Virus record (IMG/VR): IMGVR_UViG_3300021090_000016
Location: 1 to 64,000 of that record
Reading direction: 5' to 3' (one strand)
DNA from: a virus
Length of the DNA: 64,000 bases
Shown here: positions 1 through 64,000 of the stretch, one piece after another
How the letters are laid out: each line of letters begins with the position of its first letter
Position numbering within the stretch: the first letter of the stretch is position 1
Translations under genes and position numbers: made by a program
Notes under the pieces: model-generated
Told to the model about the DNA's origin: nothing
What the model saw: only the letters and a program-made list of their open reading frames with translations
The model's database searches: none

Positions 1-37
1 CTAGCCACTGGTAAGCGTTCGAGATGCCGAGGTTGCA

Positions 38-1048
38 ATGGGACCGAGCCCTGTCTCCTGGACGATGCAGTATACAAACCCTGTTGAGTATGCCAGGTCA
101 CTGCAAGAGCGACAGGGAAAGGCGGCGGACCTATTCCGCGAGTCGCAGGGCCAGGGCGTTGCTGGTGCAACAGCCGGGCTCACTGGAATGCAGGGGCTCG
201 GCAGACTGAACTTGGACAGCTTGATACAGTCCGGGACGCTGGCCAATGAGCAGGCTAAAGAGAAACGGTTTCTGGACGAGCAGACGTACAAGCAAGACCC
301 CGCGCGCCTTCGTGAAGCGCTGATCTTGTCTCAAGCACAAGGCGCACAGGCAGCAGACACGGAAAAGATTCGCACGCTGATCGACCTTTCCAAGACCGGT
401 AGCAATGCACCAGGACCAGGCCAGACGCCGCTTGTGCCTGGCGAGAATCCGCCGGCGCTGTGGGAGTCTATCGCGCCTACACTGGAACGATATAGCGGCA
501 GGACAAAAGACGCTAAAGGAAACTATGCCGGAAAACCAACGGTTGGGGTTGGCGAGTTCCTGTGGAAAATGGACCAGGCCAATCCTGGGTTCCTGCGAAC
601 CAACTACCCAGCCGTCGAAGCGTATATCAAGAACACTTTTGGATCGGAGGCGTTCAACCGTGCGGCTAAAGGTCTGAACCAGTATGGCCAGATGCCATTC
701 GGCGAACATGGAGCTCTTGATTACGTTGCCACAGGTGGCGCTCCTGTGGGCATTGGTGCCGGTGGCGCGAAAGCGGCATACGGCGCGAGAGGCGCTGTAA
801 CGACGGCAGCCCCGGTCGCTGGCTTGGCAGCCAAGGGACTTCCTGTCGGAAAGGTCGTTGCTGGCGGCGCTGGAAGGAGGCTTCCGTTGATTGGTGAGCT
901 GGCAACATTGGCATCCTTGTCACCTCGCATTGGTGCCTTTTTGCGACAGAAGACCAGTGGATTTAGCGAAGAGGAGCTTGGCCGGACAGCGTTGTCGAAA
1001 CTGATAGAAGAGGCACAGAGCGACAGGGCAAAGGCTGGCGGGAGATGA
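38..1048 (+). CDS. Putative internal virion protein
   Basis: 336-residue protein of unknown function. The N-terminal third is polar and rich in Gln, Glu and Lys, like a helical structural protein. The last 110 residues are Gly/Ala-rich with hydrophobic stretches, a composition often seen in podovirus internal or ejection proteins. The ATG at 38 has GAGG five bases upstream; a second in-frame ATG at 65 lacks one. It is followed after 4 bases by the next gene and heads a five-gene plus-strand block. A TAG at 2-4 may end the preceding gene. The virion role is inferred from position and composition only. Confidence 0.6.
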   Translation: MGPSPVSWTMQYTNPVEYARSLQERQGKAADLFRESQGQGVAGATAGLTGMQGLGRLNLDSLIQSGTLANEQAKEKRFLDEQTYKQDPARLREALILSQAQGAQAADTEKIRTLIDLSKTGSNAPGPGQTPLVPGENPPALWESIAPTLERYSGRTKDAKGNYAGKPTVGVGEFLWKMDQANPGFLRTNYPAVEAYIKNTFGSEAFNRAAKGLNQYGQMPFGEHGALDYVATGGAPVGIGAGGAKAAYGARGAVTTAAPVAGLAAKGLPVGKVVAGGAGRRLPLIGELATLASLSPRIGAFLRQKTSGFSEEELGRTALSKLIEEAQSDRAKAGGR

Positions 1049-1052
1049 TGAG

Positions 1053-2090
1053 ATGATGATTTCTAATGCTGCACCTGCTGCTGGAGCAGCTACTGGCAGT
1101 GGCTTGCTCGGTGCGCTCGGGCGTCTGCTCGAACCGCTCGACTATCCGCGCCAGGCGCTCTACAACCTTGGATCAGGGCTGGCAGAGGGGGATCTCTGGA
1201 AGGCGCTCCCCGGCCTCATTGGGGCCGGGGTCGCCGCCCCCCTCATTGCCACGGGCGTTGGCGCCCCGCTAGGAATCCTCGCCGGTTCGCTGGCTGGTGG
1301 GCTTGCCCAGGGCGTTGCAGGCAAAGAGGCGCCTACTACTGGGGATCTGGTGGAGAAGCTTGGCGGAGACAAGGAGAGCTTTTTGCAGAACCTTGCGGTT
1401 GGTGCAGTAACCGATCCACTGACCTACGCAGGCGGGCTCGGCGGGCTGAGAGCAGGAACGGCTGCGTCAAAGGCTGGCGAGTCAGCATATGGGGCACTCA
1501 AGCCCCTGCGCGAGCAGTTTGGCGTCGTCAAAGGCGTGCGCCAGCTCGACACACCGGAGCAGATTGCCAAACTGGCAGCACTGGAGGAATCAGGCGGTAT
1601 GGGCCGAGTCATATCCACGGCTCATGACCAGCCACTAGTTGGCCTAGCAACAGGAGGAACGATCTCTGGAAACGAGCGAGCGATGGGTCGGTTGGCGGAC
1701 ATGGCTACCGAGAGCGGTTTTCGGACGGATGGCATGTATGACCCTGGCTTGCGTGCCGCTGCAATTATTGAGGGTGCTGATCCGAAGGTTGCGCGCCATG
1801 AGACTATTCACGGCTTGATCGACACAGCTTCCAGGACTGGAGAGTATGGTGGGATGCCGCTTGCAATGCAAGTGCCAGCTCGATTGATCCGTTCGCCATT
1901 CAAGTTTACCCGTGGTCTTGGCGAAGTTGCAGACGAGACAGTAGCGCACGCGCTGGAGAACAGGGGGCTTTGGGACCAGCTCGGCGGCGCATATCGCTTC
2001 CTGTCGAACCCACAGCGTGGCTACGCCAAACAATTTGAACAGACGAGCCCGCTGGCAGCAGCACTGTACAAGTTTGGAGCAGAGGGGTAG
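1053..2090 (+). CDS. Putative internal virion protein with HExxH zincin motif
   Basis: 345 residues. Residues 25-130 carry a module (LEPLDYPRQ..., then a conserved DPLTYAGG near 121-128) that recurs in diverged form in the genes at 2378 and 3120. Residues 249-253 read HETIH, the zinc-binding signature of zincin metallopeptidases, followed about 40 residues later by an acidic ADE segment that could supply the third ligand. This suggests a virion-borne peptidase, for instance one acting on the cell envelope or on proteins during ejection. The fold is not otherwise recognised; the enzymatic role is inference. Confidence 0.6.
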   Translation: MMISNAAPAAGAATGSGLLGALGRLLEPLDYPRQALYNLGSGLAEGDLWKALPGLIGAGVAAPLIATGVGAPLGILAGSLAGGLAQGVAGKEAPTTGDLVEKLGGDKESFLQNLAVGAVTDPLTYAGGLGGLRAGTAASKAGESAYGALKPLREQFGVVKGVRQLDTPEQIAKLAALEESGGMGRVISTAHDQPLVGLATGGTISGNERAMGRLADMATESGFRTDGMYDPGLRAAAIIEGADPKVARHETIHGLIDTASRTGEYGGMPLAMQVPARLIRSPFKFTRGLGEVADETVAHALENRGLWDQLGGAYRFLSNPQRGYAKQFEQTSPLAAALYKFGAEG

Positions 2091-2113
2091 TACCTTATCA
2101 CGGAGAGTTAACG

Positions 2114-2368
2114 ATGATGCACGGACAAGAAATGGGGCCAGGCATGATGCCTGGGATGGAACAGGGCATTGGAATGGATCAGAGCCAGAACCCACTCATC
2201 CAGGCTATCCTGATGATGCTGATGGGCGGCGGAATGCAGCAGCCAGGGATGATGCCTGGAATGCCCGGCATGCCACCAGGGATGCCTCCTGGGATGCCTG
2301 GCGCGCCGCAGCAACAGCCGACTCAGATCCTCGACTTCCTGCGAGGAAACAACGGCGGCATGTACTAG
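2114..2368 (+). CDS. Met/Gly/Pro-rich low-complexity protein
   Basis: 84 residues, dominated by GM, PGM and GMPP repeats from about residue 8 to 63, with one hydrophobic stretch (IQAILMMLMGGG). It ends in an ordinary segment rich in Asn and Gly. GGAG lies 8 bases before the ATG. It sits between two genes for paralogous virion proteins, so it is probably a minor virion component or assembly factor. No family is recognised. Confidence 0.6.
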   Translation: MMHGQEMGPGMMPGMEQGIGMDQSQNPLIQAILMMLMGGGMQQPGMMPGMPGMPPGMPPGMPGAPQQQPTQILDFLRGNNGGMY

Positions 2369-2377
2369 GAGATCGAC

Positions 2378-3118
2378 ATGGTTTACGGCGAACCGCTGCT
2401 TGGTCCTGAGTACGGGCCAATGCGTGACGATTTCCTTAGCAGGATAACTGCCCTGTTGGATGCTCCGCGCGACCTGACGTGGCGTGGAGCGTTCGCAACG
2501 GGCATCCCTGGGCTGCTCGGTCTTGGCGATGAGGCGCCGGCGAGCGGTGCCGAGCTGTTAGGTCGGCTTGGGATGGACACCGAAAGCACGCTGACACAAG
2601 CCCTCGGCTTGGGCACAGAGATCGTCGGCAACCCGCTTTCATGGGCCACTGGTCCTCTTGCCAAGTTGCTTGGGCTTGGCGGCAGAGCGGTGGCTCCAGC
2701 GGCGAGGGTAGCAGCCGGTGCTGGTGACGAAGTTGGTGGTGCTTTGGCACGAGCGCTTGGCGCGGCTGCGCCAGAGGCGTCGGCTGGACGAGTTGGTCTT
2801 CCCATGATTTCCCGTCAGGTCTTGCCAGAAACGCAGGCTGCTGCTCAGAGACTGGCCCAGCAAGCCAAGAATGTCGAATGGCTCGGGGGTCCCGAGAGCG
2901 CCAACATAGCGCTCCGCGAGCAAGCCATGCAAAGCCTTCACGGATCAAGGCACCCTCTCATCAACAAGGTGATTGAGCAGAACTATAACCTTGAAGATGT
3001 GATCCGCCAGGCATCTCCTGAGACAGCCGAGGTGTGGAAGCGCATCCTGGCTTCCAACATGAACGACTACCGCTCGTTGAACCAGATCGGTCTGACCCAG
3101 CGGCTTCAGGGTCTATGA
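2378..3118 (+). CDS. Putative internal virion protein (module paralogue)
   Basis: 246 residues. The N-terminal part follows the pattern shared with the neighbours at 1053 and 3120: a hydrophobic helix, LLDAPRD, a Gly-rich stretch, ELLGRLG, and NPLSWATGPL near residues 86-95. The C-terminal part is charged and helical. AGGAG lies 8 bases upstream of the ATG, and the stop is one base before the next start, so it is translated together with the large protein. Function is unknown; a shared membrane- or virion-associated module is inferred. Confidence 0.6.
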   Translation: MVYGEPLLGPEYGPMRDDFLSRITALLDAPRDLTWRGAFATGIPGLLGLGDEAPASGAELLGRLGMDTESTLTQALGLGTEIVGNPLSWATGPLAKLLGLGGRAVAPAARVAAGAGDEVGGALARALGAAAPEASAGRVGLPMISRQVLPETQAAAQRLAQQAKNVEWLGGPESANIALREQAMQSLHGSRHPLINKVIEQNYNLEDVIRQASPETAEVWKRILASNMNDYRSLNQIGLTQRLQGL

Positions 3119-3119
3119 C

Positions 3120-6100
3120 ATGCCATACAATCCATTCGACGACAACCCATACCTTAACAGCATCTATCCTGGTCTTCGGATGCGACGACCTGTGCAGGAG
3201 CCGTCGTTCCCTGCGCTGCCGCAGGAAGAGGAAGAGAGCCTGCTTGCGAGCGTCACGAACAAAGCGCTGGGTGGTCTTGGTTATCTTGGTCAGATCCTTG
3301 ACAAGCCAGGGCGCTCGATCAGAGGGCTTCTTGCTGGTAAACCCAGGGAGCTACTCAACATTCTTCCCTTTGCCTCGGCGGCTGGGCTGACGCGAGAGGA
3401 AGACTACACGTCTGGAAGGGATCTGCTGGAGATGGCTGGTGCCCTTGGTGCAAATGAAGAGGGGCTAGATGCCGGCGATGTTGCCGGCTTCGGCGTGGAC
3501 GTTGTTACCGATCCGCTGAGCTGGCTGTCTGGTCCGCTCGCCCTAACCAAGCTCGGCACAGCAGCCAAGAAGATTGGCGTTGGAGCTGGCACGCTCAGGG
3601 AGGGAATGGCTGGGCTAAAGGCCGGGACTCCAGAGATCGCCCAGCTGGCTAGCGCTACTGGTAGGTCTGGAGCCGAACTCGCCGGACAACCCCTTCGACA
3701 GCTCCTTGGGACTGGCGGCTTGTCCAGTCTACTTGGCTTTGGCGGCACTCCATTGCTGACTGGAGAAGCTGGTGCCAAAACGCTGGACTATCTTAGCACA
3801 GCGGCTGGGTTGGCTGGCAAGGTTCCAGGCATTAAGCAGGTCGTTCAGCACCCGCTTACCGCAAGGCTTGGATCTGGACTAGCCACACTGTTCCGTCCCG
3901 AGAGAGGCGGAATCTTCAATGACGAGCTGGCACGGTACTACGAAAAGAACATTGGTCCAGCGCTTGAGAAGGCTGAGTTTGGTGTCAGGGAGGGCTACGT
4001 TGGTTCACTAAAGGAAGCTGGACAAGCTGGTTATCGTGGTGGTGCTGTAGAGGATCTGGTCCGTGCCGCAGCAGAGGGGAATCTTCCGTCTGGCGTTGCA
4101 CAAGGAACTGCTGAGTCCGCAGCCATAGCGAAGGGGCTGGAGCATAAGGCTCTGAACGCAGCTAAGCTGGCAGAGCAGCACGAGTGGGGCATCCCTGTGA
4201 AGGAGTTGGAGGGCTACGGCCAACCGCGCTATAAGTCAGACGCATCGGTTGGCACTGGAAAATTCGGGCGCAAACAGCTTGACCCATCACATCCATCGAT
4301 GATCGCCCGCGAAGCTGCGTTCAAGGGTCCGTACCGCAATTTGCCAACGCAGACAATTGAGGACATCCTTCATGACCCCATTGCAGCCGGAGCCGACAAG
4401 AGTAGTGCGCGCGATGCGATCATGGACATCATCGCCGGCAAGCAACTTGTCCCAGGGACCGCTGAGTACCAAGCCGCATTTCGACAAGCTTCAGACCTCG
4501 CTGGCTTTGCTGGTGGCGTCGGTCTTCTAACCCCGGAGCAAAGATTCTTTGGCTCGGCGCTTGAGAACCAGGCGCGTGGCACTATGTTCGCTGATAGGGC
4601 GATCGCAACGTCTAAGGGTGTGCATGGATTCATCGCAGAAAGCATGCGCCCAATGGTTGATCTTGGGGCTGAAGGAGTCCCGTTGGACGCAGCACTTTTC
4701 GACAAGATGGGGCTCGGGCACAAGGTTTTGACTACTGCCGGAGAGCTTTCTGCCCCAATGGCAAAGCTGTCTGAGCTGACTGGAAAGTCCGTGGAAGAAC
4801 TCTCGCAGTACGGCATGCCGGCAGACCTTGCCAACGCTGTCACAAAGCTCATGCGGCCCATGTCAACGCCAGAGGCGATGCGTCCGTTCCTCGAAGTCTT
4901 CGACGCCGGCACGAACATCCTCAAGAAGCTGTTGACGGTAGTGTTTCCTGGCTTCCATGTTCGCAATATGGGCACGGTTGTCTGGCAGAACACCGTAGGG
5001 GGCATTGGTCCAGAGACACTGCTGGAGGCAAAGAATGTACTGAGCGGGGCACCAGCGGCTGGCATGAAGGACATTCCGGCGTTCGCTGGCGCTGGACTCG
5101 ATGACGTAGGCGCCATGCAGCGTCTAGCAGAAGGCGCCTACGCCAGAAAGCTGATCGTCCATGGCGTATCGCAGATCGACGCCTCGCTGACCGGAGGCGC
5201 AGCAAGGGAAATGTTCGAGGGTCTCGGAACGACCCTTCCAGGCGAGCCGGGATGGCTTCCAATGACCGCTGGCAAGACCTTCAATCCGATCAAGCAGGGC
5301 GAAGCTGCTGCACGATACGTTGACGCAATGGGACGCATGAGCGCCTACATAGGATTTCTAAAGCAGGGATTCACCGAGGACATGGCGGCTGGTGGTGCCA
5401 AGGCGCTTCACTATGACTACGCGGCAATGACGCCATTTGATAAAGCTGTGTGGAAGCGGCTTTTTCCTTTTTGGGCTTGGACAAAAAAGAACTCCGAGTT
5501 CTTCATCAAGTCCATGCTCTCCGACCCAGCGCTCCCCCAGGCTGGCATCCGAGTTGGAACCAGCCTCAGAGACCCGAACACTTTCATCCCCGGCTTTATC
5601 GGAGAGGGCATAGGGCTACCGATGGCCGGGGCGCCTGAAGGTCATCAGCGATACCTCTCCAGCCTCGGTTTGCCAATCGAGGATGAGCCGATCAAGGCGC
5701 TCGGTAGCGCACTTCACGGCGAGCCTAGCAGGGCTGTCGGACAGTTGCTGAGCCAGCTACATCCAGCCCTGAAGTACCCAATAGAGCTTGCGACTGGCAC
5801 TCAGCTCTTCACGGGCAGGCGCCTTGAGGACCTGAAGCCCAGCACGCTTGCCAGTGGCCTGTCCCTTGGCTCTGAGGACACCGCCGGGGCACTGAGCCAG
5901 TTTATATCCAATACGCCAGCATCCCGCGCGTCCACCGTCATAGACAAGCTGATGGACACGCTTGGTCCCAACGCTCGCAAGGGAGCGCCGGAAACTGCGT
6001 TGAACCTCTTGACTGGCGCTCGATTGACCGATGTTGATGTGGAACGTCAGCGGGAGATTGCTGCCAGCAAGATCATCGAGAGCCAGCTCAAGGGACACAA

Positions 6101-6239
6101 GGGCGTCAAGGTCTTCACCCGCCCATATGCCAAGGTCGCCGATATTCCCAACCTTGCACCGGAGGACATCCTGCTTCTTCGGCTCCAGACCGGTCTGGAG
6201 AAGAGGGCGCGGGAGCGAATCAAGGTGAAGACAAAGTAG
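3120..6239 (+). CDS. Large internal virion / ejection-type protein (1039 aa)
   Basis: 1039 residues, by far the longest protein in the block. The first 150 residues repeat the shared module (ILDKPGRS, GRDLLEMAG, DPLSWLSGPL). The middle has FPGFHVRNMGTVVWQN and, later, FPFWAWTKKNSEFF, motifs I know from very large phage polyvalent or internal virion proteins. Size, position downstream of tail genes in a circular map, and motifs fit a podovirus protein ejected into the host with DNA. No catalytic motif is seen. The exact role (channel former, peptidoglycan opener) cannot be read from the sequence. Confidence 0.65.
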   Translation: MPYNPFDDNPYLNSIYPGLRMRRPVQEPSFPALPQEEEESLLASVTNKALGGLGYLGQILDKPGRSIRGLLAGKPRELLNILPFASAAGLTREEDYTSGRDLLEMAGALGANEEGLDAGDVAGFGVDVVTDPLSWLSGPLALTKLGTAAKKIGVGAGTLREGMAGLKAGTPEIAQLASATGRSGAELAGQPLRQLLGTGGLSSLLGFGGTPLLTGEAGAKTLDYLSTAAGLAGKVPGIKQVVQHPLTARLGSGLATLFRPERGGIFNDELARYYEKNIGPALEKAEFGVREGYVGSLKEAGQAGYRGGAVEDLVRAAAEGNLPSGVAQGTAESAAIAKGLEHKALNAAKLAEQHEWGIPVKELEGYGQPRYKSDASVGTGKFGRKQLDPSHPSMIAREAAFKGPYRNLPTQTIEDILHDPIAAGADKSSARDAIMDIIAGKQLVPGTAEYQAAFRQASDLAGFAGGVGLLTPEQRFFGSALENQARGTMFADRAIATSKGVHGFIAESMRPMVDLGAEGVPLDAALFDKMGLGHKVLTTAGELSAPMAKLSELTGKSVEELSQYGMPADLANAVTKLMRPMSTPEAMRPFLEVFDAGTNILKKLLTVVFPGFHVRNMGTVVWQNTVGGIGPETLLEAKNVLSGAPAAGMKDIPAFAGAGLDDVGAMQRLAEGAYARKLIVHGVSQIDASLTGGAAREMFEGLGTTLPGEPGWLPMTAGKTFNPIKQGEAAARYVDAMGRMSAYIGFLKQGFTEDMAAGGAKALHYDYAAMTPFDKAVWKRLFPFWAWTKKNSEFFIKSMLSDPALPQAGIRVGTSLRDPNTFIPGFIGEGIGLPMAGAPEGHQRYLSSLGLPIEDEPIKALGSALHGEPSRAVGQLLSQLHPALKYPIELATGTQLFTGRRLEDLKPSTLASGLSLGSEDTAGALSQFISNTPASRASTVIDKLMDTLGPNARKGAPETALNLLTGARLTDVDVERQREIAASKIIESQLKGHKGVKVFTRPYAKVADIPNLAPEDILLLRLQTGLEKRARERIKVKTK

Positions 6240-6251
6240 AGGAGGCGGACG

Positions 6252-6419
6252 ATGCCACTGTCGAAGGGGAAGAGTGACGCTGCGGTTTCGTCTAACATCA
6301 AGGAATTGATGAGTAGTGGCAGACCACAGAAGCAAGCGGTTGCGATCGCAATGCGCCAGGCTGGCAGAGGGAAGGTTGGGGTAAGGAAGAAGGGGCGAGT
6401 GGGTGTGAGGAGGAAGTAG
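6252..6419 (+). CDS. Small basic phage protein (SGRPQKQAVAIA type)
   Basis: 55 residues. It starts MPLSKGKSDAAVSSNIKELM, then has the motif SGRPQKQAVAIAMRQAG, seen in many phage genomes as a tiny basic protein of unknown function, and ends in an Arg/Lys/Gly-rich tail that could bind nucleic acid. A very strong ribosome site (AGAGGAGG) precedes the ATG. It is the last plus-strand gene before transcription converges with the minus-strand operon. Confidence 0.75.
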   Translation: MPLSKGKSDAAVSSNIKELMSSGRPQKQAVAIAMRQAGRGKVGVRKKGRVGVRRK

Positions 6420-6431
6420 CCCACCCGCCCC
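6392..6431. terminator. Hairpin between convergent operons
   Basis: 12-base arms at 6392-6403 and 6420-6431 pair with one A-C mismatch around a 16-base loop that holds the stop codon of the small basic gene. There is no T tract on the plus side. On the minus side the next bases are pyrimidine-rich. It is placed exactly where two opposing operons meet, so a bidirectional terminator is plausible. Confidence 0.5.
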
Positions 6432-6437
6432 AAGTGG

Positions 6438-7277
6438 TTACTCGTCAAATAGATCCTGGTCGCCATCCACTGCGTTGTCCTGGTTGACATCACCAGGGAT
6501 CGGGAACTGCTCGCTCCCAGTTCCGGTCAACCTCTTGATTGTCCGCTTGGCAAGGTAAGCCATAAGCGCCTGCTCGGCCTTCTCGTAGATGATAGTACCA
6601 TGCACGCCACCGTATGACTTGTTTTTCAATGCCTCAAGGAGACAATTGCGCAATGTCACCATAGCCTGATCGTCGCGTGGGCATGCCTGCTCGCCGCTTT
6701 TCAGCTGTTTGCAAAATGTTGACAGCCTAACCCTGTCATGAGTGTACCAGGCCCGTGCCACCACAGCGTAGATCGGGGCGATACAGATTCCACGGCGCTT
6801 TCCGCCAAAGCTGCGTATCGCAAACTCGATGGCGTCGATATGCTCCTCGATGTAGTCAATGACAACCTGGTTTGACACTGGGACCTTGCTGCAATTGCCA
6901 TCCTTCATGCGGCGAGCAATGGCGACGTGCAGGTGGGTTATAGTCACCATGCCTGACATCCTGGCACCATCACTTACACTACGGACGCTGCCAGTGTCAA
7001 AGACAGGTACGCCTTCCTTGGGCACATCAAAGCACACCATCATCACAACGCCAATGCCAGACTCGGCGATAGCCTCCAGGCGGTTCTGACCATCCACGAG
7101 CCAACCATCCGTGTCAAAGGCAATTCCCTGGTGAGTCTCCCTCCACCTTCCGTTCTTAATGTCCTCGACCATGAGACCGATCTTCCAGAGCTTCTTCCTA
7201 CGGTTATTGGGGTGATTCATCTCATCCACAATCCACCGTGCGGCAGACGCCGAGATGAAGTACCAGCCCCAGGTCAT
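6438..7277 (-). CDS. ParB-like / phage nuclease-fold protein
   Basis: 279 residues with the chosen start at 7277 (ATG with AAGGA nine bases upstream). The N-terminal domain has the order ...NNRR..., IKNGRW, HQGIAFDTDGWLVDGQNRLEA; the last matches the DGQHRL signature of ParB/sulfiredoxin-fold phage proteins. The C-terminal half is helical, ending in an acidic tail. An open frame extends upstream to 7469 (other ATGs at 7421 and 7388), which would overlap the methyltransferase gene. Likely a DNA-binding regulator or nuclease; the precise role is unknown. Confidence 0.7.
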   Translation of the reverse strand: MTWGWYFISASAARWIVDEMNHPNNRRKKLWKIGLMVEDIKNGRWRETHQGIAFDTDGWLVDGQNRLEAIAESGIGVVMMVCFDVPKEGVPVFDTGSVRSVSDGARMSGMVTITHLHVAIARRMKDGNCSKVPVSNQVVIDYIEEHIDAIEFAIRSFGGKRRGICIAPIYAVVARAWYTHDRVRLSTFCKQLKSGEQACPRDDQAMVTLRNCLLEALKNKSYGGVHGTIIYEKAEQALMAYLAKRTIKRLTGTGSEQFPIPGDVNQDNAVDGDQDLFDE

Positions 7278-7326
7278 GTTTGTCTTCCTTGGGCTAAGGA
7301 GCGACTTGGCGTGGGCCAGTGGATTT

Positions 7327-7965
7327 TTAATCACTGGCTTCGCCGAAGAGCAGCTCCTTGCGATCGTCGCCTGATCCTGGTTGTTCATCATCACTGCATT
7401 GTTGAACGTCTCTGCGACCATAAAAGAGGTCCTCTCTAATGTCGTTGCCCCAAACAGTCCAACCATCAACTGCCTGTCTAGCGAATAGTTCCAATCGGGG
7501 AGATGGGCTGGACCGTTCGATCAGCAACCTGGTCTTCTCTGGCTTGGCACTGTGCTCGCCAGAATCTGCCATCAACCAACTATTCAGTTTCTTGCTGCGG
7601 AACTTACAGTTCCCACGAACGCCTAGAAGCATTAACTCATGTGAAACCCTCCAGTAGTTTCCCATCCCAAAGCGATTCTTGATCCACACAAAGCTCGACT
7701 TGTATTCAAATCCCCACGCTGCCATGACTACAAGTGCATCTGGCAACAGTGGGCTTGTGGCCCATAGATGAAGATGGGAGTTATCGGCTGCGAGTTCCTT
7801 AATTGGCAGTGCTGCAAGATCGTGGATTGAAAGAGTTGGGTAGTTCTTTGCAGCACTACTCCTGGTTGCCTTGTTGCTGTACTGCCATGGCGGATCGGCG
7901 TAGATGGTCCCGAACTTGGCGCCGGAATCAACGAGCTGCTCCAGTGATTTGGCAACGTACTTCAT
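7327..7965 (-). CDS. MT-A70 family N6-adenine DNA methyltransferase
   Basis: 212 residues. The catalytic motif DPPW is at 24-27, followed by LHLWATSPLLPDAL and FVWIKN, and the family ending LELFARQAVDGWTVWGND, all typical of MT-A70-like adenine methyltransferases. It would transfer methyl groups from S-adenosylmethionine to adenine in DNA, probably protecting phage DNA from host restriction. The roughly 35 residues after WGND are not part of the usual fold and overlap possible upstream starts of the next gene. The start overlaps the stop of the preceding gene (TGATG). Confidence 0.9.
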   Translation of the reverse strand: MKYVAKSLEQLVDSGAKFGTIYADPPWQYSNKATRSSAAKNYPTLSIHDLAALPIKELAADNSHLHLWATSPLLPDALVVMAAWGFEYKSSFVWIKNRFGMGNYWRVSHELMLLGVRGNCKFRSKKLNSWLMADSGEHSAKPEKTRLLIERSSPSPRLELFARQAVDGWTVWGNDIREDLFYGRRDVQQCSDDEQPGSGDDRKELLFGEASD

Positions 7966-8399
7966 CAGTTCCCGTACACTTTGATCGTTGACCCATCCGC
8001 CGTCCCATCCCCAAGCCGCTCGTTTATCGCCGCCCGCAACTCAGCCCGAGACCGGCAGAGTTCTACATCTCGTTTCATCATGTCACGGAGTACCGCCTCG
8101 GGGATCTTCTTGTCAGTAGCCGCCGCCCACTTGACCTGGCAGAGATCCCAGAGATCATGGTTCGCCTTAACAAGCTGCTTGACCAGCTCCTCAACCCCTC
8201 CTTTCTCCAGGATGCGGTCCAGCTCGCCGTGCAGCTCACATTCGGTGTGCTGCGACTTCAGGCAGTCGATGATGAGCTTCTCGATCAGCTCCGCGATGTT
8301 AACTGTCACTGCCTTCTCCTTCTCTTTGTGCCAGAACCTACGGAAGAAAAGCATCTTGTTGGGATCGCCCGCCAGGAAGAAGCGTTCCAGCATCGTCAT
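7965..8399 (-). CDS. Hypothetical helical protein
   Basis: 144 residues with the start at 8399 (ATGA overlap with the upstream stop; AGGAG eight bases upstream). Charged and helical, with a run VNIAELIEKLIIDCLKSQ and a Cys pair in TECELHGELD. No domain is recognised. It sits between a Gp37/Gp68-type gene and the MT-A70 methyltransferase in an apparent translationally coupled operon, so it may act with DNA modification, but nothing in the sequence shows that directly. Confidence 0.65.
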   Translation of the reverse strand: MTMLERFFLAGDPNKMLFFRRFWHKEKEKAVTVNIAELIEKLIIDCLKSQHTECELHGELDRILEKGGVEELVKQLVKANHDLWDLCQVKWAAATDKKIPEAVLRDMMKRDVELCRSRAELRAAINERLGDGTADGSTIKVYGN

Positions 8400-9391
8400 C
8401 TGGGAAACTCCTGCACGCGAAGATGCTCGGGCCACTCCGCCGCATCCTTTGACACCCTCCCATCCAGCACGATCTGCTTGCGGAAGAACGCCACACCTGC
8501 CGCACGACACTGCCGCTCAATGGCCTGGTCCCACTCCAGTGACCACGGGCGCCTGCCAAGACCGCTCTCGCAGCCTGTGATAACCCAGTCAATGGTGTGG
8601 ACGCGATTCAATTCAGTAACCGACTCGCCCCACGGTTCGGTTCCGCCAGAATCGCGCGGCACGAATTGCTTCAAGGCGTGCATCGTCCCCATCGGTTGGC
8701 CTGGGTGATAGGTTGGATTTGTTTTCCAATCATCATCCTTGACAGCCGTGAGATCCACTGGCCCGAGCATTGGCTCGATGGAAAGGAACCGTACCGCTGC
8801 TGGAATCTTGAGCAGAACTGGGATACGCTCGCCGGCGCGCTTCTGGTCCTCTACCGAAACTCCCAGCCAGACGTTAGGCATGGGCCAGCACGACAGCGCC
8901 TTGTTTGGCGGCGGCTGGATGTTGTCAGCCTGGTACGCAATGCGGAACCCTCGTGGCAGGCTCGGGCCTCCATCGCCCATGTCAATTGACTGCATGTACT
9001 CCAGCATCCGCTCCGGTCGCTTCGTCAAGACCTGGTGCGTGTGCTGTGGCGTCAAAGCCATCGTGGCGAAGCACTTGTCGATCCAGTCGTCTGGCACCCA
9101 GGAGCCGAACAGATCCGTCATGTCACACCAGAAATACTTCGTTGGCTTCTTCCGGCGAATGACTTCCTTGAGCTTGCTTTCGTCGAGGAACGGCTCCATC
9201 TCCTTGCTGTGAGGCCCACTGGTGCCACCGTAGGTAGGAGTGCCGAGTCGTACCTGGAACGCTGAGGCGTAGCAATTAGCACAGCCCTGGCTGACCTTCT
9301 CGCAGTAATGCCCGATCTTGTCAGTATCCATGCTGCGGGCACGTATCGGGTTGATGCTGTGGTCGGTCCAGGAAATCGCTGTTTTAGCCAT
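8396..9391 (-). CDS. Phage Gp37/Gp68 family protein (DUF5131)
   Basis: 331 residues. It begins MAKTAISWTDHSINPI and carries C30, C37 and C40 in CEKVSQGCANC, then DMTDLFG, LTKRPERM, WLGVSVEDQ, FLSIEPMLGP, and VITGCESG: the complete set of motifs of the phage Gp37/Gp68 family. The cysteines suggest a metal or iron-sulphur cluster, and the family has been compared with radical SAM proteins, but its biochemical reaction is not established. It is widespread in phages and plasmids. Confidence 0.9.
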   Translation of the reverse strand: MAKTAISWTDHSINPIRARSMDTDKIGHYCEKVSQGCANCYASAFQVRLGTPTYGGTSGPHSKEMEPFLDESKLKEVIRRKKPTKYFWCDMTDLFGSWVPDDWIDKCFATMALTPQHTHQVLTKRPERMLEYMQSIDMGDGGPSLPRGFRIAYQADNIQPPPNKALSCWPMPNVWLGVSVEDQKRAGERIPVLLKIPAAVRFLSIEPMLGPVDLTAVKDDDWKTNPTYHPGQPMGTMHALKQFVPRDSGGTEPWGESVTELNRVHTIDWVITGCESGLGRRPWSLEWDQAIERQCRAAGVAFFRKQIVLDGRVSKDAAEWPEHLRVQEFPR

Positions 9392-9599
9392 TCGTTGCCT
9401 CCTTCTTCTCGTGCTTCAGCAGCAAGACGCCAGCCCTGCTCATTGCGTTGTCCCAAAACTCCAGGTCCTTCTTCCGTAGAAGAGGAGGACCATTCTGGGC
9501 GCCGTACAGAAGCCGAAGAACGTCCACCAGCTCAGCTCGCTCGGCTTCCACCTCAGCGATCCTGGAGCTATACTTCTCTGCCACCATGTACTGATTCAT
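9384..9599 (-). CDS. Small hypothetical coiled-coil protein
   Basis: 71 residues. Residues 8-30 (EKYSSRIAEVEAERAELVDVLR) form a likely short coiled coil. The C-terminus is Lys/Glu-rich. It overlaps the Gp37-like gene by 8 bases and the upstream gene by 4, consistent with a real operon member. Function unknown. Confidence 0.6.
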   Translation of the reverse strand: MNQYMVAEKYSSRIAEVEAERAELVDVLRLLYGAQNGPPLLRKKDLEFWDNAMSRAGVLLLKHEKKEATNG

Positions 9600-10294
9600 C
9601 GCAAGAGTTCCTCGTAGTTGCTCCAGAAAACTGGGTCATTCGTATGTATCACGCTCGTCTCCGGGGTGAAGTTGTGGAACGTGAACGACAGATCCGCAGT
9701 GTGCCCTATCTTGACAACAGGTCCATCAACGCCTATGTACTTCTCCTTGTGTGGATGTACCATAGTCCAGAGTGGGTACGTGTGTTGTCTCCAGGTGGGG
9801 CAGTTAAAGTCTAAGCTCTTCGTCAGGTGATGCTCGTTGAAGTCCCGATCGAATGATAGCCGGTGGGCAGGGAACAGCCCGAGCTTCGTTACTTCCGGCA
9901 GGTTGAAGTGCAGGTTGCAGAAGTCGATCCAAGGATGACCGGGCCACATGGTCGTATATGTCAGGGCCTTTCCGCTCTCGGCAAAGCGCTGCTCGAACTT
10001 GTACCAATGCCAAGCATCTGTGGGAATCATGTCGGCGTGAAGGAAGCTGGCTAGGTCAATCCCCTTCAGAGATGCCATATCGATCAGGTGGTTGAGTGCA
10101 TGGATGATACTCGCCGCCTTGCACGGCTCCTCATCTGCCCAGATCAGATCGTCGCAGGGGACTCCCATTGGTCTTCCAGGACCATCGTAGTACAGGTACA
10201 AACTGCTGGATGGGAAGTGCTTGCGCAGTAGACCAATGCACAGCTTCGCCTGCTCTAGATCGTTGTGGGAGTTCATGATGAATGCGTGCTTCAC
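9596..10294 (-). CDS. Putative glycosyltransferase-like protein
   Basis: 232 residues. It starts with a short beta-alpha unit (MKHAFIMNSHNDLEQAK) and has FLHADMIPTDAWH around residues 86-98, which resembles the acidic metal- and sugar-nucleotide-binding loop of GT-A glycosyltransferases (HAD in place of DxD). It could modify DNA bases or a surface glycan. The similarity is motif-level only, so a glycosyltransferase call is tentative. Confidence 0.45.
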   Translation of the reverse strand: MKHAFIMNSHNDLEQAKLCIGLLRKHFPSSSLYLYYDGPGRPMGVPCDDLIWADEEPCKAASIIHALNHLIDMASLKGIDLASFLHADMIPTDAWHWYKFEQRFAESGKALTYTTMWPGHPWIDFCNLHFNLPEVTKLGLFPAHRLSFDRDFNEHHLTKSLDFNCPTWRQHTYPLWTMVHPHKEKYIGVDGPVVKIGHTADLSFTFHNFTPETSVIHTNDPVFWSNYEELLR

Positions 10295-10306
10295 TCGTAG
10301 TCCTCC

Positions 10307-10534
10307 TCAATTCACTGAATCGCTGTAACCCCATGGGATGGGGAACAGCATCGGGATCAGGTGGTTCTTGTACTGCTTGGTGTATCGCAAGTAGTGAGCC
10401 CCACAATGATCTGGGCAGCATATGGGGCCACACCCGCGTTCCAGGTTCACCGTAAGCTCGCCCTCCGCGTCACACTTAATGCAGGAGTAAGAGAATACGT
10501 CCGCATCATCCTCTCTCCTCAGAAAATGGGTCAT
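10307..10534 (-). CDS. Small zinc-ribbon-like protein
   Basis: 75 residues from the second of two adjacent ATGs (AAGGG just upstream). Cysteine pairs CIKC and CGPICCPDHC in the centre suggest bound zinc. The surrounding residues are polar. It lies between the RusA region and the glycosyltransferase-like gene. Role unknown. Confidence 0.55.
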   Translation of the reverse strand: MTHFLRREDDADVFSYSCIKCDAEGELTVNLERGCGPICCPDHCGAHYLRYTKQYKNHLIPMLFPIPWGYSDSVN

Positions 10535-10548
10535 CATACCCTTGTGCT

Positions 10549-10605
10549 CTAGATTTGGTACTCACTCTCGCTTAGCGGTCGTTCCCATGGACCATCGGTG
10601 TTCAT
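10549..10605 (-). CDS. Possible 18-residue leader or mini-protein
   Basis: An 18-codon frame (MNTDGPWERPLSESEYQI) whose ATG overlaps the stop of the RusA gene (ATGA) and which ends before the next ribosome site. It fills the otherwise empty gap in the operon. Translation is plausible by coupling, but the length makes it uncertain. Confidence 0.25.
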   Translation of the reverse strand: MNTDGPWERPLSESEYQI

Positions 10606-11048
10606 CCATGCTTTCTTCTCTCCAGTTCTGTGACAGATACGTTGACACACGGCTTCTCGTTGCCAGAAGAAATCCGCTTAGCCACAACTAAGTGGCAGAC
10701 CTGCCCATCGTCAAGCCAAAGAATGCCATTGAGCGCATCCAGGATTGCTTTGGCCAAGTTGTCCACGTCAGGTTTACTGGCGTGCCACTCCCACGGCATC
10801 GGCTTAGTCTTCCAGACCCTTGACTTCGGACGGGGCATTAGAAACTGGAGGGACACCCCGACCGGGCCAACCAGCGGTTTTCGCCCTCTGAGTGCCATGC
10901 GGGCGACCAGCCGTGCAGCCAGCTTAAAGGCGTGGATTGGGTGCCCCTTCTCAGCCTCGTACACAGAAGCGTGCCCGCCACGCCTACACGCCCTCGGGCG
11001 AGGCTGAGCGATTGGTATGGCGGGCACGCTAAACTCAATCACTTCCAT
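10602..11048 (-). CDS. rusA: RusA-family Holliday junction resolvase
   Basis: 148 residues. The N-terminus has PAIPIAQPRPRA, and the catalytic region SKPDVDNLAKAILDALNG (92-109) followed by WLDDGQV (111-117) contains the conserved aspartates of RusA endonucleases. It resolves four-way junctions formed by phage recombination or replication before packaging. Length matches the family. It sits in the minus-strand replication and recombination operon. Confidence 0.92.
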   Translation of the reverse strand: MEVIEFSVPAIPIAQPRPRACRRGGHASVYEAEKGHPIHAFKLAARLVARMALRGRKPLVGPVGVSLQFLMPRPKSRVWKTKPMPWEWHASKPDVDNLAKAILDALNGILWLDDGQVCHLVVAKRISSGNEKPCVNVSVTELERRKHG

Positions 11049-11050
11049 GC

Positions 11051-11320
11051 TTACTGCTCCAGTTGATCGAGCTCGTTGGCGAACCCAAGGTCTTCACAGG
11101 TGCGCTGGGCCATCGCTGCAATCTGGACCAGCTCCTTGGCGATATTGAACGGCTCACGGCTCTCCTTCCGCAGCCTGGCAATCTCCCACAGCTCGTCAAC
11201 CTCCTCAAGTATGATAGCCCACCCCTCGTGCAGGCTTGCCATCTTGGGGTGGTGCTCTCTTGCTACTGCCAGCTCCCTGCGTAGGGCCTGGGCGAACCTG
11301 GTTTCACTGACCTGTGCCAT
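11051..11320 (-). CDS. MazG-like / NTP pyrophosphohydrolase-like protein
   Basis: 89 residues with the start at 11320 (AGGAGG nine bases upstream, 17-base overlap with the upstream gene). The core HEGWAIILEEVDELWEIAR followed by FNIAKELVQIAAMAQRTCEDL matches the all-alpha MazG-like pattern, where Glu and Asp residues bind magnesium. Such proteins hydrolyse nucleoside triphosphates or related nucleotides; phage versions may tune nucleotide pools or alarmones. Assignment rests on the pattern, not on a full alignment. Confidence 0.7.
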   Translation of the reverse strand: MAQVSETRFAQALRRELAVAREHHPKMASLHEGWAIILEEVDELWEIARLRKESREPFNIAKELVQIAAMAQRTCEDLGFANELDQLEQ

Positions 11321-12035
11321 TTGCCTGTTCCTCCTGTGGCTGTTCCTCGTTCGTAACACCTATGGCTGCTGGCGAACTTGCGTTCCGTCGCCTCCAGAAT
11401 ATCTCCAGTGCATGCTCGATCATCTCCGCCTTGACTGCCCCGACGCCCGGTATGTCAGTCAAGACGTGGTTGTCGTTGATGAAGTCGCTCAACTGACCAA
11501 GCGTCTGGATGCTAGACGCATGGCACTTCTCGATGATGCCATGCGGCAGCCCGAGGAAGAGGGTTGATAGCAAGGTGTCCCGCCAGCTCAGATCCTCCTG
11601 GGTCTGGTCCTTGGCCTGCGGCGGATGGTTACAGCCATCCTCCACTTCATCGGACTCGCCTGTAGTGCTGTCGAACATCGGGCACTCTTCCAGCGTGGAG
11701 GCCATTGCCTTGTCGAACTCCTCCTGCTTGGCCTCCCACGACTTCTTCAGCTTCTTGGCTTCGTCATTCGCCTCGAAGTAGGCGCCCTTAGCACTCTGCG
11801 TCTCACGCCACTGATTCACTAGATGCCTTGGCACGATCGGCGTGTCAGAAGGCATCCCGATCCCAGGATTGGGTTGTCCCGTGTTGTCGCTCAGATCGCC
11901 GTTTACAACTGCCTCATCGCTCATCTGTTTCTCCGTGATTGGATATAGTGGTCCTTCAATTACAGCCCTCATCTTCTTGAGGATGCCCAGGATTGCCTGC
12001 CTTTGTTTATGACTGAGCTTCAAAAGTTTAGCCAT
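11304..12035 (-). CDS. Hypothetical protein with C-terminal helix-hairpin-helix motif
   Basis: 243 residues. The N-terminal half is low in hydrophobic residues and strongly charged (coiled-coil-like EANDEAKKLKKSWEAKQEEF). Near residues 190-215 LTDIPGVGAVKAEMIEHAL is a good helix-hairpin-helix, a non-sequence-specific DNA-binding element. The tail is Gln/Glu-rich and disordered. A DNA-binding accessory role in replication or recombination is a reasonable inference. Confidence 0.6.
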   Translation of the reverse strand: MAKLLKLSHKQRQAILGILKKMRAVIEGPLYPITEKQMSDEAVVNGDLSDNTGQPNPGIGMPSDTPIVPRHLVNQWRETQSAKGAYFEANDEAKKLKKSWEAKQEEFDKAMASTLEECPMFDSTTGESDEVEDGCNHPPQAKDQTQEDLSWRDTLLSTLFLGLPHGIIEKCHASSIQTLGQLSDFINDNHVLTDIPGVGAVKAEMIEHALEIFWRRRNASSPAAIGVTNEEQPQEEQANGTGQ

Positions 12036-12841
12036 ACAGACTCCGTGGTTCTTCGCTTCTCCTTGCCACCAGCACAGTTCATCGGCACATCGAAGTCCTC
12101 CCGTCTCCAGTCCTTGAGATACTCGTCATACATCTCGCTTCGTTTGCCAGACAGCATGATCTTGCCCTTCATGAGCCGTATCACTGTCAGAAGACCAATG
12201 TGTTGCAACCTGGTCATTTCGCACTCATACACGTCTGGCGATGCTCGCTCATCTGGCAGATAAGGAGGATCGAGATAGAAGAGAGTCGTGGGACCATCTT
12301 GTTTTACGATCATGTCCGTGGCTGGCTGGTTCAGAATGACAACCCGCCTCAGTCGAGCGTGGACCTCGGGTAGCCCATCGATTGCCGATAGCCATGCTGC
12401 TGCTTGCTCATTCATCCCACGACGCACCCTGGTTTTAGACAATGGGGCAAAGCTCTTCATCCTTCCAGAGAGAGACTGGCGGCAGTTGATAAAGAAAGCA
12501 AAGGCATGCTCCGGCTCGGCACCTGGCACCGGTGTTCGCCTATCATCCAAATAGACATGGGCTTCTACCCACTCCTGTTCACTAAACGGCGAGGCGATTG
12601 CCAGCCGTTGGAAACTATCGAACCAATCTTGGCGTTGAAGCACGAGCCAGAAGTTCATCAGCCCTCCGCTCAAGTCGTTGACAACCTCGCTGATCCCATT
12701 CGGATCGTTCGCAAGCATCACAGCCAGCGAACCTGCGTATGGTTCAACGTAGTGGCACCACTGGTCGCGTGGCGGCATCAGCTCGATGATCCGCTTGGCA
12801 AGGTACGATTTGCCACCATGATATTTCAGCGGGCTCTTCAC
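12020..12841 (-). CDS. Dam-like D12-class DNA adenine methyltransferase
   Basis: 273 residues. KYHGGKSYLAKRI at 6-18 (SAM-binding start of D12-class enzymes), VEPYAGS at 32-38 and the catalytic DPPY at 191-194 show an N6-adenine methyltransferase of the Dam type. It would methylate phage DNA, giving restriction protection or regulating gene expression. It is the second adenine methyltransferase in this operon, alongside the MT-A70-type gene at 7327. The target site cannot be deduced. Confidence 0.9.
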   Translation of the reverse strand: MKSPLKYHGGKSYLAKRIIELMPPRDQWCHYVEPYAGSLAVMLANDPNGISEVVNDLSGGLMNFWLVLQRQDWFDSFQRLAIASPFSEQEWVEAHVYLDDRRTPVPGAEPEHAFAFFINCRQSLSGRMKSFAPLSKTRVRRGMNEQAAAWLSAIDGLPEVHARLRRVVILNQPATDMIVKQDGPTTLFYLDPPYLPDERASPDVYECEMTRLQHIGLLTVIRLMKGKIMLSGKRSEMYDEYLKDWRREDFDVPMNCAGGKEKRRTTESVWLNF

Positions 12842-12850
12842 GTCGCCTCC

Positions 12851-13099
12851 TCATAGGATGGTTGTTACAACGACTTCACAATGCCCAATACCCGTGTCTT
12901 TCAAGAATCGCTGCTTACTGACGTAGACCGGATTATTGTCCTTGATGTAATTAGTCGCATCGTCGAGCGCGCGGTCAAACTCGTCGCGCAGAGTTGGGAA
13001 ATCGTCATCGACGATGGCAGTTTGCCTGAACTGATTGCCAAACTTGACCAGTCGTTCCAACAGCTGCCGTTCTTTCACGACCTTCTCTTCAGGTTTCAT
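12851..13099 (-). CDS. Small hypothetical protein
   Basis: 82 residues from the ATG at 13099, which overlaps the upstream stop (ATGA) and has GGAGG six bases before it. It begins with a charged helix (MKPEEKVVKERQLLERLV), followed by FPTLRDEFDRALDDATNYI. No family recognised. Confidence 0.6.
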   Translation of the reverse strand: MKPEEKVVKERQLLERLVKFGNQFRQTAIVDDDFPTLRDEFDRALDDATNYIKDNNPVYVSKQRFLKDTGIGHCEVVVTTIL

Positions 13100-13440
13100 C
13101 TCTTTCCTCCGTTTGCCACAAACCGCCGGATGCGCTTTGCGACAACACCTGGTCCGCGCTGGCGACCATAACCAATCGGAGAAAACAGGCAAGTCGCTTG
13201 ATAGTGCGTAATGCTAAACAGTTTGGCAGCTGCATCGAATGCAATGAGCCGACCCAAAGCAGGGCACAGCATGTCATATCTGGTCATCAACTTAAGCCCA
13301 ACCCTCTTGAACGCAGGTATATCGCACGCATGCCCCATGGCGCAGCCAACTGAGCCGCAGCGCCAAATGTCAATGTTGAAGTTCTTGCGTGGTACAGTGT
13401 CAAGATAGTCGGCGAGCTTGAGCAGTCGTTTCTTGTTCAT
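13096..13440 (-). CDS. Conserved phage hypothetical protein (CGSVGCAMGHAC type)
   Basis: 114 residues. MNKKRLLKLADYLDTVP, then a Cys-rich core CGSVGCAMGHACDIP, then FSITHYQATCLFSP and a basic C-terminal VAKRIRRFV. I recognise this arrangement as a recurring phage hypothetical family. The cysteines and histidine suggest metal binding. Molecular role unknown. Confidence 0.7.
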   Translation of the reverse strand: MNKKRLLKLADYLDTVPRKNFNIDIWRCGSVGCAMGHACDIPAFKRVGLKLMTRYDMLCPALGRLIAFDAAAKLFSITHYQATCLFSPIGYGRQRGPGVVAKRIRRFVANGGKR

Positions 13441-13688
13441 CTTGTCTCCTCTGGTGTTGGCGATCGTGGTGACAGGGCATCTTGGTCCACGCGCAGGTTG
13501 TACCTCTTGGCATATTCCAACAGTGCGTCGAGGTAGATACGCCGGAATCTAGAGCCAGGGATACGAAACCCCGCAACCCCGCCCTCGTCAAAGAGACGGA
13601 TGATTGTCTGGGCACTGACCCCCAACGCCTCGGCTGCCTGCCCGGTTGATACCGTGGCATTGCCACGGGCCTCATTCTCTGTTCCCAT
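13437..13688 (-). CDS. Excisionase / MerR-like helix-turn-helix protein
   Basis: 83 residues. The sequence VSTGQAAEALGVSAQTIIRL is a winged helix-turn-helix of the excisionase (HTH_17) type, followed by a wing-like GVAGFRIPGSRFRRI. It probably binds DNA as a directionality factor or regulator. The integrase lies in the same phage about 5 kb away. Overlaps both neighbours by 1 to 4 bases. Confidence 0.8.
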   Translation of the reverse strand: MGTENEARGNATVSTGQAAEALGVSAQTIIRLFDEGGVAGFRIPGSRFRRIYLDALLEYAKRYNLRVDQDALSPRSPTPEETR

Positions 13689-13990
13689 CAGTTTCTCCCG
13701 TTGTTATCCAGCGAGCGGCATACCTCGTCGTGCGCCTCTCTCGCCGTCTTCTTATCTGAGGACCATATGGGCTCCTCGTTCTTCTTGTCCTTTGCCAAAT
13801 CGTCCATGATGATCTGGGTTATGAACAGCCCAGGTCGCTGCTCCATGGATGAGTAGCAACCAACCCAGCTAGTCTTCACCGTGGCAAAGCCGATCCGTGT
13901 TATGTCCACTAGGCCATAGCCTGGATCGCGGTACAACTGCTCCCAGCGTTGCTTGCAGATGTGCAGTCCATTGACATCGGAGTAGTTCAT
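13688..13990 (-). CDS. Hypothetical protein
   Basis: 100 residues, starting MNYSDVNGLHICKQRWEQLY with GGGGG eight bases before the ATG. Mixed alpha/beta appearance with an aromatic-rich middle and a charged C-terminal half. No family recognised. Coupled to the excisionase-like gene downstream (one-base overlap). Confidence 0.6.
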   Translation of the reverse strand: MNYSDVNGLHICKQRWEQLYRDPGYGLVDITRIGFATVKTSWVGCYSSMEQRPGLFITQIIMDDLAKDKKNEEPIWSSDKKTAREAHDEVCRSLDNNGRN

Positions 13991-13994
13991 CTGT

Positions 13995-14219
13995 CTACCC
14001 CCTTATAACCTCGACCTCGATTGGATCGCCCTCCGCCCCAGCCATCTGCTTTGCCAGGCGAGCAATCTCCTCGTCTTCCCATGACGCCACATTCTCATCG
14101 TGGGAAACACCGCTGACGCGGGCGCTCGCCTTGAGTCTCCAGAAGAACTCGACTTCACCATCATCAGCGACGTGGGCACGAATATAGTTGAACTCTGACT
14201 TTCTAGACTTCTTCTTCAC
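13995..14219 (-). CDS. Small hypothetical protein
   Basis: 74 residues. GTG start at 14219 overlapping the stop of the helicase-loader gene (GTGA), with GGAGG five bases upstream. Basic N-terminus (KKKSRKSEF), acidic centre. Nothing recognised. Confidence 0.6.
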   Translation of the reverse strand: MKKKSRKSEFNYIRAHVADDGEVEFFWRLKASARVSGVSHDENVASWEDEEIARLAKQMAGAEGDPIEVEVIRG

Positions 14220-14875
14220 TGGAGCCTCCGGTCCTTTCCTTCCAGGGTGAATACCGTTCCTCGGGCAAGCCTGCTAAAGATTCGATCGTCGTAGGTTCGC
14301 GCCAGCTTGTCGGGTGACAGGTTGCTGATAGCGATGAACGGCTTCCGCTCCCTCTCGTCGATGCACTGCTTAACGGCATCGTAGTGGTGATCGCTTACGC
14401 TATCCCGGCATCCGATCTCATCCAGCACAACGAGCTTGGCGCTTGCAATCCACTTCCACAACTTGTCAGGAAAGATCGTCTCGCCATGGCAAAGCTCGTA
14501 GCTGCGTTCGAGCCTCCCTTGCTGAGACTGGATCAGCAAGGCACACAGCCCCGACACGGTGTAGTACATGCCACCGCCCATCGTGTGGTCCAACAGGCAC
14601 AGTGCCGCGCAGCTCTTGCCTGTCCCAACAGGACCATGAATGAATAGGGGCCACGGCTCCTCGCCCATCACCAGGGCACGGATTATTCTCCTAAGTATCG
14701 GATCGATCTGATCTACCGACCTTGCCATCATGGGCATGTGACATATCAACGGCTCCTTGTTCATCCGGAGCTTTGCCAGACCGTATGGACCTGGCTTCGA
14801 CTCCTCGGATCTTGTCATCTGCCGTGCCGACTCGCACACTTGATCCCACACCTTCCCCGGATCTAGGTCTTCCAT
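14216..14875 (-). CDS. DnaC-like helicase loader ATPase
   Basis: 219 residues. Walker A GPVGTGKS at 81-88, Walker B LVVLDE at 148-153, and later a sensor-like AISNLS and an arginine-rich DDRIFSRLARG, the order seen in DnaC/IstB-type AAA+ loaders. It would load the host replicative helicase at the phage origin. The start at 14875 is supported by AGGAG seven bases upstream. Its first 185 bases overlap, out of frame, the 3' end of the upstream initiator-like gene, an unusually long overlap. Confidence 0.82.
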   Translation of the reverse strand: MEDLDPGKVWDQVCESARQMTRSEESKPGPYGLAKLRMNKEPLICHMPMMARSVDQIDPILRRIIRALVMGEEPWPLFIHGPVGTGKSCAALCLLDHTMGGGMYYTVSGLCALLIQSQQGRLERSYELCHGETIFPDKLWKWIASAKLVVLDEIGCRDSVSDHHYDAVKQCIDERERKPFIAISNLSPDKLARTYDDRIFSRLARGTVFTLEGKDRRLQ

Positions 14876-15581
14876 CCGCCTTCTCCTCATAGAGTCCTGT
14901 CCAGCCCTGCTTGATGGAGTAATTGATCGCCGCAACCGCCCTCTCAACACCCATTTTCACCATGTCCTTGAACTGGCGCCTTGCTCCTTCCTCTGTGACA
15001 GAGTTGTGCTTCTGTTTCCTATGCCTGAGCCATGATGCCCATACCTCCCTAAAGGTTGGCACGTCCAGCTCGGGCGGTATCTGGAACTGTACTTCTTTCG
15101 TCTTTACCGAAGGTGGCATACTTGTGGCGCACAGTGCATCCTTTGTGTTCGGCTGTGTTGCACACGGTTGCACAGCACCGAACAGGTCTTTGCCTTGCGT
15201 CTCCAGCGGTTGCACTTGTGCAGGCTTCTGTTTCGCAACAGGCTCGGGCGCCTGCCTTTCACGTTCTCTCTGTTCTCTCATACGCATGCGATTCCTGACG
15301 TATGCCGGGGCATTGTCAACCAGATCGTGGGTCTGGTATGTACCGTCCCCAAGGTCGTCAATGAGATTGCAAGCGAGAAGGGCGGAGTGCAGTTCCCCAT
15401 GCTCTCCAGGCCAGTGGCACGCCAGCTCCACATCGGTCTTGTCTCCCAGGTACGGAGTTCCATTCTCATAGCCCACACTCCACATCATCTCCAGGTAGCC
15501 TAGCACATGCGGTGCAGGCTCCCGGAGGATGTGGCAGAGGCGCCTGAACTTGGGGTGCGTAAGGAATCCTGGACGGGCCAC
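14691..15581 (-). CDS. Replication initiator-like winged-helix protein
   Basis: 296 residues. Residues 1-105 (MARPGFLTHPKFRRLCHILR, VELACHWPGE, DLVDNAPAYVRNR) match the winged-helix N-terminus of phage replication organisers. A Gln/Pro-rich linker follows, then EVWASWLRHRKQK...AAINYSIKQGWTGLY, the DnaT/O-like C-terminal region that recruits a loader. The next gene is a DnaC-like ATPase, supporting a role at the phage origin. The last 60 or so residues are Arg/Ser/Gly-rich and lie over the loader gene; they may be overprinted rather than conserved. Confidence 0.75.
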   Translation of the reverse strand: MARPGFLTHPKFRRLCHILREPAPHVLGYLEMMWSVGYENGTPYLGDKTDVELACHWPGEHGELHSALLACNLIDDLGDGTYQTHDLVDNAPAYVRNRMRMREQRERERQAPEPVAKQKPAQVQPLETQGKDLFGAVQPCATQPNTKDALCATSMPPSVKTKEVQFQIPPELDVPTFREVWASWLRHRKQKHNSVTEEGARRQFKDMVKMGVERAVAAINYSIKQGWTGLYEEKADGRPRSGEGVGSSVRVGTADDKIRGVEARSIRSGKAPDEQGAVDMSHAHDGKVGRSDRSDT

Positions 15582-15585
15582 GGTG

Positions 15586-15795
15586 TCATCCCTTTATTAC
15601 CACGACCTTGAACTTTGGCTCTGGGTTGCGCGGCACAGACCAGCGATTGAGGCGCGGGTGCCACCGATAGCCAAACTCATGCAGGATAATGAAGGTTTCC
15701 CGACTCGACCAGGGGCTCCCAACAGGAGCACAGTCCCTGTAGTCTATCGGTCGAGAAGGAATCCGCGCTGGAATGCGCAGGCGAATCGTTTTCAT
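15586..15795 (-). CDS. Small hypothetical protein
   Basis: 69 residues, basic and Pro-rich (IRLRIPARIPSRP), with a compact FIILHEFGYRWHPRLNRW segment. ATGA-type overlap with the upstream gene. Function unknown. Confidence 0.55.
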   Translation of the reverse strand: MKTIRLRIPARIPSRPIDYRDCAPVGSPWSSRETFIILHEFGYRWHPRLNRWSVPRNPEPKFKVVVIKG

Positions 15796-16076
15796 CTATC
15801 ACCTCGCAGTTTCAGGCCACGCAGGAGGCGCAGCGGCCGCCCCTCGTCTACCCGATTCGTAGCCTGCTTACGTGCCGCCCTAGGCAAACGCATGGGGTTT
15901 ACGGCATTCCTGCCCCACCAATGTTCGACATCCTGCCACCCATAGAGCCAATGCTTGTGCTCGCTCGCATCTGCTTTGTATGGGTTCTTGTCGGTGTATA
16001 TGCCAGCAATCCTTGCATCGCACCCCAAGTTAAAGGCTCTTGCATGAGCCTCTCTCTTCTTGTCTGCATCACTCAT
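15792..16076 (-). CDS. Rmf/CrpP-like small protein
   Basis: 94 residues. HARAFNLGCDARIAG...NPYKADASEHKHWLYGWQDVE has the pattern of ribosome-modulation-factor-like proteins (A..G..A...G...NPY......W..G). That family binds ribosomes or nucleic acids. The C-terminal 30 residues are strongly basic. In phages such genes are common, but their function is unproven. GGAG six bases before the ATG. Confidence 0.65.
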   Translation of the reverse strand: MSDADKKREAHARAFNLGCDARIAGIYTDKNPYKADASEHKHWLYGWQDVEHWWGRNAVNPMRLPRAARKQATNRVDEGRPLRLLRGLKLRGDR

Positions 16077-16956
16077 CTTCTACTCCTGGTTCACGTTGCT
16101 GTGCTCCATTGCCCGCTGTCGTTGGCGGGGGTGACTTCATCAAGCCAGTCAGGTAGTCGATGCACTTCTGAAGGTCAGTCTGCGTGAAGTCCTCCCACGA
16201 CTCAGCCTTTGCCTTCGCCATCCACTTTGCCACCATCCCATCTTGCATCTTGACCACAGAGATCAAGCGTTGAATCTCAATGACCTGGGGAGTAGTTGCC
16301 ATTGGGACCGCATGCCGCTCGTCGTTCAGTGAGTAGCCATGGATCTTGGCGAATGCCTCGATGCTGAGAGGGAACGTCGATGGCACCTTGCCCCTTGGAT
16401 CGTCTGGGTCACGGCGCCATTTGTGGACCTTGCACTTCATGGGATAGCGAAACGTACCGTCGTTGTGCGCGTGCAACACGATATGGAAGTCACCCTCGAT
16501 CTTCTTTGCGGCATCAGCCTGCTCTCCCACGACCTTCTCCTCCTCCCACTTTCCCTTCAGGTGGCTGGTGCAGATCAGATGGAAGTCCCCCCACCGCACA
16601 AGTTCTCGGACCTTGCGCCACTCCTTAGCCGCCTTGTCACCAGCCGAGCCGAAATCCTTGACCATCCTTGGATTATGCCGAAGCACTGATTCCTGGTGTA
16701 GCGTGGAGAGGTGATCGATTGATAGCTTGTTGAAGTTCTTGAGCTGGTTCTGTCTCTGGCTCAGAACATCAATCACGTCGATGTAGCTGCCAACCTCAAT
16801 ACGCTCAGAGTTGTTGGCCTTGATCCTGGCATCTGCGTAGGCCAAGCCTCCACCAATGTCTGTGTCGAAGATGAGAGCATTCTGGAGGTTGGCTACAAAG
16901 AAGCTCTTGCCGCTGCCGCTCTCTCCTGCGATGAGCAGAATCACTCGCTCCTTCAT
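16069..16956 (-). CDS. Sak4-like / RecA-fold recombination ATPase
   Basis: 295 residues. Walker A GESGSGKS at 11-18, DTD at 31-33, and a Walker B-like LSIDHLS followed by LICTSHLKG. This matches phage AAA_24 nucleotide-binding proteins of the Sak4 type, which work with single-strand annealing in phage recombination. The C-terminal region is helical and ends in a disordered acidic tail. It lies upstream of the initiator and loader genes. Confidence 0.8.
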   Translation of the reverse strand: MKERVILLIAGESGSGKSFFVANLQNALIFDTDIGGGLAYADARIKANNSERIEVGSYIDVIDVLSQRQNQLKNFNKLSIDHLSTLHQESVLRHNPRMVKDFGSAGDKAAKEWRKVRELVRWGDFHLICTSHLKGKWEEEKVVGEQADAAKKIEGDFHIVLHAHNDGTFRYPMKCKVHKWRRDPDDPRGKVPSTFPLSIEAFAKIHGYSLNDERHAVPMATTPQVIEIQRLISVVKMQDGMVAKWMAKAKAESWEDFTQTDLQKCIDYLTGLMKSPPPTTAGNGAQQREPGVEDE

Positions 16957-17174
16957 TACGCCACTCCCCTATTATCCAAGGTGATGGTCATGAGCAGAAC
17001 GCCGCGAGCCGACCAGACCTCATACACACCAGGACCGTGCTGGTGCGCACTAATCACGGCGTCACGGATGCTGGTGCAGCCGCCTTTCATGATGTAGGTT
17101 TCTCCGACCCGATGCCACACGTCTAACACTTTCTCGGGCGCTGGCGATGGATAGGTGCAGGGCCTGTCGCTCAT
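16956..17174 (-). CDS. Small hypothetical protein
   Basis: 72 residues. Its TAA stop overlaps the ATG of the Sak4-like gene by one base (TAATG). Core VYEVWSARGVLLMTITLDN looks like a small beta-rich domain. Nothing else recognised. Confidence 0.55.
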   Translation of the reverse strand: MSDRPCTYPSPAPEKVLDVWHRVGETYIMKGGCTSIRDAVISAHQHGPGVYEVWSARGVLLMTITLDNRGVA

Positions 17175-17580
17175 CTGATGCTCCTGAATAAGAGATGGTG
17201 ATAAGGAGAGCGTGACATAGCGTGCTGAGCTGGCGCCATTTTGCCAGCCGACGCTTACTCCGCGCTCTCCAGATGGCGACCGGCAGGAATCGAACCTGCC
17301 TCGGTTGGGTTATGAGCCCGCCCAGGCACCAGTCCGCCGCCAGCGGGTGCTAATCGCTCCCTAAGCACGAAATAGCCCGCACCGTTGCATGCCTGGCTGC
17401 GCTGTACACACGCAGGGTGCGTAACCTCACCCCGGCCCACCAGGCATTGCCATTTATCAACTTCAGAGGCTGGCTTGCTCAAGGCCCATTACCACGTCCG
17501 GCCCTAAGTGAATTTGGCATCGGTACGCAAGCCCCCAAAGTGGTTCGCCAAGTGGCGCGGCAGTCTGCCATTTCTCAGCT
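17175..17580. other. Non-coding gap containing a tRNA-like 3' half
   Basis: About 400 bases without a convincing gene. The only readable element is the tRNA-Met-like 3' half at 17274-17341. The rest is mixed sequence with no open frame that has a ribosome site. Confidence 0.6.
17274..17341 (-). tRNA. tRNA-Met(CAT)-like, degenerate or partial
   Basis: On the minus strand the 3' part is normal: anticodon loop CTCATAA, T arm GCAGG-TTCGATT-CCTGC, then CGGTCGC that can pair with a GCGGCGG at the 5' end (one wobble, one mismatch). The anticodon stem has only three pairs and there is no room for a D arm. It could be a decayed tRNA or host tRNA 3' sequence at an attachment site. I do not claim a functional tRNA. 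Confidence 0.4.
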
Positions 17581-17847
17581 TCACTGCCCGACGCCATCGC
17601 ATAACGAGCAGACGAGCCCCGGATCTATACCGCCACCTGAGCCACCACACTTGGGGCACTCAAGAACTCTCACTGCTGGCTCCGATGCGAGCCAGCGATC
17701 CAGGAGCACTTTTGCCTCTGCTCGCGTTAAGCCGGAGAAGGTCACTTCTTCGGTGCCAGGCCAGCTGTTAATCTCGACACGGAAGACATGCAGATTCTTC
17801 CGCCGCAGTTCAGCCGTCATGGCAGAGTTCAACGACGCATCAAACAT
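17581..17847 (-). CDS. Small zinc-ribbon protein (CPKCGGSGGG)
   Basis: 88 residues. The C-terminus has CPKCGGSGGGIDPGLVCSLCDGVG, two CxxC pairs in a DnaJ-type glycine context, probably a zinc-bound ribbon. The N-terminal part is a small mixed fold. The same tail motif appears in the gene at 19934, suggesting related proteins. Clear GAGGGG before the ATG. Confidence 0.65.
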   Translation of the reverse strand: MFDASLNSAMTAELRRKNLHVFRVEINSWPGTEEVTFSGLTRAEAKVLLDRWLASEPAVRVLECPKCGGSGGGIDPGLVCSLCDGVGQ

Positions 17848-17860
17848 TTAGCCCCTCCAA

Positions 17861-18151
17861 TCAAAAGGCGCGGCAGTCTGCCAGCGCCTGTTCGATCTCT
17901 CGCTTTCGTCGCTCAGGACCAGAGACGTTCGCACTGACCACAGCCTCAGCCGGCTCACCGCGCAGCCTGAGAACCTCGCTATGTGTCAGAAACCAACTGT
18001 CTCTTTTCTGACCATGCCGGCAGATTGCCTGGAGCAGCCCGACCTTTCTCCACCGATGGAGCGTGTCCACGCTGACCGTGCCGCCACGCTCAGAGGGGAT
18101 GAGCTTTGCAGCTTCAGAGAAGGAGTAGAGCTGTTCCAGTGGCTCAGGCAT
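17861..18151 (-). CDS. DUF1580-like / MerR-like DNA-binding protein
   Basis: 96 residues from the ATG at 18151 (GGAGG ten bases upstream). The start LYSFSEAAKLIPSERGGTVSVDTLHRWRKVGL is a helix-turn-helix in the style of planctomycete DUF1580 proteins. A charged, helical C-terminal part follows. A regulatory role in the early operon is likely. It overlaps the next upstream gene by 8 bases. Confidence 0.7.
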   Translation of the reverse strand: MPEPLEQLYSFSEAAKLIPSERGGTVSVDTLHRWRKVGLLQAICRHGQKRDSWFLTHSEVLRLRGEPAEAVVSANVSGPERRKREIEQALADCRAF

Positions 18152-18374
18152 GACTTGCACCCCTCCGCTTTGGCTTCATTGGCTTCGGCGGATCGGCGAT
18201 GGCGCGAACAATCAGACAGTACACCGACGACCAGCCCCACGCGCCAATGTCCTCTCCATCCTCCATCTGGAGCACTAGGCTATGCGCCCGTTCTCCTAAG
18301 CCGCCAGTAAACAAGGCATCGGTGATTTTCTTTGCCAGTTGATTCTTTGTCACGACACTCTCCAAAGCGCCCAT
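18144..18374 (-). CDS. Small protein at the head of the leftward operon
   Basis: 76 residues from the ATG at 18374. Two earlier ATGs (18392 and 18401) fall inside or upstream of the -10 box of the promoter at 18391-18419, so they cannot be on the transcript. The leader is then only about ten bases long. The sequence has a basic C-terminal KPMKPKRRG. Function unknown; it is the first gene of the leftward early operon. Confidence 0.55.
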   Translation of the reverse strand: MGALESVVTKNQLAKKITDALFTGGLGERAHSLVLQMEDGEDIGAWGWSSVYCLIVRAIADPPKPMKPKRRGASHA

Positions 18375-18390
18375 TCTTGTCACTTGTTTC

Positions 18391-18419
18391 ATTCTACGCA
18401 TTCAGGATTCTTGTGTCAA
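18391..18419 (-). promoter_or_regulatory. Leftward promoter of the divergent switch
   Basis: On the minus strand TTGACA (18419-18414), a 17-base spacer, and TAGAAT (18396-18391). It reads into the leftward operon starting at 18374. The spacer end and -10 box overlap one arm (18394-18403) of the inverted repeat shared with the opposite promoter. Confidence 0.8.
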
Positions 18420-18478
18420 GGTACAGAAAAACTTATCTCACGAATCCGCAGAATCTGTTGACTGCGCAGAATGCGTAG
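18394..18478. promoter_or_regulatory. Inverted-repeat operator pair
   Basis: CTACGCATTC at 18394-18403 and GAATGCGTAG at 18469-18478 are perfect inverse copies. The first overlaps the -10 region of the leftward promoter, the second lies in the spacer just before the -10 of the rightward promoter. Their position on both promoters fits a single repressor closing both directions, probably with looping or cooperative binding. Confidence 0.6.
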
Positions 18479-18486
18479 ACTAGAAT
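18458..18486 (+). promoter_or_regulatory. Rightward promoter of the divergent switch
   Basis: TTGACT at 18458-18463, 17-base spacer, TAGAAT at 18481-18486. It drives the only plus-strand gene in the early half (18549). The spacer contains the GAATGCGTAG operator arm. Confidence 0.8.
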
Positions 18487-18548
18487 GAGCAGCTGGAAAG
18501 CCATTGTGGCTTGCCACACATACCCGTACCTGTGTTGAGGAGATTGCT

Positions 18549-18773
18549 ATGGGACGACGCAAGAAGATCGACGGATCGCCAGAAGCCGTTGAATCCGCGA
18601 GGGAGCAGACAATCCGTGTCGATGCGAGCCTTGCCCGCATGGCACATGCGATCATCGCTATCAAGGGTGGTAGCGTGTCGAAGCTGCTCAGTCCAGTCAT
18701 CCGACCGTTCATTCTGCGCACCTACGCAGAAGTGATCCAGTCGGCTGCGGATGAGCTTCAGAAGGGGAGTTAG
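18549..18773 (+). CDS. Small ribbon-helix-helix-like protein, candidate repressor
   Basis: 74 residues; GAGGAG six bases before the ATG at 18549. After a basic N-terminus (MGRRKK) it reads TIRVDASLARMAHAIIAIKG, a beta strand followed by a helix as in ribbon-helix-helix regulators, then LLSPVIRPFILRTYAEVI. This type is frequent in planctomycete genomes beside mobile elements. It is the only rightward gene in the 6.4-39.4 kb block and is transcribed from a promoter sharing an operator with the leftward one. A lysogeny repressor or Cro-like role is inferred. Confidence 0.7.
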   Translation: MGRRKKIDGSPEAVESAREQTIRVDASLARMAHAIIAIKGGSVSKLLSPVIRPFILRTYAEVIQSAADELQKGS

Positions 18774-18776
18774 AGT

Positions 18777-19916
18777 CTACCCGAACTTCGCCACGATCTT
18801 CGCAGCTCGTTGCAAGGCCCCGTGAGCGTAGACTCGGATGACGCTCGGGTCGTTGTGCCCGAGGACAAGACTGGCCTGCTCCCAGGCTCGCTCGTTGTCA
18901 AGCTCGATCATCGTGGCTACGGCGTGGCGCAACTGGTATGGTGTCCAGTGCGCCACGCCAGCCCTCTTGCAGCCCCGCGCAACAGCATGATCGTAGCTGT
19001 CCACGCGGTAGTAGTTGCCAGCCCTGGCAAGGTTGCGGGCTGCTGCCTTTGGGGAGAAGCAGAAGTCCTTGTGCCCAGCCGCCTTGAGTAGAAACGCCCG
19101 ATCCAGAAACGGCTTGAGCATCTCCTGGCAGCGTGGTCCGATCGGTATTCTCCTGTTCAGACCACGCCATGCGGTCTTGTGCTCAGCCGGAGAGTAGACC
19201 CACACCGGAACGCCATCCACGATGAATGCAAGCATGTCGATTTCATCAGGCTGTAACAATGTCGCCTCTTCAGGTCGGCATCCAGTCCAACGCTGGAACT
19301 GGACCAGCCCCTTGACAGGCTCCGGCAGGAATGGCAGCGTCTTCTCCACGATGTCATCGGGTACGTTCATGCGAGGTTCTGGGTCGTGTGCCGCCGTCTT
19401 TCCTTTCCTCAAGCCAGGCACCGTCCGCAGCCGGTCATACGCCTGGAATGGGATCAGCTCCTTCCTGGCGCCCCACTTAAAGCACTGACGGATGAAGCTG
19501 ATCGCCCGGTTGATGTACCGTCTGCTCCACCCAAGCTTGACCATGCTGGTCTGCACTGCTTCGAGGGCCACTGGCCCGAACTCAGAAACTGTGGCGGTGC
19601 CGTACAGATCCAGGAGTGGACCAATCGCCAGCCTGATGCGGGCGTACTGCTTGGCTGTGTGGTATCCCTTGGCTTCTAGCTTGTAGGACCGGATCAGCTC
19701 CGACACCCCCATCCCAGCACCAACGCTGGGCAGCGGCGCCCCACTGCCTGCCTCCAGCTCGGCGACGACTCGCAGGTAGTTCTGCCTGGCCTCCGGCGTC
19801 CCGCTTCTCCCCAGCCATATGTCCTGGCACCTTCCACTTGGAAGGAAGATGCGGATTCGATCCTGTCCCGATGGATGGCTGTAGACACTGGGTGGCCAGA
19901 CTTTCTTGCGCGGCAT
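18777..19916 (-). CDS. int: Tyrosine recombinase (phage integrase)
   Basis: 379 residues from the ATG at 19916 (GAGG eight bases upstream). An N-terminal SAM-like core-binding domain is followed by the catalytic domain with R214 (TGCRPEEATLL), K247, R330 in TPYQLRHAV, H354 in LGHNDPSV and the nucleophile Y363 (RVYAH). The usual first His of HxxR is Tyr here (Y327). It integrates or excises the phage at an attachment site. The N-terminal style (HPSG..R..L.SGR....LG..GTPEA) resembles planctomycete integrases. It converges with the repressor-like gene only three bases away. Confidence 0.92.
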   Translation of the reverse strand: MPRKKVWPPSVYSHPSGQDRIRIFLPSGRCQDIWLGRSGTPEARQNYLRVVAELEAGSGAPLPSVGAGMGVSELIRSYKLEAKGYHTAKQYARIRLAIGPLLDLYGTATVSEFGPVALEAVQTSMVKLGWSRRYINRAISFIRQCFKWGARKELIPFQAYDRLRTVPGLRKGKTAAHDPEPRMNVPDDIVEKTLPFLPEPVKGLVQFQRWTGCRPEEATLLQPDEIDMLAFIVDGVPVWVYSPAEHKTAWRGLNRRIPIGPRCQEMLKPFLDRAFLLKAAGHKDFCFSPKAAARNLARAGNYYRVDSYDHAVARGCKRAGVAHWTPYQLRHAVATMIELDNERAWEQASLVLGHNDPSVIRVYAHGALQRAAKIVAKFG

Positions 19917-19933
19917 CGACGTTACCTCGAAAG

Positions 19934-20233
19934 TTAGGCGCAAAGATCGCAGGCTGTGGCAGGGTCGAGGCCACCACCAGACCCGCCACATTTGGGACAG
20001 GAAAGCTTGATGACGTTCTCGCCGAAGATTGGGCCACAGTTGGCATCCCAGAAATCGACGGCTCTCAGGATCGTTCCGTCAGGCCGCGACCATTCCGTAA
20101 TCACTCGGAACAGTGAACCGACCTTCTCCACCAGCTTGCAGGCACCAAATGGGTCTCGACACATGCCGCGATAATAGGACTGTGCACCCAGCGGCAGATC
20201 GAACCACGTCCCGCCATAGGTAAGATTATTCAT
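19934..20233 (-). CDS. Zinc-ribbon protein related to the 17581 gene
   Basis: 99 residues from the ATG at 20233 (GAAGAG six bases upstream). The centre is a mixed fold (DPFGACKLVEKVGSLFRVI...RAVDFWDANCGPIFG). It ends with LSCPKCGGSGGGLDPATACDLCA, the same double CxxC ribbon as the gene at 17581. Probably nucleic-acid- or protein-binding. It ends 18 bases before the integrase start. Confidence 0.6.
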   Translation of the reverse strand: MNNLTYGGTWFDLPLGAQSYYRGMCRDPFGACKLVEKVGSLFRVITEWSRPDGTILRAVDFWDANCGPIFGENVIKLSCPKCGGSGGGLDPATACDLCA

Positions 20234-20334
20234 CGCCATCTCTTCTGTACGAAAGTACATCAAAGTGCGTGATCTCAGGCGGCGTCCGAAGACGCCGCGA
20301 CTGGACTTTGGGCGGTCAGCGAGTTTGCGCGGCA

Positions 20335-20535
20335 TCAGCTAGGCTCCGGTTTGGTGAGGTCTGGTTGGTTGTCAGCAAGGAACTGGGCAGCTCTGTCGAT
20401 CGCTATCTGGCAGCTTGCACGGTAGCATGGCCGATCTGCCCCCAGGTGGATAATTTCCAGCAAATCCAGGAGAATGGTGGTAATTTCGGACCTTTTCAGC
20501 CCACATGTTGGGCACTTCACGTTGAAGGTGTCCAT
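20335..20535 (-). CDS. Small Cys-containing protein
   Basis: 66 residues from the ATG at 20535 (AGGA seven bases before). It opens with MDTFNVKCPTCGLKRSE, a CPxCG knuckle, and has two further cysteines in RPCYRASCQIAIDRAAQFL. A small metal-binding protein is likely; role unknown. Confidence 0.55.
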   Translation of the reverse strand: MDTFNVKCPTCGLKRSEITTILLDLLEIIHLGADRPCYRASCQIAIDRAAQFLADNQPDLTKPEPS

Positions 20536-20577
20536 CGACTGTCCTTTCTCAAGAGAAGTGGGTGGCGCGCACCACAC

Positions 20578-20920
20578 TATTCGCGCCGTTCAGTTGATAC
20601 CTGGCAACGTGCCAGGATGAGGGAAGTGCTTCTACAGTAGGGAGTTGGGGAGAATACGCCTGGAGGGATTCGAACCCCCAACCTACGGCTCCGTAGAACG
20701 CTGTCCAGTCAGCATCTCTCATAACGCAACCATATACTGAAAGCGATGTTACCATGTCGTAGACCGATTACAAGAGGATCGTGGAATACCTCGACATGGA
20801 TGCAAAACACTGCGAATAACAGTGGTGTCTCACCCAATAGGGGTAGAGTGGGTGCGCTCCGTCCGTGGAGCCCAGCACAGGAGATCATGGTCAGTTCGCC
20901 GAGGCCAGTCTACGGGCCGG
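20578..20920. other. Non-coding gap upstream of the integrase
   Basis: About 340 bases with no supported gene. It holds the tRNA-Ser-like 3' half (20655-20708). The remainder, 20760-20920, shows no open frame with a ribosome site and no strong hairpin that I can see. Confidence 0.5.
20655..20708 (-). other. tRNA-Ser-like 3' half, candidate attachment core
   Basis: On the minus strand: anticodon-loop-like CTGGACA, a long variable arm CTACG-GAGC-CGTAG, T arm GGGGG-TTCGAAT-CCCTC, then a 7-base acceptor half and A73. The 5' half that should pair with this acceptor is absent. Tyrosine integrases often use tRNA 3' halves, with identity beginning in the anticodon loop. Position 740 bases from the integrase start supports an attP core. 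Not proven. Confidence 0.45.
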
Positions 20921-21094
20921 CTACTCCAGTCCCGCTGCTTCGAGCGCCTCTTGCCGCGTGCGGCCCTTGCCGTGGGTCGTATTGCCGGACACGCTGCCGT
21001 CGATGATGTATTGCCAGCCGCCGCCAGGGGCCGGCTCGCAGGTCTCGATCACGTCCCAGCAGCCGGACTCATAGCGCTTGACATACGGAGTCAT
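20921..21094 (-). CDS. Small hypothetical protein
   Basis: 57 residues from the ATG at 21094, preceded by GCGAGGAGACGACG, a leader nearly identical to that of the next upstream gene. In-frame ATGs at 21121 and 21124 also have a ribosome site. Sequence MTPYVKRYESGCWDVIET...GGWQYIIDG looks like a small beta domain. Function unknown. Confidence 0.5.
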   Translation of the reverse strand: MTPYVKRYESGCWDVIETCEPAPGGGWQYIIDGSVSGNTTHGKGRTRQEALEAAGLE

Positions 21095-21166
21095 CGTCGT
21101 CTCCTCGCGTTCGTTCTTCATCATCGTCTCCCTGGTTAGGTTCCCGGCGGCGTGAGCCGCCACTCG

Positions 21167-21376
21167 TCACTGGTCATCTGCGATACGCTCAGCCGCAGTC
21201 TGGTACATTTCTCGCCGGATGCTTTCCGCGTCTTCGCAGCCCCATCTATCGCGGCTCACCTCCCACTGCTCCAGCGAGCATCCATATAGCTCCTGTACCC
21301 ACTGTGTCACCTGCGCTCGCGTCGCGCCCTGCCATGGGCAATGGTACGGGCACAGCTCCCAGGTCGTCTCAGCCAT
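21167..21376 (-). CDS. Small hypothetical protein
   Basis: 69 residues. ATG at 21376 with GGGAG six bases upstream. It contains a CPYHC pair and RWGCEDAESIRREMYQTAAERI. Shares its upstream leader with the gene at 20921. Not recognised. Confidence 0.5.
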   Translation of the reverse strand: MAETTWELCPYHCPWQGATRAQVTQWVQELYGCSLEQWEVSRDRWGCEDAESIRREMYQTAAERIADDQ

Positions 21377-21392
21377 CGTCGTCTCCCTCGCG

Positions 21393-21623
21393 TTAGGTTC
21401 CCGGCGGCGGGGGCAGCTCGCTTTCTGGCTTGAACCTGATGTCAAGCGTTCCATGCACCACCAACCGTCTCAGCTCAGCCCGCAGGCGCAGGACCTCGGC
21501 AATCAGGCGCGGCACGTACTGTATGTACGTGTTCAGCGTCATCTTGTGTCCAACGGCGAGGGCGTCAGCCAGCTCTCGCAGCTCGGCATCCGTCGTCAGC
21601 ATCAGCTGTTGTGGGTCGCTCAT
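21393..21623 (-). CDS. Small helical protein
   Basis: 76 residues. Mostly helical with a leucine/arginine-rich segment (LIAEVLRLRAELRRLVV) that could dimerise, and a Pro-rich end. Function unknown. Confidence 0.55.
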   Translation of the reverse strand: MSDPQQLMLTTDAELRELADALAVGHKMTLNTYIQYVPRLIAEVLRLRAELRRLVVHGTLDIRFKPESELPPPPGT

Positions 21624-21627
21624 TTCT

Positions 21628-22107
21628 CTATCCTTTCTTCGTGCTTGCCTCGATCCTCAGTCGCCGGTACGGAATGGTCCACCACAGATCCATGTCCTTG
21701 ATCTCAGCCCGGTGGACCCAGAAGAACTGGATGGCTACGATCACCGCCCACGCAGCGGCGTAGTCCATCTTGCCCAGCTTGCGAGCCAGCCCTTCCACCC
21801 GATCGCTTGCGTTCTCGTTGAACCAGCGCCCGCACGTCGGGTCCATAGAGTTGCGTGCTTCCAGGGATTCAGCCAGCGCCTTGCCTGGGCTCTCGATGTC
21901 AGGGGTAATCTCGATGCCACGAAGGGCATCGGCAAGGCACCACCATTCCGGGCCATCCAGCGCCCCCGCCAGCTCTACCGTCTGCCGGGCGATGAGCTGC
22001 GCCCAGCAGCGGATTGCCTGGTTGAACCGGGTACTTGAGAATCCGCACAAGATGGTGGACGCAGGTTCACCTGGGTACACTGAGGTCTGCTTGTCACGCT
22101 GCCCCAT
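21628..22107 (-). CDS. Hypothetical protein
   Basis: 159 residues from the ATG at 22107 (GAGGAGG five bases before). Mostly helical and tryptophan-rich; the C-terminus reads WWTIPYRRLRIEASTKKG. No catalytic motif visible, no family recognised. Confidence 0.55.
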   Translation of the reverse strand: MGQRDKQTSVYPGEPASTILCGFSSTRFNQAIRCWAQLIARQTVELAGALDGPEWWCLADALRGIEITPDIESPGKALAESLEARNSMDPTCGRWFNENASDRVEGLARKLGKMDYAAAWAVIVAIQFFWVHRAEIKDMDLWWTIPYRRLRIEASTKKG

Positions 22108-22177
22108 CGCATCCTCCTCGTAGTTGAGTTGTCTTTCCATTGTCAGCATAGCCTCCAGTTGTTTGGCCGGCAACCTC

Positions 22178-22423
22178 CTACTCGAAACGACTCCTGGCCT
22201 CAACGACTTCAAGGGCGATCTTGTTGAGGGCGATTCGTGTGTTAACTCCCCACTCGGTGTCAGCTGCCTCGTGGGATACTTTTGAGGCAGCGAACCGGAT
22301 CAGAGCCTGGATTCCATTCTCGTCAACGATCTGGTTCAGTTCAGCGATTTCCGCGTCACTCAGACGGGATTTGGCATTGGCGTACATAGCTTGTCTCTCC
22401 AGTTGTTGGGTCGTCCACTTCAT
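22178..22423 (-). CDS. Small helical protein
   Basis: 81 residues, charged and helical (LSDAEIAELNQIVDENG). ATGA overlap with the upstream gene, GGAG upstream. Not recognised. Confidence 0.55.
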   Translation of the reverse strand: MKWTTQQLERQAMYANAKSRLSDAEIAELNQIVDENGIQALIRFAASKVSHEAADTEWGVNTRIALNKIALEVVEARSRFE

Positions 22424-22641
22424 GGGAACCGCCTCTCCTCCAGCATGTCCTGTACCAAGCCGCGTTCGAGGTCTTCTGTGCAGATTTCCGCACAGGCGTT
22501 GATGCAGGCGACGATGCGTGGCACATGCTTCCAGAACTCGCCAGCTTGCATGCTGTCCAAAATTGTGTTGCCAGCCCGATCGACGATCGTGTGCGACTCG
22601 AAGCCAAGCTCGATGTGCCAGGGCTCAGATGCGTTATTCAC
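22420..22641 (-). CDS. Small hypothetical protein
   Basis: 73 residues. GTG start at 22641 overlapping the upstream stop (GTGA) with AGGAG close by. Contains FESHTIVDRAGNTILDS and two cysteines in ACINACAEIC. Unknown function. Confidence 0.5.
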   Translation of the reverse strand: MNNASEPWHIELGFESHTIVDRAGNTILDSMQAGEFWKHVPRIVACINACAEICTEDLERGLVQDMLEERRFP

Positions 22642-22958
22642 TTCTCTCTCCTCTCTGCCTTGGCGATGGCAGCTTTGAGTTTGGACTCGGTGGTGACAGT
22701 TGGCTGGCCATCCAGCGTATGGTGGTAATCGTTCAGGGCGAGCTTGCACGCCTCCAGAAGATCGTCGTAAGAATTGCAAGCGGTGACGATGAAGATGCTG
22801 TTATCGGTATCCTCCGCTTCATTGGTGCGCAAGCGGATTCCGTTGTAAGTGAGCAGGCAAACGGGGAAGCCGTCAAGGCAGTCGCCAATCTGCCGATCGT
22901 TCCTTCCGCTCCTCTCTCGTTCTTGGATCTCCCAGGGTACAGGTGTGTGCTTGTTCAT
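22638..22958 (-). CDS. Conserved phage hypothetical (HTPxPW...ACNSxDDLLEAC)
   Basis: 106 residues. N-terminus HTPVPWEIQ and the segment NSIFIVTACNSYDDLLEACKLAL are a very common phage hypothetical signature. Its biochemical function is not known. It ends in a charged helix. Coupled to both neighbours. Confidence 0.75.
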   Translation of the reverse strand: MNKHTPVPWEIQERERSGRNDRQIGDCLDGFPVCLLTYNGIRLRTNEAEDTDNSIFIVTACNSYDDLLEACKLALNDYHHTLDGQPTVTTESKLKAAIAKAERREK

Positions 22959-23548
22959 TTCTTCCCCCTTTTCTCTAGAAACTCATGGTGTAGTGCCGCC
23001 AGGGGCAGGTCGGACACAGGGATTGGCTCGGACCAGAACTTCTTCCACAAGTCAAGGACGCGCTGCTTAAGAACACGATCTTGTCCGTCTGCTCTTATTG
23101 TCATCGCATAGTTATCTGCACCTGCAAGATTCGCCAGCCCAACGATCAACCACTTCCACTTTTCGGAAGGATCTTTTTCATGAGATGTAACCCAGATGGT
23201 TTTAGGGCTAGAGGTACGGTACGTACTCCACTCTCCAGTGATAACAACTGATCCAAGCCCAAGGACGTGCGCTGCCAGGTTTGCAAATAGTCGCGCCGTC
23301 TCATGGTCATATGCCCTTCTGAACGGCAGCCTCATCGCTTTCGAGATGCCAGGGTCAGGGCCGATGGACCACTTCTTTACGACGGGCTTCTTGATCGCTG
23401 GGTACTGCTCATCCAATGCATTGCGAACCTGCCTCAGCATCCCCGCGAAGGCACGCCTGGCGTATCGCCGTGCGATGCGGCGCCCGCCCGACTGCTCAAG
23501 CCTGGACACCAGCCGTCCGAGCTGCTCAATCTTCTCGATCAGGCTCAT
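22955..23548 (-). CDS. Hypothetical protein
   Basis: 197 residues, strongly basic, with Arg-rich helices near the N-terminus (GGRRIARRYARRAFAGM) and a mixed centre (SVVITGEWSTYRT). Charge suggests nucleic-acid binding. Not recognised. Confidence 0.55.
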   Translation of the reverse strand: MSLIEKIEQLGRLVSRLEQSGGRRIARRYARRAFAGMLRQVRNALDEQYPAIKKPVVKKWSIGPDPGISKAMRLPFRRAYDHETARLFANLAAHVLGLGSVVITGEWSTYRTSSPKTIWVTSHEKDPSEKWKWLIVGLANLAGADNYAMTIRADGQDRVLKQRVLDLWKKFWSEPIPVSDLPLAALHHEFLEKRGKK

Positions 23549-23909
23549 CGTACATCTCCTCCAGCGCAGCCTGGTGTTCAGCAGCCAGGCAAATGTCAGC
23601 CAGTGGGAAAGGTCCCTCCATCAGCGTGGCAAGCAGTGCATTGAGCTTGTCTCTGTACGTAGCATGCGGTCCCCACTCACTAGGCGAGAGATCGTCACAC
23701 AACAAACCGATCCAGGTGTGCCAATCATGGGCGACTCTACCTGGGTTGAAGTTTGTCTTGGAACAAAGAGCTATCTGTACATCGTCCATAATCACAACAT
23801 CTGGCAATGGTCGCCCATCAAGGAAGAAGAAGATCCGTGCCAGGGCAGACGCCATCCGGGGGTTGAACGGATCGGTCAGGGGATTCATCGGTCGCTTTCT
23901 GCTCTTCAC
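23526..23909 (-). CDS. Hypothetical protein
   Basis: 127 residues from a GTG at 23909 overlapping the upstream stop (GTGA), GGAGG five bases upstream. Central DVVIMDDVQIALCSK then a helical, acidic C-terminus. No family recognised. Confidence 0.5.
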   Translation of the reverse strand: MKSRKRPMNPLTDPFNPRMASALARIFFFLDGRPLPDVVIMDDVQIALCSKTNFNPGRVAHDWHTWIGLLCDDLSPSEWGPHATYRDKLNALLATLMEGPFPLADICLAAEHQAALEEMYDEPDRED

Positions 23910-24178
23910 TTCTTCCTCCTGATGGGCGGAACGATCTCCTTGCCGATGCGCCACAGCAGCATGTATCGCAGGTACTCAGTCTCCGTGAGACGGATGGCGT
24001 TTGTCATGCCATCGCTAAGTATTGTGTGCTCTGCCCCATCTGGGTACACTACGTCAGGCACAAGGCTTATCATCCTTCGGACATAGCTTACGACAACAGG
24101 AACCCAACGCCCCGACCTTGTGCCATAGTAGAACTTCTGTATCAGCAGCTTGTCGCCAGCCTTGACCACGCGGATCAC
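23906..24178 (-). CDS. Small hypothetical protein
   Basis: 90 residues from a GTG at 24178 (GGAG five bases upstream). Beta-rich start (VIRVVKAGDKLLIQKFYYG), a helix near the end, Arg/Lys tail. Function unknown. Confidence 0.5.
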   Translation of the reverse strand: MIRVVKAGDKLLIQKFYYGTRSGRWVPVVVSYVRRMISLVPDVVYPDGAEHTILSDGMTNAIRLTETEYLRYMLLWRIGKEIVPPIRRKK

Positions 24179-24189
24179 TTGCACTCCTT

Positions 24190-24435
24190 CTAAGTCAGCT
24201 TGCCGATCTTGTCGAGGAACAGTAGGCGGAGCAGCTCTTCCTCTGACTCGATCTTGCGCATTTCTTCGTTGCGGACAAACCATATATCGTCGCTGCGATC
24301 GAGCAAAGTTGCCTTGTATAGTAGGTCATAGGACGTATCGTTTCCTACAACGATGCCAACGCAGGGGAATCTGACAGAGCAAACCCCCACAATACCATTC
24401 GTCAGGAAGTGGTCCCCCTCCTTGAACTCGCTCAC
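24190..24435 (-). CDS. Small hypothetical protein
   Basis: 81 residues, GTG start overlapping the upstream stop (GTGA). Small beta-rich domain (FKEGDHFLTNGIVGVCSVRF) with a helical, acidic tail. Nothing recognised. Confidence 0.5.
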   Translation of the reverse strand: MSEFKEGDHFLTNGIVGVCSVRFPCVGIVVGNDTSYDLLYKATLLDRSDDIWFVRNEEMRKIESEEELLRLLFLDKIGKLT

Positions 24436-25730
24436 GGCTCTATCTCCACGTCGATGCGCCTGCCGAACGGAGGCTCAGCCTTGTTATCCCCGGTCACACA
24501 CCAGATTACAGGGATGTCCGGTGCCTGATCTGGAAAGTCACAGTACAGGTCGGTTAGACAGATGGCAACGGATGGCTCCTCTTCGCACTCTTCCTCGATC
24601 CACTTGAAGAATGGGACTGTGCTTGTCCCGCCTCCGCCCTTCGGCTCCAGCACAAGCGGGCCATCGCTCGGCTTCCATCGTTGGACGTGTTGGATTGCAG
24701 CGTCACAGTAGACGATCACTAGCTCGCAGTCATAGGCGGCTAGGATGCCGGTCAGCTCTCCGCCGAAGACCTTCATCTCAGGCAGTGAGATTGATCCACT
24801 GGTATCGAACCAGCAGACCACCTGACCTATCTCTTCACTCCTCATCCCCGGCAGGTAGATCCCCTGGTGGATGAGCCTTCTGTTAGGCGGAGTCCAACTA
24901 TAATCGTTCTTAGAATGTGAAGTCACATAGTCCGCCAGCTCACGCTTCCAATCCTTCTGCGGAGCGAGTAGCTCATCCACTAGACGGTCGATGCCAGCAG
25001 GCAGCGTGCCCTTCTGCTTTGCCATCTGTCTAGCTTGAGCGACAGCAACCTTCCAGTCTTCTTCAGCCGCTCGCTGGTCCGCAGGGCTCATGTCCTTTGG
25101 CTCTCTGACACCACCACAGCCGCCTGGGTCGGTGTCTGTGTTGTCATCATCATCTCCGTCATTGTCCTGTGGTCCTGGAGGGCTGGCTGGGTTTCGCTTC
25201 TTCCCAGCAGCCCTGCCACCCTTCAGATCTTTGGGCAAGTTTGGGTAGTACCACTCGGCGGACATCCTGGGCGGAAGATCCTTGAACAGTCCCTCGCCAG
25301 GCATCAGCCTGCCCTTCGGCAGCTTCAGCCCGCAGTCCACTTCCACCATCGCGTTGATAGATAGGTCTGCTGCCAGGTTCCACTCAAACGGATCGCGCCA
25401 CTCCCGTCTGGTGTGATGTTTAAAGGCTGGGTGCATGCACTCGTGAGACAGCACTGCCACTTGTTCGTCTGGTTCTAGAGAACACCACCACTCTGGGTTA
25501 TACCACAGATGGGAACCATCTGTGCATGCAGTCCTTATAGACCAGTCAGGAATCCTCCTGCCTGGGCCAGCGATCTTAAGGGCGAGGTAGGCGAAGAATC
25601 TATGAATTGGGTCATTGCCAAGAACCAGTTTGGCAAGCTCCTTGCCAATGGCCTTGTCTGCTTTCTCCTCCAGCACAGACCGCTTAGCCATTTCTTCTAG
25701 GCGTGCCATGCCATCATTGAAATTGCTCAT
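24432..25730 (-). CDS. VWA-like metallopeptidase (DUF2201 type)
   Basis: 432 residues from the ATG at 25730 (GGAGG eight bases upstream). The N-terminal domain has LSHECMHPAFKHH with a zincin HEXXH at 96-100. Residues 180-225 are a Pro/Asp-rich linker. The C-terminal VWA-like domain has DTSGS at 309-313 (metal-ion-dependent adhesion site) and later LTDLYCDF. This is the architecture of DUF2201 proteins. Their usual partner is a MoxR AAA+ ATPase, and one is encoded 2 kb upstream in the same operon. Likely a chaperone or maturation pair for a phage or host complex. Confidence 0.85.
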   Translation of the reverse strand: MSNFNDGMARLEEMAKRSVLEEKADKAIGKELAKLVLGNDPIHRFFAYLALKIAGPGRRIPDWSIRTACTDGSHLWYNPEWWCSLEPDEQVAVLSHECMHPAFKHHTRREWRDPFEWNLAADLSINAMVEVDCGLKLPKGRLMPGEGLFKDLPPRMSAEWYYPNLPKDLKGGRAAGKKRNPASPPGPQDNDGDDDDNTDTDPGGCGGVREPKDMSPADQRAAEEDWKVAVAQARQMAKQKGTLPAGIDRLVDELLAPQKDWKRELADYVTSHSKNDYSWTPPNRRLIHQGIYLPGMRSEEIGQVVCWFDTSGSISLPEMKVFGGELTGILAAYDCELVIVYCDAAIQHVQRWKPSDGPLVLEPKGGGGTSTVPFFKWIEEECEEEPSVAICLTDLYCDFPDQAPDIPVIWCVTGDNKAEPPFGRRIDVEIEP

Positions 25731-25732
25731 TC

Positions 25733-26032
25733 TTATTTCCTCCCAGCGGAAGCGAGAAGCGATCCACGCAGAACCGACAGCATTACTTCCTCGATCCGAT
25801 CCTTGGCTTGTGGAAACAGATCCATCAGGATGTCCCACACATCGGGCTCGACTTGGAGCCGATGCTTGGCAATGAACTCGAACAGTTCCCATGCGCCATA
25901 CTCGTCCTTACAGGCAAACTCTTGGTAGACGCGAGGCGATACGATATGGACCGCATCAGTGACTTCGATCGGGTCACGGTAGATTGCGAACTTGCGCTTA
26001 GGAAGACTGATCTTGGAGAATCCATGCTTCAC
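25733..26032 (-). CDS. Hypothetical protein of the MoxR/VWA cluster
   Basis: 99 residues. No domain recognised. Strand-helix pattern with AWELFEFIAKHRLQVEPDVWDILMDLF. It lies directly before the VWA-like gene with only two bases between and GGAGG inside its own end, suggesting tight coupling. Confidence 0.55.
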   Translation of the reverse strand: MKHGFSKISLPKRKFAIYRDPIEVTDAVHIVSPRVYQEFACKDEYGAWELFEFIAKHRLQVEPDVWDILMDLFPQAKDRIEEVMLSVLRGSLLASAGRK

Positions 26033-26553
26033 GGCAACACTCCCTTTGCCAGAAAGTATTCCTCTCCGTCTGAACGCAGTGCGTCCTGCCTATCTTGCAG
26101 CGCCTTCCATAGCGTGGCGATGTTCCTGATCGTCAGCCGCTCCGTTGCCATAAGCGCCTCGATCCATGTGCTCCCCGTTCCAGGCAGATAGACCGACCGT
26201 CTCCACTTCACCTTCGACTCGCTAAAGTCCTCCTGTTTGGGCCAGGCTATGTCAGTGGCACCAAATCCCCATCCGTCCAGTAGTGATTCGCCGATGATTA
26301 CTCTTTCACCGAGCACAAGCCCGCCAACCAGGTAGCCATCGTGGCCTGCTGGAAGCCAGATGACTCCTCCGGCAATGAGTTTATTGCCATCTGAGATACT
26401 CTCCAGCCCAATGCAGCGCACCTCAGCAACGCACTGGATGACACCCGGCAAGATCAGCTTTGCCTGCCTGTTGGTCATGACCAGTCCCCGTGGGTCGGGC
26501 GAGGGCAACTGCTTGTCAATCTCTGCGAGAACCTTGGACACCTCAAGCTGCAT
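26029..26553 (-). CDS. Hypothetical protein of the MoxR/VWA cluster
   Basis: 174 residues. Mixed fold: the middle (GGVIWLPAGHDGYLVGGLVL) is beta-rich, the C-terminal part helical. Overlaps both neighbours by 4 to 11 bases. No family recognised. Confidence 0.55.
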   Translation of the reverse strand: MQLEVSKVLAEIDKQLPSPDPRGLVMTNRQAKLILPGVIQCVAEVRCIGLESISDGNKLIAGGVIWLPAGHDGYLVGGLVLGERVIIGESLLDGWGFGATDIAWPKQEDFSESKVKWRRSVYLPGTGSTWIEALMATERLTIRNIATLWKALQDRQDALRSDGEEYFLAKGVLP

Positions 26554-27388
26554 TGGAAGTCTCCCGAGCTGCCGACGCCAGGATGGTAGCCCGCATGATC
26601 GACTCTTCCGTTCGGTCCACGGAGGAACGCAGGCTCTCCAGCCCGATGCCGAGCAGCGCCTCGTACTCCTTGATCTTCTCCTCCAGTGCCAGAGCTTCTC
26701 CCTGACGGGCTATCAGCGCCTTCTTCTTCAGCTTGCCGCTCTTGATCTCTCCCTCAATTTCATTCAACCGCTGCTCGATCTCCCCGGTCAGGCCAGCGAT
26801 GATTGCCTTGATCGAATCGGGGTCGATGACCAGCTTTGCCAAGTGAACCTGGCTGGGGTTCTTGAAGCTCGCCGACTCCACAACTGCGGCGATCTTCCGC
26901 CACGTTTCCAGGGTGGCTGGCGGGATGAAGTACGCGCCCCTGCCGACAGGGAAGTGCGTGCCGCCCAGGTGCTTGATGAGGTGGACCAGGCAAGCAGTCA
27001 CCTCAGCCGTGCGGACCAGGCCCCTGTGCTCGTTGAAACTGTCAACGATGGCTTGGATGTTCGCTGGCGCCCCAGGGTAGAACGTCATGGCGTTGTTCGC
27101 GTCAATGGTCACGCTGAACAGCCGGTCCACCCGATTCTCCGTGTCGGTGATCGGCACCACCTGCCGCACCTCGTAGCCATCATTGTTCTTCAGCGCTGGG
27201 ATCAAGAACACCGCCCCACGGTGCGTATCCTCCAGCGCGTCCTTCAATCCCTGCGTTGCCGTCCGCTTGCAGGGAGCGAACTTGCTAAAGCCCTCCTGCT
27301 TGAACCCGTCCACGAGAAGCTGCCTTCGGCTCCACATCGGGATCTTCCATCCGGTCAGAAGTCCGTAACCGTACTCACGCTCAATCAT
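26543..27388 (-). CDS. Phage hypothetical, coiled-coil rich (possibly DUF6744-like)
   Basis: 281 residues from the ATG at 27388 (GGAG six bases upstream). The N-terminal half contains beta strands around FSKFAPCKRTATQGLK and GAVFLIPAL. Residues from about 210 on (EIEQRLNEIEGEIKSGKLKK...LALEEKIKEYEALL) form a long coiled coil. I suspect similarity to a phage DUF6744-type family but cannot confirm. It sits between the MoxR and VWA genes. Confidence 0.5.
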   Translation of the reverse strand: MIEREYGYGLLTGWKIPMWSRRQLLVDGFKQEGFSKFAPCKRTATQGLKDALEDTHRGAVFLIPALKNNDGYEVRQVVPITDTENRVDRLFSVTIDANNAMTFYPGAPANIQAIVDSFNEHRGLVRTAEVTACLVHLIKHLGGTHFPVGRGAYFIPPATLETWRKIAAVVESASFKNPSQVHLAKLVIDPDSIKAIIAGLTGEIEQRLNEIEGEIKSGKLKKKALIARQGEALALEEKIKEYEALLGIGLESLRSSVDRTEESIMRATILASAARETSNAA

Positions 27389-27677
27389 CGTTGTCTCCTT
27401 TGGTGTACTCGACACCTAAACGTGTTTGAAGAAAGTGTGCTGCCGCTCCTCCGTGCCTGGCTAAGTGCCTGGCGAAAGGGCTCATCGCCTCATCACCTAT
27501 CGTGTGGTAACGCATCGGGTGCCAGCCACGCCCGTCATCGCACCAACATCTGACAGTGTGTCCTGCTGCCCTGGCTATACAAATCCCCATCTCCGTTGGG
27601 TGTGCATACGCCAGGTGCATCACAAGGTCTTGCAGCCATGAAAAGGATTGGTCACAGTACATGCACTCGTGCATCAT
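27381..27677 (-). CDS. C2H2 zinc-finger protein
   Basis: 98 residues. C5, C8, H21 and H26 in MMHECMYCDQSF...HLAYAH form a classical C2H2 finger (CX2CX12HX4H), unusual in phages of bacteria. The rest has no known domain. The gene at 32397 has a finger with exactly the same spacing. DNA or RNA binding is the likely activity. Confidence 0.7.
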   Translation of the reverse strand: MMHECMYCDQSFSWLQDLVMHLAYAHPTEMGICIARAAGHTVRCWCDDGRGWHPMRYHTIGDEAMSPFARHLARHGGAAAHFLQTRLGVEYTKGDNDD

Positions 27678-27856
27678 TCATCACTCCATTCTTCCCTCCA
27701 TCTCCGTGGCAGAAAGCCGCCGTTCTGAATCCACTCGTCCAGGGCGAGGACTAGCTCGGCGAGGCGGCAGAAATCGCCTGGGCAGATATGGTAAGGATCA
27801 TTGACAATAAGTTTGGCCAGGCTCAGTTGCTCGCACATATTGGCGTCAGGGTCCAT
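27674..27856 (-). CDS. Small conserved hypothetical protein
   Basis: 60 residues from the ATG at 27856 (TGATG overlap with the MoxR stop; GGAGG upstream). LAKLIVNDPYHICPGDFCRL...LALDEWIQNGG is a compact helical protein with two cysteines. Function unknown. Confidence 0.55.
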   Translation of the reverse strand: MDPDANMCEQLSLAKLIVNDPYHICPGDFCRLAELVLALDEWIQNGGFLPRRWREEWSDE

Positions 27857-28875
27857 CAGTTCTTCCCTCCTATGTATCCACCCGCAGGGTAGAGAATGTC
27901 GCGGTGCTTTTTCATCCAAGCTGCCGCCTCATTGATGCAGGTGATCTCTGAATTGACGAACGCCGCATCTCTGACCAGAAGACAGCTGTACTCGTCGGGC
28001 AGTCGGTCGGCGTACTGCATGATGCCCCTTAACTGCTTCTCGCTTGCATCCTTCGCTCGATCTGCTAGTGCCGTGCAGAGGGCGATGGCAATGCTCGGCT
28101 CCTTTGGGATCATTGCCTTCTCGGGGTTTGCTATCACCCCGTCAGGGTCCGGCAGATCACGATAGTTACGGGCGAAGCCGATGTATTCATGTGCAACAGT
28201 GCCGACGATCCCTTCCGTAACCTGTGTCTCCAGATCAAACGAGACAAGAGGATGCACATTGGACACCATTTCCCACGACCTGGGCGTCCCGAAGGCGCGC
28301 TCGTTGAGTTTTGGGTCGAACGTCATCAGAGACGTTGGCTTGAAGTTCAGATACCCCCTTACCTCGGGTATGATTCCATTTTCCATTGCCCACATATTCC
28401 AGTCCTTGTGGTCCACTTCAACGTCCAGGTGAACGAACCTGTTCAGGAGCGGAGTTATCATGCGGTGGCATCCTGCTCGGTCTTCCTGGCGATTGCTGCA
28501 TGCGACGACCCAGGCGCCGTCTGGGAGGATGTAATCCCCACATCGTCGATCCAAGGTGATCTGCATGGCCGCTGCGTGCATGAGCTGTGGGCATTGCGCC
28601 AGCTCCTCAAGGCAAATGATTCCGCGCCATTCTCTGTCTTGTGGGAACAGGGAGTTGACCCAGTAGATCATTCGCTTCTGGACATCGGCGATGGGGAACT
28701 TCAGATCGCTTGGGTCGTGATAAATCAGGCGCACGTCCAGGAATTTCCCCTCCAGCAATGACGCAAGCTGCCGGCACATCTGCGACTTGCCAACGCCCGG
28801 TGGGCCAGAAAGCAAGACTGGTGGCTTCGCCTTGGAAATAGCTTGCATGGTACGGATGATGTCGCTAGGCTTCAT
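27856..28875 (-). CDS. MoxR-type AAA+ ATPase
   Basis: 339 residues. Walker A GPPGVGKS at 24-31, Walker B IICLEE at 86-91, and VVACSNRQED as sensor 1, as in MoxR/RavA-like AAA+ proteins. MoxR ATPases act with VWA-domain proteins to insert metal cofactors or remodel complexes. The VWA-like metallopeptidase 2 kb downstream makes a matching pair. What the pair acts on during infection is unknown. Confidence 0.85.
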   Translation of the reverse strand: MKPSDIIRTMQAISKAKPPVLLSGPPGVGKSQMCRQLASLLEGKFLDVRLIYHDPSDLKFPIADVQKRMIYWVNSLFPQDREWRGIICLEELAQCPQLMHAAAMQITLDRRCGDYILPDGAWVVACSNRQEDRAGCHRMITPLLNRFVHLDVEVDHKDWNMWAMENGIIPEVRGYLNFKPTSLMTFDPKLNERAFGTPRSWEMVSNVHPLVSFDLETQVTEGIVGTVAHEYIGFARNYRDLPDPDGVIANPEKAMIPKEPSIAIALCTALADRAKDASEKQLRGIMQYADRLPDEYSCLLVRDAAFVNSEITCINEAAAWMKKHRDILYPAGGYIGGKN

Positions 28876-28900
28876 GACACTCCTCTCGAAAGGGTGGAGG

Positions 28901-28938
28901 GCCAGCCCCGGACCATTTGCAGTGGGGAAGGGGCTGGC
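28901..28938. promoter_or_regulatory. Intergenic hairpin before the MoxR gene
   Basis: GCCAGCCCC (28901-28909) and GGGGCTGGC (28930-28938) form a perfect 9-bp stem with a 20-base loop in the only larger gap of this part of the operon. No T tract follows on the minus strand, so it may be an attenuator, processing site or stability element. Confidence 0.4.
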
Positions 28939-28947
28939 TGTTCTTGT

Positions 28948-29145
28948 TTACCAGTCGCGCTCTCGAAGGATCACGGCTCGCGTGAACCCCTCGATTCTTT
29001 GCGTCCCGTCGCAGTTGTTGGCGAGGTGCCTGATGTTTCCGTCCGAAACCTCGTCAACCTCACTGTTGCAGTCATGCTCCACGAAATAGACCGGCAGGTC
29101 AGGTGGCATGTAGTTCAGTTTCTCTACCAGCTCTCTGACAGTCAT
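28948..29145 (-). CDS. Small conserved phage protein (VRELVEKLNYMPPDLPVYF)
   Basis: 65 residues. The MTVRELVEKLNYMPPDLPVYF start is a widespread phage/host small-protein signature, followed by SDGNIRHLANNC and VILRERDW. ATGA overlap with the upstream gene. Biochemical role unknown. Confidence 0.65.
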   Translation of the reverse strand: MTVRELVEKLNYMPPDLPVYFVEHDCNSEVDEVSDGNIRHLANNCDGTQRIEGFTRAVILRERDW

Positions 29146-29399
29146 AGGATTTCTCTCTGGTAAGTGGCGAGCGTTGCTTTGATTTGCTCCAGTGCGTCAC
29201 GTATTCTATTGCACTCGCTTTCTATCGCCTCCAGTTTGGAGCGGAGGCACTCGCACACAAAATGGGCTTCGCAGTAGTACGTTCTCTTGTTCGTCTCTAA
29301 GTCCCAAAGGCGTTCAAAGGTCCTTTGCCGACAGCCCTTGACGGCGCATGGTTGGTTAAATGGCATCTTTTCCATTGCCGTTCCATTGCTCGCGTTCAT
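29142..29399 (-). CDS. Small Cys/His protein
   Basis: 85 residues. A CAVKGCRQ...CEAHFVCECLRS zinc-like segment precedes a coiled helix (KLEAIESECNRIRDALEQI). Overlaps both neighbours by four bases. Function unknown. Confidence 0.55.
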   Translation of the reverse strand: MNASNGTAMEKMPFNQPCAVKGCRQRTFERLWDLETNKRTYYCEAHFVCECLRSKLEAIESECNRIRDALEQIKATLATYQREIL

Positions 29400-29665
29400 C
29401 TGTCCTCCTCTTCATCATCTAGATCGAACCCATAGTTTTCACAGTAGTCCGATAGCGTATTGACCAGGCGAGCGCGGCTCTTTCTCAGGGCGAGCTTGGT
29501 TATCATGGCAACTTGCTCGTTGGACCAGCATGCTTTCCGTGCCGCCACCCTAAACCGTAGAAGAAGGGAGGCGGAGTTGCTCTCTCCCATCACAACGCAC
29601 TTGACCTTTGGCAGGCGGAGCAGCTCCTTTCGTTTCATCTTCTTGGTGCTCATTGGACCAGACAT
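29396..29665 (-). CDS. Small basic helical protein
   Basis: 89 residues, Lys/Arg-rich with a helical VAARKACWSNEQVAMITKLALRK core and an acidic tail (DLDDEEEDR). Strong GAAGGAG before the start. Possible nucleic-acid binding; not recognised. Confidence 0.55.
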   Translation of the reverse strand: MSGPMSTKKMKRKELLRLPKVKCVVMGESNSASLLLRFRVAARKACWSNEQVAMITKLALRKSRARLVNTLSDYCENYGFDLDDEEEDR

Positions 29666-29675
29666 CGCTTCTCCT

Positions 29676-30056
29676 TCACACGATCTTTGCCTTCATCATC
29701 GCGCCAGCAAGCTGCCTCCAGGCGTCCTCAATCTCTTGGACAGCAACCTTGTGCGCCGACAAGGTTGTCAGGTGGAACAGCACGCTGTCAGCCCGCTTGA
29801 GCGCTGCCAGCAATTCGGGGAGCGCCAGGATGATAGCTTTCACACGCTCCCCTGCTTCCATCTGGTACTTGAACTCCAGGCTATCCGAGTAGTAGTTGGT
29901 ATGGTGCTTCTGCAACCAAGGTACGAGCCCCTTGGCTTGAGCAAGCTCTTGGTCATGCCTGCACAGGATCACGATGACTGGCGCACTAACCTCGAATGGC
30001 AGCGTTGCCAGGTACTGCCACACGTCATCTTGGATGGTGGTTGCTGATGTGGTCAT
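29676..30056 (-). CDS. Hypothetical protein, paralogue of the 30304 gene
   Basis: 126 residues. Core DDVWQYLATLPFEVSAPVIVIL...LVPWLQKHH parallels DTLWRGLIELPFEQGAPVASFL...FLAFLKKHK of the gene at 30304, so the two look like paralogues. A C-terminal helical extension is extra. Function unknown. Confidence 0.6.
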   Translation of the reverse strand: MTTSATTIQDDVWQYLATLPFEVSAPVIVILCRHDQELAQAKGLVPWLQKHHTNYYSDSLEFKYQMEAGERVKAIILALPELLAALKRADSVLFHLTTLSAHKVAVQEIEDAWRQLAGAMMKAKIV

Positions 30057-30307
30057 GAGCTCCTCCTTGGAGGAAAGTCTGGTCGAATCGGCTTGTCACC
30101 GAACCTGTTCAATATAATGCCAAGCTCGCTCGTTGCGTCTTGGAGGTCCTTCTTGGCTTGGCTAAGCGAAACGTCCAGCTCGCAATAGGCGTTCTCTTCC
30201 CAATCACAGTTGAAGTGATCTCGGATTGACTGCAACGCCTTGTCTGCCTGCTCGATGAGATTCCGGGCCTCACGGAGCGCTGACTTACTCTGAAACCTCT
30301 TCTTCAT
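30053..30307 (-). CDS. Small helical protein
   Basis: 84 residues, predominantly helical (LREARNLIEQADKALQSI), two cysteines, Pro/Arg tail. It lies between the two paralogous genes with 4-base overlaps. Not recognised. Confidence 0.55.
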   Translation of the reverse strand: MKKRFQSKSALREARNLIEQADKALQSIRDHFNCDWEENAYCELDVSLSQAKKDLQDATSELGIILNRFGDKPIRPDFPPRRSS

Positions 30308-30585
30308 ACATCCTCCTTCTTGTCAGGAGTCACGAGCAAGGCGGCGAGCCGCTGCATCTCGTCGTACCCTTGCTTAATGAGCTGGTCTTCCTTGCTACCG
30401 TGCAAGGACAATATGAGCTTGTCCTTGTGCTTCTTGAGGAATGCAAGGAAGCCCTTGCAAACCAGCTGCCTGTGCTGGCACTCGCCCGGAAATCCCTTTA
30501 GCAGGAAGCTGGCGACTGGAGCGCCTTGCTCGAACGGGAGTTCGATGAGCCCACGCCACAGTGTGTCGATCTGCTCGTCGGTCAT
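30304..30585 (-). CDS. Hypothetical protein, paralogue of the 29676 gene
   Basis: 93 residues. See 29676: shared LPFE..APV pattern and KKHK helix. Start preceded by GGAG. Function unknown; tandem paralogy suggests a dose- or specificity-related role. Confidence 0.6.
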   Translation of the reverse strand: MTDEQIDTLWRGLIELPFEQGAPVASFLLKGFPGECQHRQLVCKGFLAFLKKHKDKLILSLHGSKEDQLIKQGYDEMQRLAALLVTPDKKEDV

Positions 30586-31181
30586 ATGCTCTCCTTTGGA
30601 TCATCCATTGGCATGAGTAATGCGTCGAACGTCTGCTCATTGTTTGGTCCGCCTCGGGCTGACAAGCCGATGGGAATGCCTTGCCCAAAGTATTTCAGGG
30701 TCACACTGCCGTATTTGTGAATCTTCCCCTGGATCTGCTGGCACACCTCCAGCAAACTGATGAGCAGAGCCACGTTCAGGGTGACTTCGGCAAGTGGCGC
30801 GTTCTTCGGGCGAACCGTGTCAGTGCTTGGGAACCTAAGCCCATTATCTTGCACGACAGTGACCGTCTCGGTCCCACGCTGCATCACCACCCCGTTCGCG
30901 GTTCTTTCAACTGCAATGGGAAGACGGATAGCGCCATCTGGTCCCATTGCCATTGCCTCACTCCACTTGGACTGCGGAATGAGCACAGCCCACTCTTCTG
31001 CCTGGCGCTCCGCCACAGATGGAAACACGCCCTGCACAATAGCCAGACGCCTTCCGTCCGTTGCCTCGACCCGGTAGCCATTCCCGACCGCACACAGCTT
31101 GACGTAAGAGAGCGCATACCTTGCTGAGTCTTTGCTGGCGATCGTCGCCAATCCCTTCAGATTCCTATGCAGGTAAATCAT
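30582..31181 (-). CDS. dnaN: DNA sliding clamp (DnaN-like) homologue
   Basis: 199 residues (second of two adjacent ATGs chosen by ribosome-site spacing). ARYALSYVKLCAVGNGYRVEATDGRRLAI matches one clamp domain, TVRPKNAPLAEVTLNVALL another, and it ends FDALLMPMDD, the familiar C-terminal clamp segment. At about 200 residues it is roughly half the length of bacterial beta clamps, so it may be two-domain or compact. It could replace or compete with the host clamp at phage forks. Confidence 0.75.
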   Translation of the reverse strand: MIYLHRNLKGLATIASKDSARYALSYVKLCAVGNGYRVEATDGRRLAIVQGVFPSVAERQAEEWAVLIPQSKWSEAMAMGPDGAIRLPIAVERTANGVVMQRGTETVTVVQDNGLRFPSTDTVRPKNAPLAEVTLNVALLISLLEVCQQIQGKIHKYGSVTLKYFGQGIPIGLSARGGPNNEQTFDALLMPMDDPKESI

Positions 31182-31387
31182 CATTCCTCCTTATTTGGCT
31201 TCCAGCAGTCCATCAAGGCGCAGGCAAGCAAGCGACCGTCGAATCCTTCTTTATCTGCGGCTGTCATTGGACCAGCAGGGAACAGGCCGAAGCGAACGCC
31301 AGCCCGCTCGCTGTCTGTGAACTTCGCCCACATTTCCGTCGCCTTTGAGTGACACAATAGCTTCATGGTCTTCTCAGCATCGCTCAT
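31181..31387 (-). CDS. Small conserved hypothetical (GVRFGLFPA type)
   Basis: 68 residues. ATEMWAKFTDSERAGVRFGLFPA...ADKEGFDGRLLACALMD is a pattern I recognise from planctomycete-phage-like small proteins. AAGGAG upstream. Function unknown. Confidence 0.6.
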   Translation of the reverse strand: MSDAEKTMKLLCHSKATEMWAKFTDSERAGVRFGLFPAGPMTAADKEGFDGRLLACALMDCWKPNKEE

Positions 31388-31487
31388 CTAGTTCTCCTTG
31401 TATTGATGCCACAGAAAGAAAGGCTGAGTTGCTGCCGAGGCACAAAGGCCACGATCTATAACGCCATCATCTATGGAGCACCCAGCC

Positions 31488-31682
31488 TTATGCTGCCTTT
31501 GTGTTGTCGGGCATCTCGACCAGGACCGGGCGCACCAAGCCCCGGAGGTACGCTCCTGGGAACGTAATCAGGAAGAACTCGGCTGCCACCTTGCTCTCTA
31601 GGATGGAGTTGTAGTAGCCCACCAGTTCCTCACTCCAGTCATCACGCCTGGTCAGAACAAGCTGGTACTTAGGCTCGTACAC
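31488..31682 (-). CDS. Small hypothetical protein
   Basis: 64 residues, GTG start with GAGGG upstream, within the overlap with the upstream gene. YQLVLTRRDDWSEELVGYYNSI begins a compact beta/alpha fold. A 100-base gap (31388-31487) separates it from the next gene. Confidence 0.5.
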   Translation of the reverse strand: MYEPKYQLVLTRRDDWSEELVGYYNSILESKVAAEFFLITFPGAYLRGLVRPVLVEMPDNTKAA

Positions 31683-32400
31683 GCTTCCCTCGCTTTCTTA
31701 CATTGGGCGCAGCCTTCTTCTTTGGTGGGCGAAGTTCCCAGAGCATGTGCCGAAGGCGCTTGTTGAGCAACCCCTCGGAAGCAGGGCTTGTGTCTCCGAA
31801 GAGAATCCAACACGCCTCCTTGAGCTTCTCTACGTCAGGTCGATCGTTTGCGACCAGGCCACCAAGGTTTACGATTCCGAACCGAAGGCACGAGCCTACG
31901 TCATACCTGACACCTGTAAGGCTGAGACCGTAATCCATGCGTTCCCAGAACGCTTCGGCGGCTTTCAGCCTCTCCAGCGGACACTTGCCGAAGAGCTTCT
32001 TGGCTGCAATGAAAGCCGCCTTCGTGTGTTCGTTGGCAAACCCTTTGTCTTTCACGACCTGCTCTGCCCATTCCAGGACAAAGCGCCTGAGCACGTCGGT
32101 GGCATCTGCCAGCCAAACGCAGGTCCGATGCGAGGCTGCTGCCTTGTCGGTTCGCAGGTCGATAGTCCCTGAGAGGATCACCCGTTGGATCAGCGTGCCC
32201 TTAATGTACCTCAATGCGTCGATGGGGCGTTTGCTGGCGTGCAGCCCATTGACACATGCCATGATCTTGCCAATCACCCTCATTGTCCTGCCAGGGCGGA
32301 CCTTGTGGCGAGGCACTTCGTTATAGCTCACAGTCATCCCATCGGCGGGCAGCCAGTGCCAGCCGATGTACGTTGTTGCCTTCTTCTTTACCTCACTCAT
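31669..32400 (-). CDS. DUF7666-like phage protein
   Basis: 243 residues. The N-terminal part, TYIGWHWLPADGMTVSYN...GRTMRVIGKIMACVNGLHAS, is a phage domain I associate with DUF7666, a tentative call. A basic C-terminal tail (PPKKKAAPNVRKRGKRVR) follows. Function unknown. It overlaps both neighbours. Confidence 0.6.
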   Translation of the reverse strand: MSEVKKKATTYIGWHWLPADGMTVSYNEVPRHKVRPGRTMRVIGKIMACVNGLHASKRPIDALRYIKGTLIQRVILSGTIDLRTDKAAASHRTCVWLADATDVLRRFVLEWAEQVVKDKGFANEHTKAAFIAAKKLFGKCPLERLKAAEAFWERMDYGLSLTGVRYDVGSCLRFGIVNLGGLVANDRPDVEKLKEACWILFGDTSPASEGLLNKRLRHMLWELRPPKKKAAPNVRKRGKRVRA

Positions 32401-32660
32401 GATTGGTTCTCCTTTCGTGGTTGGTGTCCTAGCGCTGCCATCAGGAAGTGCCCATGCACTCGACCGCTTCTATCAGCAGAGCTGGCAAGGTGTTCAGCCA
32501 TTTTGATGATGTCAGTGGTTGCAAAGCCACAAGGGCATACGGCTCCCCCTTGCAATTCTCGACAATGGCGGAACATGAGATGGCGTGCAAGTTCTCTGAA
32601 TCCATGAAACGCATGGCCACAGATCGGGCAGGTCGCCGTGCCCCTGTCGAGGTTGCTCAT
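32397..32660 (-). CDS. C2H2 zinc-finger protein
   Basis: 87 residues. C11, C14, H27, H32 in CPICGHAFHGFRELARHLMFRH make a C2H2 finger with the same CX2CX12HX4H spacing as the gene at 27381; a second Cys pair (VCPCGF) follows. Likely nucleic-acid binding. Overlaps its neighbours by 4 bases. Confidence 0.7.
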   Translation of the reverse strand: MSNLDRGTATCPICGHAFHGFRELARHLMFRHCRELQGGAVCPCGFATTDIIKMAEHLASSADRSGRVHGHFLMAALGHQPRKENQS

Positions 32661-32917
32661 CTTCTAGCACTCGCTTCAAAGGCTACGAAGACCGGGCTCC
32701 CATCTTCGCGCCGCCACTGGCAATTACGGTAGGAGATCCTCTGGCCTTGGCTCAATGAGCCACCGTTGAGCTTTCTCCACTCGCTCGGGCAAACAATGGT
32801 CCCAGCAGGGAACTCTCGCGCCTCCATCGTCTGGTAGTTCACGACGAACGTGACTGGGATAGCCAGCACGCTCAGGCTTTTCATCTGCCGCCTCTTTCCA
32901 CAGACCGGGCATTTCAT
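32657..32917 (-). CDS. Small protein with N-terminal zinc knuckle
   Basis: 86 residues. N-terminal MKCPVCGKRRQMKS zinc knuckle, then a beta-rich domain (SVLAIPVTFVVNYQTMEARE). Not recognised. Confidence 0.55.
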   Translation of the reverse strand: MKCPVCGKRRQMKSLSVLAIPVTFVVNYQTMEAREFPAGTIVCPSEWRKLNGGSLSQGQRISYRNCQWRREDGSPVFVAFEASARR

Positions 32918-32920
32918 GGC

Positions 32921-33247
32921 TTACCCCACCTTCTTCGCATGGACATAGGGCCAGATCAGGACGCGGATGATCTTCTGTGGCATGGTCGCCATGATCCGGT
33001 GTGCCTCTATCCTCGCATCCCTGCGCGTCTTATAGAGGCGACAGTCGTTCGTCTCAGAGAAGTCAGCGAACGTCACGATGAGGTAGAACATGGAATGCCC
33101 CCTTGGATCAGTGAAACACTCTTTCGGGAACTCCACTGACCCATAGCATGGATGTTCAGTTGTTAAGTTCCCTATCTTGTGAACTGGAAGCCTGTCATCA
33201 ACCAGAACAAACACGGTATTGCAGTATTGACACATTCCTTCCTTCAT
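32921..33247 (-). CDS. Hypothetical Cys-containing protein
   Basis: 108 residues from the ATG at 33247 (GGAG four bases before). A CQYCNTVF pair near the start, a mixed centre (FYLIVTFADFSETND) and a basic C-terminus. Function unknown. Confidence 0.55.
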   Translation of the reverse strand: MKEGMCQYCNTVFVLVDDRLPVHKIGNLTTEHPCYGSVEFPKECFTDPRGHSMFYLIVTFADFSETNDCRLYKTRRDARIEAHRIMATMPQKIIRVLIWPYVHAKKVG

Positions 33248-33260
33248 GGAACTCCACCTT

Positions 33261-33536
33261 TCATGTGTGGATAGACTCCAGCATCGCCAGCAAGTCCCTG
33301 GCAATGACCTGGGCGTCCTCGCCCTTCTTGATCCGTTCAGCGACACCCTCGGCGAAGATGGCTCCAATGGGTGGCTCGTTGGCGGCAATTCTCAGTAGAG
33401 TTCCAGCAAGCAAGCAGTCGGGTGAGCCAACAAGCCCTTGCTGTCCTGGGAACCACCACATCTCATCGCGGTACTTTGCATCAGCACAGGAGCGCAGCTC
33501 GGCTGCGCTCCTGTCGTCGATGATTCGTCGGAACAT
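33261..33536 (-). CDS. Small hypothetical protein
   Basis: 91 residues from the ATG at 33536 (GGGGG before it; an earlier ATG at 33554 has no site). Centre includes DEMWWFPGQQGLVGSPDCLLAG. Unknown function. Confidence 0.5.
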   Translation of the reverse strand: MFRRIIDDRSAAELRSCADAKYRDEMWWFPGQQGLVGSPDCLLAGTLLRIAANEPPIGAIFAEGVAERIKKGEDAQVIARDLLAMLESIHT

Positions 33537-33550
33537 GGCGCTACCCCCTA

Positions 33551-33712
33551 TCATGCGGTGAACTGGACGACAGCCCAGCGGAATCTGCCATTGGCAGTAG
33601 AGCGGATCTTGACCTTGTTGACACCGTTCTTGGTCTTCCGGCGATCATGAAGTGGAAGAGAGTGATAGATGGTCTTTGGCATCCTCACGATCTCGGTTGG
33701 CTGAACGCTCAT
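33551..33712 (-). CDS. Small basic protein
   Basis: 53 residues from the ATG at 33712 with GGAGG six bases upstream. MSVQPTEIVRMPKTIYHSLPLHD, then a lysine-rich stretch. Located beside the tRNA-Pro gene. Confidence 0.5.
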   Translation of the reverse strand: MSVQPTEIVRMPKTIYHSLPLHDRRKTKNGVNKVKIRSTANGRFRWAVVQFTA

Positions 33713-33742
33713 GGTGAACCTCCAGGGTAAGAGTGTGTAGAG

Positions 33743-33816
33743 TTGGGGATCAGGGAATCGAACCCTGTTGTCTCGTGCTCCCAAGGCACGCGGCTCAGCC
33801 ATCTGCCACATCCCCA
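33743..33816 (-). tRNA. tRNA-Pro(TGG)
   Basis: 74 nt on the minus strand. Acceptor TGGGGAT/ATCCCCA fully paired, D stem GGC/GCC with GG in the loop, anticodon stem CGTGC/GCACG fully paired, loop CTTGGGA (anticodon TGG), T stem CAGGG/CCCTG with loop TTCGATT. CCA is not encoded. A well-formed tRNA. Confidence 0.92.
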
Positions 33817-33886
33817 AGTGCATCCTCCACCGGAACCCCACCCTCCACCAAAGGGTGGCCCCTCCACCGATTGCCGCACAGTCCAC

Positions 33887-34096
33887 CTAGTCGTAGTAGT
33901 TGCCGCAGAGGTGGGCCTTGCTTACCACGGCACACGTCTTGCCGTCCACCGTGTCGAGGATGGGGACGTTGGGGAAACGTCCCTCCACGATCACAACGGG
34001 GACGTAATGCTTCCGGCAAGCATGGGGCTGGCAGAACTTTCGGACCTCCTCCAGCACATCTGTGGGGATACGGGACACGTCGGCTCTGCTGTACAT
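33887..34096 (-). CDS. Small Cys/His protein
   Basis: 69 residues from the ATG at 34096 (GGAG upstream). CQPHACRKHYVPVVIVEG and a Gly/Cys C-terminus suggest metal binding. Not recognised. Confidence 0.5.
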   Translation of the reverse strand: MYSRADVSRIPTDVLEEVRKFCQPHACRKHYVPVVIVEGRFPNVPILDTVDGKTCAVVSKAHLCGNYYD

Positions 34097-34132
34097 GGCA
34101 ATCTCCTGAAAGGCATCCTCCACCGATCACTT

Positions 34133-34339
34133 TCACAGCTCGTCCAAGAACCTCTCGATGTTGCGGACTCGACCTAGAGCCATATTGATGTTGGGGTCCG
34201 GCCTGTTGTCTAGGCAGAACCTGATCTCGCGTGCTTCGTGACCAAGGTGCTCACGGACCTTGGTAGCCTGACAGGCAATCTGCTGGCGCACGATCTCTTG
34301 CCAGTGCTCTGTAACCTGAATATGTTCTTCCACTGTCAT
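34133..34339 (-). CDS. Small helical protein
   Basis: 68 residues from the ATG at 34339 (AAGGAG upstream). Helical throughout, with Gln/His-rich EHIQVTEHWQEIVRQQ. Function unknown. Confidence 0.5.
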   Translation of the reverse strand: MTVEEHIQVTEHWQEIVRQQIACQATKVREHLGHEAREIRFCLDNRPDPNINMALGRVRNIERFLDEL

Positions 34340-34402
34340 GGCAAGCTCCTTAAAAGCACCACACACCAATCCACACTGGCCCGCCTCGCTGTCGAGGGAG
34401 CG

Positions 34403-34591
34403 CTACGCGGGCAGCTTCTCGCCGGGCTTCATGGGCAGATCCCACTTCAGCCCATAGTCGGCAGCCATCTTGTGGAAGGCGAGTTTCTCCTCGTATGACA
34501 ACTCCCGCAGCTCGGCGGCGAAGACGGCTACCGAGGTGCCCGGACGGAAGCCGAAGAACTCCTTCATGCCAGCGGTGAATGACTTGCTCAT
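34403..34591 (-). CDS. Small hypothetical protein
   Basis: 62 residues from the ATG at 34591 (AGGAG nine bases upstream). KSFTAGMKEFFGFRPG then ELRELSYEEKLAFHKM. Unknown. Confidence 0.5.
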   Translation of the reverse strand: MSKSFTAGMKEFFGFRPGTSVAVFAAELRELSYEEKLAFHKMAADYGLKWDLPMKPGEKLPA

Positions 34592-34658
34592 CTGATGATC
34601 TCCTGTTTGGACCTGTTGGGTACGCAATACAAGCATCCTCCACCGAGGATGGTGTTGA

Positions 34659-34910
34659 CTACGCGGGCAGCTTGGGCAGCTCTTTGCTGCCGACGATGGT
34701 GAGGTTGAGACCGACCTGGACGGAGCAGGGCACCCCGTCCACCTCGACCACGGTCTTTCCGTTGATGTTCCAGCCCAGGGAGCCGGTGGAGAAGTCCCTG
34801 GGCAGAGCCGGCATGACAGTGCCTGCGATCTGTACCGTGAGCGGCTTGGCCTTGCTCAAGAACTGGTGTCGGGACACCGGGCAAATCGTCTTCTTGAAAC
34901 CGTTCGCCAT
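34659..34910 (-). CDS. First gene of the 34.9-to-18.8 kb leftward operon
   Basis: 83 residues from the ATG at 34910 (AAGGGG upstream). Beta-rich (LTVQIAGTVMPALPRDF, GKTVVEVDGVP). It is the first gene after a sigma70-like promoter at 34962-34990 and heads the long leftward operon. Role unknown. Confidence 0.55.
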   Translation of the reverse strand: MANGFKKTICPVSRHQFLSKAKPLTVQIAGTVMPALPRDFSTGSLGWNINGKTVVEVDGVPCSVQVGLNLTIVGSKELPKLPA

Positions 34911-34961
34911 GACAAACCCCTTCGATAGAAGAAACGTGAATCGGTCAATCTGCACACTTCA

Positions 34962-34990
34962 ATTCTACGTCACGTTTCATGTTTCGTCAA
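34962..34990 (-). promoter_or_regulatory. Leftward promoter of the middle operon
   Basis: Minus strand TTGACG, 17-base spacer, TAGAAT (34967-34962), about 50 bases before the start of the 34910 gene. The spacer ends with ACG, giving the same CGTAGAAT seen at the other promoters. Confidence 0.75.
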
Positions 34991-35411
34991 CTCACTTGCA
35001 ATGAATTGTATCGGTGAGGCGCTTCCATCGACACGTTTCTTTCTTTCTGTCGTGTCGCAGAGTGCGGCTGCCTGTATCGCGTGAGGATGCCCCAGGATGC
35101 GTCCGGAGCGCTGCCGTCGACACAAGAGTCGTGTGGCAGCGCATAGCGCCACATGCGGCATCGTAGGAGGATCCGCGCTCCCATCGAAGGGTTTTGGATT
35201 TTGAAAGGGGGGTAAGGGGGGTTTGTATTTGTATTAGGGCTGGGCTGGGCTGGGAGGTGAACACGGCGGACGCACTTGTGTTCGCTTGTGCGTTTGTGTG
35301 CAACACATAACTAAAGAGTTAGGTGGAAGTGAACGCGAGCGCGCTACCATCGTTGGGCTGGGCGCGCTACTATCGCCAGCCGGTCGCGGGTGATTGGCGA
35401 TAGAAACGAAA
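34991..35411. other. Non-coding gap between opposing promoter and terminator
   Basis: About 420 bases with no supported gene. No open frame carries a convincing ribosome site. A GGGGGGTAAGGGGGGTTTG-like G-rich run around 35200 and several GGGCT repeats near 35238 stand out. I see no other signal. Confidence 0.5.
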
Positions 35412-35451
35412 ATACCCCGCGTGGGAGGATGAGTCCTCCCACGCGGGGTAT
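35412..35451 (-). terminator. Strong intrinsic terminator of the 447-aa gene
   Basis: A perfect 18-bp stem (35412-35429 and 35434-35451) with a four-base loop, followed on the minus strand by TTTTCGTTTCT. It is the strongest hairpin in the window and lies 46 bases beyond the stop of the gene at 35498. Confidence 0.9.
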
Positions 35452-35497
35452 AGGTGTTACTGGACGTTGTACCGTTCGGGGTGTCAGCAGCCCACTA

Positions 35498-36841
35498 CTA
35501 GGCGACGGTTGCCAGCTCGGAGCCGTTCCCGACCTTCCATCCGTTGCCGTGGCCAATCGCTGCCCTGTCATGCTCCAGCTGCGCGGCCCGCAGGGCGTCC
35601 TCGCGCTCCTTTGCGACTGCCGCAGACGTTCCTGCGGCATACTCCTTGTCCTGGCGCTCCTGCGCGTGCGACTTGATGAATGCCATGACGGCCTTGCGAA
35701 GCTCGCTCGGGATATCGCGCTCTTCCTTGACCAGCCGGACGATCTCCAGGATAACATCCGTCCAAATGGGATGCCGCTTGATCCCCTCCAGCATCATGCT
35801 TGCGTAGTCACGGGCGCTCGACTTCTTGCCCGTCTCCTCGCAGTAGGTCAACCAGTTCGTCGGCTTGCCTGCTGGCGGATTGCCAGGGGGCACTGTGTCG
35901 TCATCCTCATCATCGTCGGGGCCAGTCTTTACCGTGACCGGCGGGGTAGTGGAGTCCGGCGTCGTCGCGGGCGGATTCTTGCGCTCCGCCGCTTCCGCTT
36001 CCTTGCGCTTGGCATACGCTTCCGGCGCGGTCAAGCGCTCGCATTCGTCCCTGAGGGTATCTAGCGTCACGCGCTCACGGTCGGTCCGGCATGCGCGGCT
36101 GAATAGATCCCGCGCATCGGCGTCCACTGCCGAACCCTTGAGCCGTGCGGTTCCTTCCGTGTCGATCTCTACCAGCCGTTCCGACAGAACGCGGAGGCGC
36201 GAAAAGTCGATGTCCTTCCAGCCCTTGCCGCTTGCCTTGCCGTTCCCCTTGCTCTTGTAGTCGCTCAGCAAGCCGACCGCCAACGTCAACCGCATGAAGA
36301 GATTGACATCGGTGTGGCTCTTCTTGCTCGCCAGCGGCGCGATGCGGTCCTTGCAGATCGACACCGCGAACGCCCGGTCCTTCTCCGACCGGAGCAAGCC
36401 CACGTCCTTCCTCCAAGCGAGAAAGTCGAGCGCGTCCTGCCCAGTCAAGATCCGGGACACCGCGAGAGCGGTGTTGCCCGCATGGTAGTCCTTCGCCAAG
36501 CGAGCCAGGATCTTCTCGCCTTCCTTCTGCTGGCTCTCAGTCATCTCCGCGATAGCCGTTGCTCCGGTCGGGATCTCTCCCTGATCGATGACGGACTGCT
36601 CGCTTGACAGCGTATCCTCATCCTGAGGAGCGTTGATCAGCGCGGCTTCGTCCTCGCTGATCGGCTCATTCCGCTCAACCCTTGCGACCGCGAGCTGCAC
36701 GCACAGCGCGTCAATCTGCGCTCCAAGCGCTTCCGCCTCCTGCGACTTCAGATCGGCAATCGCCCCGAGCTGCACGGTCAGCGCGTCAATCTGTTCCTGT
36801 ACGGGGTTGACAACTTCGCCATTCTCGATAGCTTCAGACAT
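35498..36841 (-). CDS. Hypothetical coiled-coil/acidic protein (447 aa)
   Basis: 447 residues. N-terminal coiled coils (IADLKSQEAEALGAQIDALC), central helical region (SEKDRAFAVSICKDRIAPLA), a Pro/Asp-rich linker near 300-325 and a helical C-terminus ending in a Gly/Asn-rich tail. No domain recognised. Monocistronic: two leader hairpins, AGAGG seven bases before the ATG, and a strong intrinsic terminator. This isolated, well-punctuated arrangement suggests separate control. Confidence 0.6.
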   Translation of the reverse strand: MSEAIENGEVVNPVQEQIDALTVQLGAIADLKSQEAEALGAQIDALCVQLAVARVERNEPISEDEAALINAPQDEDTLSSEQSVIDQGEIPTGATAIAEMTESQQKEGEKILARLAKDYHAGNTALAVSRILTGQDALDFLAWRKDVGLLRSEKDRAFAVSICKDRIAPLASKKSHTDVNLFMRLTLAVGLLSDYKSKGNGKASGKGWKDIDFSRLRVLSERLVEIDTEGTARLKGSAVDADARDLFSRACRTDRERVTLDTLRDECERLTAPEAYAKRKEAEAAERKNPPATTPDSTTPPVTVKTGPDDDEDDDTVPPGNPPAGKPTNWLTYCEETGKKSSARDYASMMLEGIKRHPIWTDVILEIVRLVKEERDIPSELRKAVMAFIKSHAQERQDKEYAAGTSAAVAKEREDALRAAQLEHDRAAIGHGNGWKVGNGSELATVA

Positions 36842-36842
36842 G

Positions 36843-36899
36843 GGTAAACCTCTACATAGGTTTGCCTTCCGGGCAGGGGAGCGTTAACTCTCCTGCCCG
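36843..36899 (-). promoter_or_regulatory. Two leader hairpins before the 447-aa gene
   Basis: The outer hairpin has 12-base arms at 36870-36881 and 36888-36899 (one non-canonical pair, six-base loop). The inner one (about 36843-36865) pairs AAACC with GGTTT and contains the AGAGG ribosome site, so its melting could control translation. A promoter upstream is not clear to me. Confidence 0.5.
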
Positions 36900-37129
36900 A
36901 CTTGCTGCGCTGCCCGGCACATGCCAGACAGACCGCATACCCATGCCATTAGCCACTTAAGGCATTTGGCATGCACACCGAATTGTCAATCCGTTCCCAC
37001 TGCCAGGGACCGGGATACTCGGGTTGACCGCTCTGGGAGCGTAACAGCCGAGTAGTGCATTGCATGCCGCGTTTGGACGGCTCACACCATTGGTGTAACG
37101 GGTTTACGGGTATCCATACCCGCCATCAC
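36900..37129. other. Non-coding gap with palindromes
   Basis: About 230 bases without a gene. ACACCATTGGTGT (37084-37096) and CGGGTATCCATACCCG (37107-37122) are palindromes just past the end of the small gene at 37130 (minus). They may be operators or processing stems; no T tract follows. Confidence 0.5.
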
Positions 37130-37339
37130 CTAGCACCGAACGCTTGCACGGCTCCTGCAGGCGTACACCACGCCGCCAGCCGAGTTGATGATGCGAAACC
37201 TGGCACGCGGGCAGAGCAGCGTGACCGGGTGCGCCAGATCGACGACCGACCGTGCCTCCTTGTCCTCGCCGGGCAGCACAACCGCCCACTGCTCCCAGGT
37301 GTCGCCGTAGTCATACGTTACCTGCACGATGTCGTTCAT
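37130..37339 (-). CDS. Small protein with its own promoter (cassette B)
   Basis: 69 residues from the ATG at 37339 (AGGAG seven bases before). MNDIVQVTYDYGDTWEQWAVVLPG is a compact beta-type start; three cysteines near the end. It follows promoter cassette B. Function unknown. Confidence 0.55.
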   Translation of the reverse strand: MNDIVQVTYDYGDTWEQWAVVLPGEDKEARSVVDLAHPVTLLCPRARFRIINSAGGVVYACRSRASVRC

Positions 37340-37389
37340 GCTGATTCTCCTGAACAAAAGTGAACCGCGCCGGACCTTCCGGCAAGACA

Positions 37390-37435
37390 ATCATGGACCA
37401 CGCGCAGCTGCAAGTCAAGGCAAAATCGTTGCGAC
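37390..37435 (-). promoter_or_regulatory. Promoter cassette B
   Basis: Minus strand: box GTCGCAACGATTTT (37435-37422), three bases, TTGACT (37418-37413), 17 bases, CATGAT (37395-37390). The 14-base box and its spacing are identical to cassette A. It drives the 37130 gene. Confidence 0.6.
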
Positions 37436-37507
37436 CGGCAGCCTGGCGGTAGCCGCGTACAGCCGTTCGAGCAGCATACACTCTCGGATGACCATGATTT
37501 CTCTCCA

Positions 37508-37663
37508 TTACTTGACAGGGAATAGCCGGTTGAAACGTTTGGCGTCAACGTAGTTGTCCTTGCCAACGCAAGCCGCGAGCTGCGGATGCTTGCGGGCAAG
37601 CTCGCAACCCTTGCCCCGGCATACGATGACAGTCACGATTGCGTAGGCTTGCTGGCGGGTCAC
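37508..37663 (-). CDS. Small protein with its own promoter (cassette A)
   Basis: 51 residues from the GTG at 37663 (GGAG five bases upstream). VIVCRGKGCELARKHPQLAACVG, three cysteines, basic. A longer frame exists upstream but has no start with a site. Follows promoter cassette A. Function unknown. Confidence 0.5.
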   Translation of the reverse strand: MTRQQAYAIVTVIVCRGKGCELARKHPQLAACVGKDNYVDAKRFNRLFPVK

Positions 37664-37711
37664 TCTGGCTCCTGAACAATTTTTCAGCAGGGGCATTCTG
37701 GGAACCAGGCA

Positions 37712-37757
37712 ATGGTAGTTCACGCTCAGCTGGTTGTCAACCGAAAATCGTTGCGAC
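37712..37757 (-). promoter_or_regulatory. Promoter cassette A
   Basis: Minus strand: box GTCGCAACGATTTT (37757-37744), three bases, TTGACA (37740-37735), 17 bases, TACCAT (37717-37712). The spacer shares CAGCTG and GCGTG with cassette B. It drives the 37508 gene. Confidence 0.6.
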
Positions 37758-38811
37758 AGGCAAAATAGCCGAAACCTCATTATTGATCGGCACTTACGCC
37801 GAATCTCCTCCCGCGCTTGTCCGGTTCCAATACGTATTGGAAGGAGACAACTGCCTGGCAAAATACTGTACAACAGTTCATGCGCCCAGCCCCTCGCCAG
37901 CAAGAGACAGTACCCCGGCAGGAACAAGAGGATGTATGACTGCCAGTATGGTAGCATGCGTGGACCGGAATGACCGGAGAGACCGGAAGGATGAGGTGAC
38001 TGGGCGGACCGAGGGGACCGAGGGGACCGAAGGTAAGCTGAAACATGCTAATCCTCATCTACTTACTGAACATTCACCCTTCCCCTGTCACTGCTGTGTA
38101 GTGTGCTGTGTAGCGGAGCCGTGTGCCTGGTTGGAGGATCACGCGGGCGCGGCAGATGATTGTCGAGACGCGCGGTGCGAACGGGGAGCGCGGGCAGCGG
38201 CGCACGCAGCGTATCGCAGACCCGGGCCCGACCCCCCAGAGGACAGACGGTATAGGTAAGCTTCCCCTGCCATGGTTTTTCACCTTTTGGCAACTGGTGG
38301 GGCATTGGGCAGGAGGCAGGCAATGTCCATGGATTGGTCTATGTGCTGAACGGAGAGTGGGTAGGGTTGAGAGGACATGGAGATCAGGAAGGATAGACAG
38401 GATAGTGAGTCAGCGCGCAACGACAGCTGGGGCAGTGTTCGAACAGTTACGGAGTCACTGTTCGAACAACTCCGGCTCGCGGGATCGATGCCATCAGTTG
38501 CGCGAGCTTTCGGATACCTCTTCCCTCGCCTGGGCAAGCGTCTCCAGTCCCAGGGTCGTTGGGCAAGTTTGGTTGCTGCACCTTTATCGCCTCGGCGGTC
38601 GGTAGTGCAGCCGTTGAACCGTGTGCCCAGTCGAGGGGCTATGGATCGAAAGTGGGCTGTTCGGGAATCGAACCCTCAATGCATGCCATCCCAGGTCGCC
38701 GGCCTTGTACACGGGGTTGAACCGCTGTGGGATGGGTCACTCCTCGGCGGGCCATTGCTGGGCACCGCCGCAGCCCAGCTTGAACTGTCAAGGATTACTT
38801 GACAGTTGCGA
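37758..38811. other. About 1 kb without a supported gene
   Basis: Frames are present but none has a good ribosome site plus a sensible protein. Visible elements: short GACCG/GAGGG tandem repeats near 37975-38030, the palindrome pair at 38436-38468, and a minus-strand T-arm-like piece near 38657. Possibly a regulatory or replication region. Confidence 0.5.
38436..38468. promoter_or_regulatory. Two identical palindromes TGTTCGAACA
   Basis: TGTTCGAACA at 38436-38445 and again at 38459-38468, centre to centre 23 bp. Each is a perfect palindrome. Two such half-operator-like sites about two helical turns apart suggest cooperative binding of a dimeric regulator. The regulator is not identified. Confidence 0.5.
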
Positions 38812-39114
38812 TCACTCTAGTCTGAACAGAAGATCGACCAACCACCATGCGATCACGGTTATAAGTGCAGCGGTCGAGACAGCGCCAACACCCATCAAGG
38901 CCAGGTCCATGACGGACGACTTGGGATGGAACTGGTGATCGCCGCACCAGTCATCGGGCTCGGTCACTGGCCAGACCGCACAGTCCCTGTCCTCTGGGTC
39001 GATGTCATCGTCTACCTGCTTCATGACGAGCCGAGGCGATTTGGCTCTGCAGAGCCCGCCGGATGATCCGAATTCCTCGTTCCAAAACCTGCAATTCTCA
39101 CACTTCGGTTCCAC
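38812..39114 (-). CDS. Zinc-ribbon protein with C-terminal membrane helix
   Basis: 100 residues, GTG start (GGAGGGGAGAAC before it). CENCRFWNEEFG...LCRAKSPR and WPVTEPDDWCGDH form a known small phage metal-binding pattern. The last 30 residues (ALMGVGAVSTAALITVIAWW) are a probable membrane helix. Possibly a membrane-tethered regulator. Second gene of the operon from the promoter at 39334. Confidence 0.65.
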   Translation of the reverse strand: MEPKCENCRFWNEEFGSSGGLCRAKSPRLVMKQVDDDIDPEDRDCAVWPVTEPDDWCGDHQFHPKSSVMDLALMGVGAVSTAALITVIAWWLVDLLFRLE

Positions 39115-39129
39115 GTTCTCCCCTCCATT

Positions 39130-39318
39130 TCAGCAGTCGTCGCGCGACCTGCCGTTGTACTTCCTGTCGGAGCGCCCAGGCTTGTTGCTGGCTTTTCCAA
39201 TCCAATCGACAAACCTTGGCTTGCGTTTGCCGGGAGCACAGTCAGCGCAAAGACCAGTGCTCGGGTCGATCACCCGAAGGCAAGTACAGCGTAAACAGCG
39301 GTCTTTTCTCTCATCCAT
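39130..39318 (-). CDS. Small basic Cys-rich protein
   Basis: 62 residues from the ATG at 39318 (AGAGG five bases upstream). CLRCTCLRVIDPSTGLCADC carries two metal-binding Cys pairs; the rest is basic. First gene after the minus-strand promoter at 39334-39361. Function unknown. Confidence 0.55.
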   Translation of the reverse strand: MDERKDRCLRCTCLRVIDPSTGLCADCAPGKRKPRFVDWIGKASNKPGRSDRKYNGRSRDDC

Positions 39319-39333
39319 CGCATCCTCTGGCTC

Positions 39334-39361
39334 ATTCTACGCGCCATTCGTCACAAGTCAA
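39334..39361 (-). promoter_or_regulatory. Minus-strand promoter before the Cys-rich gene
   Basis: TTGACT (39361-39356), 16 bases, TAGAAT (39339-39334), with CGTAG overlapping the -10. It lies back to back with the late promoter at 39420. Confidence 0.7.
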
Positions 39362-39419
39362 CCTCTAGACCGTCACGTGTGACAAAAAAGAAATAGTAGG
39401 TAATTTGTGTTTTCTGCAC

Positions 39420-39448
39420 TTGACTTCCGACACAAGTATCCGTAGAGT
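39420..39448 (+). promoter_or_regulatory. Late (structural) operon promoter
   Basis: TTGACT at 39420-39425, 17-base spacer, TAGAGT at 39443-39448 with CGTAG as in the other phage promoters. It starts the plus-strand structural block, 59 bases before the scaffold-like start at 39504. Confidence 0.75.
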
Positions 39449-39503
39449 GTGAATTAGGCGAGACTAAATGCTGCACTTAGGCAGCGCTAACACAGGGTAT
39501 TCC

Positions 39504-40628
39504 ATGGCTGTCGAAGACAATCTGCTTTCAGGCGGCAATTCGATCAATGACGACGGTGGCCCGCCGGCGACGGTTGCGTCCCAGGTGTCCACCCCGAGCG
39601 CTCAAGCGCAACCCCCTCTGCCGGCCAGCTCCCCTCCGGCTGCCACCACAGGCCAGTTGGGGGGTGAGCAGGCCGGTTCTCAGGGTGAATGGACCGGGAT
39701 CAGAGATGCGCTTCGCAGCCAGGGCATCAACCTGCCAGATGGGTTGGACGACCAGGCGATCGTTCGGCAGCTCGGTCAGTCGTACCAGCAGGCTCAGCAG
39801 TATCAGAACCAGGTCCGCCAGCTGGAGCAGTACGCTCAGTACGGTCAGGCCATCATGCCTCACTGGGACAAGTTCCAGGGCTGGCTTCAGGAACAGAACT
39901 CGGCGGCTCAGGCAAAGCAACAGAAGGACGCGCAGGCGCCTTGGTACTCCAAGTGGCACAACCCGCCTGAATACAACCAGGCGTGGGACCGGCTGATTGA
40001 GCGTGACCCGGTGACTGGTCAGCTTCGCGTGGTTCCGGGCGCCGACCCGACGATCCTTCCGAAGTACACCCAGTACCAGGCATACCAGAGACAGACGGCT
40101 GAGAAGCTGTTGGCGAACCCGTACCAGTTCTTCGAAGAGCCGATCCGGCACATCGCCCAGGAAGTTGCCGAGAAGATCGCCAAGCAGAACCTGACGAGCT
40201 ATCAGGACAACCTCTTCTCTGACAATTTCGTTCAGCAAAACGCGAGCTGGTTGGTGCAGAAGGACCAGAGCGGTCGCGCGGTTTCGCTGACGCCCGAGGG
40301 CCAGGCATTCCGTGGATTCGTTCTCGAAGCAGAGCAGATGGGTGTCAAGGACGTGCGAGCCCAGCAGCACTACGCGACCCGGATGTTGGAGAGAGAGCTT
40401 GCCCTGCAAAATCTCCAGAAGAACGGGAACGCACAGACCGGCGATGACAAGAAACAGGCTTATCTGAACCAAGCAGCCGGCGCAAACCATGTGCCCGGTC
40501 AGTCCGGTTCGATCCAGATCAAGAACGGCAGCGCTACGACCCAGAACCCGTCACTCACTTTGCCTGAGCGACTGCGCCAGGCATTTGAGAGTAGCGGGAT
40601 CACCGACAAGAACCTTCAGCTTGCTTGA
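39504..40628 (+). CDS. Putative scaffold-like head protein
   Basis: 374 residues from the ATG at 39504 (CAGGG six bases upstream; an ATG at 39468 also exists). Gln/Ala-rich and largely helical (YQQAQQYQNQVRQLEQYAQY), low in cysteine, located right before the probable capsid gene. Composition and position suggest a scaffold or head-assembly protein; no domain proves this. Confidence 0.6.
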   Translation: MAVEDNLLSGGNSINDDGGPPATVASQVSTPSAQAQPPLPASSPPAATTGQLGGEQAGSQGEWTGIRDALRSQGINLPDGLDDQAIVRQLGQSYQQAQQYQNQVRQLEQYAQYGQAIMPHWDKFQGWLQEQNSAAQAKQQKDAQAPWYSKWHNPPEYNQAWDRLIERDPVTGQLRVVPGADPTILPKYTQYQAYQRQTAEKLLANPYQFFEEPIRHIAQEVAEKIAKQNLTSYQDNLFSDNFVQQNASWLVQKDQSGRAVSLTPEGQAFRGFVLEAEQMGVKDVRAQQHYATRMLERELALQNLQKNGNAQTGDDKKQAYLNQAAGANHVPGQSGSIQIKNGSATTQNPSLTLPERLRQAFESSGITDKNLQLA

Positions 40629-40654
40629 ATGAAAGTGCAGAGGAGGGGTGAGCG

Positions 40655-41758
40655 ATGCCCGTACCAGACTGGTCAAGAGTTGCAAACACCACGATTCACC
40701 AGTACATCCGCGACGAGGAAGTCAATATCCTCCGTGGCCGGAAGCTGCTGAGTCTGATGAAGAACAAGGGCCGAATCACGTTCGGTCACTCCGGCGACTT
40801 CATGGACTGGAAGGTCCGCTACAAGCGTGCCCCTATGCAGGGCTACGCTGACAGCGACACCCTGACCTTCAGCCGGCGCGATCGGTGGAAGACCGCCCAG
40901 CTCGACTGGCGCGGCTACGCGGCTACCGACCAGTTCACCAAGCTGGAGTCCCTCAAGAACCGGGGCACCGAAGCCATTATCAAGTTCTGGAGCCAGATCG
41001 CTCAGAACCTGATGGATGACATCGAAGACCAGTTCGGCGACGAGCTGTACATCGACGGCAACGCCTCCGGCAACTCCAAGCGGCTGCACGGTATCGAGTC
41101 GTTCATGGGCAACTCGGGCGCCTCTGGTACGACTGGCGCTGTGGTTGCGGTTCCGTCCGACACCTATGCCGGTCTGACGACTGGTCTGGGCGACTACGGC
41201 GGAAGCTGGACACAGGGCACTGGTGGTACTGCCTGGCCCAGCGCGACTGGCGATGCCCAGTACGACTTCTGGAGCCCGCTCCTGGTGGACTACGGCGATG
41301 CCGACTGGGCAGCGAGCGGCGTCACCTGGGCAGACACCTGCAAGGAAGCACTTCGCTTCGGCATCATCAAGCAGAAGAACAGGGCCAAGAGTGCCAAGGG
41401 CGGTCTGGACCTGATCCTGGCGAACGATGAGCTGTACCGTCTGTTCGAGGATGCTCTGGACAGCCGTGAGCGGACGATCATTCGGCGCGGCGAGAGCCCC
41501 GGTGGCATGTACGCCCTAGGCTTCTCCGATATTGTCAACTGGGACGGCGTGGACATCACCTACGAATACGGTGTCCCGGCTGGCGTGGCATATGGCCTGC
41601 CGATGTCTGCCCTTGAAATGCGCAGCCTCCAGAAGCAGCTCTTCATCCCGACCGGGCCGGATGAGGACATTGCGAGCCAGAGCTTCCGGTTCTCGATCGA
41701 TTTCTTCGGAAATATGCGTTTCAACCCCAGGGGCTTTGTCAAATGGCTTGACCTGTGA
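40655..41758 (+). CDS. Probable major capsid protein
   Basis: 367 residues. Position between the scaffold-like and accessory head genes, a well-punctuated gene, and acidic/aromatic-rich sequence with a recurring GLDLILANDELYRLFEDALD and a C-terminal SFRFSIDFFGNMRFNPRGF. I read this as a capsid-type protein. The HK97 fold cannot be confirmed by eye. Confidence 0.6.
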   Translation: MPVPDWSRVANTTIHQYIRDEEVNILRGRKLLSLMKNKGRITFGHSGDFMDWKVRYKRAPMQGYADSDTLTFSRRDRWKTAQLDWRGYAATDQFTKLESLKNRGTEAIIKFWSQIAQNLMDDIEDQFGDELYIDGNASGNSKRLHGIESFMGNSGASGTTGAVVAVPSDTYAGLTTGLGDYGGSWTQGTGGTAWPSATGDAQYDFWSPLLVDYGDADWAASGVTWADTCKEALRFGIIKQKNRAKSAKGGLDLILANDELYRLFEDALDSRERTIIRRGESPGGMYALGFSDIVNWDGVDITYEYGVPAGVAYGLPMSALEMRSLQKQLFIPTGPDEDIASQSFRFSIDFFGNMRFNPRGFVKWLDL

Positions 41759-41791
41759 TCGACGGGGTAAGCGAAAAGAGAGGGTACTGAT

Positions 41792-42430
41792 ATGTCACGC
41801 GACGAAAACACCCCCTTCCAGCGGGGCGAGACGTTCTACAACGGCGGGACCATCGACTCCAACAACCTTGGAGGCGCAAACCTCGAAGGTCAGGAGCGCG
41901 ACTTCGAGGACCTGGACTACTCCGCCCTGACTGGCGTTCGTCCCGCCCGTACCAACCGGCTCGTTACTTGCCGGTGCGTGCGGAACGTGGGGGCTGTCGC
42001 ACTGAAGCCAAAGGAGTTGGTCCGGTTCCAGAACACTGCTGGCGTTCGACCTGGCAGGGTTGACGGTAAGACCACAGTGACCGCAGCCGACTTCGCCGGC
42101 GTCGTGGACGAATGGCTTCCAGCGGCTGGTGTGCCGGTCAACGATCTGTTCTGGCTGGCAGTGGCTGGCCCGACTGAGATCCTGACGCCTCTGGAGGGTG
42201 ATGTCAACAACGTGTTCGCCGTTGGCGATGTGGTGATTGCTCACACGGGCGCCACTTCTGGCGCAACCACGTCTGGGCGCGTCATCGTTCAGGGACTGGG
42301 TGCCGCAACCACGGTTGCCGAAGACGTGGCTGCCAACAAGATCCAGAACCGCGTTGGTCAGGCTGTCTCGGCCAGGACCACCGCCAACACGAACGTGGGC
42401 TTGCTTGTGGACGTGTTCCGCCGCTGGTGA
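41792..42430 (+). CDS. Putative head decoration / capsid-associated protein
   Basis: 212 residues. N-terminal NLGGANLEGQERDFEDLD, then a beta-rich body with Gly/Ala/Thr (GATSGATTSGRVIVQGLG), ending LLVDVFRRW. It follows the capsid gene after 33 bases. A DUF2190-like decoration protein is one possibility. Not certain. Confidence 0.5.
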   Translation: MSRDENTPFQRGETFYNGGTIDSNNLGGANLEGQERDFEDLDYSALTGVRPARTNRLVTCRCVRNVGAVALKPKELVRFQNTAGVRPGRVDGKTTVTAADFAGVVDEWLPAAGVPVNDLFWLAVAGPTEILTPLEGDVNNVFAVGDVVIAHTGATSGATTSGRVIVQGLGAATTVAEDVAANKIQNRVGQAVSARTTANTNVGLLVDVFRRW

Positions 42431-42502
42431 AAATACCTTGCAGGACCGCCGCCGTTCGCCCGCTCCGCCTGCCTTTGCAGGGCCAAGGCGGGGCGGGTTT
42501 TA

Positions 42503-42574
42503 GCCGGCTTAGCTTAACGGCAAAGCCGCCCGCTTGTATCGGGAAGATTGGGGGTTCAAGTCCCTCAGCCGGCT
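42503..42574 (+). tRNA. tRNA-Thr(TGT)
   Basis: 72 nt. Acceptor GCCGGCT/AGCCGGC fully paired, T arm GGGGG-TTCAAGT-CCCTC, anticodon loop CTTGTAT (anticodon TGT) with a stem of four Watson-Crick pairs plus one mismatch. D region GCTTAACGGCAAAGC. CCA is not encoded. Phage tRNAs help translate codons rare in the host. Confidence 0.85.
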
Positions 42575-42733
42575 CTTGTATTCTCATAACCTGTTGTGCG
42601 CGCGGTTGGTACTGACAAGCGGTCCAGAGGGTTAGATTCCCTGAAGCCTGTTGGCCTGGAGCGCAACTGCTTGTTGGGTGCCTGGCAAACGCCCAATGCC
42701 ATGCATGGCCAGGACTGATAATCCTGGCCAACT
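42575..42733 (+). other. tRNA-like spacer with an anticodon-arm-like hairpin
   Basis: 159 bases between two tRNAs. It contains T-arm-like GAGGG-TTAGATT-CCCTG (near 42630) and a perfect 9-bp stem TGGCCAGGA/TCCTGGCCA around loop CTGATAA (42706-42730), the size and loop of an anticodon arm with GAT. No full cloverleaf is found. It may hold decayed tRNAs or a processing stem. Confidence 0.4.
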
Positions 42734-42807
42734 GTCGGGGTAGAGGAGTGGTTGTCTTCGCCTGCCTCATAAGCAGGAGATCGCTGGTTCGAATCCAGCC
42801 CCCGGCC
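42734..42807 (+). tRNA. tRNA-Met(CAT)
   Basis: 74 nt. Acceptor GTCGGGG/CCCCGGC (one U-G), D stem GAGG/CTTC, anticodon stem CCTGC/GCAGG with loop CTCATAA (CAT), T arm GCTGG-TTCGAAT-CCAGC. All arms pair. CCA is not encoded. It could read Met codons (or Ile if lysidine-modified); the loop alone cannot decide. Confidence 0.88.
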
Positions 42808-42809
42808 CT

Positions 42810-43085
42810 ATGGCACGAACCGGGATATGCGAGAAGTGTGGCAAGCATGGATGCGTGATATTTCACGATCCCCTCGAATACTGCCTGGATTGTTACCTTC
42901 TTGCGTGCGGCTTTGAGCCGATCGTTGAACCAGAGCTTCTACCGTCAGACCTAGATGACGACTATTACAACCCTGGTTCGCGGTCTGATCGCTTTCTCGG
43001 CGGAACCCCAAGCCATCGCGTGCGTCTGCATAACCTTCCTGGGCATGAACCAGAATGTTCTGACATTGCCTATCAGGGAGAGTAA
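42810..43085 (+). CDS. Small zinc-ribbon protein
   Basis: 91 residues starting two bases after the tRNA-Met. CEKCGKHGC...CLDCYLLAC is a metal-binding cluster; the rest is acidic. There is no obvious ribosome site, so the start is uncertain and a later one is possible. Confidence 0.45.
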   Translation: MARTGICEKCGKHGCVIFHDPLEYCLDCYLLACGFEPIVEPELLPSDLDDDYYNPGSRSDRFLGGTPSHRVRLHNLPGHEPECSDIAYQGE

Positions 43086-43118
43086 CCTCCTGTCGCCTTT
43101 ACTCGACCCGGGGTGTAA

Positions 43119-44147
43119 ATGACTCCTGCGAAGCTCAATGTCTTTTTCGCTTTCTTCAGTTACTCCGGCAACGGCGGCTTCTCTTCTTGCCACCCTTCTC
43201 TCAGAGGATGGTTCGCCGAAACGCTTCTCAAGTGTAAATCTGACGAGCGCGTTGGGGAGATTCTGGACAAGGATTTCTCTGATACGCCAATCACTATGAC
43301 GCGCAATGCCGCTGTGCAGATGGCGAAGAAAGCAAGGGCTGATGTGCTGGTCATGATTGATTCAGACCAGTACCCAGACCGGGAGTTGGCTGAGGGCGAT
43401 CCATTGGCCAAGCCGTTCTGGGACACGTCGTTTGACTTCCTCTACAAGAGGCGCGTCGAAGGCAAGGTCACGGTGATTGCAGCGCCGTACTGTGGCCCGC
43501 CTCCGCACAACAACGTCTACGTCTTTCGCTGGGCCAACTGGAACAACTACTCTCCAGACCAGAACATTCGCATTGAGCAGTACACGCGCGAAGAAGCTGC
43601 CCATAGAGCTGGAATTGAAGACGTAGCCGCGTTGCCCACTGGGCTCAGTATGTTCGATATGAGAGCCTTCGATCTCATCGACAATCCTTACTTCTACTAC
43701 GAGTACAAGGGGGATGGCGAGCTGTGCAATCACTGTTGTCAACGCAAGCCTGGACCGCAGGCAGAGAAGAACAGTACGGAGGATGTGACTGTCACCAGAG
43801 ACATCTCATTGCACGGTCAGGCCATGCTGGGGTACAGCCCGATCTTTGTGAACTGGGACGCCTGGGCTGGTCACTGGAAGCCTCTGTGCGTGGATAAGCC
43901 GAAGCCTCTGACCATTGACAACGTTGGCGCGAAGTACAAGCGTGCTTTCGAGAGCGGAATCCGTGGTAACTCCCGGCTGGTGATCCTTGACCCAGGGGCA
44001 CAGAAGGCGCACGTCGTCTCGAGGCTAAGGACCGGCGACGAGATTGTGGAGAAGGAGCCAATAATCCACAGGCTCAACAAGGGTCTGGACGACGAAATGG
44101 TTCGGGAGAAAGATTGGCTTCCCAACGGCGCCAAGGTGATGCCATGA
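43119..44147 (+). CDS. GT-A glycosyltransferase-like protein
   Basis: 342 residues. TMTRNAAVQMAKKARADVLVMIDSDQYPD places a DSD motif at 81-83, the metal- and sugar-nucleotide-binding DxD of GT-A enzymes. The C-terminal region has HCCQRKPG and other conserved-looking motifs. It may glycosylate a virion protein, DNA or an envelope polymer. It leads into the membrane/lysis-like genes with a 4-base overlap. Confidence 0.75.
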   Translation: MTPAKLNVFFAFFSYSGNGGFSSCHPSLRGWFAETLLKCKSDERVGEILDKDFSDTPITMTRNAAVQMAKKARADVLVMIDSDQYPDRELAEGDPLAKPFWDTSFDFLYKRRVEGKVTVIAAPYCGPPPHNNVYVFRWANWNNYSPDQNIRIEQYTREEAAHRAGIEDVAALPTGLSMFDMRAFDLIDNPYFYYEYKGDGELCNHCCQRKPGPQAEKNSTEDVTVTRDISLHGQAMLGYSPIFVNWDAWAGHWKPLCVDKPKPLTIDNVGAKYKRAFESGIRGNSRLVILDPGAQKAHVVSRLRTGDEIVEKEPIIHRLNKGLDDEMVREKDWLPNGAKVMP

Positions 44148-44302
44148 ACGAAGCAGTTCTGGTCCAGGGGCTGATCGACGACGCCATTAACCGTCTTGAG
44201 AAGGCGGTCCAGATTGTCTACTGGACTGGGTTTAGCCAGGGCGCGGCGGCTGCTGCCATCGGACTGATCGTGCTGTTCATGCTTTTCGGGAGGCGGACGT
44301 GA
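44144..44302 (+). CDS. Small single-span membrane protein
   Basis: 52 residues, ATGA overlap with the gene upstream, AAGGTG before the start. One hydrophobic helix (GAAAAAIGLIVLFMLFG) near the C-terminus. Position next to an anchor/peptidase suggests a holin- or spanin-like role; not proven. Confidence 0.6.
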   Translation: MNEAVLVQGLIDDAINRLEKAVQIVYWTGFSQGAAAAAIGLIVLFMLFGRRT

Positions 44303-44466
44303 GGCAATTTACGCTGACCATTCTGGTTGTGGCTGCTGCTGGGCTCGTATGGATGGCATTCTTCCATTCGCCTGCTCCGGCTCCTTCCCCAGCTCCTGCG
44401 CCTATCAAGCAGCCCGAGCCAAAGCCAACCCCAAAGCCAGATCCGAAGCCTAGGAACCCGCTCTGA
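44299..44466 (+). CDS. Membrane anchor with Pro-rich linker, ends at in-frame TGA
   Basis: 55 residues, GTG start overlapping the upstream stop (GTGA) with GGGAGG before it. MRQFTLTILVVAAAGLVWMAF is a signal anchor or TM helix. A Pro/Ala/Lys linker (PAPAPSPAPAPIKQPEP...) follows, then TGA at 44464-44466. The same frame stays open into the peptidase gene beyond. Too short to be a stand-alone linker, it looks like the N-terminus of that protein. Confidence 0.65.
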   Translation: MRQFTLTILVVAAAGLVWMAFFHSPAPAPSPAPAPIKQPEPKPTPKPDPKPRNPL

Positions 44467-44502
44467 CCGAAGGAAAATGCAGGGGCTGCGGTCGCAGCCA
44501 AG

Positions 44503-45165
44503 GTGCTCGAAACGACGGATGGCGGCCTGATGATTCGTGAGGGCGATAGCTGGGTGCGTTACGTGCCAAAGGTTGAAGCAAAGGTAGGCGGGGCTGTCAG
44601 CCCTGATGGCGCGGAGCAGATCCAGTGTGATTTTCCTGGTCAGTACCACATGAGGAACACTGGAGGCATGGGACCGCGTGGACCTGGCAGTGGTGACGGG
44701 CTGTGCGTTTTCACCAGCATTGAGCACAGTGCCATTCACCAGAACGTCCCTGAGCTGATCGGCTTCCAGAAGTGGATGATGAGGAAACCAGGTGGCGGCT
44801 ACCCCGAGAAGGTGGACGCCATGATCGACCAGTTCTGCAAGGAGCGCGGTCTGGCAAAGCCCAACTATATCCAGGTGCAAGGGCCTGACCTTGAGGTTAT
44901 CCGCCTTGCATGCAAAACGGGTCGTATGCCTGCTGTGACCTACGGCGTCAGCCCGTCTGGTCGCTATGGCGGGCAGAGGATTCTCCACATGGTCAACGCC
45001 CCGCACGGCTCGCAGGCTTGGTTTGCTGTGCTGGACAACAACTATATCGAGCCACGCGAGGGGGCTTATGAGTGGCTCTCGCCGCAGGAGTTCAGCCGTG
45101 CTTACGGGAGCGGCTGGAGCGTGATCTTGCTTGCACCGCCACCGCCGCCAGTGCCAACGAACTGA
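44503..45165 (+). CDS. C39-like cysteine peptidase domain
   Basis: 220 residues from a GTG at 44503 that lacks a good ribosome site. GDGLCVFTSIEHSA places a candidate nucleophile Cys at 68. H162 in ILHMVNAPHG and D178/N179 in VLDNNY fit the His and Asx of papain-like/C39-fold peptidases. Pro-rich tail. It probably cuts cell-wall peptides or proteins. The frame is continuous from the upstream anchor except for one TGA, so the real product may be a membrane-tethered fusion. Confidence 0.7.
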   Translation: MLETTDGGLMIREGDSWVRYVPKVEAKVGGAVSPDGAEQIQCDFPGQYHMRNTGGMGPRGPGSGDGLCVFTSIEHSAIHQNVPELIGFQKWMMRKPGGGYPEKVDAMIDQFCKERGLAKPNYIQVQGPDLEVIRLACKTGRMPAVTYGVSPSGRYGGQRILHMVNAPHGSQAWFAVLDNNYIEPREGAYEWLSPQEFSRAYGSGWSVILLAPPPPPVPTN

Positions 45166-45173
45166 GGTATATG

Positions 45174-46115
45174 ATGCGACTCTTCCTTTTGTCCGTCTTT
45201 CTTGCCATTCCAGTGCAGGCAATTGCCCAGTGTGGACCTGGTGGGTGTTCCTCGGGCGGCTCGTTTGCCCAGCAAGCAGATTCTCAGTGGAAGCATGATT
45301 CCATCGCCTACGATCGTGTCCACTGGTACGAGAATGGTCAACCAGTGAAGACCTACTGGTACGACAGTGGCGAGACGACCGTATACACGCCGTTTGTCGT
45401 CGGGAAGGCTGCTGTCAAGGATTCTGCTGCCAAGTGCTGCTTTTGCTCACCCAATTGCACATGCAAGTGCGATTGCAAGTGCAGCACGATAGGGACAAAG
45501 TGCAACAGTTGCTGCCCCTGTGCGCCAAAATCCGAAGCGATCCCGCCAGACAGAAACTACGGGATCATGCTGGATAAGATGCGCGAAAACTGTGACGAAA
45601 CCAGGTACAGCATCACGGACTGGCGTGGTCAACACCAAGTCACCAAGGGCCAAGCCCTGGACGCCGTGAAGAGCAAGCTCAGCGATGACAGTGGGAAGAA
45701 TCCGGTCGTTATCGTCGGTGGGACTGTTGAGCAGCGGAACACGGTGATTAATGACCTCGCCGGCAGTCCTAGCCTGGTGTGGTTCAAGGACAAGGCGCTT
45801 GTACAGACCTATCCTGACGCCAGCCACTATCAGCTTGAAGGCTTCAAACTGCCACAGGACGAGCGCTTTAAGAAGTCTGGGTTTATGATCGCTCTGCTGA
45901 CTCCTCCGAACAGGGACGGGTTCGGCAAGCTGCTGTACGCCCAGTACGACTACGACGGTGGGGCAGAGAAGTTTTCCATCCAGGCTCGCCCAAGGGTTGA
46001 CCCGAACTTCGATCCGAACAAGAAGGACCCGGTAAGCGGCGGTTTCCCTAACATCCCGTGGTGGATCTACCCGTTGGCTGGCGCCGGCATCGCCCTCTTC
46101 ATCATCAAGAAGTGA
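45174..46115 (+). CDS. Secreted Cys-rich protein with C-terminal membrane helix
   Basis: 313 residues from the ATG at 45174 (GAGG six bases upstream). Signal peptide MRLFLLSVFLAIPVQAIA, then CGPGGC, then a dense cluster CCFCSPNCTCKCDCKC...CNSCCPC near residues 85-115. A folded middle (LVQTYPDASHYQLEGF) and a final IYPLAGAGIALFIIKK helix. CGPGGC and such clusters are familiar from planctomycete exported proteins. Function unknown; perhaps an envelope or superinfection factor. Confidence 0.7.
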   Translation: MRLFLLSVFLAIPVQAIAQCGPGGCSSGGSFAQQADSQWKHDSIAYDRVHWYENGQPVKTYWYDSGETTVYTPFVVGKAAVKDSAAKCCFCSPNCTCKCDCKCSTIGTKCNSCCPCAPKSEAIPPDRNYGIMLDKMRENCDETRYSITDWRGQHQVTKGQALDAVKSKLSDDSGKNPVVIVGGTVEQRNTVINDLAGSPSLVWFKDKALVQTYPDASHYQLEGFKLPQDERFKKSGFMIALLTPPNRDGFGKLLYAQYDYDGGAEKFSIQARPRVDPNFDPNKKDPVSGGFPNIPWWIYPLAGAGIALFIIKK

Positions 46116-46124
46116 GTGACTTCA

Positions 46125-46430
46125 ATGGATTACCTCTCTTTGGCTGGTGGCGCTGGCGGCTGCTGCCTCGTCTTGCTTGCCATTGCCTATCGCTCGGGCT
46201 TGCTTGAGAAGCTACTGTCTTTGCTCAGCAAGAAGCAGACTGTCAGTCCTACGAAGGTCGATAATGTTCGTCCTGGGTCTGAATTGGAAGTCTTCCTGGC
46301 TCGGCATCAGAGAGACCAGGAGCGGCTCGATGCTGAGCGAACCATGATCCACGACTTCCTCAACCAACAGCCGCCAGGGGCAGGTGTGCCTCTAGGCGTG
46401 TTCCCCAAACCGGAGAAAACCGATGCTTGA
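46125..46430 (+). CDS. Small membrane protein
   Basis: 101 residues from the ATG at 46125 (a GTG at 46116 is also possible). N-terminal hydrophobic helix (LAGGAGGCCLVLLAIAY), charged remainder. Might be holin-like given its place. Confidence 0.5.
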   Translation: MDYLSLAGGAGGCCLVLLAIAYRSGLLEKLLSLLSKKQTVSPTKVDNVRPGSELEVFLARHQRDQERLDAERTMIHDFLNQQPPGAGVPLGVFPKPEKTDA

Positions 46431-46587
46431 CACACTTCTCGCTACGTTCCCTGGCTGGAAGGCTGCGATTACCGGAGTTGGCCAGGTAGCTTTCGGCGTG
46501 TACCAGATCACCCAGGGCAACCTCGAAGCCGGCATCGCCCTGATCGCCGCTGGCGTCGGTCTGCTCTTCGAGTCGGTGCGCAATTAA
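46423..46587 (+). CDS. Small hydrophobic protein
   Basis: 54 residues, ATG at 46423 overlapping the previous gene by 8 bases, GGAG seven bases upstream. Hydrophobic (AFGVYQITQG, GIALIAAGVGLLF) with probably one membrane helix. Not recognised. Confidence 0.55.
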   Translation: MLDTLLATFPGWKAAITGVGQVAFGVYQITQGNLEAGIALIAAGVGLLFESVRN

Positions 46588-46805
46588 TGCCCACGCACAG
46601 TCCAGTGGTGTTCAGTCGCATCTATGCCTCCATGCAACGACACGCTAATGCGTGGCGTGGTGGAGAACAACGAGACCCTGTGGATGGCCAGCATAACCTT
46701 GCCAGCGTAGTCTGGTGCGCTATGGCTTTGATGGAGTACGAGAGAACGCATCCCGAGCTTGACGACAGAGCGTCCAGTTTTCCTGCTAAGGAACTTGACA
46801 CATGA
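46587..46805 (+). CDS. DUF5664-like small protein
   Basis: 72 residues; TAATG overlap with the upstream gene. RHANAWRGGEQRDPVDGQHNLASVVWCAMALMEYE is a pattern I associate with DUF5664 (dATP/dGTP diphosphohydrolase N-terminal-like) phage proteins. Activity not shown. Possibly nucleotide pool-related. Confidence 0.55.
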   Translation: MPTHSPVVFSRIYASMQRHANAWRGGEQRDPVDGQHNLASVVWCAMALMEYERTHPELDDRASSFPAKELDT

Positions 46806-47344
46806 GCAACATCTTCTACCTGGCGATGGCCCACGCACTGCTATATGGACCGGCGATCAACTACGAAGACATCCCTGACCAGTTTGACGTTCCACTCTTT
46901 CAAGCATTCGTTGCCCTGGCAATCGAAGATGAGATCGTTGGAAGAGACGAGCCATGGAACCAGGGAAACTTCCGTAGCGAGGTGATGGATTGCCGTGGGC
47001 GCCTTCCTCAACTTGAAGGTTGCCCCAGGCTGGCTGAGGGATCATGGCTGCCATCAGAGAAGATTTGCTACGCCAACTATCACTTCGCCAAGTCGATCGC
47101 CTACAGGCTGGAGTGGATGGCGGAAGCGGACCAAACAAACGCCGAAGAGTGGCAAGAGGCTGCACAAGAGATCAACAAGCGTGCCTGGATTTGGTGTGAC
47201 GCTGCCAGTTGTATGGGGGCTGGCGGTGTCATGGCGAAGCGTCAGGCCATGAAGGGTCTGCGGGACAGGATTGGAATGGATCATTGGTGCAACGGCACCA
47301 TCCCGGAGCCGGTCCCTATGCGATACCTGACGCGAGGTGACTGA
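46802..47344 (+). CDS. Hypothetical protein
   Basis: 180 residues. Two acidic, aromatic-rich halves (WNQGNFRSEVMDC, YHFAKSIAYRLEWMAE). AAGGAA precedes the ATG, which overlaps the upstream stop. No domain recognised. Its position before the packaging genes is the only hint to function. Confidence 0.55.
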   Translation: MSNIFYLAMAHALLYGPAINYEDIPDQFDVPLFQAFVALAIEDEIVGRDEPWNQGNFRSEVMDCRGRLPQLEGCPRLAEGSWLPSEKICYANYHFAKSIAYRLEWMAEADQTNAEEWQEAAQEINKRAWIWCDAASCMGAGGVMAKRQAMKGLRDRIGMDHWCNGTIPEPVPMRYLTRGD

Positions 47345-47958
47345 TGCCTCGCAAAAAGCCCAAGCCAGACGCAGAAAAGCTACGTGGCAGCATCCTCCAG
47401 GAAGTTCTTCATGGCAAGGATCTGCCTCACTTGTCCGAGCTGGCGGAGCAGTTCGTCATACAGTGGGGAGGCGCAGCAGCCTTCGCCAAGGAGCTTCGGA
47501 AGATGTTCAAGGAGGCTGCGCCTGCCGGAGTTGTTCAGGTAAAGATCATGGATATGGTACTGCGCTGCATCAGGCTCGTGATGGACAGCCGGGTGCCAGT
47601 GGGTGATCTGGGGATTGTCTCGGACGAGGATCTTGAGAAGCTGTTCGGGGTGATGATCGAGAGGTCTGGGTATGGCAGGGCAAAAGAAGGGACAGCGGAA
47701 GAAGCGGCTAATCCTTCGTCCGGCGAATCGACCGAAGACGACGCCGCCACCTCTCCCGTTCACACTGCCGCCTCCTGTACCGATCCCGAACCACTACACG
47801 CCGCCCCCGGTGGAGCCGGACGAACAGGCACTATCGGCGGCATGTGCCCAGGAGATGCGGTCGGTCCTGATGGAGCGGGCCAGGCGGCAGGTGGAAGCAC
47901 TGAAGCTGTACGAGCCCCTGTCGGTCCAGGCGGCGTTTCATCAGTCGAAAGCACTTGA
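47344..47958 (+). CDS. Candidate small terminase subunit (positional)
   Basis: 204 residues, GAGG-type site, TGATG overlap. N-terminal part (RKKPKPDAEKLRGSILQEVL...LAEQFVIQWGGAAAFA) is basic and helical, as in small terminase DNA-recognition domains, and the next gene is the large subunit. The last 95 residues are Ala/Gly/Ser/Thr-rich and overlap the large subunit gene out of frame for 287 bases; they may be overprinted. Confidence 0.5.
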   Translation: MPRKKPKPDAEKLRGSILQEVLHGKDLPHLSELAEQFVIQWGGAAAFAKELRKMFKEAAPAGVVQVKIMDMVLRCIRLVMDSRVPVGDLGIVSDEDLEKLFGVMIERSGYGRAKEGTAEEAANPSSGESTEDDAATSPVHTAASCTDPEPLHAAPGGAGRTGTIGGMCPGDAVGPDGAGQAAGGSTEAVRAPVGPGGVSSVEST

Positions 47959-49450
47959 GCGAATTGTCCGTGGATCGAATCAGTCTGGAAAGACCCTGAG
48001 TGCAGCGGTTGAGTTCGCCAGGGCAGTGACCAAGCAAGACCCGTTCCAGAAGTACCGGACGATCGACACGGCGATTGTAGTTGGCAAGGACGGCAAGCAT
48101 CTTGGACACACGATTTGGGAAAAGCTGTTCAAGCCGGGTGCCTTCCAGATCATACGTGATGAGGTCACTGGAAAATGGCGGTCTTTTCGTCCATGGGTTG
48201 CCGAGGATGTTGTAAGGGCTGGGGAGGCATCCGACGCCCCGCCGCTTATCCCTGAGCGACTGGTGAAGTGGAATGAGATTGCGTGGGAGAGCAAGCGTGA
48301 GAACATCCCCAGCGTTGTCCCGCTCCTGACTGGTTGCAAGATCCTGTTCTTCTCATCGTTGGGAAAGCCGCCACAGGGCATGCTCGCTGGCTATGGCTGG
48401 TTTGATGAAGAGATTGTGGACCAGCAGTGGTATCCAGAAATCTCGGCACGCTTGCTGCGGAAGGGTGGGTGCTTTGTCTGGAGCGCAACGCCACAAGCGG
48501 GTACTGAGCAGCTTTATGCCCTGCACGAGCGGGCGGAGCAACAGGAATTCGCAAACCGGCAGCCAAGGACGGTTGATGAGTTCGTCCTACTGCTCGACAG
48601 CAACCCGCATGTCAGCGATGCCAACAAGCAGGCTCTTGCGGAGAAGTATACGGATGAGGAGCGTGCAGTCCGCATCGGTGGTGAGTTTGCCTTGCTCAGC
48701 TATCGTGTGTTCCCTGAGTACAGCATGGCAACACACGGCGTTGACTACCTCCAGATCCCGAACAACTGGACGCGGTATGCGAGCGTTGACCCAGGCAGAC
48801 AGGTCTGTGCGGTCCTGTTCTTGGCAGTTCCTCCACCGGAGGAGAACGCTGGAAACCATGTGTATCTATATGACGAGCTGTACATCCAGAACGCGGACGC
48901 AGAGCAGTTCGGTCAGGCCATGAAGAGGAAGGCGATGGGACAAGAGTTTCATGCCTTCATCATCGACAACCACGCTGGGCGGCAGACTGAGATCGGTAGC
49001 GGCAGGACGATTGAGGAGCAGTACACCGATGCGTTACGCAGGCACAAGGTCAAGAGTAGGACTACGGGACACGGATTTGTGTGGGGGGCATCCAACGTCC
49101 AGGCGGGAATCGAGGCAGCGCGAGACTGGATGCGGATTCGTCCTGACGGGACCACGAAGCTGCGGGTTCTGAGGCATACGTTGTCGAGCTTTGACTACGA
49201 GGTCAAGCGCTATCGCTACAAGCGGGTGGCTGGACTGACGACAGATGAGCCTGAGACAAGGGGTGCCGTCCACCAGATGGCGAACCTGCGCTACCTGGCG
49301 TCTCACCAGCCTCGCTTTATGAAGGCTAAGCCAGGACAGGTGGCAAAGAGTGGCGCGGTGGCAGCGTTCCAGAGGAAGAAGTATCTTCGCAAGAAGATGC
49401 ACGGCGAGGAACAGGGCTACGTTCGGCTTGGTCCAGGAGGCAAGCGATGA
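47672..49450 (+). CDS. terL: Terminase large subunit
   Basis: 592 residues. A Pro-rich N-terminal linker, then an ATPase with Walker A GSNQSGKT (101-108), FDEE at 243-246 as Walker B and SATP at 270-273 as the coupling motif. The nuclease half has ASVDPG and a later AFIIDNHAG with conserved acidic residues. This is the DNA-packaging motor. Start with GAGAGG upstream; its first 287 bases overlap another frame. Confidence 0.93.
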   Translation: MAGQKKGQRKKRLILRPANRPKTTPPPLPFTLPPPVPIPNHYTPPPVEPDEQALSAACAQEMRSVLMERARRQVEALKLYEPLSVQAAFHQSKALERIVRGSNQSGKTLSAAVEFARAVTKQDPFQKYRTIDTAIVVGKDGKHLGHTIWEKLFKPGAFQIIRDEVTGKWRSFRPWVAEDVVRAGEASDAPPLIPERLVKWNEIAWESKRENIPSVVPLLTGCKILFFSSLGKPPQGMLAGYGWFDEEIVDQQWYPEISARLLRKGGCFVWSATPQAGTEQLYALHERAEQQEFANRQPRTVDEFVLLLDSNPHVSDANKQALAEKYTDEERAVRIGGEFALLSYRVFPEYSMATHGVDYLQIPNNWTRYASVDPGRQVCAVLFLAVPPPEENAGNHVYLYDELYIQNADAEQFGQAMKRKAMGQEFHAFIIDNHAGRQTEIGSGRTIEEQYTDALRRHKVKSRTTGHGFVWGASNVQAGIEAARDWMRIRPDGTTKLRVLRHTLSSFDYEVKRYRYKRVAGLTTDEPETRGAVHQMANLRYLASHQPRFMKAKPGQVAKSGAVAAFQRKKYLRKKMHGEEQGYVRLGPGGKR

Positions 49451-49890
49451 AGACGGTGGCAGAGAGCGGCATTCTGGCAGAAGACATTGCGGTATCGGCG
49501 TACCGGGCATTTGCCCAGTCCCTGAACAACACGGATGATGCCGGACAACAGCTCCCCGAATGGGAGCGTCTATCGGAGGTGATCCAAGATTTCTGGCTTC
49601 GTGTGGCACAGGTGGCGATCGCCATGATCGAGGAAGCCCAGGAGCTTCGCTGGGTAGACCTGGCTGCCGAACTGTTTCGAGCGCTCGCAAAGCCTCAGTG
49701 TGAAGCAGCTGGGGTTGATGTGCCTGTATTCCAGGGACAGAACGCAAGGGCACGGTTTGCATGGGAGGCGACAGCCCGGCACCTCGCCAACCTGATCGAC
49801 GCGGAGCCGGGAGACATAGGTGGCCTGGACGAACTGGAGCGCAAGTGGCGCGGCTGGGCTGACATCAAGGCAGAGAAGGAGAAACAATGA
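49447..49890 (+). CDS. Hypothetical head-associated protein
   Basis: 147 residues, helical with two acidic ends (LSEVIQDFWLRVAQVAIAM, DELERKWRGWADIKAEKEK). Follows the terminase by a 4-base overlap. No family recognised. Confidence 0.55.
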   Translation: MKTVAESGILAEDIAVSAYRAFAQSLNNTDDAGQQLPEWERLSEVIQDFWLRVAQVAIAMIEEAQELRWVDLAAELFRALAKPQCEAAGVDVPVFQGQNARARFAWEATARHLANLIDAEPGDIGGLDELERKWRGWADIKAEKEKQ

Positions 49891-50300
49891 GTTTCGAGGC
49901 ATCGGACGTTAGCGTGGGTCAGATTGTCAACTGGTATCCCGATGGCGACAAGAACCAGGAACCGCTGCCTGCCATCGTGACTGGGGTTGGATGGGACTCT
50001 TTGTGTCTCGGGGTCTTCAGCAAGGAGATCCACAACCACCTTATCAGGGACGGCTGCCGGCACATCAGTGATCCACGCACCAAGAGCAATGAGATGCGTG
50101 AGAACGGTGGCTGGGACCACACGGAGCAGCACAAGCAGTTCCTTGACTTGAAGGCGCGCGTGGATCGGCTTTGGGAAGAGCTGATCCTTGGCGTGAATCG
50201 TCAGAACGATGACGCGCCCATTGAGAAGAGGGTTGGCTTGATCGACCTGACCTACGGCGAGTCGCGCCCGCAGCTTCGGTCTGCTTCAGAGGCAGTGTGA
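49887..50300 (+). CDS. Phage small protein with portal-like C-terminal fragment
   Basis: 137 residues. The N-terminal domain VGQIVNWYPDGDKNQEPLPA to about GGWDHT is a familiar phage/planctomycete small protein. The last 30 residues, KRVGLIDLTYGESRPQLRSASEA, match KRVGLTDLVFGMSSRQMRSASEAQ of the portal protein encoded just downstream. It looks like the end of a portal gene copy fused to this protein. Confidence 0.65.
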   Translation: MSFEASDVSVGQIVNWYPDGDKNQEPLPAIVTGVGWDSLCLGVFSKEIHNHLIRDGCRHISDPRTKSNEMRENGGWDHTEQHKQFLDLKARVDRLWEELILGVNRQNDDAPIEKRVGLIDLTYGESRPQLRSASEAV

Positions 50301-50358
50301 CTGACATGACGGATCTACACTTGCAGGTTATGAGCCTGGTTGGGAAGGGGGTGGGTCG

Positions 50359-52266
50359 ATGATCCACCCCCTCCAGCCAATCGTTGCGAAGTGGCAAGAG
50401 AAGATCCGCATGGCCCTGGACTATAAGAAGACGCACTTCCAGGAAGATGCTGACGAGGCGATGTTCTTCTTCGACGGCCCTTACGACGCGATGTACAGCC
50501 AGAGCAAGTCGAAGGATTCCAAGGGCTTTGTCTACCAGGGGGACGACTCCGACTTTCCCAAGCCCAGCTTTGCGATGACGGTCAATAAGGTCGCGGAGTT
50601 GGTGCAGCTCTTTGGTCCCGCCTTGTATCACCGGAATCCTGTGCGGCAGGTCAATCCTCGCAAGCCGCCCCAGATGCCGCAAGAGTTCCTGATGATGTTG
50701 CCGCCTCAGATGCAGCAGCAGTACGGGATGGTGATGCAGCAGGCGGAGCAAGGTCGTTGGACGGATGCAGCCAGAGCTGAGGTGTTGCAGCACTATCTGA
50801 ACTTCACGCCAACCGCGCTGAACCTTCAGGATCATTTCAGGAATATGATTGAGGAAGCGCTTATAAAGGGCATGGGTATTGTCTGGCCCGAGGTCTATCA
50901 GCCGATCGGCGCGCCGTACCGCATGGTCGGGAGCTTCTTCGATACTGTAGACAACCTTGTGATTGACCCGGATGCTGAGTCGAAACGTGATGCAACATGG
51001 GTTGCACGTAAGTGTTGTCACCCAGTTTGGAGAGTCGAGGAAGAATACAAGAATCCAAGGGGAACCCTGCGCGGGAACCTGGAGTCAATGGATCGCCAGG
51101 CAGGGGTAAACACGGATAAGGATGGCGACTACTGGAGAAAACAGGGCCAGACGAATGACCTGCTCGTCTACTGGAAGATTTACTCCAAGATGGGCATAGG
51201 TAATCGCCTGAGTGGCGTGAAGATTCGGAGCGAAGCCGATGCCGTGATGGAGTCGCTTGGAAAGTATTGCTTCCTGGTGATCGCTGATGAGATCCCATAC
51301 CCTCTGAATCTGCCCACGTCACTGATTGAGACGGCGACCAGCGATGAAGAGATCAAGCAGCGTCTGGAATGGCCAACGCCTTTTTGGGCGGAGGATGGCT
51401 GGCCATTCAGTGATCTTTCCTTCCACACAAAGCCTCGGCAGGTGTGGCCCATCTCGCATATGAAGCCTGGTATGGGAGAGTTGAAGTTCATCAACTGGGC
51501 GATGAGTTTCTTGGCTGGCAAAGTGAAGATCGCATGCCGTGACTTCGTAGTCATTGCCAAGAGTGCCGGAGAGGAACTCAAGAGCATCATTCAGAACGGG
51601 CAGGACTACACACTTATAGAGCTTGAGAAGGCCCATGGAACCATCTCGGAAGTAGTCCAGTTCCTACAGCATCCCGGCTTCAATGGCGACATTTACAAGG
51701 TAATTGAGGCCGTAACTGAAAATTTTGAGAAGCGCGTTGGCCTGACCGACCTGGTGTTCGGCATGTCGAGTCGGCAGATGCGATCGGCGAGCGAGGCGCA
51801 GGTCAAGAGTGACCAAATCCAGATTCGCCCGGACGACATGGCACAGAAGACAGAAGTAACCGCAACAGACGTTGCCCGAAAGGAAGCCTTGGCTTGCCGC
51901 TGGCACCTCAAGGCTCAGGACGTGCAGCAGGTGATGGGCAAGGAGGGATCGTACTGGTGGAGCCAGCTCGTGGAGTCGAGCGACCCGGCAGAGATTACGC
52001 ATCAGCTCGAATATCGCATCGAGGCTGGTAGTGCCCGCAAGCCAAACAAGGAGCGGGACGCGCAGAACATGAAGGACGCGGTGCAGACGCTATTCCAGCC
52101 GCTGTTCACCTACGCTCAGGCAACTGGGAACGTGAATCCGCTTAATGCTCTCATCACTGACTGGGCCAAGAGCCTGGATATGGACCCGAGCAGGTACATA
52201 CTGTCCACGCCGCCTCCACCTGAGCCGACAGGAAAGCCCACAGGACAGGGCCAACAGACCGCATGA
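50359..52266 (+). CDS. Portal protein
   Basis: 635 residues. Size, position after terL and the motif series (DATWVARKCCHPVWR, RVGLTDLVFGM..RQMRSASEAQ, QLEYRIEAGSARKPNKERD) fit a podovirus-type portal that forms the twelve-fold head-tail channel. Pro/Gln-rich tail. Acts at the head vertex as packaging port and tail attachment. Confidence 0.85.
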   Translation: MIHPLQPIVAKWQEKIRMALDYKKTHFQEDADEAMFFFDGPYDAMYSQSKSKDSKGFVYQGDDSDFPKPSFAMTVNKVAELVQLFGPALYHRNPVRQVNPRKPPQMPQEFLMMLPPQMQQQYGMVMQQAEQGRWTDAARAEVLQHYLNFTPTALNLQDHFRNMIEEALIKGMGIVWPEVYQPIGAPYRMVGSFFDTVDNLVIDPDAESKRDATWVARKCCHPVWRVEEEYKNPRGTLRGNLESMDRQAGVNTDKDGDYWRKQGQTNDLLVYWKIYSKMGIGNRLSGVKIRSEADAVMESLGKYCFLVIADEIPYPLNLPTSLIETATSDEEIKQRLEWPTPFWAEDGWPFSDLSFHTKPRQVWPISHMKPGMGELKFINWAMSFLAGKVKIACRDFVVIAKSAGEELKSIIQNGQDYTLIELEKAHGTISEVVQFLQHPGFNGDIYKVIEAVTENFEKRVGLTDLVFGMSSRQMRSASEAQVKSDQIQIRPDDMAQKTEVTATDVARKEALACRWHLKAQDVQQVMGKEGSYWWSQLVESSDPAEITHQLEYRIEAGSARKPNKERDAQNMKDAVQTLFQPLFTYAQATGNVNPLNALITDWAKSLDMDPSRYILSTPPPPEPTGKPTGQGQQTA

Positions 52267-52281
52267 TTAAATGGTGAAAAA

Positions 52282-52815
52282 ATGTCAATCATGGTGCTTG
52301 TTGGGATGTTGTTTCTGGCGGTCTGGTGCCTTGTTTTCGGCTGGGTATTTGGCTGGGCGCGCGGGTGGAAGGACTGGGTAAGTGCAGTAAAAAGGAGCAG
52401 GTCTGCCTCCAAAACAGGAGAAGCCGGCAGCATGAGCAAGTCCAATCTAGAGAAGATACAGGATACATTCGATGCCGATGAAGACACCAAGGAGATGGTC
52501 CTGATCGGTCAATTGCCAACAACCATCGCCGCTATTGCCGCAGAAGCCATGGAGAATAAGGACGGGCAATCGAAAACGTACAGAATTTCTCTTGGCAGCA
52601 CTGAGCCATACATGCACATAGCTAGGTTAATCCAGGAGAGGTTTTTCCCTTCAGCACCACAGCTTGAAGCCGGCGGTTTTTCCAAGATGCTTGCAGGAGG
52701 CCCCATGCCTGCGTGGGTTGTAATCAGACAAGTGGCTATGCAAATAACAGACAAAGCCAGAGAGCATGGCCACTACATTCCAGAATCAGAAGTAGAACTA
52801 CTCGCTAACAAATGA
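52282..52815 (+). CDS. Membrane-anchored hypothetical protein
   Basis: 177 residues. N-terminal hydrophobic helix (IMVLVGMLFLAVWCLVFGWV), then polar sequence with AAIAAEAMENK, helical tail. A weak ribosome site and AT-rich leader make this gene look less GC-rich than its neighbours. Function unknown. Confidence 0.5.
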   Translation: MSIMVLVGMLFLAVWCLVFGWVFGWARGWKDWVSAVKRSRSASKTGEAGSMSKSNLEKIQDTFDADEDTKEMVLIGQLPTTIAAIAAEAMENKDGQSKTYRISLGSTEPYMHIARLIQERFFPSAPQLEAGGFSKMLAGGPMPAWVVIRQVAMQITDKAREHGHYIPESEVELLANK

Positions 52816-52822
52816 AACCGTC

Positions 52823-53095
52823 ATGAGCGAATTTCAGTGCCCTTGCGGTAACACAGTGCCGTTGGACTTGCTTCGATGGACGGCGTGTGTGCTAGGAAAG
52901 CCAGGCGACTTCGATCCTGGCGGCGTCCATAGATGGCAAAGGGTGTGCGAGGACTGTGCAATAGCCATACGACAACGGCGGGCGGTTTGCCTGCATGAGT
53001 ACAAGACCTTTATGGTCAAGCGTGAGGATGGTTGCAAGGTTCCCCTCCTGGTCTGCCAGGGGTGTGGGCTCCAAAAAATGGGGAAGCCAATATGA
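52823..53095 (+). CDS. Small zinc-ribbon protein
   Basis: 90 residues. CPCGNTVPLDLLRWTACVLG, CEDCAIAI and CQGCGLQKMG give several zinc-binding Cys pairs. Unknown role between the portal and downstream structural genes. Confidence 0.55.
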   Translation: MSEFQCPCGNTVPLDLLRWTACVLGKPGDFDPGGVHRWQRVCEDCAIAIRQRRAVCLHEYKTFMVKREDGCKVPLLVCQGCGLQKMGKPI

Positions 53096-53613
53096 GTTTG
53101 CCCAGGGTCAGTGATGACATGCAGATTCAGAGAGCCTATGAGGAGTGCCGAGACAACGGCTGCTCTCACATGCTCGCTGAGATGCTCGCCCTCCGTCAGC
53201 CTCCGATGAGCAAGACCGACCGAGAGTTCCTCGAAGGTCATTGCAACGGCAACCAGTTCGAGCGCACGCCATACGCCGGAAACTACTATCGCAAGGTGGC
53301 CAAGAAGGCAGGCATGGACATCACCGGCAAGGTCTATCAGGCTGGTCTGGCTGAGTACCCTGGCGATCCGCATGCCTGGGTGTCAGGCAGGAGTGACGTA
53401 AAGCGGCGATGTGAAGAGAAGGGCTGGGGCTGCGATGGGGCGGTTACTTTGCCAGTCAGAAACATCAGGGCGCCAGACGAGATTGCTGTCGCAGATGACA
53501 TCCTGGAGGAACGTGTCCAGGACGCCATTGATCAGCAGCCAGAGCTTGCATCCAAGAGAGCTGAGCTTAAGCATGAGATCAAGGAAAAGATCAAGCCACA
53601 CTGGTCCAAGTGA
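53092..53613 (+). CDS. Hypothetical protein
   Basis: 173 residues from the ATG at 53092, overlapping the upstream stop. CSHMLAEMLALRQPP, then GHCNGNQFERTPYAGNYYRKVAKKAGM and a helical C-terminus. The motif GMDITGKVYQAGL recalls a small domain but I cannot name it. Confidence 0.55.
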   Translation: MSLPRVSDDMQIQRAYEECRDNGCSHMLAEMLALRQPPMSKTDREFLEGHCNGNQFERTPYAGNYYRKVAKKAGMDITGKVYQAGLAEYPGDPHAWVSGRSDVKRRCEEKGWGCDGAVTLPVRNIRAPDEIAVADDILEERVQDAIDQQPELASKRAELKHEIKEKIKPHWSK

Positions 53614-53626
53614 CAGAGGAGAAGCT

Positions 53627-54478
53627 GTGGCAAAGAAGAAATCGCAAGAAGTCCGCAATGTGGTGGTCATCAGCGACACCCATATCGGGTGTCGGGTTGG
53701 CTTGTGCCACCCGGATGGCGCAACGCTGGACGATGGCGGGCTCTACTTGCCATCCAAACATCAGCGAACCGTCTGGTCATACTGGGAGGAATTCTGGGGA
53801 GAGTGGGTTCCAAGAGCGACACACAACGAGCCATTTGCGGTTGTACACAATGGGGATGTAATCGACGGTGTTCATCACAATTCCACGACCCAATGGTCGC
53901 ACAATCTGGAAGACCAGGCAGAGCACGCCTACAAGATTCTAAAGCCAATCGTGGACCTGTGTGAAGGGCGATTCTTTCAGATCAGGGGCACCGAAGCACA
54001 CGTTGGAAAGTCGGCTGTTGACGAGGAGAGGCTTGCCAAGCGTCTTGGTGCCATTCCGAACGATGAAGGGCAGTTTGCTCGATACGAGCTGTGGCTGCGT
54101 CTGGCGGGCAAGCTATGCCACTTCCTGCACCACGTTGGGACCACTAGCTCAGGTCAGCACGAGTCGAGCGCCGTGAACGCTGAGCTTGCAGCCATGTACC
54201 TTGAGGCTGGTCGCTGGGGAGAGGAGCCTCCTCATGTGGTTGTCAGAAGCCATCGCCACTCCTCCATCGAGGTTAGGCTCCCGTCTGATGATGGCTACGC
54301 CATTGTGTTCGTAACGCCGGCTTGGCAGCTGAAGACACCGTTTGCATGGCGGGCTGCTGGCCCGAGGGTCAAGACGCCACAGCTCGGCGGGTCATTAATC
54401 CGTGCTGGTGATGAAGAACTGCATACCAGGCACCGTGTCTGGAAGATCAAGAGGTCGAAGGAGGTTATCCTTGGCTGA
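53627..54478 (+). CDS. Calcineurin-like metallophosphoesterase
   Basis: 283 residues from a GTG at 53627 (GAGGAG five bases upstream). ISDTHIG (D17, H19), HNGDVID (76-80), an RGTEAH segment and RSHRHS give the metal-binding residues of a calcineurin-like phosphoesterase. Substrate unknown; a nuclease or nucleotide phosphodiesterase acting on phage or host nucleic acid is possible. Confidence 0.8.
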   Translation: MAKKKSQEVRNVVVISDTHIGCRVGLCHPDGATLDDGGLYLPSKHQRTVWSYWEEFWGEWVPRATHNEPFAVVHNGDVIDGVHHNSTTQWSHNLEDQAEHAYKILKPIVDLCEGRFFQIRGTEAHVGKSAVDEERLAKRLGAIPNDEGQFARYELWLRLAGKLCHFLHHVGTTSSGQHESSAVNAELAAMYLEAGRWGEEPPHVVVRSHRHSSIEVRLPSDDGYAIVFVTPAWQLKTPFAWRAAGPRVKTPQLGGSLIRAGDEELHTRHRVWKIKRSKEVILG

Positions 54479-54761
54479 GAACATCATCACGGTTGAAGAA
54501 TGGCTGCAAGAATTGAGGCGTGTCAGCGAGGTCAAGGGCGACGGGAACGACGCACTTACTGTCCGGGAAATGTCATCACTTACTGGGAAGCACGTTAGCT
54601 GGGTAAGGGAGCAGGTTCGCAAAGGTCTGCAAGACGGGTCGATCGTGCCAACCAAAAAGCCATTCGTTGGGATAAATGGTTACACGGTTCCAGTCCCGGC
54701 TTATCGAATCGTCGGCAAGAAGAAAAAGGGGATGAGTCATGGTGCTATCAAACAAGGTTGA
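54471..54761 (+). CDS. Helix-turn-helix-like protein
   Basis: 96 residues from a TTG at 54471 with a perfect AAGGAGGT six bases before. ALTVREMSSLTGKHVSWVREQV is a helix-turn-helix-like stretch, followed by a basic tail (IVGKKKKGM). A regulator or DNA-binding packaging accessory is possible. Unusual TTG start. Confidence 0.55.
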   Translation: MAENIITVEEWLQELRRVSEVKGDGNDALTVREMSSLTGKHVSWVREQVRKGLQDGSIVPTKKPFVGINGYTVPVPAYRIVGKKKKGMSHGAIKQG

Positions 54762-55128
54762 GAACTATCTTGCGATCGTGATGTCCGACCCGGCGATCGG
54801 TCGTGAGATTTTCGCCGCCCTCAAAGCAGCAACAACGCTTGTTGATGCCGGCGCTCAGGTGTCTGCGTACACCCAGACTTATTCCACGGCTAACAAGACG
54901 CATGCTGATCCAACGGCGGCCGCACTGGGCGGGTCACTGACCGGCACGCTGGACAACATCCTTGCCGACGTTAGCGGCGCGTTCGATGCGACGGCAATTG
55001 CCACCATCAACAAGAACTTCAAGGAATTCCAGGACGAGCTGACAAAGATGGTCGCTGACATGGCGGACATCAAGCAGCTTGTCAACAGCGTCATCGACGA
55101 TCTACAGACGCTTGAACTGCTTCATTAA
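54739..55128 (+). CDS. Structural/tail-associated protein
   Basis: 129 residues. YTQTYSTANKTHADPTAAA and a helical end with NSVIDDLQTLELL are typical of small phage structural proteins with an acidic helical tail. Overlaps the upstream gene by 23 bases. Role uncertain. Confidence 0.55.
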   Translation: MVLSNKVENYLAIVMSDPAIGREIFAALKAATTLVDAGAQVSAYTQTYSTANKTHADPTAAALGGSLTGTLDNILADVSGAFDATAIATINKNFKEFQDELTKMVADMADIKQLVNSVIDDLQTLELLH

Positions 55129-55145
55129 CACGCGGAGGTACAGCC

Positions 55146-55394
55146 ATGATCGTACTGGCTTGGCTGGCTGCCTTCGTAATTGCTATAGGGGTTGATTACT
55201 CTTATGCCCGCTGGGTCATCGCTCTCGCCGGAAGAAGGCGAGCCTCCGCCGCCTTCTTTTCTGCTCTGTGTACCGTGCTGGGGACTGTTTCCGTCGTGGT
55301 ATGCGTTGGCGAGTATTCTGCCATCATTCCGACGGCTTTTGGTCATGCCCTGGGGACGTGGATAGCTGTAGGGCCACCCCGAGATGAGGACTGA
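55146..55394 (+). CDS. Small membrane protein
   Basis: 82 residues with two hydrophobic helices (IVLAWLAAFVIAIGVDYSYA, ALCTVLGTVSVVVCVGE). Conserved-looking in phages as a small inner-membrane protein. Function unknown. Confidence 0.55.
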   Translation: MIVLAWLAAFVIAIGVDYSYARWVIALAGRRRASAAFFSALCTVLGTVSVVVCVGEYSAIIPTAFGHALGTWIAVGPPRDED

Positions 55395-55396
55395 AC

Positions 55397-56362
55397 GTGG
55401 CAGTCGAAGTCTTTTCCAATGATGCTGTCAGCCCGCTCAACGGCGCGATCGACGACAACGATCTAACGCTGATAGTGGACAGCGCGTCTGACTTCCCTGC
55501 GACTGGCAACTTCCGCATCAAGATCGATGATGAGATCATGCTGGTTACTGGCGTCTCCAGCAACACGTTTACGGTCACGCGCGCTCAGGAGGGCACTGCC
55601 GCTGCCAGCCACCTCGACAATGCCACGGTGGCTCATGTGCTGACGGCTGGAGCTTTGGACACTCGCCTCATAGATGAGGTGTATACGGACACCTACGCCA
55701 ACCGCCTGGCGGTGGCGAAGTCGGGGCGGCTGTTCCTGCCAAACAACGGCTTCCAGATCGAGAGGGACACCGGGGCAGCATGGGCACCGTGGGGACCGCT
55801 GTTCCCACTCACGGCTCCAGTGAGCAACGACTTCGCTTGGATCAACCAGGGCAGTGCTTCGATAACGACGACGAATGGAGGCATCTATCTGCTGGCCCCA
55901 GCCCATACTGGCATCGACTACAAAGTCAGGAAGAAGGCGGCGCCGGCAACGCCGTACACGATCACGGCTGCCTTCTTGCCACAGGTACGGTCGCTCGACA
56001 ACCATTCATGCGGGTTGCTTTTCCGCCAGTCTTCAGATGGAAAACTTGCCGCCCTTGCCTATGTCCATGCCACCAGCGCAATGAACTTCCAGTCGCTGAA
56101 GCTGACAAGTCCTACGGCGTTCAGCGCCCAGTACACGATCGAGACTGTTCGCCAGGGATTTGGGCCTCTGATGTTCATGAGGATTGCGGACAACGGCACC
56201 AGCCGGATTGTTTCGTACAGTGTGGACGGAGTGAATTTCATGGCGCTCCACACGGTAGGCAGAACTGATTTTCTCACGGCTGATGAAGTAGGATTCTTCT
56301 CAAACAGTGACACCACGGGCGGTGATGCCGCTATGACTCTCCTGAGTTGGAAGCAAGCATAG
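55397..56362 (+). CDS. Tail-fibre-like / receptor-associated protein
   Basis: 321 residues from a GTG at 55397 (GAGG upstream). The N-terminal IDDEIMLVTGVSSNTFTVTRAQEGT matches the short N-terminal module of many phage fibre proteins. The C-terminal two thirds are beta-rich and lectin-like in appearance. Probably part of a tail fibre. Confidence 0.6.
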   Translation: MAVEVFSNDAVSPLNGAIDDNDLTLIVDSASDFPATGNFRIKIDDEIMLVTGVSSNTFTVTRAQEGTAAASHLDNATVAHVLTAGALDTRLIDEVYTDTYANRLAVAKSGRLFLPNNGFQIERDTGAAWAPWGPLFPLTAPVSNDFAWINQGSASITTTNGGIYLLAPAHTGIDYKVRKKAAPATPYTITAAFLPQVRSLDNHSCGLLFRQSSDGKLAALAYVHATSAMNFQSLKLTSPTAFSAQYTIETVRQGFGPLMFMRIADNGTSRIVSYSVDGVNFMALHTVGRTDFLTADEVGFFSNSDTTGGDAAMTLLSWKQA

Positions 56363-56374
56363 GAGATTCCAACC

Positions 56375-56860
56375 ATGCCAGGCGGACCGATATTTCCACG
56401 AAGCGACTACCCAGTCACTGCTGATCGTGTGTTCCCGAACATCCACGTTGGAGCCGGGGCGAACTCGAAACACGAACGGGGTTTCGGTGTCGAAGCCAGC
56501 GTTGGAGCCGATTCTACCTGGCGTCTTCGGTTCCAGATGCCAACCACGCTGCCGAGCGGTACGGGGAAGCTGAGGCTACGGGCTCTCGCTAACGCAACGA
56601 GTGGTGTGGCCAAAGTCAATCCCAAGTGGGTATCTGTCGCTATAGAAGAAGACCCAAGCTCGGCAACGCTGGTTGCTGAGGGGACATCGACGTTGACCTG
56701 GGCGGCTGGAGACAACGACCAGTACAAAGAGCTTCTCATCACGCTCGACGCTGACACGCTGGTAGCCAGCGAAGAGGTTATCATGGATCTGGTCTTTGAG
56801 ACCGCTTCCTGGACATTGGCTGCTGTAAGCACCTGGATTCCTTCGATTATTTGGGAGTGA
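56375..56860 (+). CDS. Beta-rich tail/structural protein
   Basis: 161 residues, beta-rich (FGVEASVGADSTWRLRFQ, KLRLRALANATSG). AGGAG before the ATG. Lies among fibre genes. No family recognised. Confidence 0.55.
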   Translation: MPGGPIFPRSDYPVTADRVFPNIHVGAGANSKHERGFGVEASVGADSTWRLRFQMPTTLPSGTGKLRLRALANATSGVAKVNPKWVSVAIEEDPSSATLVAEGTSTLTWAAGDNDQYKELLITLDADTLVASEEVIMDLVFETASWTLAAVSTWIPSIIWE

Positions 56861-56865
56861 TTGTC

Positions 56866-57132
56866 ATGGCTTTAACTGGCGCCGAGTCTCTGAAGATCGC
56901 TCGACAACTCGGACGTGAAATCTTTACAAGAACGAGTTCTACCGCCACTCTCTCGACTGACGATCTCAAGGCGGCGGCGAATGATCTTGAGGCGTTTATT
57001 GTTGCCAACGCTGCTGCCATAAACTCATCCTTGCCGCTTCCATTCCGCACCGTGGCGACGATTCAACAGAAGCGGTTGTTGTTGGCCCTGGTCGCAATCC
57101 ATTTGTCTGGGATACTCGATCTTGGGGGCTGA
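56866..57132 (+). CDS. Hypothetical tail/fibre-associated protein
   Basis: 88 residues from the ATG at 56866 (GGGAG upstream). Helical, Ala-rich (LKAAANDLEAFIVANAAAIN). Not recognised. Confidence 0.5.
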   Translation: MALTGAESLKIARQLGREIFTRTSSTATLSTDDLKAAANDLEAFIVANAAAINSSLPLPFRTVATIQQKRLLLALVAIHLSGILDLGG

Positions 57133-57135
57133 CAA

Positions 57136-58308
57136 ATGGCCAGGAGCTTCGGGGCTGCCTCCGACCAGGTGGCTTACAATCATGCTCTGCCGACGACTAC
57201 GGGAACGGTGGCCCTGTGGTTCAGGCCAAATTGGGCGCAGACGGACAACGCCGACCATGTGATGTTCGATGGTCGTGTCACGGGGGACTACTTCCGAATT
57301 CAGAAATGGACGGACAACAAGCTCTACGTTGGCTGGTTCAATGGTTTGCTGGCTATAGCCAGCGGTAGTTATACCATAAACCAGAATGCCTGGAACAGCA
57401 TCATAATCGTTTGGAGCGATTTATCAAACGTCCTTACCTGTTACCTCAACGGAACTCAGATCGGGCAATTGACCTCGGCGTTCACCACCTCAACGCTGAC
57501 GAGCGAAAGGATTGGCAACTACGACAGCGATTATCAGTCACAGGTGGACTTCGATGGAAGGATAGCCGAGTTCGTCGTCTGGGGGGTCGAGCTGAACGCA
57601 AATGATATAGCTTCTTATCACAAAGGTTGTCTGGCGTGGGACATACGGCGTAGTTCTCTCAGAGACTATTTCCCACTTGAAGGAATAGCGAGTCCTGAAC
57701 CGAACTACGGAAGTACGCCGAGTGCGTCTGGAACGCTGACGGGGACTGCGAGAGCTAACCATGCCCCCGTGGTCCTGTTTAGAGTGACTGGATGGGGCTC
57801 TTATGAGCAAACCCCAGCAAAGGCGACGTTCTCGAATTCGATCACGCTGACACCCAGCTTTGCGCCGGCTCCTGTGATCGTCAGTGCGTTTACGGGGATG
57901 CTTGGAACTGGTATCAGCCGGCTGGGAAACATTATACTGGCGTTCGACAGCACGTTGGCTACAGAGTTCTCAAGCTCGCTCACGCTCACTCCAACGTGGC
58001 TTCTTTCAAAAAGCAGGGTGTCATTCGATAGCACGATCACGCTTACGCCAACGCTATTTCCAACGAGGGTAGGCGCGTTCTTTGATAGTTCGCTGACCCT
58101 AACATCGACGCTGTTTCCTTTGCGGGTGGGAGTGTTCTTTAGCAGTTCATTCACGCTTACGCCAGTGTTTTTCCCTGAAACAATTGGCGCGTCTTTCAAC
58201 AGTGCGTTCACGCTGACAGACGAGTTTACGCTTGAGTCGGTGACTACGCAGATATATGAGGGAAGCGGCAGCCTTACGGGCGGATTCCAAGTGATGGGCG
58301 GGCTGTAA
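57136..58308 (+). CDS. LamG/lectin-like fibre protein with C-terminal repeats
   Basis: 390 residues. The N-terminal 200 residues (VALWFRPNWAQ, LTCYLNGTQIGQLTS, GRIAEFVVWGVELNANDI) form a LamG/concanavalin-like beta sandwich. From about residue 230 the sequence repeats FxSSLTLTPTxFPxRVGAFF units of about 19 residues, at least four clear and two diverged. Probably a glycan-binding fibre or adhesin with a repeat stalk. Confidence 0.7.
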   Translation: MARSFGAASDQVAYNHALPTTTGTVALWFRPNWAQTDNADHVMFDGRVTGDYFRIQKWTDNKLYVGWFNGLLAIASGSYTINQNAWNSIIIVWSDLSNVLTCYLNGTQIGQLTSAFTTSTLTSERIGNYDSDYQSQVDFDGRIAEFVVWGVELNANDIASYHKGCLAWDIRRSSLRDYFPLEGIASPEPNYGSTPSASGTLTGTARANHAPVVLFRVTGWGSYEQTPAKATFSNSITLTPSFAPAPVIVSAFTGMLGTGISRLGNIILAFDSTLATEFSSSLTLTPTWLLSKSRVSFDSTITLTPTLFPTRVGAFFDSSLTLTSTLFPLRVGVFFSSSFTLTPVFFPETIGASFNSAFTLTDEFTLESVTTQIYEGSGSLTGGFQVMGGL

Positions 58309-58309
58309 G

Positions 58310-58900
58310 ATGTACCAGTTCGATCCTGACGACACCGACGTATCAGTCTACGTCCGACTGAGGGACGATGATGATGGTCTGCCCAAGACAGGGCTGGTAT
58401 TCAACTCAGCTGGCGTGCAGTGCTCGTACACGCGAGCCGGTGGATTGGCAACAACGATTAGTCTGGTCACGCTGGCGGCGGCAGACTCCGCCCACTCGGA
58501 CGGAGGCTTCAAGGAACTGGACGCGACCAAGGCGCAGGGTGTGTACAGGATTGACTTGCCGGACGCTGTGTGCGCTCAGGGTGTAAAGTTCGCCATTGTG
58601 AGCATTAAGTTTGATGATGTGATCGCTGAATCTGTCATAGTCTTGCTTCGGCGTACACCAGCAGGGGCTGGGTCGATTGAATTCACGATCACTGTCAACA
58701 ACGATGATACCGGAAACCCAATCGCCGGGGCTTCTGTCTGGGTCACGAGCGATGCAGCGGGCACCAACGTCATCGCGGGCACGCTGGCAACCGATGCAGC
58801 GGGCCAGGTCACGTTCTTCTTGGATGCTGGGACGGCTTACGTCTGGGTGGCTGCCGAGGACTACACGGGGACGAATCCTACGCAAGTTACTGTGAGCTGA
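58310..58900 (+). CDS. Beta-rich fibre/baseplate protein with Ig-like C-terminus
   Basis: 196 residues. N-terminal beta domain (VYVRLRDDDDGLPKTGLVF...YRIDLPDA) and a C-terminal GNPIAGASVWVTSD...GQVTFFLDAGTAYVWVAAEDY resembling carboxypeptidase-regulatory/Ig-like domains. Probable tail or fibre component. Confidence 0.6.
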   Translation: MYQFDPDDTDVSVYVRLRDDDDGLPKTGLVFNSAGVQCSYTRAGGLATTISLVTLAAADSAHSDGGFKELDATKAQGVYRIDLPDAVCAQGVKFAIVSIKFDDVIAESVIVLLRRTPAGAGSIEFTITVNNDDTGNPIAGASVWVTSDAAGTNVIAGTLATDAAGQVTFFLDAGTAYVWVAAEDYTGTNPTQVTVS

Positions 58901-58901
58901 C

Positions 58902-60137
58902 ATGGCAACGTCTGCAACAATCACCCTGGAACCAACCTCTGCTCCGGCACCGGCAGCACAGCAGACACCCCACACAGAGAGGACAACCTACTGGGACATG
59001 GTTGAATATCTCCGGGACTTCCTGGGGGCAGACGTACAGGGTGTTGTGCCTCGCGTGGTCAAGCGGGCTATTCACTCAGCATTGCGTCAGATCCCGAACG
59101 AGCACAACTGGAGCTACTTCTACACTCACGGAAGGGTGAACCTGAACGCTCCCCAGGACGATGGCACGATCGCATTTGATCTCACGGGCGGGGCGCAGGA
59201 GAGGATGGTCACGCTGACCGGGGCAACCTGGCCAGCCTGGGCGGCGAGCAGTGGCTACCTGCGAATCAACAACGTGATCTACCAGATCGATCGCAGGGTT
59301 TCATCGACCGTTCTGGTTCTCGACCCAGTTCTGACGCCGACAGAGGACATCGCGGCATTGACGGAGTACACGCTGTTCTCAGACACGTACTTGCTCCCAG
59401 AAGACTTCATCTCGATGGACCGGGGGCTGAACGAAGACAACTGGTACGGCATGTCCTGGGTCCATCCGAGGGAATGGCTGGAGATTACCCGATACGTTGA
59501 CAGCTTCAGCAACTCCCCGAGATTCTTCAGCATTACGGGATCGCCTGATGTTCCGGGACGCATGGCGCTGCGAGTGTTCCCTTACCCGGACACGGCTCGT
59601 AGCCTTGACTTCCTTTACAAGCGGCGTCCCAGGACAGCGACGATCGATCAGTACACCACGGGGACGGTGACTGTAACAGCCGGAAGCACGACGGTATCTG
59701 GCAGCCAGACGGCATTCACCAGTGCGATGGAGGGCTCGGTGATCCGGCTGTCCACAGATGCAGTTAACCTGCCAAGTGGCCTGGATGGCGATAGCCCGTT
59801 TTCGGTTGAGCGGACGGTGAAGACTGTCACCAACTCAACTTCGCTGGAGGTTGACGAAGCGATTGACGTGGCGCACACCGGCGTCAAGTACAGGCTGTCA
59901 GACCCGGTTGACGTGGAAGACGGGGCGATGCTGGAGGCGTTCTATCGCTTGAGTGAGATGCACGCTGGCATCCAGCGGAAGCACAAGGACCGGATGGTTC
60001 TGGAGAAGGCGTACACGGATGCCATGATTCTAGCCAAGGAAGCTGATTGCAGGGTGTTCCAGGTGAGGGTGGTTGGCCAGCAGAGGGGGTTCCGACAGCG
60101 GTTGGCGGACATGCCAAGTGGTCCTGACGTGAGCTAG
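58902..60137 (+). CDS. Head-tail adaptor / tail tubular A-like protein
   Basis: 411 residues. YWDMVEYLRDFLGADVQGVVPRVVKRAI then IPNEHNWSYFY resemble tail tubular protein A-type adaptors of podoviruses, with a beta-rich central part. The last quarter is helical (YRLSEMHAGIQRKHKDRMVLE). It would sit under the portal at the head-tail junction. Confidence 0.65.
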   Translation: MATSATITLEPTSAPAPAAQQTPHTERTTYWDMVEYLRDFLGADVQGVVPRVVKRAIHSALRQIPNEHNWSYFYTHGRVNLNAPQDDGTIAFDLTGGAQERMVTLTGATWPAWAASSGYLRINNVIYQIDRRVSSTVLVLDPVLTPTEDIAALTEYTLFSDTYLLPEDFISMDRGLNEDNWYGMSWVHPREWLEITRYVDSFSNSPRFFSITGSPDVPGRMALRVFPYPDTARSLDFLYKRRPRTATIDQYTTGTVTVTAGSTTVSGSQTAFTSAMEGSVIRLSTDAVNLPSGLDGDSPFSVERTVKTVTNSTSLEVDEAIDVAHTGVKYRLSDPVDVEDGAMLEAFYRLSEMHAGIQRKHKDRMVLEKAYTDAMILAKEADCRVFQVRVVGQQRGFRQRLADMPSGPDVS

Positions 60138-60139
60138 TC

Positions 60140-60334
60140 ATGGAGATCTTCAAAGTAGATGGCAAGTATCTGAACCTGGAAGCTGTTGCAGCTTGCGTAG
60201 CCAAGCGTTCTCAGAATGGTCAACTCAGCAGCGTCCACGTCAATATGATGGGCGGCATGAAGTATGTGCTAATAGGATCGGATGCCGTGACGTTTCTGGT
60301 ATGGATGGAAAAGAACAAGAACCTGAACGCATAG
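60140..60334 (+). CDS. Small hypothetical protein
   Basis: 64 residues (EIFKVDGKYLNLEAVAACVAK start). Follows the adaptor directly. No family recognised. Confidence 0.5.
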   Translation: MEIFKVDGKYLNLEAVAACVAKRSQNGQLSSVHVNMMGGMKYVLIGSDAVTFLVWMEKNKNLNA

Positions 60335-60349
60335 CCAGGAGTATCGTAC

Positions 60350-60646
60350 ATGCTTTCCATTGTACTTTTCGTGTCGCTGCTCGCCATCCCAGGAGCACCT
60401 CCAACGGTGGACGACTCCAAGAAGGTGGAGGCGGTGAATAGACCGCCAGACATGGGCGGCTTTGTTGGAAGCATCAGCATGGGAGGGAGGCTGGCGATCA
60501 TGGATGGCACACTGGTTGTCTTTGATGGCAAGCCTGCTGTCTGGGAAGATGTCCCAGATGAGGGGACGGAGCTTGTGGAAATCACCATCGACGTGAAAAG
60601 AAGGATGGTCATTCGCATCGTGTACAAGACGTTGAAGGACTTCTGA
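60350..60646 (+). CDS. Secreted or membrane-attached small protein
   Basis: 98 residues. Signal-like N-terminus MLSIVLFVSLLAIPGA, then a small beta domain (RLAIMDGTLVVFDGK, LVEITIDVKRRMVIRIV). AGGAG before the ATG. Export signal suggests an envelope-acting factor, out of place among tail genes. Confidence 0.5.
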   Translation: MLSIVLFVSLLAIPGAPPTVDDSKKVEAVNRPPDMGGFVGSISMGGRLAIMDGTLVVFDGKPAVWEDVPDEGTELVEITIDVKRRMVIRIVYKTLKDF

Positions 60647-60647
60647 C

Positions 60648-60824
60648 ATGGCTGAGCAGCCTCGCAAGAGCGTGGAGATCAAGGACTTCCCTGGGCTCAT
60701 GAACGACATGGACCCAGACGACATTCCACCTGGCGCAGCCGAGGTGCAGATCAACGCAACCTGCGTCCAGGTTGGCCAGCTCACTGTGCGTTCCGGTCTT
60801 CGCCTTGTTTCCTTTGAGGATTGA
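60648..60824 (+). CDS. Small tail-tubular-type protein
   Basis: 58 residues. DFPGLMNDMDPDDIPPGAAEVQINAT and LTVRSGLRLVSFED recall the N-terminal stretch of tail tubular B-type proteins (a conserved start of the nozzle gene). It may be a split or trimmed copy. Too short for the frame list but starts with a clear ATG two bases after the previous stop. Confidence 0.55.
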   Translation: MAEQPRKSVEIKDFPGLMNDMDPDDIPPGAAEVQINATCVQVGQLTVRSGLRLVSFED

Positions 60825-60827
60825 GTG

Positions 60828-61343
60828 ATGCACTTCGTTGGCTATGCCCCGCTGGGCGAGAACTTCGTGTTCCCTCTGTTGACCAAGGATTCCGTCAACG
60901 AGCCCCTGGAGCCGTCAAGCCTGCCTCCGTTCAGGGTGTACTCGGCGGCTGGGCTGATGGCTAATGGAACGGGCAGCGGCGCCAAGTTGAATACAGGCAC
61001 GGTCACTGGTGCAACCAACGCCGCACCAATCGTCATTACCAGTACAGCGCATGGTCTAAAGACTGGCACACAGGTAACGATTACTGGGGCTGTTGGCAAC
61101 ACGGCAGCCAACGGTACGTTTGTCATCACCAGGATAAGCGACGACACGTTCTCGCTGGATGGATCGACTGGGAACGGAACCTGGACCTCGGGTGGTACCT
61201 GGCATGTGTCTGGACTACACACGGTTACTGTCCCGGTCACGGAGGGCAACGGCTACGAGCCAGGGACCAGCTACTTTGTGCTGGTCGAGTGGGTCATTAG
61301 CAGTCAGACCTACGGAGACGTGTTCATTTTCACGGTGGTGTAA
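60828..61343 (+). CDS. Phage tail protein with AHGL-type repeat domain
   Basis: 171 residues. ITSTAHGLKTGTQVTITGAVGNTAANGTFVIT followed by TFSLDGSTGNGTWTSGGTW is a recurring tail domain. N-terminal part beta-rich. GAGG eight bases before the ATG at 60828. Probably a tail or fibre component. Confidence 0.6.
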   Translation: MHFVGYAPLGENFVFPLLTKDSVNEPLEPSSLPPFRVYSAAGLMANGTGSGAKLNTGTVTGATNAAPIVITSTAHGLKTGTQVTITGAVGNTAANGTFVITRISDDTFSLDGSTGNGTWTSGGTWHVSGLHTVTVPVTEGNGYEPGTSYFVLVEWVISSQTYGDVFIFTVV

Positions 61344-61759
61344 TGTTCATCGGCCGCTACCAATTGGGGCAGTCGGTCCCGATCGCCGTCCAGACGGAGG
61401 GCGCTCCTGGCAAGCCCGAGCTGTCGGACGACGTGCCGGTTGCCGACCTGTTCACCGCAGCAGGCGCGCTGGTCCTGAGCAAGCGGCTGCCAATCGTAGA
61501 TCGCTTTGGGGTAACAGGATGGTTCCTGCTGCCCGTCTTCCTGGATGAGACGTTCGAGGAAGGCAACTACTTGGTGAATGTCCACTGGGCCGATGATGGG
61601 GACGCCAGGGCAAAGACGTACAGATTTGAGATCGTCCCAGGTGGGGATACGGACGGTGCTGTTGTAGCCATGCACGCCTACGATCGCCCGCATGGAAAGT
61701 TTCTTGTGCAACAACTCGACTCCGGCAGGATCGTTGCCGGACGCAACCCAAGACTGTGA
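61343..61759 (+). CDS. Structural/tail protein
   Basis: 138 residues, beta-rich (GRYQLGQSVPIAVQTEG, YLVNVHWADDGDARAKTY). Starts at the last base of the upstream stop. No family recognised. Confidence 0.5.
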   Translation: MFIGRYQLGQSVPIAVQTEGAPGKPELSDDVPVADLFTAAGALVLSKRLPIVDRFGVTGWFLLPVFLDETFEEGNYLVNVHWADDGDARAKTYRFEIVPGGDTDGAVVAMHAYDRPHGKFLVQQLDSGRIVAGRNPRL

Positions 61760-61767
61760 GAAGAGAC

Positions 61768-62328
61768 ATGAGCAAGTTCAAGTTCTTCAGCAATTTCGGA
61801 GCCCGGATTCGCGGCAGCCGCCCAAAGGTCAATGACCGGCTCCGCGTGGGCGGTTACTTCACCTTTACCGCTCGCAACAAGGATGGCTCGATCGCCTGGC
61901 AGGAGAAGTTGGTTCCGAACGGTGTTACGAACGCCGGGCTCAATGACCTGCTCGACGTGTACTTCGACGCAGGAACCCAGGACACTACCTGGTTCATCGG
62001 ACTGGTAAACAACGCTGGGTTCACGGCGTTTGCTGCGGCTGACACCTCGGCGTCTCACTCAGGCTGGACTGAACTGACCGATTACACCGAAGCAACCCGC
62101 GTGGCCTGGGTGCCAGGCGAGCCTGCGAGCCAGTCGATTACTGGACCGGCGGCCACGTTTACAATCAATACCACTGTGGCCATTAAGGGCGCATTCCTGA
62201 TAGGGATCGACACTAAGGGAGGCACCACCGGCATCCTCTTCGCCACAGGGGCATTTGGCTCTGTCCAGAACCTGGTGAATGCCCAAACGCTGGACGTAAC
62301 GTATACATGTGCCGCAGCTTCAAGTTGA
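61768..62328 (+). CDS. Structural/tail protein
   Basis: 186 residues from the ATG at 61768. FTFTARNKDGSIAWQEKLVPNGV, then a Gly/Thr-rich beta region (FTINTTVAIKGAFLIGIDT). Typical late tail gene. Role uncertain. Confidence 0.55.
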   Translation: MSKFKFFSNFGARIRGSRPKVNDRLRVGGYFTFTARNKDGSIAWQEKLVPNGVTNAGLNDLLDVYFDAGTQDTTWFIGLVNNAGFTAFAAADTSASHSGWTELTDYTEATRVAWVPGEPASQSITGPAATFTINTTVAIKGAFLIGIDTKGGTTGILFATGAFGSVQNLVNAQTLDVTYTCAAASS

Positions 62329-62343
62329 TGGAGGGTTTGAGCA

Positions 62344-62556
62344 ATGGCTGACTTCTCCGACAGCTTCAGCAGCACGGTGACTGTAACGCCATCGACTGGC
62401 GGCATCACCAGACCCAATCTGGTGAGCCGCACCGTCACGCTTACTCCGACGTTTCTTGACGAACGCACGGTAACGCTGGATGACCACGTTGTCTCCATTC
62501 GTGCCAGGTTCCGGGCGTTCAGCGGGTACTTGGCTACCAAACGGTATCGGGAGTGA
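62344..62556 (+). CDS. Small beta-repeat protein
   Basis: 70 residues. FSSTVTVTPS...RTVTLTPTFLDERTVTLDD resembles the repeats of the fibre gene at 57136 (FSSSLTLTPT), suggesting a shared repeat unit. GGAGG before the ATG. Confidence 0.55.
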   Translation: MADFSDSFSSTVTVTPSTGGITRPNLVSRTVTLTPTFLDERTVTLDDHVVSIRARFRAFSGYLATKRYRE

Positions 62557-62559
62557 CTC

Positions 62560-62718
62560 ATGAGGCTTGCGCGCATCACGTCGCAATACTTCTGCGCCAG
62601 CGTAGTAATTGGCGCGCGTGCTGCGCCGATCGTCCATTACATGGTGACATGGGGCGAAGATCGTATCAAGAGCTACTGCCAATCAAAGGGATGGGAGCTG
62701 TTAATCAAGGAAGTATGA
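62560..62718 (+). CDS. Small conserved protein (MRLARITS...YC..KGW type)
   Basis: 52 residues. MRLARITSQYFCASVVIG, APIVHYMVTW and YCQSKGW form a pattern I recognise from planctomycete phage-like small proteins. Starts three bases after the preceding stop. Unknown role. Confidence 0.6.
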   Translation: MRLARITSQYFCASVVIGARAAPIVHYMVTWGEDRIKSYCQSKGWELLIKEV

Positions 62719-62719
62719 C

Positions 62720-64000
62720 GTGCCCAACGATTTTTCCTCAACCCCGGAGGGTCTGCTCTTCATCGCCTCTGGGATGGACCCGGTGATGAAGTGGGACGGG
62801 CTTGACCCCCAGCTCACGACGGTTGGCGTGCGCGCTCCTGAAACAGCCCTGACGCTTGCAGGCTCTGGCACCGGCACCATCACCGGAGCATACACCGCTT
62901 ACCAGAGGTTTGTTGACGCGGACGGGAACTTCTCGAATCTCAGCCCGGTGTCAATCGAAGTGACGGTGGCCAGCGTGCTGACCATCACCTATACAGGCGT
63001 GGAGATCCCGCAGGAGGCGAAGATTGTCAGCCGCCAGATACTCCGTAACACAGCAGGGCAGGCGGACACCTACTACGTGGATGTGGACACGACCGACCTG
63101 GGCGCGTCCACATTTTCCTCGACAAAGACCGACGCCTTGCTCTCTGCTGAGACGGAAGTTCCCATATTCAACCCAGATGGGTCGGTTAACGCGAACCGTT
63201 TTGGCGTGCCCCCGAACCACAAGTCTCTTCTGGCGCACCATCTGGGCAGGATGTTCGCAGCCGGCGAGGTGGTATACACGCGAGGGTGCGTGCAAGTCAC
63301 GCTTGGCTCAACCACTGTGACCGGCATCGGGACCGAGTGGACGGAAGAAGTGGACGGTCGATTCCTTTGGGTAGCTGGTGCCCCAGAGAGTTACGAGATT
63401 GAGTCAGTCGATGTTGCTGCACAGACACTGACGTTGACGGCTGTGTACCAAGGATCGACCGACAAGTTCGCAGGCTACGGTATTCGCCCACCGCCAGCAG
63501 AGCGGAGGCTGCTCTACTACACCGAGGCTGGTCTACCTGAAGCCTGGCCCCCAACAAACGCTCTGCCGCTCCAAGAGGACGGTGATGAGATCACCGACCT
63601 GTACACGAACGGCGCCTACCTGTTCTTCGTAGAGCGCAGGCACATTTACCGGATGACGTTCAAGGACGATCCTGGTCTGGACGGCGGGATATTCCTTGCA
63701 GCATACCGTGGGTGCGTCAACCACAGATGCACAGTCATCGTCGAAGACATCGCTTATATGCTTGACGAGGTTGGAGTCCATGCCTTCGAGGGGAACGAAT
63801 CCAAGCCGATCAGCCAACCAATTCAACGGCTGTTCAAGGGTGGCGACGAGATTGACCTGAAGATCAACTGGCGGGCCAGCAGCTTCTTCCACGCGACCCA
63901 CTACCCGCAGCAGAACACGATTCGGTGGTTCGTGGCTCTTGGCGGTGACTACTTGCCACGGCATGCCCTGGCTTTTGATTTCCGGCGCGAGGCATGGTGG
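62720..64000 (+). CDS. Tail tubular B / nozzle-like protein (5' part, runs off right edge)
   Basis: GTG at 62720 (GGAAG upstream), 427 codons open to the window edge. MPNDFSSTPEGLLFIASGMDPVMKWDGL, the usual start of such proteins, then long beta-rich sequence with TYYVDVDTTDLGAS and AERRLLYYTEAGLP. It fits a podovirus nozzle at the tip of the short tail. No stop is reached, so the C-terminus is outside the window. Confidence 0.65.
   Translation, partial: MPNDFSSTPEGLLFIASGMDPVMKWDGLDPQLTTVGVRAPETALTLAGSGTGTITGAYTAYQRFVDADGNFSNLSPVSIEVTVASVLTITYTGVEIPQEAKIVSRQILRNTAGQADTYYVDVDTTDLGASTFSSTKTDALLSAETEVPIFNPDGSVNANRFGVPPNHKSLLAHHLGRMFAAGEVVYTRGCVQVTLGSTTVTGIGTEWTEEVDGRFLWVAGAPESYEIESVDVAAQTLTLTAVYQGSTDKFAGYGIRPPPAERRLLYYTEAGLPEAWPPTNALPLQEDGDEITDLYTNGAYLFFVERRHIYRMTFKDDPGLDGGIFLAAYRGCVNHRCTVIVEDIAYMLDEVGVHAFEGNESKPISQPIQRLFKGGDEIDLKINWRASSFFHATHYPQQNTIRWFVALGGDYLPRHALAFDFRREAWW

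Follow-up and report, generated by a model that had tools for sequence, protein, structure and literature searches.

Phage Qbeta has a leaky UGA at coat/A1 as a constant feature of the gene. For bacteria, in-frame stops under continued purifying selection have been reported, with sharing between orthologues as the criterion (PMC7918605). Here, an in-frame TGA is described in a stretch of 64,000 nucleotides (the window), part of a 67,551-base IMG/VR virus record (IMGVR_UViG_3300021090_000016), where it falls between a membrane anchor and a papain-fold peptidase-like domain. It is probable that the ancestral gene for a tethered papain-fold peptidase was interrupted in this genome by a private nonsense codon, in frame, where the linker ends. 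The features of the locus are listed in Table 1.

Table 1. Features of the split peptidase gene and its immediate neighbors in the window
Feature	Position	Strand	Description
Small protein	44144..44302	+	52 aa, single transmembrane (TM) segment, holin-like size and topology; 4-bp overlap with the anchor ORF
Anchor ORF	44299..44466	+	TM segment at the N terminus, then a Pro-rich linker up to the TGA
In-frame TGA	44464..44466	+	End of linker, near where relatives have the P-W-G motif; aligned by eye
Peptidase domain	44467..45165	+	232 codons after the stop, with its own stop at 45163-45165; based on relatives, predicted fold, and Foldseek
Hairpin	44484..44499	+	GGCTGC-GGTC-GCAGCC; 6-bp GC-rich stem, GGTC loop; not significant
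Best in-frame restart candidate	44530..44532	+	ATG, weak Shine-Dalgarno (SD) site; would give an unexported enzyme
Predicted catalytic Cys (Cys80 after the stop)	44704..44706	+	Invariant column; start of helix 80-91
Predicted catalytic His174	44986..44988	+	Invariant column; strand 171-181
Asp190-Asn191-Asn192	45034..45042	+	Predicted to include the third catalytic residue; invariant columns
Downstream exported protein	45171..46115	+	C-terminal TM segment; homologous sequence in L092 and L094; forms a fusion with the peptidase in many relatives

The anchor ORF starts with a GTG at 44299, which overlaps the stop of the preceding gene and has GGGAGG upstream (duplex dG of -10.3, better than 99% of random sites). 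The ORF reads MRQFTLTILVVAAAGLVWMAFF before continuing into the Pro-rich linker, and its TM segment has a hydropathy of 2.42. After the TGA comes a C, and no further stop occurs in this frame between 44467 and 45162, which bears out the initial annotation, in which the TGA parted an anchor from an in-frame peptidase frame open to 45165. The downstream frame is coding far beyond chance, with relatives of up to 63% identity (E value of 2e-79). Where the relative L148 has PRRPWGKESTAPVGAKVLG, the window reads PRNPL-stop-PKENAGAAVAAKVL, a placement made by eye in a low-complexity linker and approximate by a residue or two. The residues following the stop are similar to those that join linker and domain in relatives such as L148, in agreement with the earlier impression that they are linker-like. 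About 28 codons between linker and domain (44503-44586), partly predicted to form beta strands, have no counterpart in relatives.

With the window protein as the sole query, no close relatives were returned from IMG/VR, phage records, or GTDB genomes, and relatives were retrieved with an alignment of distant members instead. The 140 loci with a matching frame were reduced to 76 by removal of duplicates, and 75 of these are distinct from the start codon through the catalytic core. In all 75, one unbroken ORF encodes the domain together with a preceding signal peptide or membrane anchor, including L137, which was flagged by the hydropathy cutoff yet has a signal-like N terminus (MPHLSKRTFLRSIAAITMGSPAFG). 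The TM and Pro-rich-linker design of the window recurs in 24 of the 75 (e.g., L092, L094, L096, L132, L136, L141, L148, and L161), and the linkers of 19 of these 24 contain P-W near the place of the window stop, often as P-W-G at the linker end. No internal stop or frameshift was found by tblastn in 71 distinct copies. The homologue alignment that had been proposed as a check on continuity thus returned continuous, exported proteins throughout, which strongly supports an ancestrally continuous gene; within the collections searched, the split is confined to this genome.

The downstream half is predicted to be a papain-fold cysteine peptidase-like domain (clan CA). The AlphaFold2 model, based on a 32-row alignment, has a pLDDT of 88.3 and a pTM of 0.82. 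Its best Foldseek matches among solved structures are papain-like and include CtaG, phytochelatin synthase Alr0975, cathepsins, papain, staphopain, and C39 PCAT1, with probabilities of 0.9 to 1.0 for many of them and low TM-scores (about 0.3 to 0.46 by query length); the viral structure library gave weak papain-like matches only. C80, H174, D190, and N191 are invariant in the alignment, and the predicted catalytic residues are intact in the window. The Pfam C39 profile matched neither the window protein nor 31 relatives, and sequence searches of Pfam, PHROG, and PDB gave no convincing family for the peptidase, the PDB matches being at chance level. The initial annotation had called the domain "C39-like"; the C39 identity is unsupported, and the label is too specific because none of the three sequence searches assigns a family. 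"Papain-fold peptidase" describes the domain better.

The identity to the locus L092 is 57% for the peptidase domain, 60% for the capsid protein, 48% for the terminase, and 42% for the gene at 43119, and by this measure the domain is about as conserved as the capsid and structural genes and not decayed. The window sits on a branch of 0.58, against 0.31 and 0.35 for its sisters, a difference too modest to demonstrate decay. Among 266 distinct copies of five genes from the same collection, two had an isolated in-frame stop. With so few cases, and with one of them close to a C terminus, the rate is rough; by this rate, one in-frame stop in a window of dozens of genes is unremarkable. An all-frame scan of the relatives for further broken genes yielded mostly shadow frames, and no evidence was drawn from it.

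The initial annotation had left the choice between stop readthrough and a nonsense mutation. One continuous protein has indeed been split, judging from the 75 relatives, and nonsense is preferred because programmed readthrough should leave a conserved stop and this stop is unique; readthrough has no positive support. Under the preferred reading, the ancestral gene would have encoded a TM anchor, a Pro-rich linker, and a catalytic domain, that is, an exported membrane-tethered peptidase. The lack of decay in the domain means that the mutation arose recently or that the gene still yields some product, and it is on this ground that the nonsense change is taken to be recent. Translation would now end mostly after the anchor, with the full-length enzyme made at most in small amounts by ordinary UGA leakiness and an unexported fragment in small amounts by a restart at ATG 44530.

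If the TGA were an error of base calling or assembly in this metagenomic contig and the true gene were continuous, the picture would be much the same, as the interruption is private and a difference of one codon suffices. The capsid, terminase, portal, and 43119 genes are all full-length in the window, so nothing else marks the phage as degraded, which is in line with such an error. However, the consensus of an assembled contig seldom has a single wrong base, and we give this explanation a low probability.

The intact domain would also be expected if the UGA were functionally read through, the anchor being the main product and a few percent or less of translation giving the tethered peptidase. 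The coding homology continues in frame with no second stop, the residues after the stop are like the linker end of relatives, and the anchor and linker are likewise undamaged, as a leaky and still useful gene would show. In addition, the UGA is followed by C, a GC-rich hairpin starts 18 nucleotides downstream of the UGA, and bacterial in-frame stops under purifying selection provide a precedent (PMC7918605). However, the stop is present in none of the 75 relatives, although sharing between orthologues is the criterion in that study. The search for a downstream stem-loop did find the hairpin, but near background: 5.7% of all TGAs in the window are followed by one that scores as high, and 0.8 to 2.2% by one of the stricter forms. 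The TGA-C context, which had been noted as leaky, is near background as well, as it also ends the genes at 46430, 50300, and 58900 (3 of the 20 other TGA-ended genes); the literature on the nucleotide that follows bacterial stop codons (PMC5289835) contains nothing specific on UGA followed by C. No suppressor tRNA or tRNA-Sec gene was found in the window, whose four tRNAs are Met, Pro, Thr, and Met. Functional readthrough is thus considered unlikely. Moreover, the pair of tethered and untethered enzymes that the initial annotation expected from it would not arise; the products would instead be the anchor alone and the tethered enzyme. Recoding of TGA by an alternative code was considered and rejected because TGA is the main stop of this phage, closing 21 of the 26 gene ends checked, the split-gene TGA included.

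Incorporation of selenocysteine at the UGA, directed by the same hairpin, is extremely unlikely. The position of the hairpin and the G at the start of its loop fit the bacterial SECIS shape, and 28 of 45 genomes of the Singulisphaera order have a strong tRNA-Sec match (62 bits or more); matches of about 53 bits and below in this order are probably cross-matches to other tRNAs, because all 14 control genomes also give them. However, the relatives show no Cys at the aligned position, where they mostly have P-W-G (aligned by eye in a low-complexity linker), and it is this lack that makes selenocysteine improbable. The site is a linker rather than a redox site, a SECIS-like hairpin follows 0.8 to 5.7% of all TGAs according to how strict the rule is, and there is neither an Rfam SECIS match nor a tRNA-Sec gene in the window.

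The two parts could also be real genes in their own right, an anchor-only protein and a peptidase separately initiated at ATG 44530 or GTG 44503. As the initial annotation stated, GTG 44503 has no ribosome site (dG of -2.9, reached by 47% of random sites). ATG 44530, which had been missed, has a weak purine-rich site (dG of -6.3, reached by 10.5% of random sites) of a strength comparable to several real genes in the window and within the range of accepted genes here. The roughly 28 residues without counterpart in relatives between linker and domain, with their partly predicted beta strands, would also suit a separate gene. However, no relative initiates in the 44530/44503 region, and none was found that starts near 44503 with a ribosome site of its own. 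The maximum hydropathy after 44503 is 0.2, and a separately started peptidase would be the only known family member without an export segment. The sequence just past the stop also looks like the linker-to-domain junction of relatives, e.g., L148. Two separate genes are accordingly doubtful, with only a slight probability, and the nonsense interruption of a continuous gene remains the preferred reading; automated annotation of this locus would erroneously report the peptidase as a separate protein that is not exported.

Genes for capsid (40655), terminase (47672), and portal (50359) surround the split gene and have relatives in other IMG/VR contigs. Relatives of the peptidase are also present in four genome assemblies, and because three of these are Planctomycetota, including Singulisphaera, the virus is probably, not certainly, a phage of Planctomycetota. 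The fourth match, L148 (JAKJAE010000010.1), is on a contig binned as Chloroflexi, which is possibly a misbinned phage contig. Genes for tRNA-Thr and tRNA-Met (42503-42575 and 42734-42808) lie between the capsid-side genes and the 43119 gene, and a tRNA-Met gene is likewise located 3' of the capsid-side genes in L002, L004, L006, L007, and L008. The 43119 gene (43119-44147) encodes a 342-amino-acid protein that has 285 confirmed IMG/VR relatives, mostly near terminase genes, and no convincing Pfam match.

The block from 44144 to 46115, consisting of the small TM protein, the peptidase, and the exported protein with a C-terminal TM segment, recurs in different phages (L091-L230). A membrane motif, W-x-G-F-x-(Q/D)-G, is found in the 52-amino-acid protein and in the gene 5' of the peptidase in many relatives (L091, L207-L221, and others). 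By a crude rule, a TM ORF precedes the peptidase in 32 of the 76 relatives, a long C-terminal fusion is present in 32, and the downstream ORF is separate in 36. No Pfam or PHROG name was obtained for the peptidase or its two neighbors in the window. L091 and L094 have the peptidase, but the 5 kb flanking it on each side contains no match to the capsid or terminase genes of the window, suggesting transfer of the block between different phages. The position of the peptidase between a holin-like TM protein and a second membrane protein suggests a role in lysis or at the cell envelope. The recurring block is a candidate lysis or envelope-remodeling module, and the phages of these hosts are little known. 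We consider it improbable that the UGA is a newly acquired functional leaky stop (or selenocysteine codon) that rations the tethered peptidase and acts as a brake on an enzyme of a lysis cassette. More useful than the stop itself may be a by-product of the analysis, a putative unnamed family of exported papain-fold peptidases in Planctomycetota phages.

The locus can be compared with three described systems. The window domain has the predicted fold and the Cys-His-Asp/Asn order in common with the papain-like peptidases of clan CA, but it differs from them in its low TM-scores, identities of 8 to 16%, and lack of a convincing sequence match, which places it in an unnamed family. Like the leaky UGA of Qbeta coat/A1, the TGA is followed by an in-frame extension with another domain; however, the relatives of the window gene have no stop at that place. 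The nonsense-interrupted genes of bacteria (PMC7918605) likewise have a single in-frame stop in an otherwise open and conserved frame, whereas the stop in the window is common to no relative and so lacks the conservation by which those stops were recognized.
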